Assembly: GCF_040436345.1 (NCBI RefSeq)
Contig: NC_133218.1
Location: 25,222,710-25,286,709, forward strand
Origin: Pagrus major
Lineage: Eukaryota > Chordata > Actinopteri > Spariformes > Sparidae
DNA: 64,000 nucleotides
Direction: 5' to 3'
The notes beneath the pieces were generated by a model. That model had not been told where the DNA came from. It ran no database searches and was given only the letters and a program-made list of their open reading frames with translations. The position numbers and the translations under genes were made by a program. Of the stretch, positions 1 through 64,000 are shown piece by piece; position 1 is the stretch's first letter; each line of letters opens with the position of its first letter.

Positions 1-3000
1 AACTCTTTCTGAGATCACATACTTCCCATACGTCACTCAACAACAGTTGGTAGCAAAACTACAGGCCTAAAGGGGCAAAAAAAGAACAAAGAAAGACTTC
101 TGGTCCAGGCGGCATCTTGACTAAAAGGAGAAATAAGAAATGTCAGTTTTATGACTCCCAGCACAAAAGGGAATCAAATGAAAAGAAAACATTTATTAAT
201 TAAAACACAAATAAAAACATTTCCTAAGACCTTCCGTATGCGAAAGTGAAACTGATGGAAGATCATTAGATGCTTTGAATATGAAAGAATATGAAAATAT
301 ACTAGATATGTAAAACTACCGCTGCAGTGCTATTAGTTGAAGACCTGCCTCCTAAAAGAAAATCATGTATTATGTCACAACGCGGACTACATTTACAATC
401 TGGCAGGTTTAACTGATGTCCATGTCAATGTAAACAAATCCAGCTTTACTGATTAACAGAGAGCTTTTGGTTTTATTTGGCATAATGGTTTCCTGTATAC
501 ATTAACTGAGAGCAGTACTAATGCTAAAACCAATGACTGCATCAAACTCATGTATACAAATAATGAAGGTGACGTAGAAACTGGGCCGAGAAGAACCAAA
601 CAGTTTTCACAGGCAAACAGGATCAGATACGGCTGAGATTTAGAGCAATATTCTTGAGAAAGATGTACCAGTCCTCTTATTTACAGAGAGTCAGAGACAG
701 AGAAAGAGAAACCCCAGTGACTTGGTTCATGACTGCTGAACTGCATGTCACAATGGCTACAAAACAAACATTACTATTTTGATCTATTATGATGGACCAC
801 AGTAAGAAACTAATGGTCAAGAAAAAGTCGATTCAGCTGTCGATACTAATTTTTTAACGTTAGTTTTTGAGCTTTTTTAACAGGTATATAACCACACCCC
901 CTCCCCTAAAAAACAGACAGAGACAAAAAAAAAAGTGTTAGCAGAATGAGAAATAAATGACATGCAAGCCAAGATGTACTGTGTACATACTAGGCCCCAT
1001 AAAAGTAAAAGCACATTATATACACAAATGTGGTCCAGGGATGTCATGTGAATTGAGTCACTCTAAGAGAGTTAAACAAATCAACATGTAATGCTAAGTT
1101 ACAACTAATTCTCTCTGATATAATCAGTAACCTCAAATTGCCAAATGTAATAGATTCTAGTGGTGCATGTTTTAATAAAAATATCGATATTTGGCGGCAG
1201 TATGTTGATAATCGTATCGCAAGAGTAAGCGGTACAATATCTATATCTGTATCTATATTTTGTCCCACCCCTACATGAAACTGCAGCTCAGGTCCTCTGT
1301 TGAGACAAGCTTTTGGTTTAGAGACCAAGCTGAACTCAAAGTGAGGCAGCAGTGAGGCTCTTGGAGCTGAGCCCAGCAATGAAAAATGCGGTTATTTTTC
1401 TTTTATTTATTTTGGGATCCAACTGTCTGGCAAAACAACCTATAGCTGCTGGTCACAGCTAACAAATGTACCACCACATACCACTAAATGAAAATTAGCC
1501 TTTCAACAGCAGCCATCCACTGCCCTGCTACTCAATGGCCTCATCAAATTTGCATCATCAACACAGCTGGAAGGGAGAGATGATGAATCTCTGTTAGAGC
1601 CACTTTGGGTATTTTTTCCAATCCATCTTTCTCTGGCACACTTTTGAAGGGGCTTGCCAGTCCCACTCTGCCTCAATTATCTGGCAATGCCCAGCTGAGA
1701 TGCAATAATCCAAACTCTCATTCCCTGCAATTTCCACACTTCTGTCTGCACACTCACTTGCCTTATGTTCACAATCACTTATGGAGGTGCTTCTTCCCCT
1801 ACCTTGAGGATCAGAGACACAGGAGCACATACTGTAAGCTGGAGGATGGAGGGATTTACTCACTATAAGCCTGATGCACTCTGAGGTGCAAGAGTTCATT
1901 CTTACATCATTATTTCTTACATGATAAAGGTTTAAGTTTGCAGAATTTAGTTTTATAACATTGTAGATGCAGACTACATTTAAAACCTATAAACAAGAAC
2001 TCGACCAATAAATCAACAAGACAGATAGTGGCTTATCATCCTCTCATCGTCTTCTTATCGTCCTTTATTGATTTTATTCTTTTATTTATCTCTTTATTTA
2101 CATTACCTTTTCTTTCTTTCTTTTTCTGTGATTTTGCCTGTTTTATCGCTCTTATTCCTTTTACATGTAATTGCTCATATATTTCAAGATTGTTTATGAT
2201 ATGAGTTAATGTTGATACAAAAATACTAGAGACTGATCTGTTATTCTCCAAGCTCCTTAAACTCTGACATTTAAACATAATTTTTGGCCTCAAAATCAAG
2301 ATTACACACTGTGCTACACTGTGAACCTCCTGGATTTGAAACTTTATGAGATTTTCACAGTAAGATAACTGTCACAGAAAAGATCACAGTATCACTGTAT
2401 TAAACAGAAGGTCTTTTGTTGAACAAACACTTTATTATAATTTTACAAAATGTAGTGTCCTATATTTTCAATAATGCCAATACGGTTGAATTTAACACCG
2501 TAATTCAGCAAATATAAGTGGTGTGATAACTGTTCATTTTCACACCACATTTTATTGTGAAACCAGGAGATGCTGCAACCCTCAATCCAACCAGATGTCA
2601 AACGTATGTAGGTGCTTGATTGATGGGGAAAAAAATGGTACTTTTAATATCTGTAGGTCTTTCAAGGTACTGGCACCCTGCATCAAGGTCAGTCACAAAA
2701 CACTAAAAACCAAAAAAACTAATTAATTCCCTTCCATTCTTTTGATGCCCACACATATTTTCGTCTGACCACTGCCACAGAAACTGGAGAAATGGACTCA
2801 GTTAAAATAGGGCCTTTATTACATAAGGGTAATACTGAAAGTTGCAGACAACTTTCCCCCCTAGCATTTCCAAGTGGTATTATTATTGGCACCGCCTTTG
2901 CAAAAACATAGTTTCTGTTTTCCACAGTCACAAATAATAACACAGGACAAAACATGAGTTTGTTCAATCATTTAGTCTATGACAGAAATGGATCGCCAGT

Positions 3001-5425
3001 TAACCTTCCTTTTCCCGGTTGACCGCGTGCCCAGTGGCAGACAAAACTGTGTGATACAGTGATAGCGATGTTTATAGGGAACCAATGTAAACACTGATGG
3101 TTTCAATTTTTCATGTCCTTTACTGTAACATTTACTTCATAATGATACACTGAAGCAGAAAACGTGTCTGTTGCCAGATAAAGATCTGATTTGTCAAAAC
3201 ACTGCAAACCACAAGTCAAAACATTCTACTGTCTTTGTCCTCGAGTTGAATCACTCTGATAGTGTGACATTTTATTTGACACTGCATCTCAGTACAGAAG
3301 AGAATAGGGCACTGATCATATCAAAGAGTTAAGAATAAAAAGCTATATAAATCCTGTTGTTTCTAACAAAATGTATCCATGTATCATATGTGGATGCAAT
3401 ATTGCGTCATGCAGAATAATCAGATTATTATGGCTGCCTTTCGAAAAACTAATCAGTTAAAAATGGTGATTACGTTGTTGACAATACACTACATCCTTTT
3501 TTAGGTCGTTACAGACGGGCTGATATGTAAATTTAACAGAAGATATGTTTGTTAAACAGTTGTGACAAAGATATATGTCACAATATTTTACATTTGATTT
3601 ATGAACAAAATTCTTTACAGGAAGAATCTTCTTTGTAGACAATATCTTTTTTCAGAATATTTTTTGGAAATGGTACAAAACAACGGCCCACATTTAGACT
3701 TTGCTACGTTTCTAAAGGACAAAGCTGGTCGCCAGACAACAACACAGCCATGACAATGAGCTTCGGCTGTAAAACACGGTTCTCCTGACTGTCTACCACT
3801 CTTTTCTGTTCCAAACAAAAAGCACCATGCTGATGTTGGTCTATTTTAGAAGTCACCGAGTGCAGGCCAAGCCGAAAAGGTGACTGTCCACATCTTACTA
3901 TATAAAATCATAAAAGAAATAGCAACGCCTTGTCAATACAGCACATGGAGGACATGTCGATGGTTGAGATCGTTTAAGTTAACAGACAATATATAGAGGA
4001 TGCAGTCTGGTTGTGAAAAAATATGATGTAAGAATCAAAAGTGTAATTGTGTATCATCAGTAAGTGGATATGACACAATGACCTGATTTGTAAGAACTTT
4101 TCATGATTCACAATTGAAAATGTAGGTACACCTGTATTATCTGATGCAATCCAATAAAAAGGCAATAAATGCAAGAAATTCGATCACTTGTTCTTGATAC
4201 TGAAAGAAGATGATTCAACTGCAAACATTTCTGAGGCTGCTGTTAGGATTGTCTCTGTGCTGGACTATATTATAATAAAAGGTGTAGCAAACATTTTGTC
4301 CACAGGTAAATAAAAACACATTTAATGTGATTCTAAATGACACCAATAATAGTCTGAAGACTGTGTAATTAATATGTAAAATAAACACCCTTGTGGAAAT
4401 TGACCGGGAAGGTTTTGATTTTACTTTAAAAAAACACTTCTGTTTCCTTGTCATTTGTTTTGTTGAAGAGGGCTTACACACAACGTCCTCAACGTCCGTT
4501 CAATGATAAGGTATTCTAAAATTCATTGCCACAACTCCTTAGTTCATGAGTGACAGCTCTGTTCTTGTCTCTTTGTCTTTTCGTTCACTTTCCACTAAGT
4601 GTGTGTCTTTCGTTTCACAGATAACTGGCTACAACGAGGCTTTGTGGATGTGTACAAAACATGCTTTCAAGAAAACATAATGCTTGATTGTTGACTTTCT
4701 CTAGTAGCACATCAGACAATAGATGTGCTTCGGATTAATGTCCTGTTGCATTTATAGCAAGGAAGCGATCCAGAAGCAAGGAATCTGAACTCTTGTCATT
4801 ACAAGCAAAACCATGAAGATGCACAAAGACCGGTAATTTTTTTGTTTATACATCAACACTTGGTCAAAGCAGTCAAAACATGCCTAATGTATGCCTTATT
4901 TCTGCATCTAGCAGTAAGAATATTCACTGTATTACAGCTTGTTGGTCATTAAATCAATAAAACATCTACATGTCTTTACCCTAACCATGCTTTGTTCTAC
5001 ATCTTTACTACAACACTCCACTTTAATTCAAGGTGGACAGCTTATGTTTCAAGGATCAGATGTGAACAGCCCAGCGTCACAGAGGAGGAAAAGGAAACCA
5101 CATGCAACGCAAGACTGAAGACCATAACAGAGGGTTTGTTGAAATAGGTTTGAGGGATCAAGTCCTACCTGATGCACTGAACTGACTGCTTCCAAGTGTG
5201 GTGGGCCTGTTTTTCCCTCCGCTTACAGGTGGAGAGAACATCTGCAAGGAAGCATGTGGACATACACCTAACAATTAGACTCCATGCACCATTCAGATGA
5301 TCACATGCGAGCATCCTAAAAGCTGCTCGAGGATGGCTTGTGAAATAAGTCAATAATGAAGTGAATTGATCAATTAGTCACGCTTCAGACAAGAAAGAAA
5401 AAGAGAGAGACAAAATCCATCATAC
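1..5425 (-). other. tcf12: tcf12 intron following the first coding exon; no exon recognised
   Basis: This stretch lies downstream, on the minus strand, of the tcf12 first coding exon. I read it as part of the large intron before the next coding exon, which should begin with a MFSPPV-like sequence and which I could not find here. It is AT-rich, with short open frames only, and none has convincing splice sites or a recognisable protein. A short CTTT-type pyrimidine run lies near 2110-2125. A small unrecognised gene or RNA cannot be excluded. Confidence 0.5.
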
Positions 5426-5497
5426 CGCACTGAAATCCAGCAGGTCACTTAATTCCTTGTCTGTTCCGAGAGCGGCAATCCGCTGCTGAGGGTTCAT
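5426..5497 (-). CDS. tcf12: Transcription factor 12 (E-protein HEB), first coding exon only
   Basis: TCF12 is a class I basic helix-loop-helix E-protein that dimerises with tissue-specific bHLH factors and binds E-boxes in the nucleus. The 24 codons read from the minus strand start MNPQQRIAALGTDKELSDLL and end DFSA. This is the activation domain 1 start shared by TCF12, TCF4 and TCF3; the MNPQQ opening and the neighbouring genes favour TCF12. The exon has an acceptor-like CTTCAG 17 bases upstream of the ATG (exon start near 5514). A GTATGA donor follows the last codon in phase 0, as expected for the family. The rest of the gene, including the bHLH domain, lies to the left of the window. TCF4 or TCF3 are less likely because their N-termini differ (MHHQQ, MNQPQ). 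Confidence 0.9.
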
Positions 5498-5699
5498 CCT
5501 GGCGATCTAGAAACCTGAAGACAACACAGCCCGGTCAGGTCACATCTCTGCTGCTTTTATTCAACACAGTGCCACAGGAAATGACCAATGCCACGAGAGG
5601 TATTTGTTATGGATGCGGAATAAAGCCCATCGCTGTGGAGTAAAGTTCGCTCTGGCACTGAAACATACCGACACACTGACAGTTTGACCACACTGTCAT

Positions 5700-6760
5700 T
5701 TCCTAAACAGAGCAAACATTTAGTCCGCGCAGATTTAAGTGTTATCCATCACAGCGGTGATTAAAAAGAGATAAAATGGAAGCGCTGTGGATGGATGGCA
5801 CAGCTTGTTTAAAAAAAACCCTGCAGCATCGCGTTATTGCAGTGACATTATTTCTCTGTAACAACACCCTTCACTTGTCCTAACACATTCATGCAACTTG
5901 GTCGTTAGGCTGCCGCTGACTGTGTTAATGTCAGTGATTTGCGAGGCAGGTTTCGCAGGAAAAACGATGGTCAACGTTAGCGGAGGGACCTCACGTCTGT
6001 TAGCTTGCCGGCTAACGCTAGCTGCAGTCACTGATTCATATGGACAGAAAGGAGCTAGCGAGCCGCGACCAGCTGCAGCGGGTTGAGCCCGTGTAGACAT
6101 GAGCACGGAGAAGCCTCCCTGGCGAGCGAGATACAAATAAGATACTGGCTAAAGATAAGTGGAAAAAGCCGAGCAAATATTGCACATGACACTCAATCCC
6201 CAGCAGCTCCAGGATACAAAACGCAATGATGGTCTTTCTCAACTCCCAACTTCTTTCACAGGTCCGAAAGCTTTTGGCAAACTCACTGATATTTTACCTT
6301 TTTTCCGATTAAAATCCCGACTAGGGTGATCTGGTGAAGACTCGCTGTCTTGCAATACGCCTCAAACTAGCGAGATATTGGTTTAAGCGGCTATACCTGG
6401 GATAATATCCTCTCTATATAGCAGTTACGAGTTTCCCTTAGGCAGACATTTTTGCTTTGCGAAAGCCTCAGCACCACGATGACATTGGTTATTGTATCCC
6501 TCCGCCGAGCACAGTGACATGATGGTCCCACACAGCGGGAGATGCTGCGGGAGTCAGCACACGCTGTGCGGGTCACACTGATGCACCGCATGTTTATCTG
6601 TGCTTCAAACACACGGCAACACTTCCGCATTGAACACGTCTGCAAACAAGGAGACCTACGTTACATCTTTTGTTTACATTATCCCAAATGTGCCCAACAA
6701 TGTTCAAAACAGAGAAGTCAGCATTTTAATTTTGTTAAAGGTGATAACGGTGCGTTTCCA
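5700..6760 (-). promoter_or_regulatory. tcf12: Probable tcf12 5' UTR and promoter region
   Basis: This stretch is richer in CpG than the flanking DNA and lies upstream of the tcf12 first coding exon. On the minus strand a donor-like CCCAG/GTATAG occurs near 6397, so a non-coding first exon may end there and splice to the acceptor at 5515. Repeated GCTAGC/GTTAGC-type short motifs lie at 5970-6060. The next plus-strand exon starts at 6882, so the interval may be a divergent promoter. The exact start site cannot be read from sequence. Confidence 0.45.
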
Positions 6761-6881
6761 TTTCGTCTGACGTCACATCCGCTTTCCATGCCATAACTTC
6801 CGGTGAAACAGCAGATAAGTAATAGTAAGATAATAGTTGGACACTCTGCTCTCACAGTATTGTTTTTATAGCTCACTGACG

Positions 6882-7070
6882 ATGGAGCGTGGTTACTCAT
6901 GGCCTGTCCCCCAAAAGCGTAAACGTACGGGGGAAGCGAACGACCCAAGAAGACAAGAAGAGAGGTAAAACAAGAGTGAACATTGGTGTGGCTTTTCCAA
7001 GATGGAGAGAACTTCGAGACAAGCTTGGTTTACAGAAAGATGCTGATCTTGCATTTGTTTTACTTGACAG
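6882..7070 (+). pseudogene. Orphan first exon with TRVNIG...RWRELR motif, frameshifted
   Basis: An ATG at 6882 opens 28 codons rich in basic residues (MERGYSWPVPQKRKRTGEAN...) and ends at TAA 6966-6968. Just before that stop, another frame continues as GKTRVNIGVAFPRWRELRD... to LLD and a good donor (GACAG/GTAAGC) after 7070, in phase 2. The second part closely resembles the exon at 10553-10845 (KTRINISYSFTRWRQFK, also ending phase 2). A one-base frame error therefore separates the probable start from the conserved motif, and the latter frame has no upstream ATG. From memory, this motif recurs in multi-copy teleost genes of unknown function. The exon could be a decayed copy, or the shift could be an assembly error. 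Confidence 0.5.
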
Positions 7071-7642
7071 GTAAGCACCTGGCTAATCTTTAAAGTAGCA
7101 ATCTCGAAGATTTCCCGAAGAGGCAATTGCAGGTTTATTTTTGGACCTCACTGCTTCCCGGAGATCCAGTGTCGCCTGTGTGACGTCAGTCAGTTGGCAG
7201 TGGACAGCTTTGCCACGCCTCCATAACAACACCACATGAGTTTCATCGTCCGCTGTCTTTTCTTTGTTCAGCCATGACCGTTAACAGTAACGTTAACCAT
7301 TTACTCCCAACGCTAGCAGAGACCAGGACAAACAAACCACCGACTCTCTCTGGCCGACCAACCATTGCTGGGTGAACGCGTCACTAACTGTGCGCCGCTT
7401 GTGATATTTTTTGGGAAAGTCGCCACGACACCCAGTGTACTTCTTTGGTATTACAGCAAATGCTAGGGCTTTCATCAGTGGGCCATAGGCTCAATCATCA
7501 TTGTGTTACCTAATTCGGTAATAGATAGTGACTTAACAGATGTTTATTTACATGAAAATCTTCAAGATTAATACTTGAAGAAATTATAATAATAATGATA
7601 ATGTTCATTAATAATAATAATCATCGTATACTGTGTATTAAA
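7071..7642. other. Gene-poor stretch with short AT repeats
   Basis: No exon recognised. An ATAATAATGATAATG-type low-complexity run lies at about 7585-7625, immediately left of the inverted-repeat element. Confidence 0.5.
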
Positions 7643-8349
7643 AGCTGTGTCCAAATTCAGGGGCTGCATCCTTCGAAGGACCCGGCCTTTGGGACCTTCG
7701 AAGGCCGCGTCAACCGTTTTACATGGGATGGTCTAGCCTTCGGAGTATTTCCTGGTTGCGTCCCAGATGTTCCCGCCCTTACCCTTACGTCACGATTTCT
7801 GCTGCCCAGGACCGCGAAACAGAGTTGACTGAAAATGTTTGATTTAATGGATTTTATGGTTTTCTGGACGTCTAACATTTTGAAAGTGAAGGCTTTTAAG
7901 GCTTTACTTCCAACAGCATAATCCTAATTTATGCCGTATGCTAATGCATTACCAGCATCACGTATTTTAACTGAAAGTTACAATTTGGAGGTTTTCCAAG
8001 TCCCCTGAAGTTTAACATATCTGGCGTTGGATGTTCAAATGAGTAAAAACCGAGTATAAACCCAATACTTACATTTAAATGTCAAGTCTGCGCCACTTGA
8101 TTTCACCATTTTTCTTGCTTTCCCTCTTCTTTTTCGGGACTGAGCAGCGGCGCGCAAAGAATCTTGGGATATGGGAGGCCGCGAAGGATAGTAGCAGCGT
8201 GTCCTCCGAAAAGAGGGAAAAGAAGGCTGCATTTGTGGGGTGCATTTGAAGGAGCCTTCGAATTTGGACAGCCTTCGCGCAGCGTTGTGACGTAATTGGC
8301 CTTCAAATGCGCCCTTCGAAGGATGCAGCCCCTGAATTTGGACACAGCT
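7643..8349. mobile_element. Non-autonomous DNA transposon (MITE-like) with long terminal inverted repeats
   Basis: The left end reads AGCTGTGTCCAAATTCAGGG and continues GCTGCATCCTTCGAAGG (7643-7679). The right end (8313-8349) is its exact reverse complement over about 37 bases. Inside each end are further copies of the palindrome CCTTCGAAGG or close variants (near 7692, 7735, 8251, 8270). The 707-bp interior has no transposase; its open frames look fortuitous. Flanking bases do not give an obvious 8-bp or TA duplication, so the superfamily (hAT-like or other) is unresolved. Confidence 0.8.
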
Positions 8350-8407
8350 CTAGAGTGTAAGTAATGAGTCCTAAGTGCCAGAAATCAGTTAGCATTTATG
8401 TACATCC

Positions 8408-9011
8408 GGTTCCTTCGTCTCAAAGTCAATGGGTTTTTTGAATGGGTTTTTGGTTAAATACCTGAAATACGATCTGTGGTTACTACATGCTTAAGATGTT
8501 CACACATTTTGTTCTATGATATAAAATACATCATTAAATATCACAATAATTTAATTATAAAGCACTTATGTGTCTTAAAAACGGCGCTTGCTAACAAGTG
8601 GCTAAATGAAACTACAGAAGTTGTCACGGACATTAAACGTCATCACACCGAACATGGAGACTATCTACTCACTATTCCGTCTTTACAGGAAGACTTTAGT
8701 TACAAACTATGCTAACTCTAACTTTACAACATGTCAATTGATCAATTTATAGAACACGTATATAGTAATTGTGTGGTAAAATGCTTAGTGGTGGTGAAGT
8801 TAAAGTCATACGACCGCAGTGTAGTCTGTTTATAGACTAACATTTGCTTTTTACGTCTAGCAATTTGATTTACACTTGGTGTTCATCTGTGAAAATACCT
8901 TGCTGAACAAAAAATGTAAGTATCATAAACTTGTGTTTGCCACAGAGCTTCTTTTCGGCAATAATCCAAAATCCAATTCAAAAATCCCATAGGCTTTTTA
9001 TCGAGGGAACC
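8408..9011. repeat. Second inverted-repeat element, diverged arms
   Basis: The left arm (8408-8453) begins GGTTCCTTCG and ends GGGTTTTTGG. The right arm (8966-9011), reverse-complemented, begins GGTTCCCTCG and ends TTGGATTTTGG. By eye the arms match at roughly three quarters of positions over about 46 bases. The interior is AT-rich without coding potential. This looks like an older MITE lying next to the element at 7643-8349. Confidence 0.5.
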
Positions 9012-10552
9012 AGGGCAATGCAAACTTCTGGTATGGTCTACGAAAATACGTCATCCCTACACCAGTCTATTATAGTGACACTGATAGAAGTGGAGTGAGT
9101 TAGTTAGCGTTGTTTGTCATTATTTCATGAGAATGAAATGGCATAATGTGAATATGATGATGAAGGTTCTCAGCCATCCAGGTCATGGTAAATCTAGATG
9201 CTGTATCGTAGGCAACTGGACTTGTTTCAGTTTTTTGAAGACGTTCCACCTCTCATCATTCTATTCAAAACTTGCCATGACTGCTGTTTTTTATAGCTTT
9301 GTCCATAACTTTTCTCTCAAAACTTTTAAAAAATATACCAATAATTTGATTAATATTATGTAGCAGAGGGATGTAAGTAGGGCTGGATTACCAACCAGCA
9401 GAGGGTCCAATTTGCCTGCAGGGCCTCAGATCTTGAGAGGCCTCATTAGCCCCATGTTCATTCTCAATTGGATTTGGTAATTTGATTAGTGCTATTTATA
9501 AGGGACTCTTCACCAAATGGTAAGTAATTACTAACTGAGGTGGTACATGCATTATCAGCTAATTTTGTTGTGCCTTGTAGTTGAAACCCCAGTAATTATC
9601 AAGTATAAGTCCGGTATAGGAGTAAATATACATTGTACAGACAACACTGAGGTGGGGGTGTCAGCGAGGGCCCAACAGCAAATTATCAATTTAAGAGGTT
9701 AGTCCAGCAATGGATGTTAGCCTACTCCTGTTCTGGCAGCACCGAGGAACGACCTAAATATATTCTCAAAATCTCATTTATCTTACATATTCTTTTAATG
9801 TGAAATATGTGGACACAGCTGATCTTAATTCTTTCAGGGATAATGAAATTATAGCCTACCTCATGATTTTCCACTGTAATGTTGTACATCATTTTTGACA
9901 GAAACTTGCTACAGTCATGGTATTAGTTCAATAACAAATCTTACACTGTTGTGTTAAATTACATACTTCAACTTTTATGACACGATAATAACTATTTTCA
10001 GAAATAAAAAAACACAGTATATATAAATAATTGACGAGTAGGAAATTCTGTAAATCCCCTGTTACAGAGATCTGGCCTCATTTTTTATTTGAAAAACCAC
10101 AAAAACTCCCTGTTTCTGTTTCAGTACACAGTGTCAACTCATGCAAAACCTTCATACTTTTCATTCTCTTAGTCCCTTTTAATTTTATTCATGCTTATTT
10201 TTATGTATCCATTTACTTTTGAGGTGCTTTTTAAAATGTAATTTATTTTAGGTTTGATCTGTTGTTTGCTCTACCGTACCTTCCTTTGTTGTAACCCTGT
10301 AATTTAGCTGTTATTTGATGTTATTATATATCTCTTTTTTTTTTACCTCTTGTTTGCCGTGTTGATTTTTTAAAAATCATAAACTACAAAATATGAAGTG
10401 TTTTGACCCAAATTTCAAATATAAGTTTTTCTGACAGTTCACTTCAGTGGGGCTGTGCTTTTATTCTGAAGGGTTCGGACCGGAACTGCTGCTGCCGTCG
10501 GCGGAAACCAGGCGGGCATTTGAAAACAAGCTAACTGTAAATTATAGTCAAT
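9012..10552. repeat. Gene-poor stretch with a teleost repeat fragment at 9162-9257
   Basis: Bases 9162-9257 (starting GAAGGTTCTCAGCCATCCAG and ending CCACCTCTCATC) match, from memory, a fragment dispersed in many fish genomes. The remainder is AT-rich without recognised exons. GC content rises just before 10552 (10490-10520), consistent with a promoter for the following exon. Confidence 0.4.
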
Positions 10553-10845
10553 ATGAATATTGGCCATATTTCAAGAAATGAAAAAGAAGGGGCATTTTTC
10601 CCCATGGCAAATCCATGGGACTTAACAACACAGTGGTCTGATATTAATCAGACTTCAGCTCCAGTGGCGAAAAAATCGAAACCAGTCCGTCGATCTGAGG
10701 AGGGTCTGAGAGCAAGAAAGGAAAGCGACCGTCTGCGAGTCAAAACAAGGATAAACATATCGTACAGCTTCACAAGATGGAGACAGTTTAAAGAGGAAAA
10801 TAATCTACGATCTGACGGAGACGTCGCTAACTATCTCTTGAACTT
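10553..10845 (+). CDS. Orphan first coding exon, TRINIS...RWRQFK motif protein
   Basis: The exon has an intact ATG and 97 open codons followed by a consensus donor (AACTT/GTAAGT) in phase 2. The N-terminal part is polar with a basic stretch (KKSKPVRRSEE). The C-terminal third carries the motif KTRINISYSFTRWRQFK and ends in a D-x3-YLLN segment, parallel to the exon at 6882-7070. I do not know its function. The nearest downstream plus-strand exon that is phase-compatible and plausible is 18880-18978, which would restore ...LNF-YEMKSS. That join would span the THAP gene, so it is speculative. The alternative is a stranded exon of a degraded gene copy. Confidence 0.5.
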
Positions 10846-13072
10846 GTAAGTATTTGGTGAAAGCCTCGTTGGACCATGTTCCTGAATCCTGGCTGGCATT
10901 TGAAGTATTTCGCTGACAAATAAACATTGTCATCAAAGCTCATATATCAGGCCCGGTTAAACATAAACAAGACCATCTGCTCAAATTACACTTGAATATA
11001 GGGGAGGAAGGACAACCGCTGTCATCACATGAATTATGTTAAGACCATGTCACGTCTAACTCTCGTTTTTCTTCGTTTTATTGAAGATGAAACGCAGACT
11101 AAAATGTAAACACACATCGAAAGGGTTCATTTAAAGCAAAAACCGTAGAAAAAGTCTGTCATTAGCAGCGTTTGTCCTCACTTAACAGCTCAGTTTCTCT
11201 ACAGGTGTGTTCAGGGCCAGTACGTGGTTTTCATTGTCAGCTTTGACAGCCGGGCTTTGCGATGCTAAAATGTGACGGTGTCAACTGCAAATTAAAACAG
11301 CTTCTAGAAATATGTAACGCGTATAATCACAGCAGGGTAATGGACTTCAGTGTATTTCGTTAAATGCTTTTCAATACCGCTGTAAGAGAGGACCGTTTTT
11401 TTTTCCCGCTGTGTGGGAACTACTTTTTCCTCCGCGCTGGCGAGAAACCAGACAAGAGGACTGCAGTAAAGTTGGGCTATGGCTGTGGCTTCTGGATGCG
11501 CAACGTGTGTTGTAATGCAAATATCACCATGTTTTAGGAGACTCTCACGCATTTAACTCGGCACTACCTTTTGCAATTGCTTTATGAATTAGTTGTTTTA
11601 GTTTTAAGTGTATTTTAGGTGGTTTAATAATTGAAATAGCATTTAATAGAGGCTAAAAAGCACTAGTCTACTCCAGAGATCACACGTTTACTATTTTTCC
11701 TCCAAGATTTAATAAAAAATATGTATTTGTTTAACATGAACTAAGAAAGAATATTATTCCAGAGGTGTTTATTGCTAATTTTCATATAATATATGTACTG
11801 GTATATGTATTATAACTGTAAAGTTGGCATCATTGACAGACAGATGCTCATATGTTCTTATCTTTTATGTGGTCAACGTTGACTGAGGACACTTAGATTT
11901 AGTTTCTCTTTGAGAGGATGAGGTTGAGTGGTTTATAAATTTGGTTTGCCAGTCAGAGAAGACAGCTTGCAGTGGGAGTTCAGGTTTTTTCTCATAGCAT
12001 ATTCATACTTAAACAGTTGCAAGATGTGAAAGAGGAGGCAGGCCCACACTGAAACTATTATGACTTAAAAAAAAATAATTGAAACTGAAAACAAAGAACA
12101 CAAGGGTGGGAAGAAGGCATGGGTGAATCAGTAGGAACCGAAATTCAATATGTAAAAATAACTTTAAAGAAATCAAGTATGAAACATTTAATAAGAACAA
12201 AAACCACGTGTGAGCCTTTGAAGAAACAAGGGAGGTGTTCCTGCATCACTGGGGGTTGCCCCTCCTATCTTATCCAGATGTTTTAAAGAATGAGGCCTGT
12301 AACACCTACAGGAGCTTCAGCTAATTCAGTCCAAGAACCACCAACACTTCTGGAACTGTACAGAGCCTCATGCACTCTGCACAGCACATGTACTTACACA
12401 GGGAGCTGTAACCAAAATATTTCAGTCAGTAGTTTAAGATCGAACAGTATTAAATGGAAAGAGAATGAAGAGCCCACGCATAAAGCCAGTGGACGCTTCA
12501 GCAACTTAAACCATGTGAGGTATGTTGGATTAGCATGTCCTGTAACTTAATGGCATAAAACATCTATTACAACAATAAAAACACACTGAACATAGTGCTC
12601 ATGTGCTCATGTTTAGTTTATAGTGTTACGCTGACTGCCAGCCTATTTTAAACCAAAAAGATGTCAAACTTCTACACAAAACCTAAAAATAATGCAAGAA
12701 AAACTATTGTCAATTGTAATTGTCATATAAAGCAAGTTTTCTTTGAAGACTGAAACACAGAGTGATGGGAGGCACCACTACCTTGTATTGTTAATTCCAG
12801 ACTGCCACCTGTTGGACAAACTCAGATCACACAAACTTCACCAGATGTTCTTCCCTAACAAAAGGCAGATGAACATAAAACACTTTTTTTTGGTTCATCT
12901 AAAATATTTCACAAATGTTGGAAATAAACAAGAGTCAAAAGTTAGAATTTACTGTTAACAGAAGTCTCACAGCTTTGTAGAACTTTTAGAAACATTTTAA
13001 ACATACAACATAACACAGGTATGCTCATTTAAAAAGCACCAAAACTAAGCATTGTGCGAAGAATCATCTCAC
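10846..13072. other. Gene-poor stretch
   Basis: No exon, RNA gene or recognised transposon end could be supported. Several open frames of 60-90 codons occur on both strands, but none has recognisable protein sequence or paired splice sites. Confidence 0.4.
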
Positions 13073-13168
13073 CTGGACGCCAACTTTCTGGTTAGCTAGC
13101 TGCTGACCACTCAGTATAGTTTGTCGGTAGTTGCTGAGCTCGGTAAGCGGCTGAGAGAACATGATCGG
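13073..13168 (-). CDS. Isolated putative coding exon, unknown protein
   Basis: On the minus strand a good acceptor (CCTTTCAG) is followed by 96 open bases (32 codons) and a consensus donor (GTCCAG/GTGAGA), phase 0 at both ends. The peptide begins P-I-M-F-S-Q-P-L-T-E-L and contains S-N-Y-R-Q-T and G-Q-Q-L-A. The ATG at 13162 could be the start. The composition looks like protein rather than random AT-rich sequence. I do not recognise it and found no convincing next exon: the best acceptor (just left of 12815) gives only VAVWN and a stop. It could be the first coding exon of a small gene transcribed leftward from the promoter region near 13.5 kb. Confidence 0.4.
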
Positions 13169-13502
13169 CTGAAAGGTGATGAGGAGTATTAGTGTCATGA
13201 AAATTGATAACGTAAAAATTGTCACCAGGAAGTGCTACCATGTAAAATAAAAAGCCTTGAATAGGGGCATTTAAATAAGAACAGCAAGTAAAAGATCTAT
13301 AATGAGTCCAATAAAATGGTTACTATGAAAATAAGGGTTAAGATAATATGAGAAATATTTTTTTAAATGTTCCTTCATCTTTTGAATTTTGAGCTTGAAG
13401 TCAAAAAAGTAGTTTGACAAGAAATTAGCACAAGATCAAACCGGAAATTGTCCGAATCTTTCAGCCATTTTTTTTTTAACAGTTATCAGTGGATGGAGGT
13501 CA

Positions 13503-13536
13503 GTTGCCATGGAGACGGTTGAGCTGTTATCACGTG
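13503..13536. promoter_or_regulatory. RFX X-box-like motif and CACGTG E-box
   Basis: GTTGCCATGGAGAC (13503-13516) matches the RFX X-box consensus GTTGCCATGGCAAC at 12 of 14 positions. It is followed at 13531-13536 by a CACGTG E-box (USF/MYC class). The pair lies between the minus-strand exon at 13073-13168 and the THAP gene start at 13875, so it may serve either or both. Confidence 0.5.
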
Positions 13537-13657
13537 ACCAACGTTTTGGCGTGTGTAAAAATGGGAAACCCTGTAATTTATTTTATTTTATTTTTTTCAG
13601 GTCAGTAACTATCTAAAGTAAAGTTATTTTCCTCCTCTCCACTTCGCTTTTTCTCGT

Positions 13658-13675
13658 AAAAAAAAAAAAAAAAAA
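13658..13675. repeat. Poly-A tract
   Basis: About 18 consecutive A residues lie upstream of the THAP gene first exon. Confidence 0.9.
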
Positions 13676-13874
13676 TCCCTGATGACTACCTTTCCCAAAA
13701 TGCAAAGCGCGACGTCTTTAAACTCCTGTGTTTACGCTCAGCGGTCACGTTCTCCAATCTCTGGAGCGTCAGCCTGCTGGTCACTGTACTTCAACTCAGA
13801 CATGGTGGCAGCCGTCAGTCTGCACGACAACTCCTCGTTTCTACTTCAGCGTTGTCAGTGTTGTCAGCGTAACG

Positions 13875-15418
13875 ATGCCGGGGATGTGCTCTGTGCCGGG
13901 CTGTAAGGGCTACAGGAAGGCCAGGTCCCGGGGAGTCGTCTTCCACTCTCTGCCTACAAGAGACCCGGGCCGATGCAGAAAGTGGTTAAAGGCCATCCAG
14001 AACCCCAGATTTGACGAAAACACTCCAGTCAGTAAATACGGCAACATAAGAGTCTGTAGCCAGCATTTTAAACCGGAAGATTACGACCCGGACATACAGG
14101 CAGAACTTATGAAAACAACGCCCAGAAAAATCCTCAAGTCCCACGTAATCCCATCTGTTTTCTCTGGAAGACAACGAGAGGACCTGAACACCTCTCTGCC
14201 AGCTGATGACAGCAGCCGAACAGAGGTAAATCATTTATTTCACCTGGAGTTTTAGACATAACGTTGGTTAGGAACCCCACACGTGTGTGGCTTAGAGCAG
14301 TGTTGCTGCAGGGGAGGGTTTTTTCTTTCAGCTAGGACATCCATGTGGTGGAAAGGTAAAGTTGAAACTGGTGCATGGTGACAGGAGAAAACGTCAACCC
14401 ATACCTCAACCCCTGGTATTGCCTAACAGCATATAGGGAAAGTGGACGGGAGGAGCGGGGGATTTAAATAGGCATGCAGGCACTTCTCAATAACTATCAA
14501 TGACTTTCTATGAAGAGCCCTGCCTCTTCCTCTGACCCTGAAATGCCATAACAACATAAACAGTCAGTGTTGCCTGTCCTACTAACATCGGTGAAAGGGA
14601 GCGCAAACCAGCATAATTAATAAGTAACATGGGTAGGTCTAGCAAGTAAGTTTCAACATGATTACTCTGATTAAATTAAAATAGCTACATTCTGTCTGTT
14701 TGTTCCACTTACAAACATCTGTTTCTGAAACTTTCTTTATTATACACTAATATAGTTGGTTGTTGAGTGTCAGTCACTGACACTTTGGGCTGGTGCTGGG
14801 CTGACTACCACCCCAAAGCGTCAGAATGTAATGACCTGGGAAAGTGTTGCTATTTGACAACATGGGAATGAGACTCAACAATCAACCATGTTTCTCCAGA
14901 ATCACTTTTTGCACCTGTTAATCTGGAATCAGACATCTGTTTTAAAAAATACTGTAAATCAGGAGCTTGTTGACATCATTGTGACATTGTGGAACTGACA
15001 AGAAACTGCCCTTTGAGGCTGTCCCTTGATCATGCTCACATAGGACTGAAATCTTTCAGTCTAAGCCCACTTACTAATGGGCCCCACCTTGGTTAAACTT
15101 TATGCATAAATTGAGCTGAGATCAGAAAATCAGCTCCTAAAAAAACAGCCTTTTCTTCAGCTCGTTAAAGGAGTCAGCGGGGGCCACAGCTTAGAGAAGG
15201 AGAGGAGTTGAGATACATAACTGAGCTTCTGTTTGGTGTAAGATTTGCTGAGAGAGTGCAATACTTGTGTAGAAAACTTGGGTTGGGAAAGGTTTGTATT
15301 ACTTTTTTAATTGCAACAATGAGCCGTCGATTCAAGTTGGCACAACAACAGGTGCCATATGTTAGGTAATTTGTTCTAATGTGGAATTGGGTGGGAAATG
15401 ACTGACTACCAAAACATT

Positions 15419-15465
<47 letters not shown>

Positions 15466-17001
15466 TTAGGCGAAGGCTCCCAGTACAGCTGCTCAAGCTT
15501 CTTCCTCAGTGGTTTCCTGTTCCAGCGTTGATAGCGTGTTGGAATGGGCCTCTGTGTTAACCTCAATAAGTATGATGTAGTACAGCTGTGTTCCTAGTAT
15601 TTGATGTTCAGTTTTCATGGGGTAGCACATGGTTGATTTGCGTAAAGAAAGATTTGTATATTTAGTAGTCAATAAAACAGTTGCCCTTTTTTCTGAATTT
15701 AGTATTTGTTGTTTTGAATCAGTAGTACTCTCTTAAAAATCACTATTTTTCCACCAGTGTCCAAGTACATCGTCACAGGCTGCTTCCGTGGGTGTTCAAG
15801 TCACTGATGTGGATACTGTATCTCCTTCTCCTTCGCTGCCAACTCCTGTAGGTATAACACATGACATCTGAAGCCCTATTTCTGTGTAAATGAGTAATAC
15901 ATGCAGTCAAAAGTAATGTATGTTGGTATTGTGAACCAGATGAGTGTCTAACACAGTATCTTTACTAATTTTCAAATTTAACATCTGGCTCTGTTGTCCT
16001 AGATTGCCACAGGAGCTCCAAGCACCTCATCCCAGTCCCCTCCACCAGCTGAACTCAGCGAAAGTTTGTGCAATATTGCATCCGTGGACGGTCTGAGCGA
16101 GAGCTTACGGAAAGAGACTGAATTAAACTCAACAGCAATGTCAAAATCAAATAAGAACACAGAAACAGACTTGAGTCAGTCAAAGACTATTGTGAATGAC
16201 AGCTGCTTGATGGAGCTGTTTAAGAAGTGCCAGACATGTGGACAGCCCATATCCAAAAGGAGTGTGTCTCACTGCGGAGCACAGAAGAAGGTGAGGTGGA
16301 GCTGCCTCGGTGGACACAGGGGCACATGGATGTCATCACCCCACCTTTGGGAGGCATTTCCTGAAATCCACCTTCTCACAACTCTTTCCATTCTTTTTTC
16401 TGGAGGCACTTTTACACACTTTAAAAAGTGGGCCAAACACCTGCACCTGAATTTCATGGGTCATAAAACCTTTTTTGAAATTCAAAAGGCATACCTCAAC
16501 CCTGAAATGAAACAGATGAACCGGACTGAGCAGGAAGGGATCTTTACAGCGGGGGTCCACCAACAGCGCGATGAAAACACTCTTCTTCACATTCCAGGTG
16601 ATTCTCCTGGTTTCAACGTCAAGAACCGAAAAGTGTCAGGCTTTAACTTTGTAGGGTTTTTTTTCTCCAATACGTCAAACTGCAGGTTAAAGCCTAAAAC
16701 TCTGTTTATTTCCAAAAGCATGCAACAGCGAGGTGTCGTTCTAGTTTTCTTCTTTTCCCATCTTTTCTTCTCTCCCATGAGCAAAAGATCTCAGTCGGAC
16801 AACACCAGTGTAAAGCAAAACCTTACAGCACCAGTTGCATCTTTTAATATCAGACATAATCTTAATTGCTGAGCCAGACATTAAAAGCTTGGTACGTGTT
16901 ACTGAATGTTTTCTTGTTTTTACTCTAAAGGTCCTCTGAAGAACATTAAGTCCAAGTCGAGGAGAAGGGAGAAGGGAGTTCTGTCGTCATGGTCAAGGTG
17001 A
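13875..17001 (+). CDS. THAP-domain protein, transposase-related (4-exon model, about 368 aa)
   Basis: Exon 1 (13875-14225) encodes a full THAP zinc-dependent DNA-binding domain: C5, C10, C61 and H64 as C2CH ligands, W37, the HFKPEDY block and a VIPSVF end at residues 91-96. The frame is open further upstream, but the domain conventionally starts at this MPGMC. Other exons: 15758-15847, 16003-16597 and 16931-17001; phases 0/0/1 agree, and the last reads SSWSR then TGA. AATAAA at 17811 fits the 3' end. Exon 3 holds a second Cys/His cluster (CQTCG, HCG, SCLGGH) followed by TWMSSP and a block resembling the region after THAP in Kolobok-type transposases. A full DDE catalytic region is absent, so this is probably a domesticated or decayed transposase-derived gene. 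Another candidate exon at 15470-15569 does not fit the frame. Confidence 0.65.
14756..14888. repeat. Foldback (hairpin) repeat in the THAP gene intron 1
   Basis: An outer inverted pair, TTGGTTGTTGAGT (14756) and ACTCAACAATCAACCA (ending 14888), encloses an inner pair, CTGACACTTTGGG and CCCCAAAGCGTCAG. The inner core recurs in the rfx7 intron hairpin at 51338-51407, so both look like members of one dispersed hairpin family. Confidence 0.55.
15417..15468. repeat. (ATTT)n microsatellite
   Basis: About 12 near-perfect ATTT units end exactly at an ATTAG acceptor-like site before the candidate exon at 15470. Confidence 0.95.
15470..15569 (+). other. Candidate alternative exon of the THAP gene
   Basis: The sequence is open in phase 0 (AKAPSTAAQASSSVV...) with an acceptor-like TTAG and a GTATGA donor, but its 100-base length would shift the next exon out of frame. 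Its PST-x2-Q peptide resembles the starts of the next two exons (CPSTSSQAAS, GAPSTSSQSP). It may therefore be a duplicated exon that is skipped, alternatively spliced or dead. Confidence 0.4.
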
Positions 17002-18879
17002 GGCAGCGTGCACAGGCTATACATATCACAACCAAATCTATTTACTATAAATGGTAAGTGATCGTCAGCATGTTAAACCTTTGTTTAAAGTCATCTGTGG
17101 ATTGAGACGAAGCTATGGAATCCAATAAAGTTACTCAAGTCACATGAATCGGGTAACCTGCTGTTGGTTTGGAGACTGCAATTTTGACACAGAAAGGTCA
17201 TCTTAAACTGGGCGTGTGCAGCAGCTCTGAAGAAGCTACGCTAATTGTTGGTTGTCATTAGCCTCTAGACTCTGTACTTCCAGAATCTCGAGGTGCAGAG
17301 TTGACTGATAATTCTGTGTTTGTCAGTACGAATGACCTGTAACAGTGTTTCACTGTAATTTATAATTTTTTTATGTAAAAAATGGAATAGTGAAGCTAGA
17401 AATGTAAACTTAATAGATCTCAGTTGTGAGTTCAGTTAAAAAAACCATTATTAATGTGAGATTGTTAAAAGCTTTGCTTGTTGAAAGCTTTATTGGATGA
17501 ACTCGTTTGACCAACTAATGGAGCATGAAGTATGAGGTCACCACTGAGGATGTTCTGTTTTCCAGGAAGTATAACTCCCCATGGGACCTTTTTAAAAATT
17601 AAATATTAAACAAAAAAAGAATGATGTCAGACCTGTGGTGGGCAGCCCCCCTCCCAAGGGTCTGGTAGATGACTCAGACTGAAAAAAGTCTGGGACCTCC
17701 ACCCTGCATGGATTGTGTCAGTCCATTTCACTCCAAGAGAAGTTTTATTGTACTTTCAACATGATGAAATTGATCTCCAAGTCATTGTGTAATGTGTTTG
17801 GTTTTGATTAAATAAAAACGTTTTATTTATATATCTCATGATTGCTATATACATTGCTGTGTCTTTCTTCCAAATGTTCTACCATGTATCCTCATCTGTT
17901 TGCACAAAATAAAGTGGATAAAAAAACATGAAAAGGGCATTTTAAGTTTTTATCTATGCAACATTAATGTGTGCCTCGGTTTCCTGGAAATCTCATACCT
18001 CTTATTTGTTGTCATTGTGAATACAAATGTGATCCCTATGACTTTACTCAATTTTACAACTATTAAAAACAAATTGCTCATTTATCATAAAAAAAATATT
18101 AATTTACCATAAGATGACCCTAAAAGTCACTTATCATTTAAAAGCTTCTTGGTCAAGAAAAAAACAACTAATCGACTAAGAACAGTGAAGTTTGAAAAGT
18201 ATAAAGGTTTTTTACTCTGTTGGCGGCTCTGACAGGTTGTGAATGGTTTTACGCTCTAACTGAGTCACAACTAGGTTTCAAACAACTACAGATAAAAGAT
18301 TTTCACGTCCTTTCTCCTGTAATTACAATGTTTTCAGCTCTAAGTAAACCTGCCAGCCTTGATTTCACTTTGACTTTAAAAAGTTTGTTTCAAAGTATAA
18401 ATATATTTTCATCTACTACTTTTTTTTGTTTGTTTGTTTGAAGACAGCAACAATTTTGTTGGTACTTATGGTTTGAGGGTAGGTTCACCATACAGCATCC
18501 TAATATTTTCTTAATCACCCTACTGCCTACTCTGCTCTGTAGCCATGCAGTTAGTTTCAGTTTAACATGTAATTAATACAATATCCACATCTTCTGACAC
18601 CCCCACAAGTTTTGGCACATGCATAATTGCATCTGAAAACCTGAGAAAAAAAACATTTCTTTCCAGAAACACTTTCCAGATTTCTCAGTCAATCAACAGA
18701 TTAAAACATCGGAAGCTACTATAGGTATGACTTACATAGTTGTACGAAACAAACAAGATATACAGTAGTTACAATACCTGCTTTCTGCGCTCATACATTC
18801 AGACAAAGTCCACCAGGGTAACTTCTATAAATGGTCCAGATCAGGTTTCGTGTCTAATGACAATGTTTTTGTTTTACAG
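17002..18879 (+). other. Probable 3' UTR of the THAP gene, then intergenic or intronic DNA
   Basis: Polyadenylation signals AATAAA occur at 17811-17816 and again near 17907. The remainder is AT-rich with no supported exon up to the acceptor at 18879. Confidence 0.45.
17811..17816 (+). terminator. Polyadenylation signal, THAP gene
   Basis: AATAAA lies about 810 bases downstream of the TGA at 16999-17001. Confidence 0.5.
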
Positions 18880-21580
18880 TTATGAAATGAAATCTTCAAT
18901 ATTGCTGACTTCTACTGGAACGTGTATGCATGAGCCTCTTGCACTATCAAGCCCTGGACATGTATCAGCCTCTGCGAGGTAAGCAGTTGTAAACTTTACT
19001 CTTTTTTGGGGGGGCTGGAATGCAGCAAAGCGGGGTCCAGTAAACGTGGAACTCTATCTAGGGATAGAGTATATATTAAAAGCATTTTACATATGCATAG
19101 TACATATTTAAAGCATTTTTGCCTCACAAAAAATAAAACAGCAAAACCATTAATATGATTATTTGAAATTATTTCTTTTTATTTTAGCCAGAAACATCTG
19201 GCGGGTCAACTTTGGCTGTAGGCGCCACTTTGGACAGCCCTGCCATAGACCCAAAAGCCCCATGTATGCAGTGGGTGTCTATTCTGAAATACTGGGAAGT
19301 GTATGACTACTCGCTGTGGCGACTTGCAGAGCTTGAAGGGTAACTTGAGCATTTTTTAACCTGGGCCCTATTTCCCCATGTTTTTGTGTTTTTTGTGCTC
19401 CAGTAGCTCAGTATGAGTGTGCACCCCATGTACAGAGGCTATGTCCCTGCCTCAGTGGGCCAGGGTTCAAATCCGACTTCTAGACCCTTGCTGCTTGTCA
19501 TCCCCTGTCTCTCATCCTGTTTTCTGTCACTCTTCAGCTGTTCTATACAATAAAGTCTTACAGGTATTCATGTGTTACACTTGACATTCCATGTCAATGT
19601 GCTAAAACAACTCTTGAATGGTCTGAAAATGAATTTATATATGTGTCTGCAGAGGTAAACAGTGCCAGCAAGATGATGTTGATCATCAGAGTGAAACTAC
19701 ACTTGAGGCATCTGAGGTGAACTATCTCCAGGACAGGTTAGTATAGATAGTTGTTAGAATGTACATTTCAATAGGTTTATATATCTGTCAGTACTGTATT
19801 GACTTTCTTTAAATACAATTTCACTCTCTGTTTTATTCAGTGTCCTAACTGTAATTTGTTGTTTTCAGTTTTGACGAGATGGAAGTCGCCATTGACGAGG
19901 AGAGTATGAAGAACAGACTGTAATTTTATATTTTATCATATTAGATATATTGCATCTTAATTTTGCGCTTTTGTGGCTGATCTGATTCTTTTTTTCATCT
20001 AATAGATCTGACTTGGATAGTGATATGGAAAAAGTTGCAGAATCATCTGAGCCGAGTGGTCCAGGAGCTGATGACAGCTGTGATGAAGAGGTCTACGTAC
20101 CAACAATTCCCCAGAGGCACCTGTATGTATTTGATCTGGCTCATTTTCAAGATTGGTGATCTGTATATTTAAGTCATGAAGATTTTATGCTTGATGCTCA
20201 TTTTTTAAATACAGATTCTACTAGTTTACATGTTTCCTGTATTAGACCTTTAAAAACTGATCAAAACAGTGAAAATAGTACAAAACTTCCCAAACCAATC
20301 AGCAAAGAAAAAAATATAACTCTAAATAGAAAGGTTGCTGAACTTCCTTCCACTTTTCTTTAATCTACAGGATCAATATTTGAATAAATAGTTTGGAAGA
20401 AGAATATTGTAAAAATACTGCAGAATACAAAGATCTTTGGATTTTATATATCATGTAAACCAGTAGTGTCGGTCTGTTGTTTTCTGTCTCAGCTCCATGA
20501 AGTCTGAACTTTTACTGGAATGTGAGGAAGAGGAGCTGGAGCCATGGCAGAAACAAACTTCACATGCTCGGTTGAAAGAAGAGGATGATAATGGAGAATT
20601 GAGTATGTCGCATTGATTCTTGAAGAACTTGTTGGTGTTGAGGTTTTCAGACATCATAATTCTTTGAAACATGTCACTATGTATACATTGCAAAATTACT
20701 TGTGACTGTTTGTTGAATATTGATAGTTTATCATAACACTAATATTCAAAACATTAAGAAGTATAGCTCAGTCCATCTATTGATGGATTCATGTTAAAGT
20801 GCCTGATTTTGTCTATGTATATGTTCTTACAGGTAATGATCAAGCTGATTGTAACCCGGAGCCTTCACGTCTTCAGAGAAATGCAGTGAGTAGTTCACCA
20901 CCTCAGCTAAAAACAGAAACTCCAGACTGTCTGCAACAACCAAGTATTGATGTTATTAGATTTGTTATAAGTGTAATAAATGACTTGACTAACAGGTGAA
21001 AAAGTGTAGTTAGTACCTTGACATGTAATCTTAATTTTTAAGACCTTGATACTTGGATATTAGGAGTGTTTCTTGAAATATGGACTCTGTTTCTCTATTT
21101 TTCAGAGCTTTATTGTGGCTTCTCCCAAGCAGCAGTTAACAAGCAACGCTGAGTTAATTGGCTCTCTTGGGACCCAGTGCCGTGCTGGGAATTCATTCAC
21201 AGTATTACCAGGTAAAAGTTAGCTTTTTTTTCTCATTTTTTTTCAATGATTTTATAATGAGCCTTGCGTTAGCATATTAATGCCACATGTTGTTATTTTT
21301 CTTAAGCTTGTCTCAAGAGTCTGTGTTTTGTTTTTCAGCTGCTCAGAAGCGTCGTTTCCATGATGTGGCTACAACGACAGTAAAACAAGAGGCCTGTGAT
21401 GAAATCAGCAACAACCCAGAGTCCTTATCCGGTGTCCGGAGTCCTGCAGTGTGTGCAGCAACATCATCTAACCGGCTGCCGTCAGACCCGTCCAACTTAC
21501 AGACTAGTCCTGTAAACCTTTCTCTGCCTTCCTTTGCTGTACATGAACTTGAATCAACTGGCGCATCGAGCAAACAATAG
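18880..21580 (+). CDS. Chimeric gene ending in a copy of the znf280d N-terminus, without zinc fingers
   Basis: Nine exons read in one frame: 18880-18978, 19238-19339 (or from 19188 in a phase-0 entry), 19653-19736, 19869-19919, 20006-20122, 20493-20602, 20833-20885, 21106-21211 and 21339-21580, ending TAG. The first five encode an unrecognised acidic protein segment (LDSDMEKVAESSEP..., EEVYVP). The last four parallel znf280d coding exons 1-4: [17 protein letters not shown] against [20 protein letters not shown] start, FIVAS...AELIGSLGTQ against FIVTS...EFIASLGSQ, and ISNN with SP. Exon phases match at every junction and the first intron starts with the same GTATGTCG. The copy stops before any zinc finger. 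The 5' end is uncertain: the exon at 10553-10845, or exon 4 of the THAP gene (16931-16997), are both phase-compatible. It may be a gene, a fusion or a pseudogene. Confidence 0.5.
19397..19562 (+). mobile_element. tRNA-derived SINE fragment
   Basis: An A-box-like TAGCTCAGTATGAG and a B box GGGTTCAAATCC (19463-19474) are followed by a CT-rich tail segment (CTTGTCATCCCCTGTCTCTC) and an AATAAAG end. This is the layout of fish tRNA-derived SINEs. It lies in an intron of the chimeric gene. It cannot fold as a full cloverleaf and is not a tRNA gene. Confidence 0.6.
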
Positions 21581-21789
21581 TTCAGTGCACCAAGAGAACA
21601 CACTGTTATGTTAACGGTTATGATGGGTAAGTTCACAAGTTGTTGTACTGTTGTATTACATGCCGTCAGTTACATTCCCCTTTAAAGGTATGGGTTTTAT
21701 TGTAATATTATGTCTGTAAATTAAATTCTTAAAGCAAAAAACATTTTCAAGTACTTCATTCATGTATTATTAAATGGCTGACATTGGTT

Positions 21790-23220
21790 CACTTTCTTTA
21801 GAGTACAGTAAGAAAACTCATTTCGGCCGCTTGTATCCGCGATTCTGTTCTTTCGGTCGCTACCCACAGCTCGTGGCCATAGGGTTGGAACGTATATGGA
21901 CTGGTAAATTGAGAGTATCGCCTTCTGGCTAACCATAATGGTCACCAGGATGGTCCGACGCAGCACCCGCAGTACTTCTGACACTGCACCAAACCACCTG
22001 TCCATCTCAAGCTCCATTTTCCCATCACTCGTGAACAAGACCCTGAGATACTTAAACTTAAACACAGCCTCCCCCTTCTCAAAGATAGGCACCACCCACC
22101 CTAGACTAGGGTGGTGGTTCCAGACCTCCACGGGACACTGAAGAGGTGTGTCAACCAAGACAGCCCAACAATGTCCAGAGCCTTCAGCATCTCAGGGCGA
22201 ATCTCGTCCACCCCTGGTGCCTTGTCGCTTGGGACCTACTTGACTACCCCAGCGATCTCTGCCACTGATATGGACAAGTATTCCCCTGAGTCTTCATACT
22301 CTGCCTCTACTTCAGAGGACGTGTTAGTTGGATTCAGGAGCTCCTGAAAGTGTTCTTTCCACCACCCGACAATATGCCCAGGCCGGGTCAGCAGTTCTCC
22401 TCCCCTGCTGAGCATAGCCTGGGTTAAGCCCTGCTTTCCCTTCCTGAGTCGCCAGATGGTTTGCCAGAACTTCCTTGAGGCTGACCAAAAGTTCTTCTCC
22501 ATAGCCTCCCTGAACTGAACTGAGAAGTTCTTCCGGAGATTGGAGTTGAAGACCTGATGGACACCCTTGTGCTCGAACATGGTGTTTGTTATGGCCAGTT
22601 CGTGACTAGCACAGAAGCCCAATAACAAAGCACCACTCGGGTTCAGATCAGGCAAGCCGTTCCTCCCAATCACCCCTGGCCAGGTTTCTCCATCGTTTAC
22701 CCATGTGAGTATGACGTCCCCCAGAAGAACTATGGAGTCCCCAGATGGCACCCTTTCCAGGACACCACCATACGTCTCCAAGAAGGCCGGGTATTCCGAG
22801 CTACCGTTTGGTGCATAAGCACAAAGGACAGTCAGAGCCGTCCCCCCAGTGACTTTCAGTCACACAGAGGCGACTCTCTCGTTGCTCAGGAGAACTCCAA
22901 CACTGCAGTGCTCAGCCGGGGGCTTGTGAGTATACCCCCACACCCCCCCAGCGCCCCCTACCCTGAGCAACTCCAGAAAAGGAGAGAGTCAAGCCCCTCT
23001 CCGGGAGTTTGGTTCCAGAACCGGTACTGTGTGTGGAGGTGAGCCCAACTATATCTAGTTGGCCCCTCTCAACCTCCCGCACCAGCTCCGGCTCCTTCCC
23101 CACCAGAGAAGTGACATTCCAACGTAAGAAGGGCTGGTCTGCGAAGCCAGGGGTCAAGACACCAAGGCCCGCCCCCGCCCGCCGCCCTTCACACATTGCA
23201 GCCGACCATTCCCTATACAA
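21790..23220 (-). mobile_element. Decayed non-LTR retrotransposon (LINE), internally deleted
   Basis: Minus-strand open frames encode, in 5' to 3' order, an apurinic-like endonuclease start (23220-22912, WNVTSL, LDIVGL motifs), an endonuclease/linker piece (22781-22236, [34 protein letters not shown]), and the C-terminal part of a reverse transcriptase region (22158-21760, FKYLRVLFTSDG, KAILSIYQSIYVPTL). The endonuclease catalytic C-terminal half and the reverse transcriptase palm are missing between these blocks, and several frame breaks occur. The copy is non-functional. It separates the znf280d partial copy from znf280d itself. I recognise a common fish LINE but will not assign a clade. 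Confidence 0.8.
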
Positions 23221-23221
23221 T

Positions 23222-23282
23222 GAGCGTCAAATTCCTTGTTTGTGTACACATACTTGGCCAATAAAGCTGATTCTGATTCTGA
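23222..23282 (+). mobile_element. LINE 3' tail (CR1/L2-like) in the opposite orientation
   Basis: The plus strand reads ...TTCCTTGTTTGTGTACAC, then TTGGCCAATAAAGCTGATTC and TGATTCTGA. This is typical of fish L2-type 3' ends with a TTCTGA tail. It abuts the 5' end of the minus-strand LINE, giving a head-to-tail inversion. Confidence 0.6.
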
Positions 23283-23699
23283 AAATGAAGAGTTTGTTTG
23301 TGTAGTTTGTTTAGGCAAAAAATCAGTAAATGAAGATCTTTCTCTTCTGATAAAAATGTCTTCCCCAAAACTACATAGTGCACCTTAAATATGATAATGA
23401 ATATGAATTGAATTATACATCTCACTGACTCTTACCATTACAATAATGTTTGCATCAGTCAAAAACAATATAAAGGCCACCCTCTCTAGTCTATTATTTC
23501 CCTTTAATGAAAAATAAAGGCCTTTCTTTTAAAAAAAAAAATAAAAAAAAATAGAGCAAATACTATTCAGTGTGACTTTACTCTCTATTGCCAATGAATA
23601 TACTTAATTTTTAAAGAAAAAGTGGTTAATCCAAAGAAAAGCCACAGGAGCGACCAGCAGGAAATCCCACAAACACAAGAAGGAAGTGATGATGAGGAA

Positions 23700-23898
23700 T
23701 GCGTCCTGCAGTCTGATTGGTCCAGACCAGTCAGGGCATTTCCGCTGCTTTCGGCCGGAGCTGGGCCAGCGACACAGTTTTCCCCCTGCTGTGTCAGGTA
23801 GAGTCGCTATATCTTAACTCTCTCGCCTTCAGGTAAAGGACCAAAGTTGCTATTTAGACGCGGTTCTGCCTTGAAACCCAGAGGCTGGGCGTGAGAGA
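23700..23898 (+). promoter_or_regulatory. znf280d: znf280d promoter and non-coding first exon
   Basis: A GC-richer stretch carries a CCAAT-type box (GATTGGTCC near 23714) and ends in a strong donor (GTGAGAGAG/GTAAGC) with no open reading frame. I infer a 5' UTR exon ending near 23898 that splices to the acceptor at 25817, just before the start codon. The transcription start is not determined. Confidence 0.5.
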
Positions 23899-25817
23899 GG
23901 TAAGCTGAAACGCAAACTCTGAGTGCAGTCTTTGTCCCAACATCCACCTCCCTAGATGTGTGAACATGCTAACGTAGCCTAGCTAATGTTATGGTGCGCT
24001 GATCGATCGCCGATAACTCTTGCAATATAACGATTTGGGGGAATTAGAGAAAATGCGTCAAAGTCTTCAAAATCAGACGTTGTGCTTGCTCCTCTAATCC
24101 CGTTGCAGACCTCAGCAGCTGAAGAGCTGGAGCATTGGGAATCATACACGTTAGCTGTTAGCTAGTTAGCATTAGCTGCCTTGCTGCTGGAGAGGACCCG
24201 GGAAGCTAATAACATAATACAGTTGCAGCGCTGGTAAATCACGCTAATACATTATTTGCTAATGGTAGCATATGGTAATTAATCTGATGACCGCTCAGAG
24301 CCTAGTTTATAATTAGGTTTTACTTTATTTTTTTAAAATGCATTTTGTATGTGACAGTGATGAGAAACATGTTAGCTCAAAACTAAACCAGCATCTTTAC
24401 AATCAGATACATTCTCCAATTTGTTCTTAATCGATAGAGAATGGACTGAGCCCAAGATTGTTTCCTGTCGCACGTAAGCAGACAATGACAAGTAAACATA
24501 TGTTTTTTTAAAAGTAAGCCAATTTATATTATTTTATAATTGAAGTTGTATCTTTATTTAGACAGTGGGCTGACTGTCGCCATCTTGGACGTCTGTTGAA
24601 AAGCTTTGTTCCAGCAATAATAGGCCCGAGTTATTCCTGATCAGTTGTTCCTGAACTGGCCATACTAACATAAATCCTGCTCTTTCATGCTTAGTGTCTT
24701 TAAAACCATTTGCATATATTCTTCTAATGGTTTAATGTGCTCTGTTTGGCTGTTTTAGTAGTCCCACTTGCAAAAATGATGCTTATTTTTTATTGTTGCA
24801 TTACTTTCAAAGCAGCTATAATTAATATTTTTTATTATAACAATGAATCAATTGACTATGGCTTGAAGGATGACGTTTACAGCACTGTATTGCATCTACC
24901 AAGACCCAAAGAGACAAACTTAGTGACTGTTGGCAAAGAAGAGTTAAAAAGAGGGTGAATACCAGATTTAAAATTGACAGGTGGACTGAAACACGACCAC
25001 TGATGAATGGAAATGTTGCTCCATGTCTGCTTAATGTGTAAATACGCAACTGGTTGTTTCGCTTGACAGCCTTTCAGCTCTTTGTTTCTTTTGTTGTACC
25101 ATTCACAAATTCCACTCTCAGTTGATCTGCACATATCACCGCAACCACGACCAGCCAGCCTCTGTTCAAGAATATGTTGATGGGTGGGCGAGAAATAAGA
25201 TAGAGGGCTTGTGAAATGTAGGTTTTGCAGTGCATATAAAAACATCCTCAGGTTTCACACTGTGATGTGATTTTCCCAGTAACCTGGATTTCTGTGTGCA
25301 TTTAAATGTAGGTATTGTGTCGATGGCTCCTATATTCAGTAAATCTGTCAGTTAGAGATGTACAGCACTAAAAGCCTTTTTTCACTGCAGAAATTATGCC
25401 TGACCTGTTGTAGTAGAGCACAACTGTTACTAAGAACATTAATTACCGTATGTGACAGTGAGTCAGCATACACAGGACCCTGAAACCAAAGTAGCTACAT
25501 TTAATTAAGACATTGTTAATGTCATCATTTACACCTGTGCTTGTCCTAATGTCACATCATGTCTGTAAAACTAAAAATGTTGAGGAAGATATTGTGTCTT
25601 TACAATTAGAAAACGTTGCAATTCTTCTTCATTCCTGTTTTGTTTGTTTTTTTCAAAAAAACCTCGGTTTTACCACCATTTTATTCAAAAGTTTATCAAA
25701 TAGATAACTTTTTCACCTAGCTGAACTTAAATGTTGCAGGTTGTAGTATAAGTATTTAAAAATTATACAGAAGAAGTGTTCGGGTTGGCTAAGTATTGTG
25801 TTTTTGTGTTGTTTCAG
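23899..25817 (+). other. znf280d: znf280d intron 1
   Basis: Probable first intron between the non-coding exon and the start-codon exon. GCTAGTTAGC-type motifs cluster near 24150-24180. No exon or repeat family was recognised. Confidence 0.45.
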
Positions 25818-25824
25818 GTCCACG

Positions 25825-28800
25825 ATGTCAGAACTGTTTATGGAATGTGTTGAGGAGGAGCTGGAGCCGTGGCAGAAACAAGTTCCTGAAGTTAACTTGA
25901 TAGATGATGATGACGATGAACCCATCTTTGTTGGAGTACTCTGTATGTCGTTGCACATTTTTAAATATATTAAAGTTAATGTTTTAAACAACTCATTTTG
26001 TTGATGTTAAAGCTCCACAAGCACAAATCCTTGCATAAGTATAATATAGCTGCTAACAGGTAAAGACAATATGTCCCGTGGAAGTGCTTATTTTGTCTTT
26101 TTTGAATGTTCATACAGCAAATGACCATAAGGATAGTAAGCCTGTCCCGCCGCCTCCTCAGAGGAAAAGTGCAGAGAAACAAGAAATAAAGCTTCCTGCG
26201 CCTCAGCCTGCCATTGGCTCCTCACCAATAATGCTGCCATTGAATATCGCTGGAAATGCAGTTAATACTGCAGCACCCAGTCTGACAACAGTAGCTCCAC
26301 AGCCTGTTATCGTCAATAATCAGGTATTGTTGATATCGAAATTATTTTAGTAAATAATGTGCAATAAAAGCAAATACCCATTAAGTGTGACTGTTCTTTT
26401 TTTTCCAGGGCTTTATCGTCACTTCTTCACAATTAGCCAACAACAGTGAGTTTATTGCCTCTCTTGGGTCCCAGTACCCTCCCGGGACTTCATTTACAAT
26501 CGTACCAGGTAAACCTGAGTATTATACACCTCTGAGGAGTTGATATTTTTTCCTCTCTCTCATGTTTAATAAAAATCATGCTCGAACTCTTTTGTAGTTT
26601 TAATCTTGAGTTTCATCTAAGCATTTGTTTGTTTGTTCTGTGTTTCAGCCGGTCAGCAGCCGATTTTTCAGCGTGTCGCTCAAGCCAATGTAATGCCTGG
26701 TGCTGTCCACAGGCCTCAAGTGCAACAAATCAGCAACAACATTGTGACGCTGACTAATGTCCAGAGCCCTGCTATGTACTCTGCGCACTCTAAGCAGATA
26801 CAACCCAACCGCTCCAACTCACAACCTCTTCAGACTATTTCTGTGCCTGTAAAGGCCGACACCAATAACAAAGGTAATGGCTTAGCCCTACTCTACCATA
26901 CTTTTAGGACAGACAGCTGGCAGTAACTAAAATGTAAATGTATTTTCTTTCTCCAGACCAATTCGTAGTCAAACGAGCATTGCCACCACAGCTAATAGAC
27001 AGCGTAGCTAAAAGAGTCAAGCTTGACTCAGGTAAGTTACTAATGATGGAGGAATTTTATTGATACTGTTCTGTTGATTCTGTAAACAAACCCAAAACCC
27101 AATCTTAGTTGGTCTTGTCAATTGTAACATCTAACTGGTTTTCTGTAGGGTCAACAAAATTAATAGTCCCAGTGGAAAATGGGATCTTAAAGAGAAAATG
27201 CCCAAAGTGTCACGAAGAATTCATTAACCAAGATACCCTGAGATGTCATATGACGGTGAGTAAAAACTTTGTGTAATATTGTCCATTGGAAAATGTTATT
27301 TACATGATATTATTAGAATCAACTCTTTTAATGTTATATTTTCTAGCAAGTGTTGTCTGTTAGATGGTATTGATAAACAACATCCCCTTGAAATTATTTT
27401 GTTATGTTTATGTACTTTAAGTTTCATAAATTTGTTGTGTTTTTTTTTTTTCAGTTAAAATGCTCTTGATTTGTTTGAATCTTTGCCTCAGTGAATAAGA
27501 CATCAATATGAAGTTGGCTTAATCATGTAAAACAATCTTTTTATTTCAGAACTGCTCTGGAAAATATGACAATAAACCCCCGCCAGCTGTGGACGTTGGT
27601 TCCAACAAACGCATCATGCTGGTCTCAGATTTCTACTACGGCCGGTTTGACGGTGATGGAAACAAGAAAGAGACGCAGAAGACCAACACCACTTTCAAGT
27701 GCCAGAGCTGTTTAAAAGTCCTCAAGAACAACATCAGGTATGATAATGGTAAAATACAAGGGTAGTAATCCATTTCTTTCCGTTTCCTTTTTTTTGCTAA
27801 ATATACCATGTCAGCGGGAAAGGAAAAACACAGTACGTTTTGAAGTTTTCTTGTTTTGTCGCTTGTCCTCCGACTGATGGCCAAACCTCCTTGAGGTGAA
27901 GCTACAATCCTTCTTGGCAACCCGGTACCAGTCTGCTGATACAAGGGCTTACAATAGAGCTGCCTCAATTGATCGGTTAGTAAATTGGCAGAAAAAAATA
28001 TGCAACTATTTTATTATTTATCAACTCAGTTTGGTGACCTCAACATGGAATCTCAGCATTTTGCGGATGGTGTCCTTCTGTTGGCTTCATCCAGAAGGTT
28101 TAAAGCATTCGGACTAAAATGGTGTTCAGACAAAAAACACGTACTACAACTGTGTTAAATCAATGCAGGAGGCTGCTTTTGTGGGGGTGGAGCCCTCTGC
28201 GTTGGCACCCCTGCTGTGGCACCAGACTCATTCAAATGAATGTGGAGGCTGTGTTTTTTCATACAGGGCTAAAATCTGTCAGAACATGGCTGCATCTCCA
28301 AGTCTGAAGCTGCTCTACGCTGTCGGAACACAGTGGGTAGTGATTAGGGAGTGAGTTGAGGCCTGAGGAAGACGTTCAAGGATCTCTGGGTCCAGGGTTT
28401 CCAAGTCTGAATATAAGCAACTACGGGCTTGATTTTCTGTAAAGTCACCTTCAAATATTAGTAGTCGTGGGTTGTGTTTTTTGGGCTTTTTTTTTTTTTA
28501 CAAGTTTAGTTGCGTCTTTGGGCTTGCTCCCACATCTCCTGTCTTTGCTGTATAATTAAAGAGAAAGGGCCTAGTTTGTCAAGTTGCAACTGTCTACGAC
28601 TCCATGTGGTGTAATTTTTACTTGACCAATTACAGACATGACACATTTGCACGGGATTAAGATCCCAGATGTCTTCCGCAATTATTATATTAAGGTCAGG
28701 AGATGTTCATATTGATAACTTTGGTAATTGAAATATGGCACCCCATGTGTAACCACTGTTGGAGACCGTTCTCTGTTTCCATTTGGATGAAGAAATTATT

Positions 28801-31800
28801 TTCCAACATTGAGTTGCAGTAATTAATATACCCTGAGAATGCAGAATTGGGACTTGAAGGACTTGCTGAAAAGATACCTGTCCAGTGCCAATAAAGAAAG
28901 AAAGGACTTCTTTTCCTGTCCTCAGTGCAGTTTTCTTCTCAGATGGATGACAGTATCAGACTGTTTTCCCTCATGGGCCTAAAGATGAAAAATGGCTGTT
29001 AGTTTAGGTGGCGCAAGAACTGCTTCTTTGATTAAATAACTTTGCTGCAGAACATTGCAAAAAAAGCTTCTGTAAGCTGCTTTTAATGGGGAAACACATT
29101 TGTCCCGCAACCACACTCTCACAGTTGAGGTCAGAGTTCATCCATATAAAAATTTCTATTAGGGGAGCTGAGGCAGCAGAACGTGCAGGCTGAAAAATGG
29201 GCCATGCCTCATCAGGGCAGCAGTGGCAGGTAGCTGTGGAGGTGCTGGTTGCAGCCACGGAGCACTACATCATTAGGCAAAACAGAAATCTGTGTGTAAT
29301 TGCTGATATTATAACGGCCATTATACATGCTTAGAAAGTGAGGCGCAAGGAGAGTCCTTCATTTATCTTAAAAACCTTTGGGACCTGGACTATAACCACT
29401 GCATGTACACAGGCCATGAATATGGATTTTTCCCCCCACTGCCCGACATTTTGTTTTAATGTTTTTATTTAGACTTTTAAAAATGGGAAGCAAAAAACTT
29501 TAATTTTTACTTCTAAATCTCAGAAGACAACGAAGAATAAATCACCCTCAAGTGTAAATTTGCATAAATCTGTTACATAAGGGAATATTTATCACTTTAC
29601 ATTCTTTCATTCATTTTTTGAACAGGTTGAGAGATTGTTTAAATATTCTTTCTCTTCTCCATTTCTCTGTCCGTCTCTTGCTCACTGAGGAGGACGAGGC
29701 ACACCAGTACAGCAGACTACACACTGTACAGTGCCAGGAACTGGTTATGATAATTAAAAGAGGAATAAGTGTGAAAATGTGAGATTTATTGCATAAAGTG
29801 TGACCTTGTGATGGCAATGAATAACTAGAGTCTCACAGGAAAATCAGGAGAGTTTGCAAGTATGCCCTACTCTTTTGATTTGCTAGTACTTGTTGCCTTC
29901 GTTCATTTAGTTGGTTAGGTTTAGGCATGATGATGTTGGTGATGATTGGTTTGGCTAAAAATGTCAGGTTAAGCCAGTTAGAGGCAGAGTAGGGCAGCTC
30001 ACAAGAGGGTTTTACTTCTTTGTTTATGGGTCCAGGCTGTGTGTCTGTTCAGGTTTAGCCACTGATACTCATCATTTGCACGTATGTTATTTACCCATAA
30101 TGGTTTCTTCTGCAAAATGGTGTTATTGATAGCCTCCATGCTAATCAGTTTCAGCCTCTGTTGCCTTACTAAAGGTACAAGCTGGCTGATCACTCTGTCT
30201 GCGTGTGTGTCTACTGTCTCCTGCAGGTTCATGAACCATATGAAGCACCACCTGGAGCTGGAAAAGCAGAACAGTGAGAGCTGGGAGAGCCACACAACAT
30301 GCCAGCATTGCTACCGCCAGTACATGACTCCATTCCAGCTTCAGTGCCATATCGAGAGCGCTCACAGCCCGATCGAATCCTCAAGTATGTCATACATTTT
30401 CTGTACAGCTCAATCTGATGTGACAGTTTGGTCAAACACTGATTTGTGATTTCTTTTTTCAGCCAACTGCAAGATTTGTGAGCTGGCGTTTGAGTCGGAG
30501 CAAGTTCTCCTGGAGCACATGAAGGACAACCACAAGCCCGGGGAAATGCCTTACGTGTGCCAGGTCTGTCACTTCATACCGAGCTGTGCTTTGGTTAAAT
30601 GTTCAAAGGAAAACTTTCACTGATGCTGAATTTCTGTTTTGCTGATCCCACAGGTCTGCAATTACAGGTCCTCTTTCTTCTCAGATGTGGAGACACATTT
30701 CCGAGTTACCCATGAAAACACAAAAGACCTGCTCTGTCCCTTCTGTCTCAAAGTTCTGAGAAGTAGTCACATGTACATGCAGCACTACATGAAACATCAG
30801 GTATGTTGACGATGTATTGTCCCAGAAATCATTGTCCTGTTCTTGTTAAGACTATTTTATGCCTCAGATATAATGATCATATAATAACCAAATAATACAA
30901 GTACATCCTTTCAAAGAGCAATAACCTAGATAACCAAAACAATAAATGAAATTAACCATGTTAATTAGAGCTGCAACAATTAATCAGTTAGTTGTATTTA
31001 ATTAATCACCAGCTGTTTTGATTATTGATTTGTTTGTTTGAATATTTAGGGTTTTTTCACTTCTCCATGACAGTAAACTGAATATCTTTGTGTTGTGGAT
31101 GAAACAAAACAATTGAGGACGTCATCTTGGGCTTTGGGGAACACTGATCGCCATTTATCACCTTTTTCTGACATTTTATAGACAGAACAACTAATCAACA
31201 GATTATTTGACAACTAAAATAATTGTTAGTTCCTGCCCTGCTGTTAATAAATATTGTAATTCATTCCTTAACAGGAAATATCCTGCCGATCCAGTTTTTA
31301 CTACTTTTTGTTGTCTCATGTCTGAGGTCACATCCAAATGTTGATATGTCGATAAGATATGTACAATAAGATAAGATATGCATGTTAAGTCAGCAGAGTG
31401 AAGCCTTTAAACTAGTCTATTTTAAGACAGTTTCCTGATTCTCTGTATTTTCAGGAGTTTAGGTTTCTCACTTTTGGTTTGTATCATTAGCTCCAACTCC
31501 AGGGTTGGATTGATGTGGTTGTCTGCCGAGCACCTTACTGTAATACATAAAAGGCTGACAGTAAAACCTGCCTCTCTTCTTCAGCTGCCCTAAAGGAACA
31601 ATAAACATTGTAGAGTTGCAACCAAACAAAATTAATTACTGTTCTATTAATAGCAATGAAAGTAGATTCTTTCATGCTTGTTTTATTCTTTCAGTGAATC
31701 CAAATGAAACATTTCAGCAATTAGCCTCTAGTCACACCACTTATTAATCAGGTTTTTTTGTTTCTACGCTGTGGTGTTTTTTCAGAAAAAGGGGATCCAT

Positions 31801-34800
31801 CGCTGTGGAAAATGCAGACTGAATTTCCTCACCTACAAGGAGAAAGTGGAGCACAGGACTCACGTCCACAAGACTTTCAGAAAACCTAAAGCCTTGGAGG
31901 GCCTTCCTCCAGGAACAAAGGTCTGACCCTGTCAAAACAACATCAGTGTGACATTTGTTTTAGACGGTTATGTGGTGGATGGTTCTCACTATTCTTAGAT
32001 TGATCCACATTAAATTCAGTGCCTATGCGTCATGTGATCTCTTCCCAGGTGACCATACGAGCCTCCATCACAGGAAAGACACCTGCACTGCCGAACTCCC
32101 CTGATCGATCTGGCTTTACTGTCAGTTCAGAAACACTAAGTTTCAATCAGCAAACCAAACCTCCAGGCAGTGTATCCAAGTCTAGATCGGACGTCTCTGC
32201 AGCGGGAAAAAACAAGATGACTCAGAGCCAGAAGCAGCAACTCCAAAGGAATAAGACTAAGCACAATCTGGCGCTCAGGAATCTCAGGTAGTTATCTGAG
32301 CTTTTTAATGCTGAAGTCAGAGAAACTAGAGAGATAACTTATTTATACACTTTTTACAAAACTCTTTGCTATTCCAGATAGTCATAATTTGTGCAGCAAT
32401 GAAAAATCCACCAAGGTTCAAAATTTAGTTATCTTTGAATGTTTTAGTAAATTTGGATTTTCTGACCAAACTGTCAGCAATCAAGGTGCATCGTGGGCAA
32501 TGTGTAGGCACTAACACGGGAGAAACTAAAACGATCCACTTTGAGTCCAACAGTGTTGCGGAAGTGCAGTGCTAAATATGTGTAGTACTCCTTTAGGAAG
32601 CAGTTAACAGCCAAAGTTGTTTTTTATGGGTTTAATGTCGGTTGAACTGATGTTATGACTTAAATGTTTAGGTTTTATAGATTTTATTGTATGAATTGCG
32701 GAGGTGGTAGGAGTACAGACATAGTTTACTCAAGTCGAAGTAGAGAGGCATTTCTACCAACCATTTTTGTGCAAAGCTAACTGAAGCTGAGCCTTTGTCA
32801 CTTCACGCCTTTTCTCTCCATTCAAGTCTCCCTCTGTCAGTTTCTGTCATGTTACATCTTTTAAATTGTTTTGTCTTGCTACATCTGCCATGCGTGATGT
32901 ACACTGACGAGTTGAAATCAGTCTTGTGATGTTGGAAAAGCGGCGTGCAGTGACTCAAAATAAGAATGATAGACCATTCCCGTCAAATGCATTAAAACTA
33001 AAGTAACACGCCTATTTTGAAAATGTTAGGAGTAGAAAGTACAAATATTTGTGTTAAAATATAGGGAGTAAAAGTAAAAAGATGTCAGAAAAATAAATGC
33101 TCAAGTAAAATACAGATACCTGGGGAAAAAAAGTATTTGAAGTTTGTTACTTCCAACCTCTAGTGATTTAGAATATTTGCATTGTGGAGATATTTCCTTT
33201 TAATAAATGGAAATGTTTCTTGAACTTGCATTTGCCTTGAAAAACTGGGCCCAACAATAATAAATATAGTCCTTGGCATGTCCAGCTTTGGGCCCCTTGA
33301 TTCATATAATAACGATATGGACCCACCCACTGGGTATTCATGACAGGATTGGAGCAAATTAATAGATGTTATTAAAGGCTAGCAATACACAACGTAGCTA
33401 ATTGAGATTTCAAGTAATTTTCCAGAAACTCTTCATTAGGCCGTCTAAAAATAAAATGGTATATAGCACATAGAGTGGGATTTCTTTCTTTAAAAACTAA
33501 CTAATGAGTGTGATATTTGGCTAATTGGGCTCAGTAATCAAAAACAATATGCTTGTTTAGTCACATAAAAAAGCGGTCTAAAAGCAGAGACATGAGATAA
33601 TGTAGAGGTTCAGCAGACGATTAACAAAAGGTAATTGTTTAGTTTGTGCATCTGTTATATTGAACAGTCAAAATTAATGACAACAAAAAATTTTAAGATG
33701 CTTTTGAGGGATCTGAAAATCTGACTGAACGTCTTTTTTAACATTTAAGAATCCATCTGATGAGCATATGATTGATTGTGTTTTGTGTTCTTTTTTGTCC
33801 ATTTTTTAGTATCGACGGAGGGCGTTACACCTGCATCGAATGCAACGCACAAGTTGACCAATTCTTCTCTCATTTCCCAATGGTTTCAAATTGCGGCGCG
33901 TGCAAATATTCGACAAGTTGCAAACTTTCCATCGGGAATCACATGATAAGGTGAGTAAAAATTTGAACTGAATTTGATGCACTTAAATCCCAGTGTAATT
34001 ATCTGACAAATCTGTCTTTGTCCTTTGTTAGATATCACAGTCGAATAGCCAAAAACAGAGTTCTGAAAATGGATAAGAAAAAAACATCTGCATTAAAGTA
34101 AGTACACTTCATAGAAGCTTATATTTTGCATATTAAACACAGTGATTTTTATGTTTTTCATTCTTTTTGTTATTCTTCCTCAGATTTACCCTGGTGTGTC
34201 TCACCTGTAACCTGCTGGTGGATGCATCAGGTGGTGACCTGATGAGCAAACATTTAACTGATCGACCAAACCACGTATGCAAAGTCATCCAGGAGAAAGG
34301 TATGTCCCTTTTTCTGCTAGTAGCACCTGAGTCATGGCCAGTACTTAGTGTTGTAAGTTTCATGAACAGGTTGTCTCTTGTTTTTAACCCAGCAGATATG
34401 AAAGCCAAAGATCGAGTGTGAGTAGAATTTAATACCCACATTACATCTTGTAATGCATCTATTTTTAATCTATTAAGAACAGAGGACCAGACTTTTATTG
34501 CTGCATTTTTGGTTACATGATGATGCCCTGTATCTTTATATTAACCAGTTAAAACAGTTAGTTAGTTCCTTATCTATGCAGATGTAGAACTTGTTTTTCA
34601 TTTTATAGCCAATCTAATCGTTATACTTTTTACCATATTTGAATAAAACTGTAAGATCAACGCTGTAGACCGTCACGATGATTAACAGCCAGACAGCAGC
34701 CTGCTACACAACACAAGAGGAAGACTTTAAACAAAAACCCACACTGGCTTTCATGCAAAAGTTTCCTTATCTTTATTTAATTTTTGTTAAGTATTGTAAA

Positions 34801-35261
34801 GGTTGCATGTAAATTTAGAGAAATGCTTTGACAATAATATCCTCTTCCTTTTGTGCAGGCATCTCATCTTGGGGCAGCCAGCAACAGTCTTGTATTTCTT
34901 GACGACAGCACCTGTTCAAAAACCAAAGGAAATGGAGTTGAAAGTAGTTGAAAGTGTCACATCTGAAAGTGTTCCTCTGGCCACTGTTAATCAACCAGTA
35001 TCACAGCCAATGTTACCAGCAGGTGATCAGGAAAAGGGTCCCACAGAAGCATGTGTCATTGCAGGTTCCTCTGAAGGACAATTAAAGCAGCAGTCAACGC
35101 CACCGCCTGCTGTATCGTCTTCCTGTACGTCAGATGTGGCTTCAGAGCTCTGTGACGAGTCAGTGGCCAACTCAGAGAGCCTCGAGGTGAGAGAACCGCT
35201 GCCTGTCTCAGAGAGCATCCCTGATGAAGAGACCAGGGAACAGCAAACTAAATCTGAGTGA
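25825..35261 (+). CDS. znf280d: Zinc finger protein 280D, complete (17 coding exons, about 848 aa)
   Basis: ZNF280 proteins are nuclear C2H2 zinc-finger proteins (suppressor of hairy wing homologues). Coding exons: 25825-25942, 26118-26323, 26409-26508, 26649-26873, 26957-27031, 27149-27255, 27550-27737, 30227-30384, 30463-30563, 30654-30800, 31786-31920, 32049-32287, 33810-33950, 34032-34097, 34184-34299, 34396-34417 and 34859-35261; all phases agree. The N-terminus has [11 protein letters not shown], then the [11 protein letters not shown] acidic block. Fingers span about residues 255-510: CPKC, CQSC...[40 protein letters not shown] and CGKCRLNF. Then come [15 protein letters not shown], two further Cys-rich units ([19 protein letters not shown]) and an acidic, Ser-rich tail. 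ZNF280C is similar; the tcf12-mns1-tex9-rfx7 context favours ZNF280D. Confidence 0.9.
27738..30226 (+). other. znf280d: znf280d large intron between finger-coding exons
   Basis: This 2.5-kb intron interrupts the NNIRFMNH finger. Short open frames at 28119-28354 have no recognised protein or splice support. A degraded AGAGCTGCCTCAATTGATC repeat-like piece lies near 27957. Confidence 0.6.
30967..31243 (+). mobile_element. Dispersed teleost repeat (probable non-autonomous hAT-like)
   Basis: It begins AGAGCTGCAACAATTAATCA, contains GACAGTAAACTGAATATCTT and GACGTCATCTTGGGCTTTGG, and ends AATTGTTAGTTCCTGCCCTG. This matches, from memory, a very common fish repeat flanked by AGGGCTGCAAC-type inverted ends. 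It lies in a znf280d intron. Confidence 0.6.
33005..33165. repeat. Fragment of the fish repeat also present in rfx7 intron 1
   Basis: GTAGAAAGTACAAATATTTG, AGTAAAAGTAAAAAG and TTACTTCCAACCTCTAG are characteristic pieces of the same family as 49629-50596. Confidence 0.4.
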
Positions 35262-37217
35262 CACGTGACAACACTGTACAGTTACGAATTTCAAAATAAT
35301 TGTATCATCAGCCATGCTTTGGCATTGTTTCATTTAGAAATACTGAACAGATGATAACGTTGCTTCGGCTGCTGGTGTTTCCTGTTAATCGTGTTTAGAG
35401 AGACGCTCTTCCATACCTGCCAACGTTAAAAAGAGGAAGATTTTCTGGGGTTTTGGCAAATGACCTTCCCTCAGCGCCCCCGCCCCCGTATAACCCTTCA
35501 CCCCAGATTTATAGAATAAACAAAAGGATGTGAAAGCAAAATGATTTTTAACTAGCTCAGAGTAAAATAAATCAAAAAATGCATGCAAAATGTACAAAAA
35601 GTGATCACAAGTAAATCCGTCCACTCCACCAAGTTGACTGATTCTGACAAGTTGAAAAATTCAATCTGATTTCAGGCAACGCCTTGCACCAAGTGGAGTG
35701 AAATTTGGAAGCGTATATGTCTTTTTTTTTTGGACCCATTTCATCCATTTACAGCAGCAGGTTTGAGAAAGTGCAGTAATGAGTGGTGCTCATCAGGCAC
35801 CTGTATCACATACATCGTACAGAGAAACTGAGAAACACCTGTTTGACTTGTTAACACAGTGAGAATAATGGGAGAAATTACCAATCATGGGAGAAAGTTA
35901 CTAAGTGTAAAGATTATTTATATTTAAATAAAAACACCTCCACTACAACCTTCTTATAATGTGCATAGTTGTACATTTGAGCTTCGGAAATCATTATTCC
36001 GCTCATGGTAAGATTTCAGATTTCTCTGTGTCTTGCTGATTAGACTTTTATGATTGTAGCTTGTTCTGAATTTCTAAAATATTTCAAAATCTAGTTGATG
36101 TTAACTCATGAAAAACAGCATCTGCCATAAAGATGACAGTATACAGACGTATACATGCTTCTCCTGGTCCATATAGTATCCACATATACTAAAATAATGT
36201 AATTTTACCTTTTAATTAAATTTTGTTTAGCATTTTGAGTCCCATTTACATCAGAGACTATTTTACACAGATATGTTGGTTTGAGGTGTGATGTTTTTTG
36301 TTTTGTTTTTTTTTTGTCTTGGTTTTAAATCACCAACGTCATGTTTTGTCTTCCTTTTAACCTGTGATTTGCTCCCTTTGTATTGAATGTGAGGTTGACA
36401 TACCAGAAACAAAACATACTTTTACTTTGCAGTTAGCAAAACATTCCTGGTTTGTGGCAAAAAAAAAAAAGTAATGTGTCACTGGTATGTTGTCACCAGC
36501 TGGTTTTGATGATCCCAGAGTATCATTTATCCCAAGAGAGGGAAAGATACTGTTCACCATTCAGAAATATATTATAAAATGTATAGAAAACACAAGCGCT
36601 AAAATTTTATTCCCTGAGGAAAAGTGTCTGCTTTTTGAAATGTGTGGCTTGGATAATATAAAGCATTGGTAGGGAGCATTAGGTGGAAAGTGACCACAAT
36701 TAATATGTATACTACTGTACTTATTTTATTATTATTGTATATTTTATTATCCTTCTTTTAACAGTTCGAAGTGTCAGCTTGGTAAGTCTGTTACCATTGA
36801 CAAAAGGTACAAGACCTTGATGAAAACTGTCAACCAATTTTTATGTCTCAGCTGCTGGTTGATTAAGTTGCTTTTTATTTTTTCATTTAGGGTTTTAAAA
36901 AAAGGCTGATTATCTGTTCCTCGGGGGATATTTTTATACAATACAATTTGTTTACTTTGATGATGTAATATTTCAAAACTCATTGTTCTTTTCACAGGTT
37001 TTTTAAAAGGGATTTCGCTCGTATGTACAGTCTCTGTAGAGCAAGTCTGTAAATGCTTCTACGTCTATGATGCCACTTGTAAATGTAACCTCCTGAGTCT
37101 GTTTTTGAATACATTCCTCTAAAAATGTAAGGACACATGTTCCTCAGAACTATACACTACTGGGTTTGGATCGGTGTTTTCCTGTTGTTTGCTATGTAAA
37201 TAAATCTTTACTACAAG
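35262..37217 (+). other. znf280d: znf280d 3' UTR, possibly with alternative terminal exons
   Basis: AATAAA signals occur near 35515 and at 37199-37204. Within the stretch are a 17-base exon-like piece (36765-36781, acceptor TTAACAG, donor GTAAGT) and an acceptor at 36997 followed by an open frame ending CRASL and a stop. If exon 17 used the GTGAGA donor at 35188, these would add an alternative C-terminus in frame. Confidence 0.5.
37199..37204 (+). terminator. znf280d: Polyadenylation signal, znf280d distal
   Basis: AATAAA is followed within about 25 bases by a GT-rich stretch (TTTTGTGTCTGTGGGTGTTTG), the usual downstream element. Confidence 0.65.
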
Positions 37218-38600
37218 AATTTTGTGTCTGTGGGTGTTTGTTTTTTTTCTGAATGTTACTCTCTAAAGCAGGTCAACAATGATCAGGGTTCCCACAGCCA
37301 TGAAACTCCAGGAAAAGTTATGAAATTACAGATTTTTTCCCAGGTCTGGGAATGGATTGAATGTGTTGGAAAAGTTTTGAATACAGCTGTTGACAAGCTC
37401 ATGAAAGAAACACATGCTGTTTATCTGCTTACAACTACATCATCGTGTTATAAACCGTTTCTTAACTGCCTACGCTATATACTTTTACATGTTAATAGTC
37501 CAGGCTCATTTTGGTATATTCACTTTTTTTTTCAGCACAAATTCAGCTATAAATCTGACTTCTCATTTTGTCAATTTAACAGAGTGTAAAGCTGCCAGGA
37601 ACCTAGAACTTGTTTTAGAAAAAAGCCTCAAAAAGTAAGAAACGAAATTGTAACGCAGTCTATTTACACGTGAAGTGTTTTTCCCCCCCAATTCATATTT
37701 TATTCATTGAACGTCTCCCCTATTTATGGCTGTAAATCATCGAAAATAATAAAAAACTCAGTTTTAAAACGTTTTTATGCTATGCAGACAGATGTGTGTG
37801 AAAGCCTCACAGCTGCACTTTCAACAGGTTTTCCAGCTTGGCCCTACATGATATAAAGTTGTTGTTTTTATTATATAAATCATGTTCACCATGACTGAAG
37901 GCTTACATGACTGAAATGTTTGTCTGATTATCAAAAGTCTGCTGTGGACTATGTGTTGACAAATAGGCAAATCATATTCATTGCTTCATTGTTGCTGCTA
38001 CAATGTTGTAGGTCACAGCACCACTGGAGGCTAGAGCCTGGCCTTTTAAAAATACTTAGATAAAGGAATAGAAATCCTGCTTATTTTTCGTGCATGATTT
38101 TTTACTTTTTTCTTTATTTTATTTGTTTGTTAATGTGTTTATTTTATGTTATAATTTTTTTCTCAATTGAATGTTAATTGAATGTTTATTATTATTATTT
38201 GTATAATTATTATTATCATCATTATTTTTATATTACAATTATTATTATTATCACGTTTATGGTTGATCTTTTTTTAATTTGTGTTTATTTATATGCATAT
38301 GTATATTTTTCCCTTTCCTTTGTTTCAAACTGTTCTAACGCACAAATGGAAATGTTTATATATTCTATATATTGATTTGTAAAGTTAATCTTTACAAAAA
38401 AAGAGAGTGCAGACATTTTGAATATAGGTTTATGTATTCCTTTGGGATCTACTTATATAAGAAACATTTTATATTTATACATATACATATATTTTAAATA
38501 AATCCTTGTATTTCATTTAAATGTGGTTATGTCATAGCTACACAACAAAGCACTGCCTTGACTAACAATGTAAGATGATCCCACTGAGACTCGTTTTGAT
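37218..38600. other. Intergenic stretch between znf280d and mns1
   Basis: AT-rich; ATT-type microsatellite runs at about 38187-38252. No coding evidence. Confidence 0.6.
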
Positions 38601-38663
38601 TTTCCCGGACCTGACGTCATTGTCAAGGCTCATTTCTATTGGTCGAGTGACCGGACACGCGGC

Positions 38664-38677
38664 GTTCCCAGGACAAC
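38664..38677. promoter_or_regulatory. mns1: Imperfect RFX X-box in the mns1 promoter
   Basis: GTTCCCAGGACAAC matches GTTGCCATGGCAAC at 11 of 14 positions, 171-184 bases upstream of the mns1 ATG, in a locally GC-rich stretch. RFX factors are known activators of cilia genes; use of this site is inferred. Confidence 0.4.
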
Positions 38678-38847
38678 GAAACGCCAAACAATTGAGTACA
38701 CTTAGCTACTCCTCAGGTTAACTACTGCGAGTTGGTCATTCATGGCGACTTTTCTCCTAAATATATTTCAAGTTAATTAATTATAACTTGTTTAAGAACT
38801 CGACAGTTAAGTCAAAAAGGCGGGAATCGACGAAAAGCACAGCAAAC

Positions 38848-41800
38848 ATGGTAAACCCTCCGAAACCGGAGTCAGAGTTAACGTTAGCTTGACTGATAAT
38901 AGCTAAGTAACCACACCGTAAACACTGCACCTCATCGACTCTTCACTGTTTTCTCATGTGTCTGTTTTGCCGGTACAGAGTCGCAACTGGGAGAGGTTAA
39001 TGTCTCAGCGCCAGAGTCAGGAGCAGCACAGACAGCAGGAGGCCCGGCGGGTGGACAGAGAGAGGCAGCAGCAGGCCAGTCTGCGGAACGAGGAGAGCTT
39101 TGAGAACAGGAGATACCTGCGACAGGTGCAGCAGGAGCTCAAGGAGAGGCAGATGGAGAGCGCTCTGCTGAAGGTAGGCTTCACTGTTGTACAGGTAATG
39201 TTAGACCGATAACAAGGTGCCACTCTCAGATCTGTTTTGTTCAAAGTTCTTGGCACCAAACCAAAGCTGTACCCATTATTAGCTCATTGTACATGTAAAA
39301 GCCCACCTTTGAAAACAAGAGTTGAAAATTAGCAACAGCTATAATCTCTGTACAGGACATCACTTACATTCTCTGTATTGGAACTATGTTAAACTGCATC
39401 GTCCTTATTAAATACAATGAAATACAAATGAATCATCATCAGCAGCAGCAGCTAACCCAATATGATGACTTAGCTGCCATGTCCTCAAAACAACAGATGG
39501 AGTAATTATCAAATAACTGTTTTGTATTTAAATTTAACATTAACAGCAGTTAGACTAATGCACTATACACTGCTACAGTGAAGCAGTACGTTTATAACCT
39601 GCAAAGACAAACCACCCTATTTGTTTTCTTTCCGAAATGAATTCGATATTTTATTTATTTTATCTACTTTTAGTTCAATGTTAATGATTTATTGTATGTT
39701 GTCCTTGTTTTCTCTTTTTCTTGAGTTGGTGTTGTTATTTACTTGCTCATATGCTGGAACTATGAAATTACTGTCTGATAGTCAGACTGAACTACCCTTT
39801 TGTTTTGCTAAAAGAAGTAATACAAAAAATCACCTATGTGGATAGAGATTGAGATGTCTGAATCAGACATTCAATATTTTTTCTTAACACAAGATTTTGT
39901 GGAAGAGCAATACTATTTTTCAATAATCATTTCTGAGTTTATTGGTAATCAGCATTTAATCAGCTAAGGTCCAAACTTTGAAAAGCATTGCTTTGTACAA
40001 CACTATGCTGTATCATCAAGGTATTGCCTGTGACTTACCAACACTCAGATGTAGATAATCATAATTGTTTTTCCTTGTAGGCAGAAGAGGAGAGAATTAA
40101 CAGAGAAAAGCAACTTGAACAAGAGGAGAGAATGGCTCAAGAGTTGGCCCGCATCAACTATGAGACGCAGAGAGAAGAGAAAATGAGGCAGTATATTAAA
40201 GAGAACAGGTACGCACACTCACTACATTACCATGACTGAATGTTTATTCTGGGTCAGTATACAAATGCAACATGTTTTGCTTTTGTCAAATTTCTCTGCT
40301 GCGTTCCCTTAATCACAAATGTTACAATTTAAATGTCTATTTAAATACTTTTCAGCATGGAGCTTCGAGAGTTGGAGGCAAAGCTGAAGTCTGCATATGT
40401 GAATAAGGAAAGAGCTGCACAGATTGCTGAGCAGGAAGCTATGAGGTTTGAGACAATGGTGAGCACTCTTCTTTGCATACGAGCCACCAGGCAGACATCC
40501 AGTGTTATTAAATATAGAAATAAATACTTAGAATTACGCTTACATCAATGTAGGAAAAAAAGGTACTTATTCCCTCTAATATGGAGCTCTGTAACTTCAT
40601 GAGACTTTAATTTGAAGTGGCAATTAACAGGCTATAAACTGTGTATGTGTTTTCTCTGAGGTTAGCGTGAGGAGGCAGACTTTGCTCGCACAATGAGGAG
40701 CGAACATGAGCGAACAACCATCGAGCAGCAGAAGCTGCAGCGGAAACGCCTCGAGGAGCAGGTGCAGTTTCAGAGAGAGCTGGAGAAGCAGCTCGTGGAG
40801 AGAGAGCGCAAGAGACAAGAGGCATACGAGGAGTTCCTGAAAGAGAAGCTCATGGTTGATGAGATTGTCAGGAAGATTTACGAGGAGGATCAAATGTGAG
40901 TCACAATGCATACAAGAATATTTTTCTCGCTTCAAGTAACAGTCAAGATATTAGTGTGAGCAAAAGCGTGACTTGAATTCAGTGGATTTAAATTCAGCTG
41001 AGTACTCCTGGTCCACTGTGAGTCTGCATGTGAAATAAAGTGTCTACTAGCAACCATCTCCTCCACAGAAAACGTGGTAGAATAATGGTTTTATTGAAAA
41101 ATGATGTTGTTTTCTTGAAGGGAGAGACAACTAAAACTGGAGAAGGTCAGAGCAACTCAGCAGCACATTGAAGAATTCAAGAGACAGCAGGCCGAGTGGA
41201 GAGGCATGGAGCAAGAACAGATGGAGGCTGAGAACAGACGCATCATGGAGTTTGCGAGCCATCAGCAGCACATGGAGGAGACCAGAATGGCTAAGATCAG
41301 AGAGAAAGAAGAAGCAAAGGAGCAACTTCATAAAATAGTTGAGACAACTTTTTTTTTAAAAATGCTCATACTTCTATCTGTTCATTCAATGACACAAGTC
41401 TGTACTGGCATCAGAAATGACTCCTCTTTGTTCTCCTCTAGCTGTCTGAGAAGATTGAAGAGGATCGGCAGCAGCGTGAAGAGATGGAGCGAGTCCGTGA
41501 GGAACTTTACTTAGAAGAACAAGAAGAGGCTAACAGGCAGAGAGATATTGTAAGTAATAAATATCACTTTTTAAACATCCATGCTCAGCAGTTCTGACCA
41601 TAATAAAGTAATCACACAGTAATGACAAAAAGCACAGCCAAAAAATATTTTATGTATTGTATATTCGGGCTGCAAGTTGCAATTATTGATTAATTTGTCA
41701 ATCATTTCTGGTGATTAATCGTTTGGTCTATAAAAATGAAGAATCACCATTACAAGTATGAAGGTAACAGCTTCAATCTGCTTGTTTCATTCAAAATAGA

Positions 41801-43044
41801 TAATTGATAAAATAATTGATTAACAATCATGTAAGACAAATTTGTAAGACAAATCTTTTGAAGAGCTGCTACTAGGAGTGTTTGGCATTTTTGCTCGATA
41901 AATGACAGATTCATAGTCAACTAATCTGTTGTAATAATACCAAGGCTCACTTTTATTATTTTTTTATTGACACATTCTGTAGAGCAGCCATTCCTAAACT
42001 TAAGAATGATGCAACCCAATTTGAAATCGGAAAATCTTCTGGGGCACACCCACACTCAGAGTTTACTCAGTCCTGACTGTATCACTGTCCGGCAACAAAT
42101 GACATTAAAGCACACCCTCTCATGTAATAATGCTTAATTAACTCAAAGGACTTTGGTCTTCTCTAGTCATCGGCTCAATCAGTTTTGTGGCCTCAGTGAA
42201 CAGCAGCCCCTGAGACAGGAGACAAACACAGAGTCCTGTGTGCTCTGGAGCACCTGAATTATCTTAATAGTTTTCAAAACTTTCATCCAACAGGAAGAGA
42301 TGGAGAAGAAGATCCGACAGAGACTGATGATGCAGCGGACTTGCCAAGAGCAGATGGCTTTCAAAGAGATGCGGAGGCAGGCAGAGAAAGAAGAAGAGGA
42401 GGCCTTCAGGAAAATGATGATGGCTAAGTTCGCAGAGGACGATCGGATAGAACAGATGAATGCCCAGAAACGACGCATGAAGCAACTCGAGCACAAACGC
42501 GAGGTGGAGAAACTGTTAGAGGAAAGAAGACAGCAGCGTGAGGCTGACATGGTACAAACCACTCTCTCTGTGTGCAGAATTACATCCAGAATAAAGTGGT
42601 GCTGGTGTAGTTTTATTGTCATTAGTTAAAATACTTGCACTACACTCTTTGAATGTAATGTCAGTCTTAAATGACCTACTCTGATAATGCATTGATGTCT
42701 TTTCAAGGAACTGGAGGCCAAAGAAAGAGCGATTGAAAAGGAGAGGGAGGTGCTGCATAGACGGATAGTTGAAGAAGAGAGGCAGCGACTTCTTAAAAGT
42801 CACGCAACTAAACTCCTTGGATACCTTCCAAAGGTAAGAGGCAGTGAATAAATCATGAATCATTTTACACAGGTTCATTTCTTCTGTACAACAAACATGT
42901 ATACTGTATGACCATGAGCGTATCTGTTCTCAGGGCTTACTTCGTGAAGATGACCTGGAGCACTTTGATGAAGACTTCAGAAAAAACTTTAAATCACGTC
43001 AGGCAGATATGTTCTCTGAAGACGGCTGGGAGGGAGATGATTAG
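38848..43044 (+). CDS. mns1: Meiosis-specific nuclear structural protein 1, complete (10 exons, 492 aa)
   Basis: MNS1 is a coiled-coil protein needed for motile cilia and sperm flagella, where it lies inside axonemal doublet microtubules; it was first described from meiotic nuclei. Exons: 38848-38850 (the ATG alone), 38979-39173, 40081-40208, 40356-40458, 40666-40895, 41121-41337, 41442-41549, 42294-42551, 42708-42833 and 42934-43044. All junctions keep frame and total 1479 bases; human MNS1 is about 495 aa. Almost the whole protein is Glu/Arg/Lys/Gln-rich heptad coiled coil. Conserved blocks include MELRELEAKLKSAY, NKERAAQIAE, IVRKIYEEDQ, KFAEDDRIEQMNAQK and LLGYLPKG. The start codon alone forms coding exon 1, with GTAAAC following immediately; the next in-frame Met is residue 9. 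Confidence 0.95.
41665..41945 (-). repeat. Degraded copy of the GGGCTGCAA repeat in an mns1 intron
   Basis: CGGGCTGCAAGTTGCAATTA, TTGATTAATTTGTCAATCAT and GATTAATCGTTTGGTCTAT resemble, inverted, the ends of the repeat at 30967-31243. Confidence 0.45.
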
Positions 43045-43074
43045 ATTTGTTTCCCCCTGAAGTTGCACACTGTG

Positions 43075-43088
43075 CCACTAGATGGCAG
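43075..43088 (+). promoter_or_regulatory. CTCF core motif between convergent mns1 and tex9
   Basis: CCACTAGATGGCAG fits the CTCF core CCASYAGRKGGCRS at all 14 positions. It lies 31 bases past the mns1 stop and about 250 bases from the tex9 stop. Confidence 0.55.
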
Positions 43089-43336
43089 CGTTAGGTGAAA
43101 GTGAAATAAGTTGCAGTTTTTATTGAGTTCTTCATTTTGTAGTTTTCATGATAGCACTTATTTGACATTCAGTAACAACACAATGATTTAAAGACATCTT
43201 TTTATTAGAAGTGTGCTGACAGGATCTTGATTAAAATCATTCAAGAAAAGATCTGTGGTGGCTAAATGTGATAATAATTAATCAAAGTACACATAGAAAT
43301 ATCTTTAAAAATGTATCAAGGCACGTTCAATCAACT

Positions 43337-43341
43337 TTTAT

Positions 43342-43342
<1 letters not shown>
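43337..43342 (-). terminator. tex9: Polyadenylation signal, tex9, overlapping the stop codon
   Basis: On the minus strand AATAAA begins with the last A of the tex9 TAA stop, implying a very short 3' UTR if used. The whole mns1-tex9 gap is under 300 bases. Confidence 0.5.
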
Positions 43343-48473
<5,131 letters not shown>

Positions 48474-48499
48474 TGTCACACAGAGACGATGTGCCTGTG

Positions 48500-48512
48500 G
48501 TTGCTTAGCAAC
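48500..48512. promoter_or_regulatory. tex9: Perfect palindromic RFX X-box at tex9
   Basis: GTTGCTTAGCAAC is a perfect inverted repeat (GTTGC/GCAAC around TTA), the canonical RFX-dimer X-box layout. It lies 27 bases upstream of the tex9 start codon. Confidence 0.75.
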
Positions 48513-48580
48513 TACTCGTTCACTGCGCACACTGTACGGTGGCCCTTCATGGACATTTTTCCAGATAGTGTGCTTTAGTG

Positions 48581-48716
48581 CAACTACTACTACTGCTACT
48601 ACTAATGCTACTGCTACTACTACTGATACTACTGATACTACTACTACTGCTACTGCTGCTAATACTGCTAATACTGCTACTGCTACTACTACTACTACTA
48701 CTGCTGCTGCTAATTA
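48581..48716. repeat. (ACT/GCT)n trinucleotide microsatellite
   Basis: A degenerate array of ACT, GCT and AAT triplets lies between tex9 and rfx7; the open frame across it is only repeat translation. Confidence 0.95.
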
Positions 48717-48821
48717 TTTAATGTTTATATCTATAGGAACAAATATTCAGCATAAACTAATTCCATACATCACAGTATTTATAGCTTATGAGCTAATCTG
48801 CAATGCCCATCCCTAAGAGGC

Positions 48822-48836
48822 TTATCATTATTATTA

Positions 48837-48869
<33 letters not shown>
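48822..48869. repeat. (TTA)n microsatellite
   Basis: About 15 TTA units with one interruption, in the tex9-rfx7 interval. Confidence 0.95.
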
Positions 48870-48870
<1 letters not shown>

Positions 48871-49032
48871 ATTTTGAATTATAATAAAATATAAATAACA
48901 GAAAATAATGTGCTTGGATAACATTTATATTTGTCATATAAAATGATGTCCATACTGATAGTAACCTGATAGTAACGTGTTCCGTAGTAACGTCTTCTGC
49001 CTACATGTTGTTTTTAATACTGGAGGTCTTGG

Positions 49033-49044
49033 TGCGCATGCGCG
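49033..49044. promoter_or_regulatory. rfx7: NRF1-type motif in the rfx7 promoter
   Basis: TGCGCATGCGCG matches the NRF1 consensus in the GC-rich stretch (about 49020-49560) that precedes and includes rfx7 exon 1. Confidence 0.55.
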
Positions 49045-49432
49045 TGCCCAACAGCTACTACTCACCCTGCACATGCAGAGACATCCCATAACGTGAGGGG
49101 CACAGCACACCGGAGGGACTAGCTAGTTGTCTTCCAGCTGTCCGTTTACTGTGTACACCTGCTCTTATTTATATCCATGCATCACCTAGAGTTTGACAGC
49201 GACACGTAGTTGTGCTGCACAGCCTCTTTAATTCACCAAGTGTGCGGACCTGAAGCGAGCGATGTCGGAGGAGGACAGGGTGGCAACAACAACAACAACA
49301 GGGCGCGCTGCTGTCCCGTTAGCATCGCGACGTCCACCGGTCCATGTTGCTTAACTCTGCCGGGCAGAGCACACCCGACCACGCCTCCTGTCCAGTCCAG
49401 TCCTGTCCAGAGCCGTCCCGAGGCCCAGCGTG

Positions 49433-52400
49433 ATGGCCGAGGAGGACCCCCAGCAGCAGCCGGACCGCGGGGCGAGGACCCTGCCCGGCCTGCTCCCCGG
49501 GCTGCAGGGAGCTGAGGCCAGTGCTCTGCAGCTCAGGATCAAGAACTCCATCTGGTGAGGAGCTGTCTGTCCACATACTGCTGAGCATGGGTTGGTGCTG
49601 TTGGGGGAAATGACTGAGCCTTTTCACCCACTAAAAGTAGCAATACCATAGTGTAAAAATACTTAATTACAGGTAAAAGTAGACAAGTATTATCAGTAAA
49701 ATGTACTTATATGAAAAGTAAACAGTCCTGGTTGAGCCCTTGTGATATTAGCAATATATACTGTTATTATTATGTTATTACTGATGTATTAATGTCTAGG
49801 TACCATACTGTTATAGTTGCTGGAGTTGGAACCAGTTTCACCTATATGCTGCTGGGAAGTTTAGTCATTGCATCATATTTTACAAGATGATTATATGTTT
49901 TATATGTAAAATAGTAATCTGCTAAAGTAAATTTAGCTGTCAAATAAATGTTGTGGAGTAAAAACTACAATATTTCCCCTTGGAGTAAATTGGGAGAAAA
50001 GTATAAAGTGGCAGAAGAGTCAAATACTCTTATTAGTGAAGTAAGTGAAGCACAGTACTTGAGTAAATGTACTGAGTCTCCTCTCACCACTGTGTTACAT
50101 CAGCAAAAGAAGCACCACCATAATGTTAGCACATCACTGCATACAAAATGTCACTAAAGTGAAAGTTCAGATGTATATTAGCAAAGTATGCATGAGTTAT
50201 TAAAAGTAAAATTCCTCATTATGCATTGTATGTTATATTATCACACAGTATTTAGTTAAATTGGATGTTTATTCATGATTTGCAAGCAGCATTTTAATGT
50301 TTGAGCTGCTCAAGAACTTTTTATACTGACAAGTGACTTTTATCTGTAACAGTGGTTCATATTTTATAAGCTGATTATACAGTATGTTTATATGTAAAAT
50401 ATGAATCTGTAGTAAGAAGTAGAGTAATACTAGTAATTAGTATAATAAGGATATAAAGATATAGGTCAGATAAATGTAAGTGGAAATGCAGTAGAGTAAT
50501 AGTAGCATTAAGTTGAAGTCCTCACCAACAACAACCTCAAAGTTGTACTAAAGTACAATACTGGAGTAAATGTATTAAGTCACATTCCACCACTGTCAGT
50601 AGTTATGAATATGTAGTTTCAGAGCATCAACACTTGATTTAATGATGAAGAACTGGCTGACTCTGTGGGAATGTAAACGTTTTGTTAACATGCACACAGA
50701 AAATTTTTGTGTGTAAATGTACAGTTCAGTCTGACTATCTGTTGTTCAGCTTTAGGGGAGGACTATAGTGGTGAAGCACATGGTCAGACGTGTCAGCCTT
50801 CTTAAAACTGAACTGTATTTTTAATATATGTCGGAGTAGCTGTCTGTTTGGGCTGGTTGTTAATGCTGACGAAACTAAACTAAAAAGACTGTCTTATGAT
50901 CAAAATCTGTTGATCAGGAGTCAGAGTACACTTGTTCGCACATTGTTTTAGGGTCAGCCTCAGCATGCTGGAGTGGATTTACTCATGTACAGTACAATGT
51001 TGATGTATTTGTATGCAGCTTGTCTCAGTCTGATCCTTCTTTACTCCTTTTTACTGCACATCTCCCCAGAAAATGTTGTTTCGATTAACTACACAGCATA
51101 TATTTGACAGCAATAGTCATATTCTGATCATCTTATAAAATATGCTAATACGTAAGCAGTTGAAAATGCTACTTACACATTAATGTATCAGTAAGTACAC
51201 TGTGTTATTGTTGTGTAAGGTAATCTAAATCTTACTGGGTCATTCTTCTTGCATAGTTCTGAGCAAGAAAATCATTTGAATGCAGGACTTGTAGTTATAT
51301 TTGGAAGAAAAGTAGATTTTTGAGTCTCACCCCCAACTCGTCAAATGCTGACGCTTTGGGATTGTAGTTCTGTTTGGCCGCCGTCCCAAAGCATCAGCAT
51401 TTGATGATCTTACAAATAGGACCTTTAAGTAAAACTCAAACCTACCTCACCGTCTCTTGCTTGTTTACTGATTGGTGAAAGGCATTCTCGCAGTAGCAAT
51501 CTATATTCTGTCTGTCCGTCTGTCTGACTGTATTTTTACTCAGTTATGTCTCCGCTCCCTATTTTCATCATCAAAACACTAACGGCATGCTGAAACCAAC
51601 AGCTACAGTATATACTGTATGTCCTGCTGCAGTGGGTGAATTTAACTTGACATCACTCAGTTTCATTATGCAGAAAACTCATAAAATGTTGAATGCTTAA
51701 CTCTTGCAGCACTAATGTAATGTAATCACCAAGATGTGTTTTTGAAAACTGCTCACACGTACCAGACATGAGTATGACCTTTATTTAAATTATTCAAATG
51801 ATTTTCACACTACTTTAATTAAAGGTGCTCCCTCAACTCTGACGGCTTTGCCCAGTTTTAGGCTACAAATAACTATTTCCAAAAAATAAGCCAGACAGAA
51901 TCACAAGACTGTGAGTGGCTGTGGAGTATAAAATTACAGTTTGAAAGAAGCAGGACTGAAGCCTGTGGGATTTCACAGAACAAAATCAAAAACACTGAAT
52001 CAAAACCTAATGTGTGAGTGAAAAAACAATCACAGAATCAATACATAGAGTGTGTAAAGAGGGTTAAAATTGCTTGGACAAGAAAAAATAGCTATTTTCT
52101 TAACAATTGATACGAGTGTATGCTGTCTGTGGATGTGGTTATTTAAGGCCGTGTTCTGACTGGAAATACCCTTTTATTTCTGAGTGTGAAGGAAAATAAC
52201 ATGTCGAAAGGCTGAACTACAAGAAAGCACAACAGTTCAGAGTTTAAATGTCTGCAGGAAAAAAAACTCAACAGAAACATGTCACTCTGCTGAGGTCAAT
52301 AACGTGCTGGGATATTGAATGTTTGTCTCTAAATCATTCACCTTAAAGAGGATTAGAGCATAAATATTGACCTTCTGCTGCTGAGTGGCTCATGGTAGAA

Positions 52401-55400
52401 GGAGACCATCTTGCAAGTTCAGCAATATTGTCTGTAACTACACCGCCACTGTGTCTTCATTTGGAGTAATAGTCTTAAGTGTTACTGGGCTTCTGGTTTG
52501 TACTTAAGCCACCCAATCGGAGGCTGACTTACACCTGGATATCATACGTAATGTGATTTGAAGGATCTCTTGTATCAGTTCTTTAGTCCTTTTTCTAATC
52601 TAGGTCTCAGGTGTCATTCAGTCTAGCTGCCAAATCTGCCTCACAAACAGCTTAATGGCGGCCTTTCAGCGCAGACAATATCCTTGGCCACCCAGTAACA
52701 GTGAATTAAAGTGAACTGTTCTCGTCGTGGCTTAAAGCGTCCGCTGATTCTGACCTGCCCAGAGTCTTTAAATGAGACTTACCTTCTGCCTCGCAGTAAA
52801 CAACAACCTGGCCTGTCTGCAGATTAGGAGTTAGACATGGAGATGTTGTTCGTGTAGCTGGTTTGACTCTGATGATTCGTTTGTTGTTATCATTATAGAG
52901 GGGTGGTGCTGTGGTAGTGGTTCTCAGAGATTATATTTTCATCATTCCATTTCAATACTTTCACTTTCAGCAGTCCACATTTAATATACTACTCTGCTCA
53001 TTCGTCAAATTGTGCCCCTTAACAAGCGGTTGATTCCTTAAAATGTGGTTATCAAACACATTAGAGTAGGCAAAGACACGTTCATAATGGAGGCAGGATA
53101 TTGGATATGGTGTACAAAATGACATGAATCTGCCATTTTCGACTTGTCAATCACTAGGAAGCCATGCCTCTAAAAAAACATACCCTGCTTTTTTTTAAAA
53201 AAGCAAGTTGTATTAAAGAAGACTTATATCTAGCTATTGAGATCATAAACTTATTAGGAAACTGCATACTGAGGTAATAAATCAAGTGAGAAGTAGGGTA
53301 ATTTTCTTATAAGCTTACATAGAATCAGACTTTTTTTGCAACCAGTCAAGTCACCCCCTGGTGGCCACAAGAAAGAACAAAGGTTTCAGGCACTGAAGTA
53401 TACCAAGTATTATACCTTGTATTATACAGACAATGGGCAGGTTGTAGTAAGATTTCTGTTGCATGGCACCTAGTGGCACCTTGTGTCACAAGGTTTATGT
53501 CTGTCAACAATGTTAGCACTTTGTTTAGGTGGTCGTCTCGTCAGTTTACTGTGGAAGTGAGACGGAAAAGCCTACATGAGAAAATTGAAGTTTCAGGGAA
53601 AATGGATCAACTCTTACTTCAGCTGACCTCAGGGGACAGATAAAGTGGTCTGCCTCAAACAGAAATTTAATGTTAAACGCCATCATGAGACTAATCACAA
53701 ATTCTACGACAAGTTCGTGGGTTTTCCTCGCTCTCTAAATTGGCACTCAGTCATCAAAACTTGAACCAGAACTCCTGGTATAGAGCTTTAAGCATAAATT
53801 AATTTGCTGTGCATATTTTGACTGAACTCTGCATGTTTACAGAATCTACAGTTTGAGGATGACTATATAATGTGTGTCAGAGAATCACAATAAAACAATT
53901 GGTAACACTAGTTTTTTTCCTTTCTTAAAATATGTTTACATAATGGCTAAAAACCCCACGAGCAAAGGGTGAAATATCCCATTTGTATCACATTCTTCCT
54001 ACAACATTAAAGTGTAGTAGATTTCTGGAGTGACTGTATATAATTCACTGTCTTTCTGTCAGACACAATGTTACCACAGTGTCTGTCTCTGTCTCTCTCT
54101 TTTTACATATGACAACATGTGTTCCTGGTGGTGGGATACATGACCTGAGAGATGCTGAAGGGAGGGTCGTCTCATACCAAACATACCTCTGCTTTATAAA
54201 TAAATACACTTTAGACACAAGCACTCATCATGTTACAGCAGCTTCATACTAATTTATTCTATCTCTCTATTTTGCAGCAAATCTGTTCAATCAAAAGTGG
54301 AAAACATTCTGGTGAGTATTCTTAATGTCTTTTTCACCTATAAATTGTGCTTTTAATGAAACATTTTTATTTAACTATTATCTGTGAAAGTATTGTTTGT
54401 GATTTATTTTTTTGTTCTAGCATGTAGAGCTGAAACACTAGTGTTTCCTGATGGTTTGATTTCCTTCCGTGCATAATTAAAAAAAGAAAAAAGTAAATCT
54501 GTTTGCAGCAGCATTTTAGATCAACCTATAGAGGGCGCATCTGAGACCAGACAACTGTACTGAACTACTGGCTGATTGGACTGGCTCAATTATGACTGTA
54601 TTTTGATTTTTTAGCTATGAAAGTTTTAGATTTGTAAAACTATCCCTGAGCCTGTAGACATAATTTTTTTTTACAGCGGATATCAGCATAATGTAAAATC
54701 TGTGGGATGGAGCGGTGTATTCGGGCACAAGAGATGCTGATGTGCAGCGGGCCGCAGTGAGCCGCTATTAATGTTGGCAACAAAGGATTAACCTTTGAGC
54801 AGCCTCATGAACAGGTCAAATACGCTATTGTCTGTGGTAGCCAGGATGCAGCTGGATGTTTTTGTATTTTGACCATCATTCTCTGCAAGAAAGCAAATAA
54901 TGCTGCATTCACGTGCTCCTCGGATGCGCCCACTTCCCAACTTGGGAAGTCGTTTTTCCAACCTTAGTGTGTTTAAGTGCGTCAAGTTGGAATGTGAGAG
55001 CAATATAGATGTCAAGAAGAAGTTGTTTTGCATATCGCTTCGATCGTTTAAGCTGACAGTTACAACCTAAAATTCCATATAACGGATGACATGTGAGCCA
55101 AAACTTGATCTGCAGTACATGACCTTGATAAACATTTCTTACCACCAACCCAATGTTTACTTTCGTCCGCCATGTTTCAGCATCATATGACGTCAACTCA
55201 GCAACTGGTGTACCATAATTCTCTCCGACTTTCCGAGTCTAGAAGTAGTTGTTGTTCCAAATTGAGGGGGCATTCACATGAATTTTTCATGTCCAAAAAA
55301 AAGTTTTTCCAAATATTCCAACGCCACATGAACACACAAAAAGGATATCCCAAAATGTTTAACTATTCCTTTAAATTTCATTATTAAATAATGAAGTTGT

Positions 55401-58400
55401 CAGTGCCCTCTTTTGGACAAACAATGCAATGCTGACCTCAGATGTATGTTTGGCATTTCTGTACAACAGTTATTTTTTACTGGCTACTTATCAGCCAACA
55501 TATGCACTGAAATTACACCTGATGAGCTAAAAAATTGGCTGATACTTTGTCAACTGGTGGTGTAATAGACTGGCTGTAGTTCTGCAGGGCTACAGCAGTG
55601 GAACAAATTCAAAACCAATGCCCTATGTGACAAAACACTTCATCTTGTGTCAGAGATGGTCTACTTCATAGTACACAAAGATTCACATTAACTATCAAAA
55701 CACAGTGTGTATGTGTTTGAACGCTGGTAACATCTTTGTTTCAAGGTAAAGTGAGTTGAAGGGGGGAAGGAGTTCACTGTGCAGAGCTGATGACACAGTA
55801 ACTTACAGACATTGACAGTCCAAGTCAACAGAGCAGGAAGTGAGTCACACGGAAAAGGCCAACGGTGTCCTCTGAATGATACACAGGAAGGTTTTATCAG
55901 GATGGCTTTTAAAAATGCAGCCCACAGATAATAGAAAATGCACAACGTTTTTTCCCAGTTTAAAAATGTAAGCGCTTATTTGTAAGAATTATGTGTATGT
56001 ACATGTATTCTTCATGGCTGATGCTGCTCAGTGTCTGTTATCCTCAGCGTTGGGTGAACTGTGGTCGCCCAACAACAAAGAAGTTAATCAGAGGAGAGCC
56101 ACAGAATAAAGTTTATTTTTAGGAGCCAATTAGAAGGGAGAACATATATACACATATATGTGAGTGTATTTGAGTGTAGACATGTGTTGGCATAGTGTAG
56201 ACGTGCCTGTACAGTCACCATGCAGCAAGCTGTCCTGAGACGAGGGTTAACAAGAGCTGATTCGAGTTCATCTTACAGGCTGTTCTGTTCTACAGAAGCC
56301 TGTCTGTCCCTTAGTGTCTGTCTGCAGCACATACACTGTATGTGTGCACATGTTAATGTGTGTACAAATGCAGTGTTATGTTTCATAGCTCTGCACTGCT
56401 ATGGGCTTAAATTTAGAGTAAAACGTTTTTTATGTGCGTTGTGTGGCTCTGACGGGAGGAAAGCTCAATTTTGGTCTTGTCAGACTACAGAAGATTCTTC
56501 CAGCTGATTTCAGAGTCTCCAACGTGCCTCCTGGCAAACTATAGCAGAGATGTCCAACAGTTGTATTCGCTGCCTCTAAAGCTTTTAACCCCTTCAGAGG
56601 TCTCTTGGTGGCTTCCCTCACTGGTCTCCTTCTTGCACGCTCAGCTTTGAAGACAGCCAGCTCCAGGCAGATTTCAGCTGTGCCATACTCTTCACATTTC
56701 TTAATAAGTCGATGCAGCAGAACCAGAGATACTGTCTTTTTTATTCCATTAAACATTTATTCAAAGCCTCCTGGTATGTTTAATTTTCAACTTGAACTCT
56801 TCTGAACCGACTGACACTGACTCAAGTGACCTTATTTGTGTCAGTTCATCAGCTTTCGTGCTGCTTCCTCTTTAACCCTCAATTCTCCTCACACATGAAG
56901 TAGTACTCCTTTTTGTGGAGTTGCTTAGAGAGTTGCTTCATCTTCATGACTACGACTACTAAAACCAATTGGCTCAACCGGTGATGATTCATGTTCATTC
57001 ATGTGAAAGACTCAATTTATATTTCCTTTTTGCAGTTAGTTTAAGTGTCAATAAGTGTCAGTAAGTTTTAAGTGTCTCCTACAAAATGTTTACATGCTTT
57101 AAATGTTGAAAAAACATGTGGTTTTTCTGATACTGTCCATTGCTGCAGCACCTCGCTTCACCCTCTGTCTGAATGCTCCATTTTAGCTCCTGTCTCTTTA
57201 AGGCCCCCCTCCCAAAAAGCCCAGTCTGCTCTGATTGGTCAGCTCTCACAGGCCTGAGGAGGCACCGCCCACTGTGTTTCCACATCAGCTCGTACAGTGT
57301 TTCTGTATAGCTGGGGGAGTGACAGAGGGCAATGACTGTATAGTTGTGACATCACAACTTCACAGAAGTCCTGGCAGCTCGTTTAAAGGCACAGTTTCTG
57401 AATACAGGTTTATAATACTCGTTGATACTTTCATTCATATAGAACCAAGAAAAAAACATGGGAATCTCACTTCCTATAGTATAGAACGTTTGAAGAGACC
57501 TTTTACAAAGGTCTCTTCAAAGTCTTTTACAAAAAATGTCTCCTTAAATCTACTTCGATTCAATGTTGCAAAAAAATACTTACAATGTGGGTGAATCCTC
57601 TTTTAATTGGCACTGTATATGTTACTGAATTCACTCCTGCTGGGTTAGAGTACTGCTTGGTGTTGCTGCCATCTAAACTGGCAGCATTTAAACTGCTCCC
57701 TCTTCACGCTCTCATGTTTCCTTTTCACCTTTGAAGAACGTAGTGAGAAGAGCTGAAGACTGTTTGTAGCTCAGAGGGCCGTGCTGAGGAGGTTTAGTTT
57801 GTCGTGTATCGTATGTGTTGGGTATGAATGAATGAGAGGGAGAGGTGACAATGCAAAAATCATCATGTGTAGACATGATCCAGAGTATGTGTTATGTTTA
57901 ATGTACCAAAGTATTGGTATGTTGGTTCATGTCCTCTGGCTGCTGGTTGTATGTTTGTAAAGGCAACATTTATTTGAGTTATTGTCTTGGAGAAGCCTCT
58001 GTATGTTTGCTACTACAGTCACATGTGTACTGAGAATTGGCCAGGATCAAAGTTCACTCTTTTACTGTTAAAGGTAAGATGTTAAGGTCTGGATTCTCTG
58101 GAATAGGGGGAGAAAGTCTCTGGCTTGTTTGTAATTTATTTAACTAATCTGAGTCATCTTGGGCAAAACTAAATCCAGAATGCAGCGACGGTGCCCCGAC
58201 AAAATAGTGCTGGGGGAACTTTTTTTGCATGTGGGGCGTTGAGCCGTGGCATTAAAATGGCTGAATACCCACAAAAGAAAAGATACCAGCTGCTGGTTTG
58301 TTTAGGTTAGCACCATTGGCAATCAGGTCAGCGTGACTTGCTGATATCAGTGTGTAGATTGCTAGCTCGGAGGTTGTTGGTGTTGTTGTTTAACGTAGAG

Positions 58401-61400
58401 CCGGGAAAAGTGCCAACATGCAGATAGCGGAAGGGAGGAGACTGCCGCCTGAAGTAGGCGCCCAATGGCAGGCTTTACACCAACAGTCTACATGCTGTGA
58501 GTCAGATTATCTTGTGAGTGACATGGTAATTTCTTGTGAACTCCAAATGTGCAGTATTTTCCCACTACACTTTACCAGAGTTCATGGTAGTCCATCCAGC
58601 ACAAACACACAAACATGAGCCTGCTTGTGGCTCAAGAGGAAAAGTCAGAGTATCACCAAAGACAGTTGGAAACCATGAATGTTGGTGCAAACAATAATTG
58701 AGATATTGTGAGACAGTGGCGGGGAAACCAACCCGCAGATTGACAAAGTTGTGCAGTGCAGCTAAAAACATGAATAACTTAACAATCAGTCCTGTTTACT
58801 TTTGTGAACTCCCCAAGAATCACTCCCTCTTTTGCTGTGTTTGCTCCCCTGTGCAACAGGATGAGCTATACTTTTAAATCCTAGTTTGTGCTGATAAACA
58901 GGAAGGACAAATATTAAAACACCTCTTTTTATTTCTACAGCAAGATGTGGAGAAGTTCTCAGACATCGAAAAACTCTACCTCTACCTTAAGTTGCCTTCT
59001 GGTCCGAGCAGTAACACTGATAAAAGGTAAGACTACACCTGCTCTCTGACAGTCTTTACAGGACAATGACCAGTTAATGAAATATTTATGAAACAGAAAA
59101 TGCCTTAAATGATCAGTCATTGATAGTGGCTTACATTTCGGTTCACTATTGTGTTAAAAAAATGTTTATCATGTGAAATTATATATACACACAGATCTTA
59201 AATTAGCTTTGGTCACATCTCAGGACTGAGGTTACACTGACTTGAGTCAGTTAAGGTGTTGTTTCTTTTGCTGTGTCATTTGTTGATCAATCAGTGATGA
59301 TAAATAATCTTTTCTCAGTGACCAGAGCGCCCTGTCATCGAGCCGCACACAGCAGATGCATGCGTTCAGCTGGATCCGCAATCACTTAGAGGAATACCCA
59401 GAGACCTCTCTCCCCAAACAGGAGGTCTATGATGAATACAAGTAGGTATAATCAGAAAGTTCTCGAAAGCTACATGTTACATTTTCTGAAATGAGAATAA
59501 TGTTTCTGTCACTAAAATAACATACCAATTTCAAGCTGAGGCTTTGTTGTTAGTCTATTATTAAACACATGAAGATCATATATAACAGGGAATAAATCAA
59601 ACTTTTTTTTATTACTTAACTGTAGGCTTGACTATTTATTTGAATATTTATCGCTGGTTTTCACCCTTTGAATAGATAACAGCTTCTAATGTTTGAGATT
59701 CTTTCTCCTCTGAATTGCCGGCGGCTAAAGCGTCAGTATAAATAGACTCTGCAGGCATGGGAATCACAGAGAGCAGCATGTGTCGGTAATATTAGAATGG
59801 AAAGTCTGAGACAGCCATTGAAATGCTCTGACAGTATTATGTAACTGTCTTTTTAACTCTACCAGATCAGAAATACAGTGCCCTCCAGAAATATTGGCGC
59901 CTTTAGGACCGACAGGTGAAAAGGCTTTAAAGAGACACAATGTGCACCGCTTTAAAACTACGAAAACATTTTGTTTTGTACAATAAATCAGTTGTATGTG
60001 TCACAATCTTTAGTAAAGTCTTTCTTAAGGAGTTGTTTTATTTTACATTTAAGGTAGCTGATATTCACATATTTTCCTGCCACATGCTTTTACTCTGTGT
60101 TTGATCATTTGTTTGAAAAAAACACACCTTTTAGTTTAAAATAGCACAAAGGAAACATTTGAAGATTAACACCTACACACACACACTATTAAGCCATTTG
60201 GGTGCTCTGAACCTGCACTGAACCAGAGTTCAGAGCTGAAACTCAACTGTACCTGACAAACAAACGGAAAGAATCTATGTCAGAAGGCTCAATGTAGATG
60301 TTTCACCAAGACAAATGTCATCAGTTAACACAAGTCCTGCTCTGCAATGACTATAATTTATGTTACATACATCCATGTGTCTATATGGTTCATACTCTGG
60401 ATAGATAACTATTTTAGATGGGACTTTGGATGAAGCAGAATCAACCTCAATACAATCCAATTCTTCATACTTAAGGCTCATTTATGCTCATATCTGCACG
60501 TTTTTTGAAAGGATACAGAAGAACGGAGCAGTAACTGCAGTAGTCATGCAGGCTAGTGTAGCAGTGTAGCCAATAATTCAAACAAGACATGAAAAGATGT
60601 TTTAAAAATAGCAGAACTTTTTGAGGAGAGGTCATTTGAGTTGGTGAGAAGTTTTAAACATCTGTATGATGTAACTTCGGCACAGAGACAAACAGTTACC
60701 ACACAACAGATGGGAAGAGACTGGACGATGGTGATGCAAAGTGGAGGTCCGTGTGAGCCCGATTTCACTCTGAGCGCATTCTCTGGTGGTTGTATTGCAT
60801 AAATGAGCCTTTAACTTTACATATTAAACCTTTAAATCTGCACTAACTGATTTGGCAACTTGAGGGCAGCACAGGAGGCTGTAAACGCCACATTGACATC
60901 ACCTTATAAAGTTGATATAGCAAATTCGTCAGCAAAGACTTTTAAAACATTAAAATGATGGGCCATAAAACCAAAACAAATAAGCCGAAAGATGCTAAAA
61001 CTCTGCAGAGTCATAATATGTTGATAATATGGTTCATATCACTATGATCGATGATTGGCATAATACAAGTCATTCAATCAATTGTTAATATGAAAATGTT
61101 TATTAGTGCAGCTTTAATTGATCTGACAGATATCAGCACATCGTTATGAAAAAGTCACATTGAATTTTAGAGTAGATAAAAATTAAACTTTAAAGGCTTT
61201 TATCATATCAAATCAATTTTATTTATATAGGGCAAATTCCCAACGAAAGTTTTCTCATGACACTTTTAGAGCAGGTCTAGACCACACTCTTTAATTACTT
61301 AATTCAAAGAGACCCAACAGTTCCCCCCATGAGCAAGCACTTGGCAACAGTGGCGAGGAAAACCTGCAGACCTGGACTCATGATATCACCTCACATTCAA

Positions 61401-63418
61401 ATTCTCCATTCTTACTAACATTTATTTCGTAATGTCTTTCAGGAGCTTCTGTGACAATCTGAACTACCACCCACTGAGTGCTGCAGACTTTGGAAAAATG
61501 ATGAAAAATGTCTTCCCGAACATGAAGGCGCGTCGACTTGGCATGAGAGGGAAATCTAAATATCCTTGACTGGAATGGGTTGTAACAGTCTGGCCTCTGT
61601 CTCTGGTCTCAGACCATCTGCTGTTGCAGTTCATAAGCTCTCTAAATATAGATGTGAAATGAAATAAAGTCCCCCTCTGCCTCTGAAGCAGAGGCATAAT
61701 ACAGAGGCCCCTCGGGGGAGTCACTGTGATCTTGACCTTCATGAAAAAGGGAACTTTTTTCCCTTTTTTTTTGTGCAAAACTTGGTTCGTATTAATGACT
61801 TTCTGTCATTCATGTTAATTAAAAAAGTAATTCATTTGATGCGTTATTATGTTACTTAAAATTGCTTGTTGAAGGAGTTTTGCTTTGAACTCATATTAGC
61901 AAACTGTCCGAGGACTAAAGGATTTATTTTAATTAATACAATAAGTCAAGTAATCAAAAAGATCCCAAAAAAGAACTGGATTGTCAGTCATTTGAGACCC
62001 TATGTCTACAAATGACTGCAAATTTAAAAGCAGAACCTGGACCATTAATCCTATCAGACATAAGCATTTCAACATAGATTGCAACTTAAAAATTGATGTA
62101 TTTAGACAACTGCTCTCTAATTAAAGCCTTATTCGAGGGGCTTGAACTAAGATACAATGTGCAATAAAAAGTACTGACACATTTTGATTTTTGCAGAAAG
62201 TACCAGGTGCTTTTTCTGTCATGCATCAGTGACTTCAACTAAATGTTATACATGTGCTAGGCTAATAGTTTTAGATGTCATTACATGTATTGACATTTAT
62301 TATTGACTAGTTGACAAGGTAATTATCACCCCAAAGTGGTGTATATATGGTATAATACCAGCATATGTTTGTTTTCTGGAATCAGTTTGGAGTTTTTGAT
62401 CTTAACACCAGCTTACATATTGCTATAGTGGACTAAGGAAGAGGCCCTTTGTTCACATGCCATCTTTACCCACTCTGGATCTGCTTAAAACAGGCGACGG
62501 AGTAAGCAATGCCTTATTAATATCTCAGAATAATCTTAAACTTGTATTCTGACTCCATTAGTGTCCCTGTCCTGTCATGCAGTGTATCACATATTTAACT
62601 GCTTTTCTCTTGTGTGCAGCTCCAGTGTGATGTCTTAGAGTCAGCGGGCCAGCTGAGCAGCATACAGGAGGACGTGCGGTTTGCAGCCTGTGATCTGGTG
62701 TGCGAGTGGGCCCAGAAGGTTTTGAAACGACAGTTTGATGACGTGGAAGACTTGGCTCGCTTCCTAATTGACAGCCATTACATCAGCAACAAGTCTTTGG
62801 CAGCGCTCACTATTACAACCGGCACAGCAACAGGTAAGAGACGGTTTACATCAGCTTCATGCCTCCTGTCTAAAAACTGGTCGATATTGGCATCTAGTGG
62901 CAGCTACCTGTTACTGCACTTTAATTCCAGTTTGTTTTCATAAGGACAGCTGTATGTAGCTAATGTGGACAAAAAAAATAAACAAGTAAATATAGGTTAA
63001 GGTGTTGTCTAATGATCAAACCTTTTTGTACATGTAACTCAAGCTTATATTAACATATTTACACATTATGATGATGAGGTCATTACTTTTGACCAATAAC
63101 AGTGCTATGCATCTAAATCCCCGTTTCCCTTCTTCAGAGGTGAACACTCCACAGTCGGTCTCAGCATTCGTCCCCACCGCTGAGGCTCACTCCTTCCAGC
63201 CTCATGTGACCACCCTGTCCTCACCTTCTGTCGATGCGAAGCAGCAGCTCCAGAGGAAGATCCAGAGGAAACAACAAGAGCAGAAGCTGCACTCACCTTC
63301 ACCTGGAGAGGGACAAACTAGGAGGGCTGATGACGGTGTGCCTTGTGCCAGCCCCACTCCTCCATCTCCTCAGACAACCATCGGCATTGTGGTCGCAGCG
63401 GTCCCAAGCCCCATCACG
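49433..63418 (+). CDS. rfx7: Regulatory factor X7, 5' part (8 exons, 354 codons in window)
   Basis: RFX7 is a winged-helix transcription factor that binds X-box DNA. Exons: 49433-49554, 54278-54311, 58941-59026, 59319-59441, 61443-61559, 62417-62501, 62620-62833 and 63138-63418; every junction keeps frame and the gene continues past the right edge. The protein starts [11 protein letters not shown], with SIVQ-type linker [11 protein letters not shown] and [10 protein letters not shown]. The RFX DNA-binding domain covers about residues 85-170 ([49 protein letters not shown]). After it come [41 protein letters not shown] and [12 protein letters not shown]. Exon 2 is a 34-base microexon. Intron 5 has AT-AC ends. 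Teleosts can have rfx7a and rfx7b; the copy is not distinguished here. Confidence 0.93.
49629..50596. repeat. Two adjacent copies of a dispersed teleost repeat in rfx7 intron 1
   Basis: Copy one (about 49629-50096) starts AAAAGTAGCAATACCATAGT and ends near TCTCACCACTG. Copy two (about 50140-50596) ends AAGTCACATTCCACCACTG. Both contain the AGCAGCATTTTA or ATATGTAAAAT internal pieces and an AGTAAATGTA near the end, typical of a very common fish repeat recalled from memory. Confidence 0.6.
51338..51407. repeat. Hairpin repeat with 24-bp arms in rfx7 intron 1
   Basis: The left arm 51338-51361 and right arm 51384-51407 are reverse complements at 22 of 24 positions, with a 22-base loop. The core CTGACGCTTTGGG / CCCAAAGCATCAG is shared with the foldback at 14756-14888. 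Confidence 0.7.
52000..54277 (+). other. rfx7: rfx7 intron 1, remainder
   Basis: No exon recognised. A near-consensus CTCF site lies on the minus strand at about 53351-53365 (CCCCTGGTGGCC on plus). Confidence 0.5.
57489..57521. repeat. Perfect 15-bp inverted repeat with 3-base loop
   Basis: TTTGAAGAGACCTTT, then TAC, then AAAGGTCTCTTCAAA: a perfect short hairpin in rfx7 intron 2. Confidence 0.85.
59874..59935. mobile_element. Possible Tc1/mariner terminal fragment
   Basis: TACAGTGCCCTCCAGAAATA resembles, from memory, the terminal inverted repeat of fish Tc1-like elements. No transposase and no second end were found in rfx7 intron 4. Confidence 0.4.
61205..61395 (+). repeat. Dispersed teleost repeat just upstream of rfx7 exon 5
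   Basis: ATCAATTTTATTTATATAGG, GAGCAGGTCTAGACC, AAAGAGACCCAACAG and CATGAGCAAGCACTTGGCAA are pieces of a common fish repeat recalled from memory. It ends about 50 bases before the exon. Confidence 0.55.
61560..62416 (+). other. rfx7: U12-type AT-AC intron in rfx7
   Basis: The intron starts ATATCCTTGA (minor-spliceosome donor consensus ATATCCTT) and ends TTAC. A branch-site-like GATCTTAAC lies 11 bases upstream of the final AC. Joining AA to A restores K-Y-C-Y in the DNA-binding domain; no GT-AG alternative does. Confidence 0.85.
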
Positions 63419-64000
63419 GTGAGAAAGCAGGACTCTAAGTGTGTTAAAATAGTATATTATAGTTTTTTAAACCCTTGTGTTTCATAAAAATGACAATACA
63501 TGTGAGTGTGCTTGAGTATCTTTCTTCAGATATGAGTTTAATGCTGCCATTTTTAGAAAACACACACATTTATTTAGCTGTAGCCATTGTGGAGACTTTA
63601 TTTTGCTGCAGCACTACGCAGATGCAGAACACTATTATATCAACAATATCATGTCACTTTCGGGGTCTATTCATAACATGCATTTATATTTATGTACATC
63701 TTGATGCAGTTCAAATTTCAATTTTATTTTTATGTTGCATTGCATCCTAACATAATTCTAGTACCTGTCAGATGACAAAGAATGATATTCCTGAATAGCT
63801 AAACCTGTCCTGAAAATAATACAGGTCCTGCCTCATTTTCACAAATTTATGTACGGCAACAAAACTGTGCAACAGTAAGCAGTACTTTCCTCACAGGTAA
63901 TGAGAGTCGAATTATATAAAATCAGAACATTACATTTCGGATACAAACTTTAACATTACAGTTTGAGAATCGACAGGTAGAAATATGTTGTCAGAAACCT
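63419..64000 (+). other. rfx7: rfx7 intron 8, incomplete
   Basis: It follows the GTGAGA donor and continues beyond the window; nothing else recognised. Confidence 0.7.

Follow-up and report, generated by a model that had tools for sequence, protein, structure and literature searches.

A predicted AT-AC minor-class intron within the RFX DNA-binding domain of rfx7 in Pagrus major

We report that intron 5 of rfx7 in Pagrus major is, with a probability of about 0.96, a phase-2, 857-nt AT-AC intron of the U12 type that would be spliced out at 61560-62416 of the window, i.e., the whole 64-kb stretch of DNA analyzed (Table 1). The sequence-only reading had proposed an AT-AC minor intron at this position within the RFX domain, and the termini, donor, branch site, reading frame, and a second rfx7 copy all agree with this proposal; the donor, the branch site 11 nt from the intron end, and the AC acceptor that it had named were all found. 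The strongest evidence for the predicted intron is its recurrence in the second rfx7 copy.

Table 1. Coordinates of the predicted intron, its splice signals, the neighboring rfx7 exons, and the intron of the second copy
Feature	Position	Strand	Description and basis
Exon 4	59319..59441	+	Start of the DNA-binding domain; match to C8 copy
Exon 5	61443..61559	+	RFX domain through GKS and the first two bases of K; preceded by AG acceptor
Intron 5	61560..62416	+	857 nt with AT-AC ends; sequence of the U12 (minor) type
U12-type 5' splice site ATATCCTT	61560..61567	+	8/8 vs published consensus
In-frame TGA if the intron is retained (GKSKYP*)	61567..61569	+	Read-through translation
Predicted U12 branch site GATCTTAAC	62398..62406	+	Branch A at 62405 (or 62404)
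AC 3' splice site	62415..62416	+	Sequence, junction trial
Exon 6	62417..62501	+	28 residues, then GT donor; match to C8 copy
Exon 7	62620..62833	+	Ordinary AG/GT boundaries; match to C8 copy
Exon 8	63138..63418	+	Ordinary AG/GT boundaries; match to C8 copy
Second-copy intron	C8:13334094-13333281	-	814 nt, AT-AC

The intron lies in phase 2 between the end of exon 5 at 61559 and the start of exon 6 at 62417, and it splits the last K codon of GKSK, a part of the RFX DNA-binding domain. ATATCCTTGA starts at 61560, TTAC ends at 62416, and joining 61559 directly to 62417 gives AA|A TAT TGC and restores the domain without insertions or deletions. On read-through, the frame reads GKSKYP*, placing the TGA at the third codon past GKSK, as had been claimed. 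When all donors in 61540-61599 were combined with all intron ends in 62380-62439, five junctions yielded an uninterrupted RFX domain, i.e., a 13-residue stretch across the junction, and the junction at 61560-62416 gave this stretch as predicted. The terminal pairs of these five junctions are AT-AC, TA-CA, AT-AT, TC-TA, and CC-AT, and only AT-AC at 61560-62416 has standard intron ends. The five junctions are equivalent because ATAT is repeated after both splice sites (61560-61563 and 62417-62420). Because of this repeat, alignment programs could set the rfx7 junction in five ways; in the second copy, ATA is the sequence that both sites have in common.

The donor is identical to the U12-type consensus ATATCCTT given in PMC2831892 and matches the RTATCCTT criterion for minor introns at all eight positions. 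Five contiguous base pairs, one of them G-U, are possible between ATATCCTT and the 5' end of the U11 snRNA of the same genome, and five are possible with its U6atac. The branch site (ATCTTAAC) agrees with TCCTTAAC at six of eight positions in the window copy, where it is a weaker match than the donor, and at seven of eight in the second copy; with one A bulged, it could form six contiguous pairs (one G-U) with the U12 of this genome. The distance from branch A 62405 to the last intron base is 11 nt (12 nt in the case of 62404); the value of 11 nt, found in both copies, falls inside the optimum of 11-13 nt reported in PMC3584512. By eye, the window copy has no polypyrimidine tract downstream of the branch site, while TCCTTCTC is located there in the second copy. 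An AG at 62410-62411 is located 5 nt upstream of the AC and 6 nt past branch A, and splicing at this AG would put the exons out of frame.

The second rfx7 copy is located on contig C8 of the same genome (786 Mb in 25 contigs) and encodes a stretch very similar to exon 5 of the window. In this copy, exon 5 ends with ...GGCAAATCCAA followed by the donor ATATCCTTTA, and ACCTTAACTCCTTCTCAC precedes exon 6, giving the context AA|ATATCCTTTA...ACCTTAACTCCTTCTCAC|ATAC; splicing at these AT-AC sites also gives a continuous RFX-domain protein. The codon that is split, the phase, the AT-AC subtype, and the branch distance of 11 nt are identical between the two copies. In contrast, the intron interiors gave no significant alignment to each other (blastn, best E 0.30). 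The same signals in introns of 857 and 814 nt whose interiors lack significant alignment suggest that drift changed the remainder but spared the splice signals. Because the intron is present in both copies, we infer that it predates the duplication that gave rise to them. The C8 copy is kin of the window copy and, therefore, not a wholly independent witness.

The motifs alone do not exceed chance in 64 kb: ATATCCTT occurs five times in the window, both strands counted, versus 1.21 times per strand when the sequence was shuffled 100 times, and the triple of donor, branch site, and AC occurs once on the + strand and not on the - strand versus 0.18 times per strand in shuffles. By contrast, a donor at the exact junction fixed by the protein is expected at ∼4e-5 per position (5 sites in ∼128,000 positions). 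A pattern of a GKSK- or GQSK-like end followed in phase by RTATCCTT matched twice in 786 Mb, both times in the rfx7 copies, whereas the reversed control pattern matched five times; because of this control, the weight of the search lies in where the matches fall and not in their number. In viral contigs scanned for GGNAARTCNAAATATCCTT, 41 stretches were found, and none had an RFX-like upstream frame. What is beyond chance in the predicted intron is the position of the donor exactly on the protein-fixed junction together with its recurrence in the second rfx7 copy.

AT-AC termini alone do not fix the class of an intron (PMC2831892), and the major (U2) spliceosome could in principle remove this intron as it does for a few sodium-channel introns. 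We consider this very unlikely. According to PMC2831892, a G occupies +5 in sodium-channel AT-AC introns of the U2 type, while the rfx7 donor has a C at this position; moreover, the presence of the full ATATCCTT donor and, in both copies, of a U12-like branch site at a distance of 11 nt from the intron end argues against removal by the U2 machinery. The predicted U12-type intron resembles the A-type minor introns described for human SMYD2 (PMC7367187) and for fly pros and Syx6 (PMC2831892) in having the ATATCCTT donor, a TCCTTAAC-like branch site, an AC acceptor, and a short branch-to-end distance; it differs from these introns in its host gene and in a branch site that matches the consensus at only six of eight positions.

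It is less likely still that the gene is spliced at an ordinary GT-AG or GC-AG junction to produce a shorter protein. When donors at 61480-61568 were paired with acceptors up to 62479, the frame stayed open in 11 pairs; however, all 11 lose an 11-residue stretch either completely or almost completely, the protein becoming shorter by a net 9 to 35 residues, and just two of them have a GT donor. The C8 copy retains the residues lost in this way, and RFX5 has similar ones. Over this range of donors and acceptors, none of the 11 open junctions keeps the RFX domain whole and each was rejected. Finally, the idea that this rfx7 copy is broken here, i.e., a pseudogene or an assembly error in which the AT-AC reading is accidental, has the in-frame TGA after GKSKYP in its favor but is highly improbable, because the flanking exons and those downstream of the window (locus L007) match the C8 copy as protein and the C8 copy carries the same kind of intron.

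The identity of the host gene was assessed from the protein obtained by splicing at the AT-AC sites. This protein matches the Pfam family RFX_DNA_binding (PF02257) with an E value of 1.3e-19 and 71 bits (cut-off 27). The eight exons in the window, together with further coding sequence past it (L007), match the C8 copy as protein, and the remaining rfx7 intron ends that can be read in the window are GT and AG. RFX5 is the best relative of solved structure; over the part encoded by exon 5, the two rfx7 copies share 55% and 60% identity with it. In the motif MMKNVF, the window protein has a K where RFX5 and RFX1 carry an R. We take the window protein to resemble human RFX7; from this assumed likeness and the MMKNVF lysine, the host gene would most likely be rfx7. 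PMC2533330 describes a lysine in RFX7, which would predict the K of MMKNVF if the same residue is meant, and it treats RFX5 and RFX7 as one subgroup, to which the window gene would also belong.

The window contains two further open frames on the + strand: that at 13722-14252 encodes a THAP domain (Pfam E 1.4e-17), and that at 41119-41511 encodes a trichohyalin-plectin-homology domain (Pfam E 6.7e-11). The latter may be mns1, which we assume to be a neighbor of RFX7 in human, and would then support the rfx7 identity by synteny.

The same genome has four RFX1-3-type loci (L008-L011) in which the RFX domain is also interrupted near its wing. In all four, the exon stops inside the R codon of RLGTR, which precedes the last K of GKSK by four codons, and a GT comes next, unlike the AT of rfx7. 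Because of these differences, the predicted AT-AC intron of rfx7 is not a feature of every RFX gene. In a search of the whole genome with the DNA-binding domain of human RFX5, all eight matches were to the two rfx7 copies or to the known RFX1-3-type loci, and a separate rfx5 was not found at that sensitivity; rfx5 may be divergent, intron-split, or absent in this genome.

All four minor snRNAs are encoded in the host genome. U12 (C23), U11 (C3), and U6atac (C6) have one locus each above the Rfam gathering score, and U4atac has two above the Rfam cut-off (C9:31503907-31504033 and C24:15345195-15345322). In the mechanism that we propose, the U11/U12 di-snRNP would jointly recognize ATATCCTT and GATCTTAAC, U6atac would take the place of U11 at the donor, and exon joining at the AC located 11 nt beyond the branch A would give AAA-TAT-TGC (K-Y-C). 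If the intron were retained, the protein would end at GKSKYP*, inside the DNA-binding domain, and the message would probably decay. On sound grounds, given these sequence features, expression of rfx7 would depend on the minor spliceosome.

AT-AC introns of the U12 type are well known as a kind, and the predicted rfx7 intron is a sound additional case. The sequence-only reading had called AT-AC introns rare. This stands for introns as a whole; within the U12-type introns of zebrafish it does not, as AT-AC introns make up 22% of them according to Table 2 of PMC7367187, and the subtype is for this reason unremarkable in itself. For the conservation of compared U12-type introns between human and other vertebrates, PMC2831892 gives a figure of at least 90%, and PMC10639083 quotes 91% for zebrafish. 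Because U12-type introns are conserved in this manner, human RFX7 likely has the same intron, and minor-intron databases likely list it; for other vertebrates, too, the rfx7 intron is probably already listed there. In the main texts of the literature searched, we found no article that pairs RFX7 with a minor (U12-type) intron or with the minor spliceosome. The string "rfx" is absent from the main texts of PMC2831892, PMC8280824, and the zebrafish zrsr2 paper PMC9501576. With regard to RFX7 and intron retention, the available text of PMC6440956 treats RFX7 mutations and, separately, the retention in fusion transcripts, and in that of PMC13336137 the word "intron" occurs in the title of a reference.

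For annotation, a gene finder that allows only GT-AG introns would truncate or mis-splice rfx7 at this position in both copies. RFX7 is a ubiquitous transcription factor that is studied as a p53-responsive tumor suppressor (PMC9981735), and the splicing of AT-AN minor introns in human cells requires CENATAC (PMC8280824). Because both rfx7 copies have kept an A-type intron in the DNA-binding domain, followed in the window copy by a stop two codons on, we tentatively speculate that RFX7 output might be set by the capacity of the minor spliceosome, in particular by CENATAC, and that the stress-responsive RFX7 program might serve as a readout of minor splicing across vertebrates, although we regard this as rather unlikely. 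The predicted AT-AC intron would make RFX7 a candidate target of defects in minor splicing and in CENATAC.
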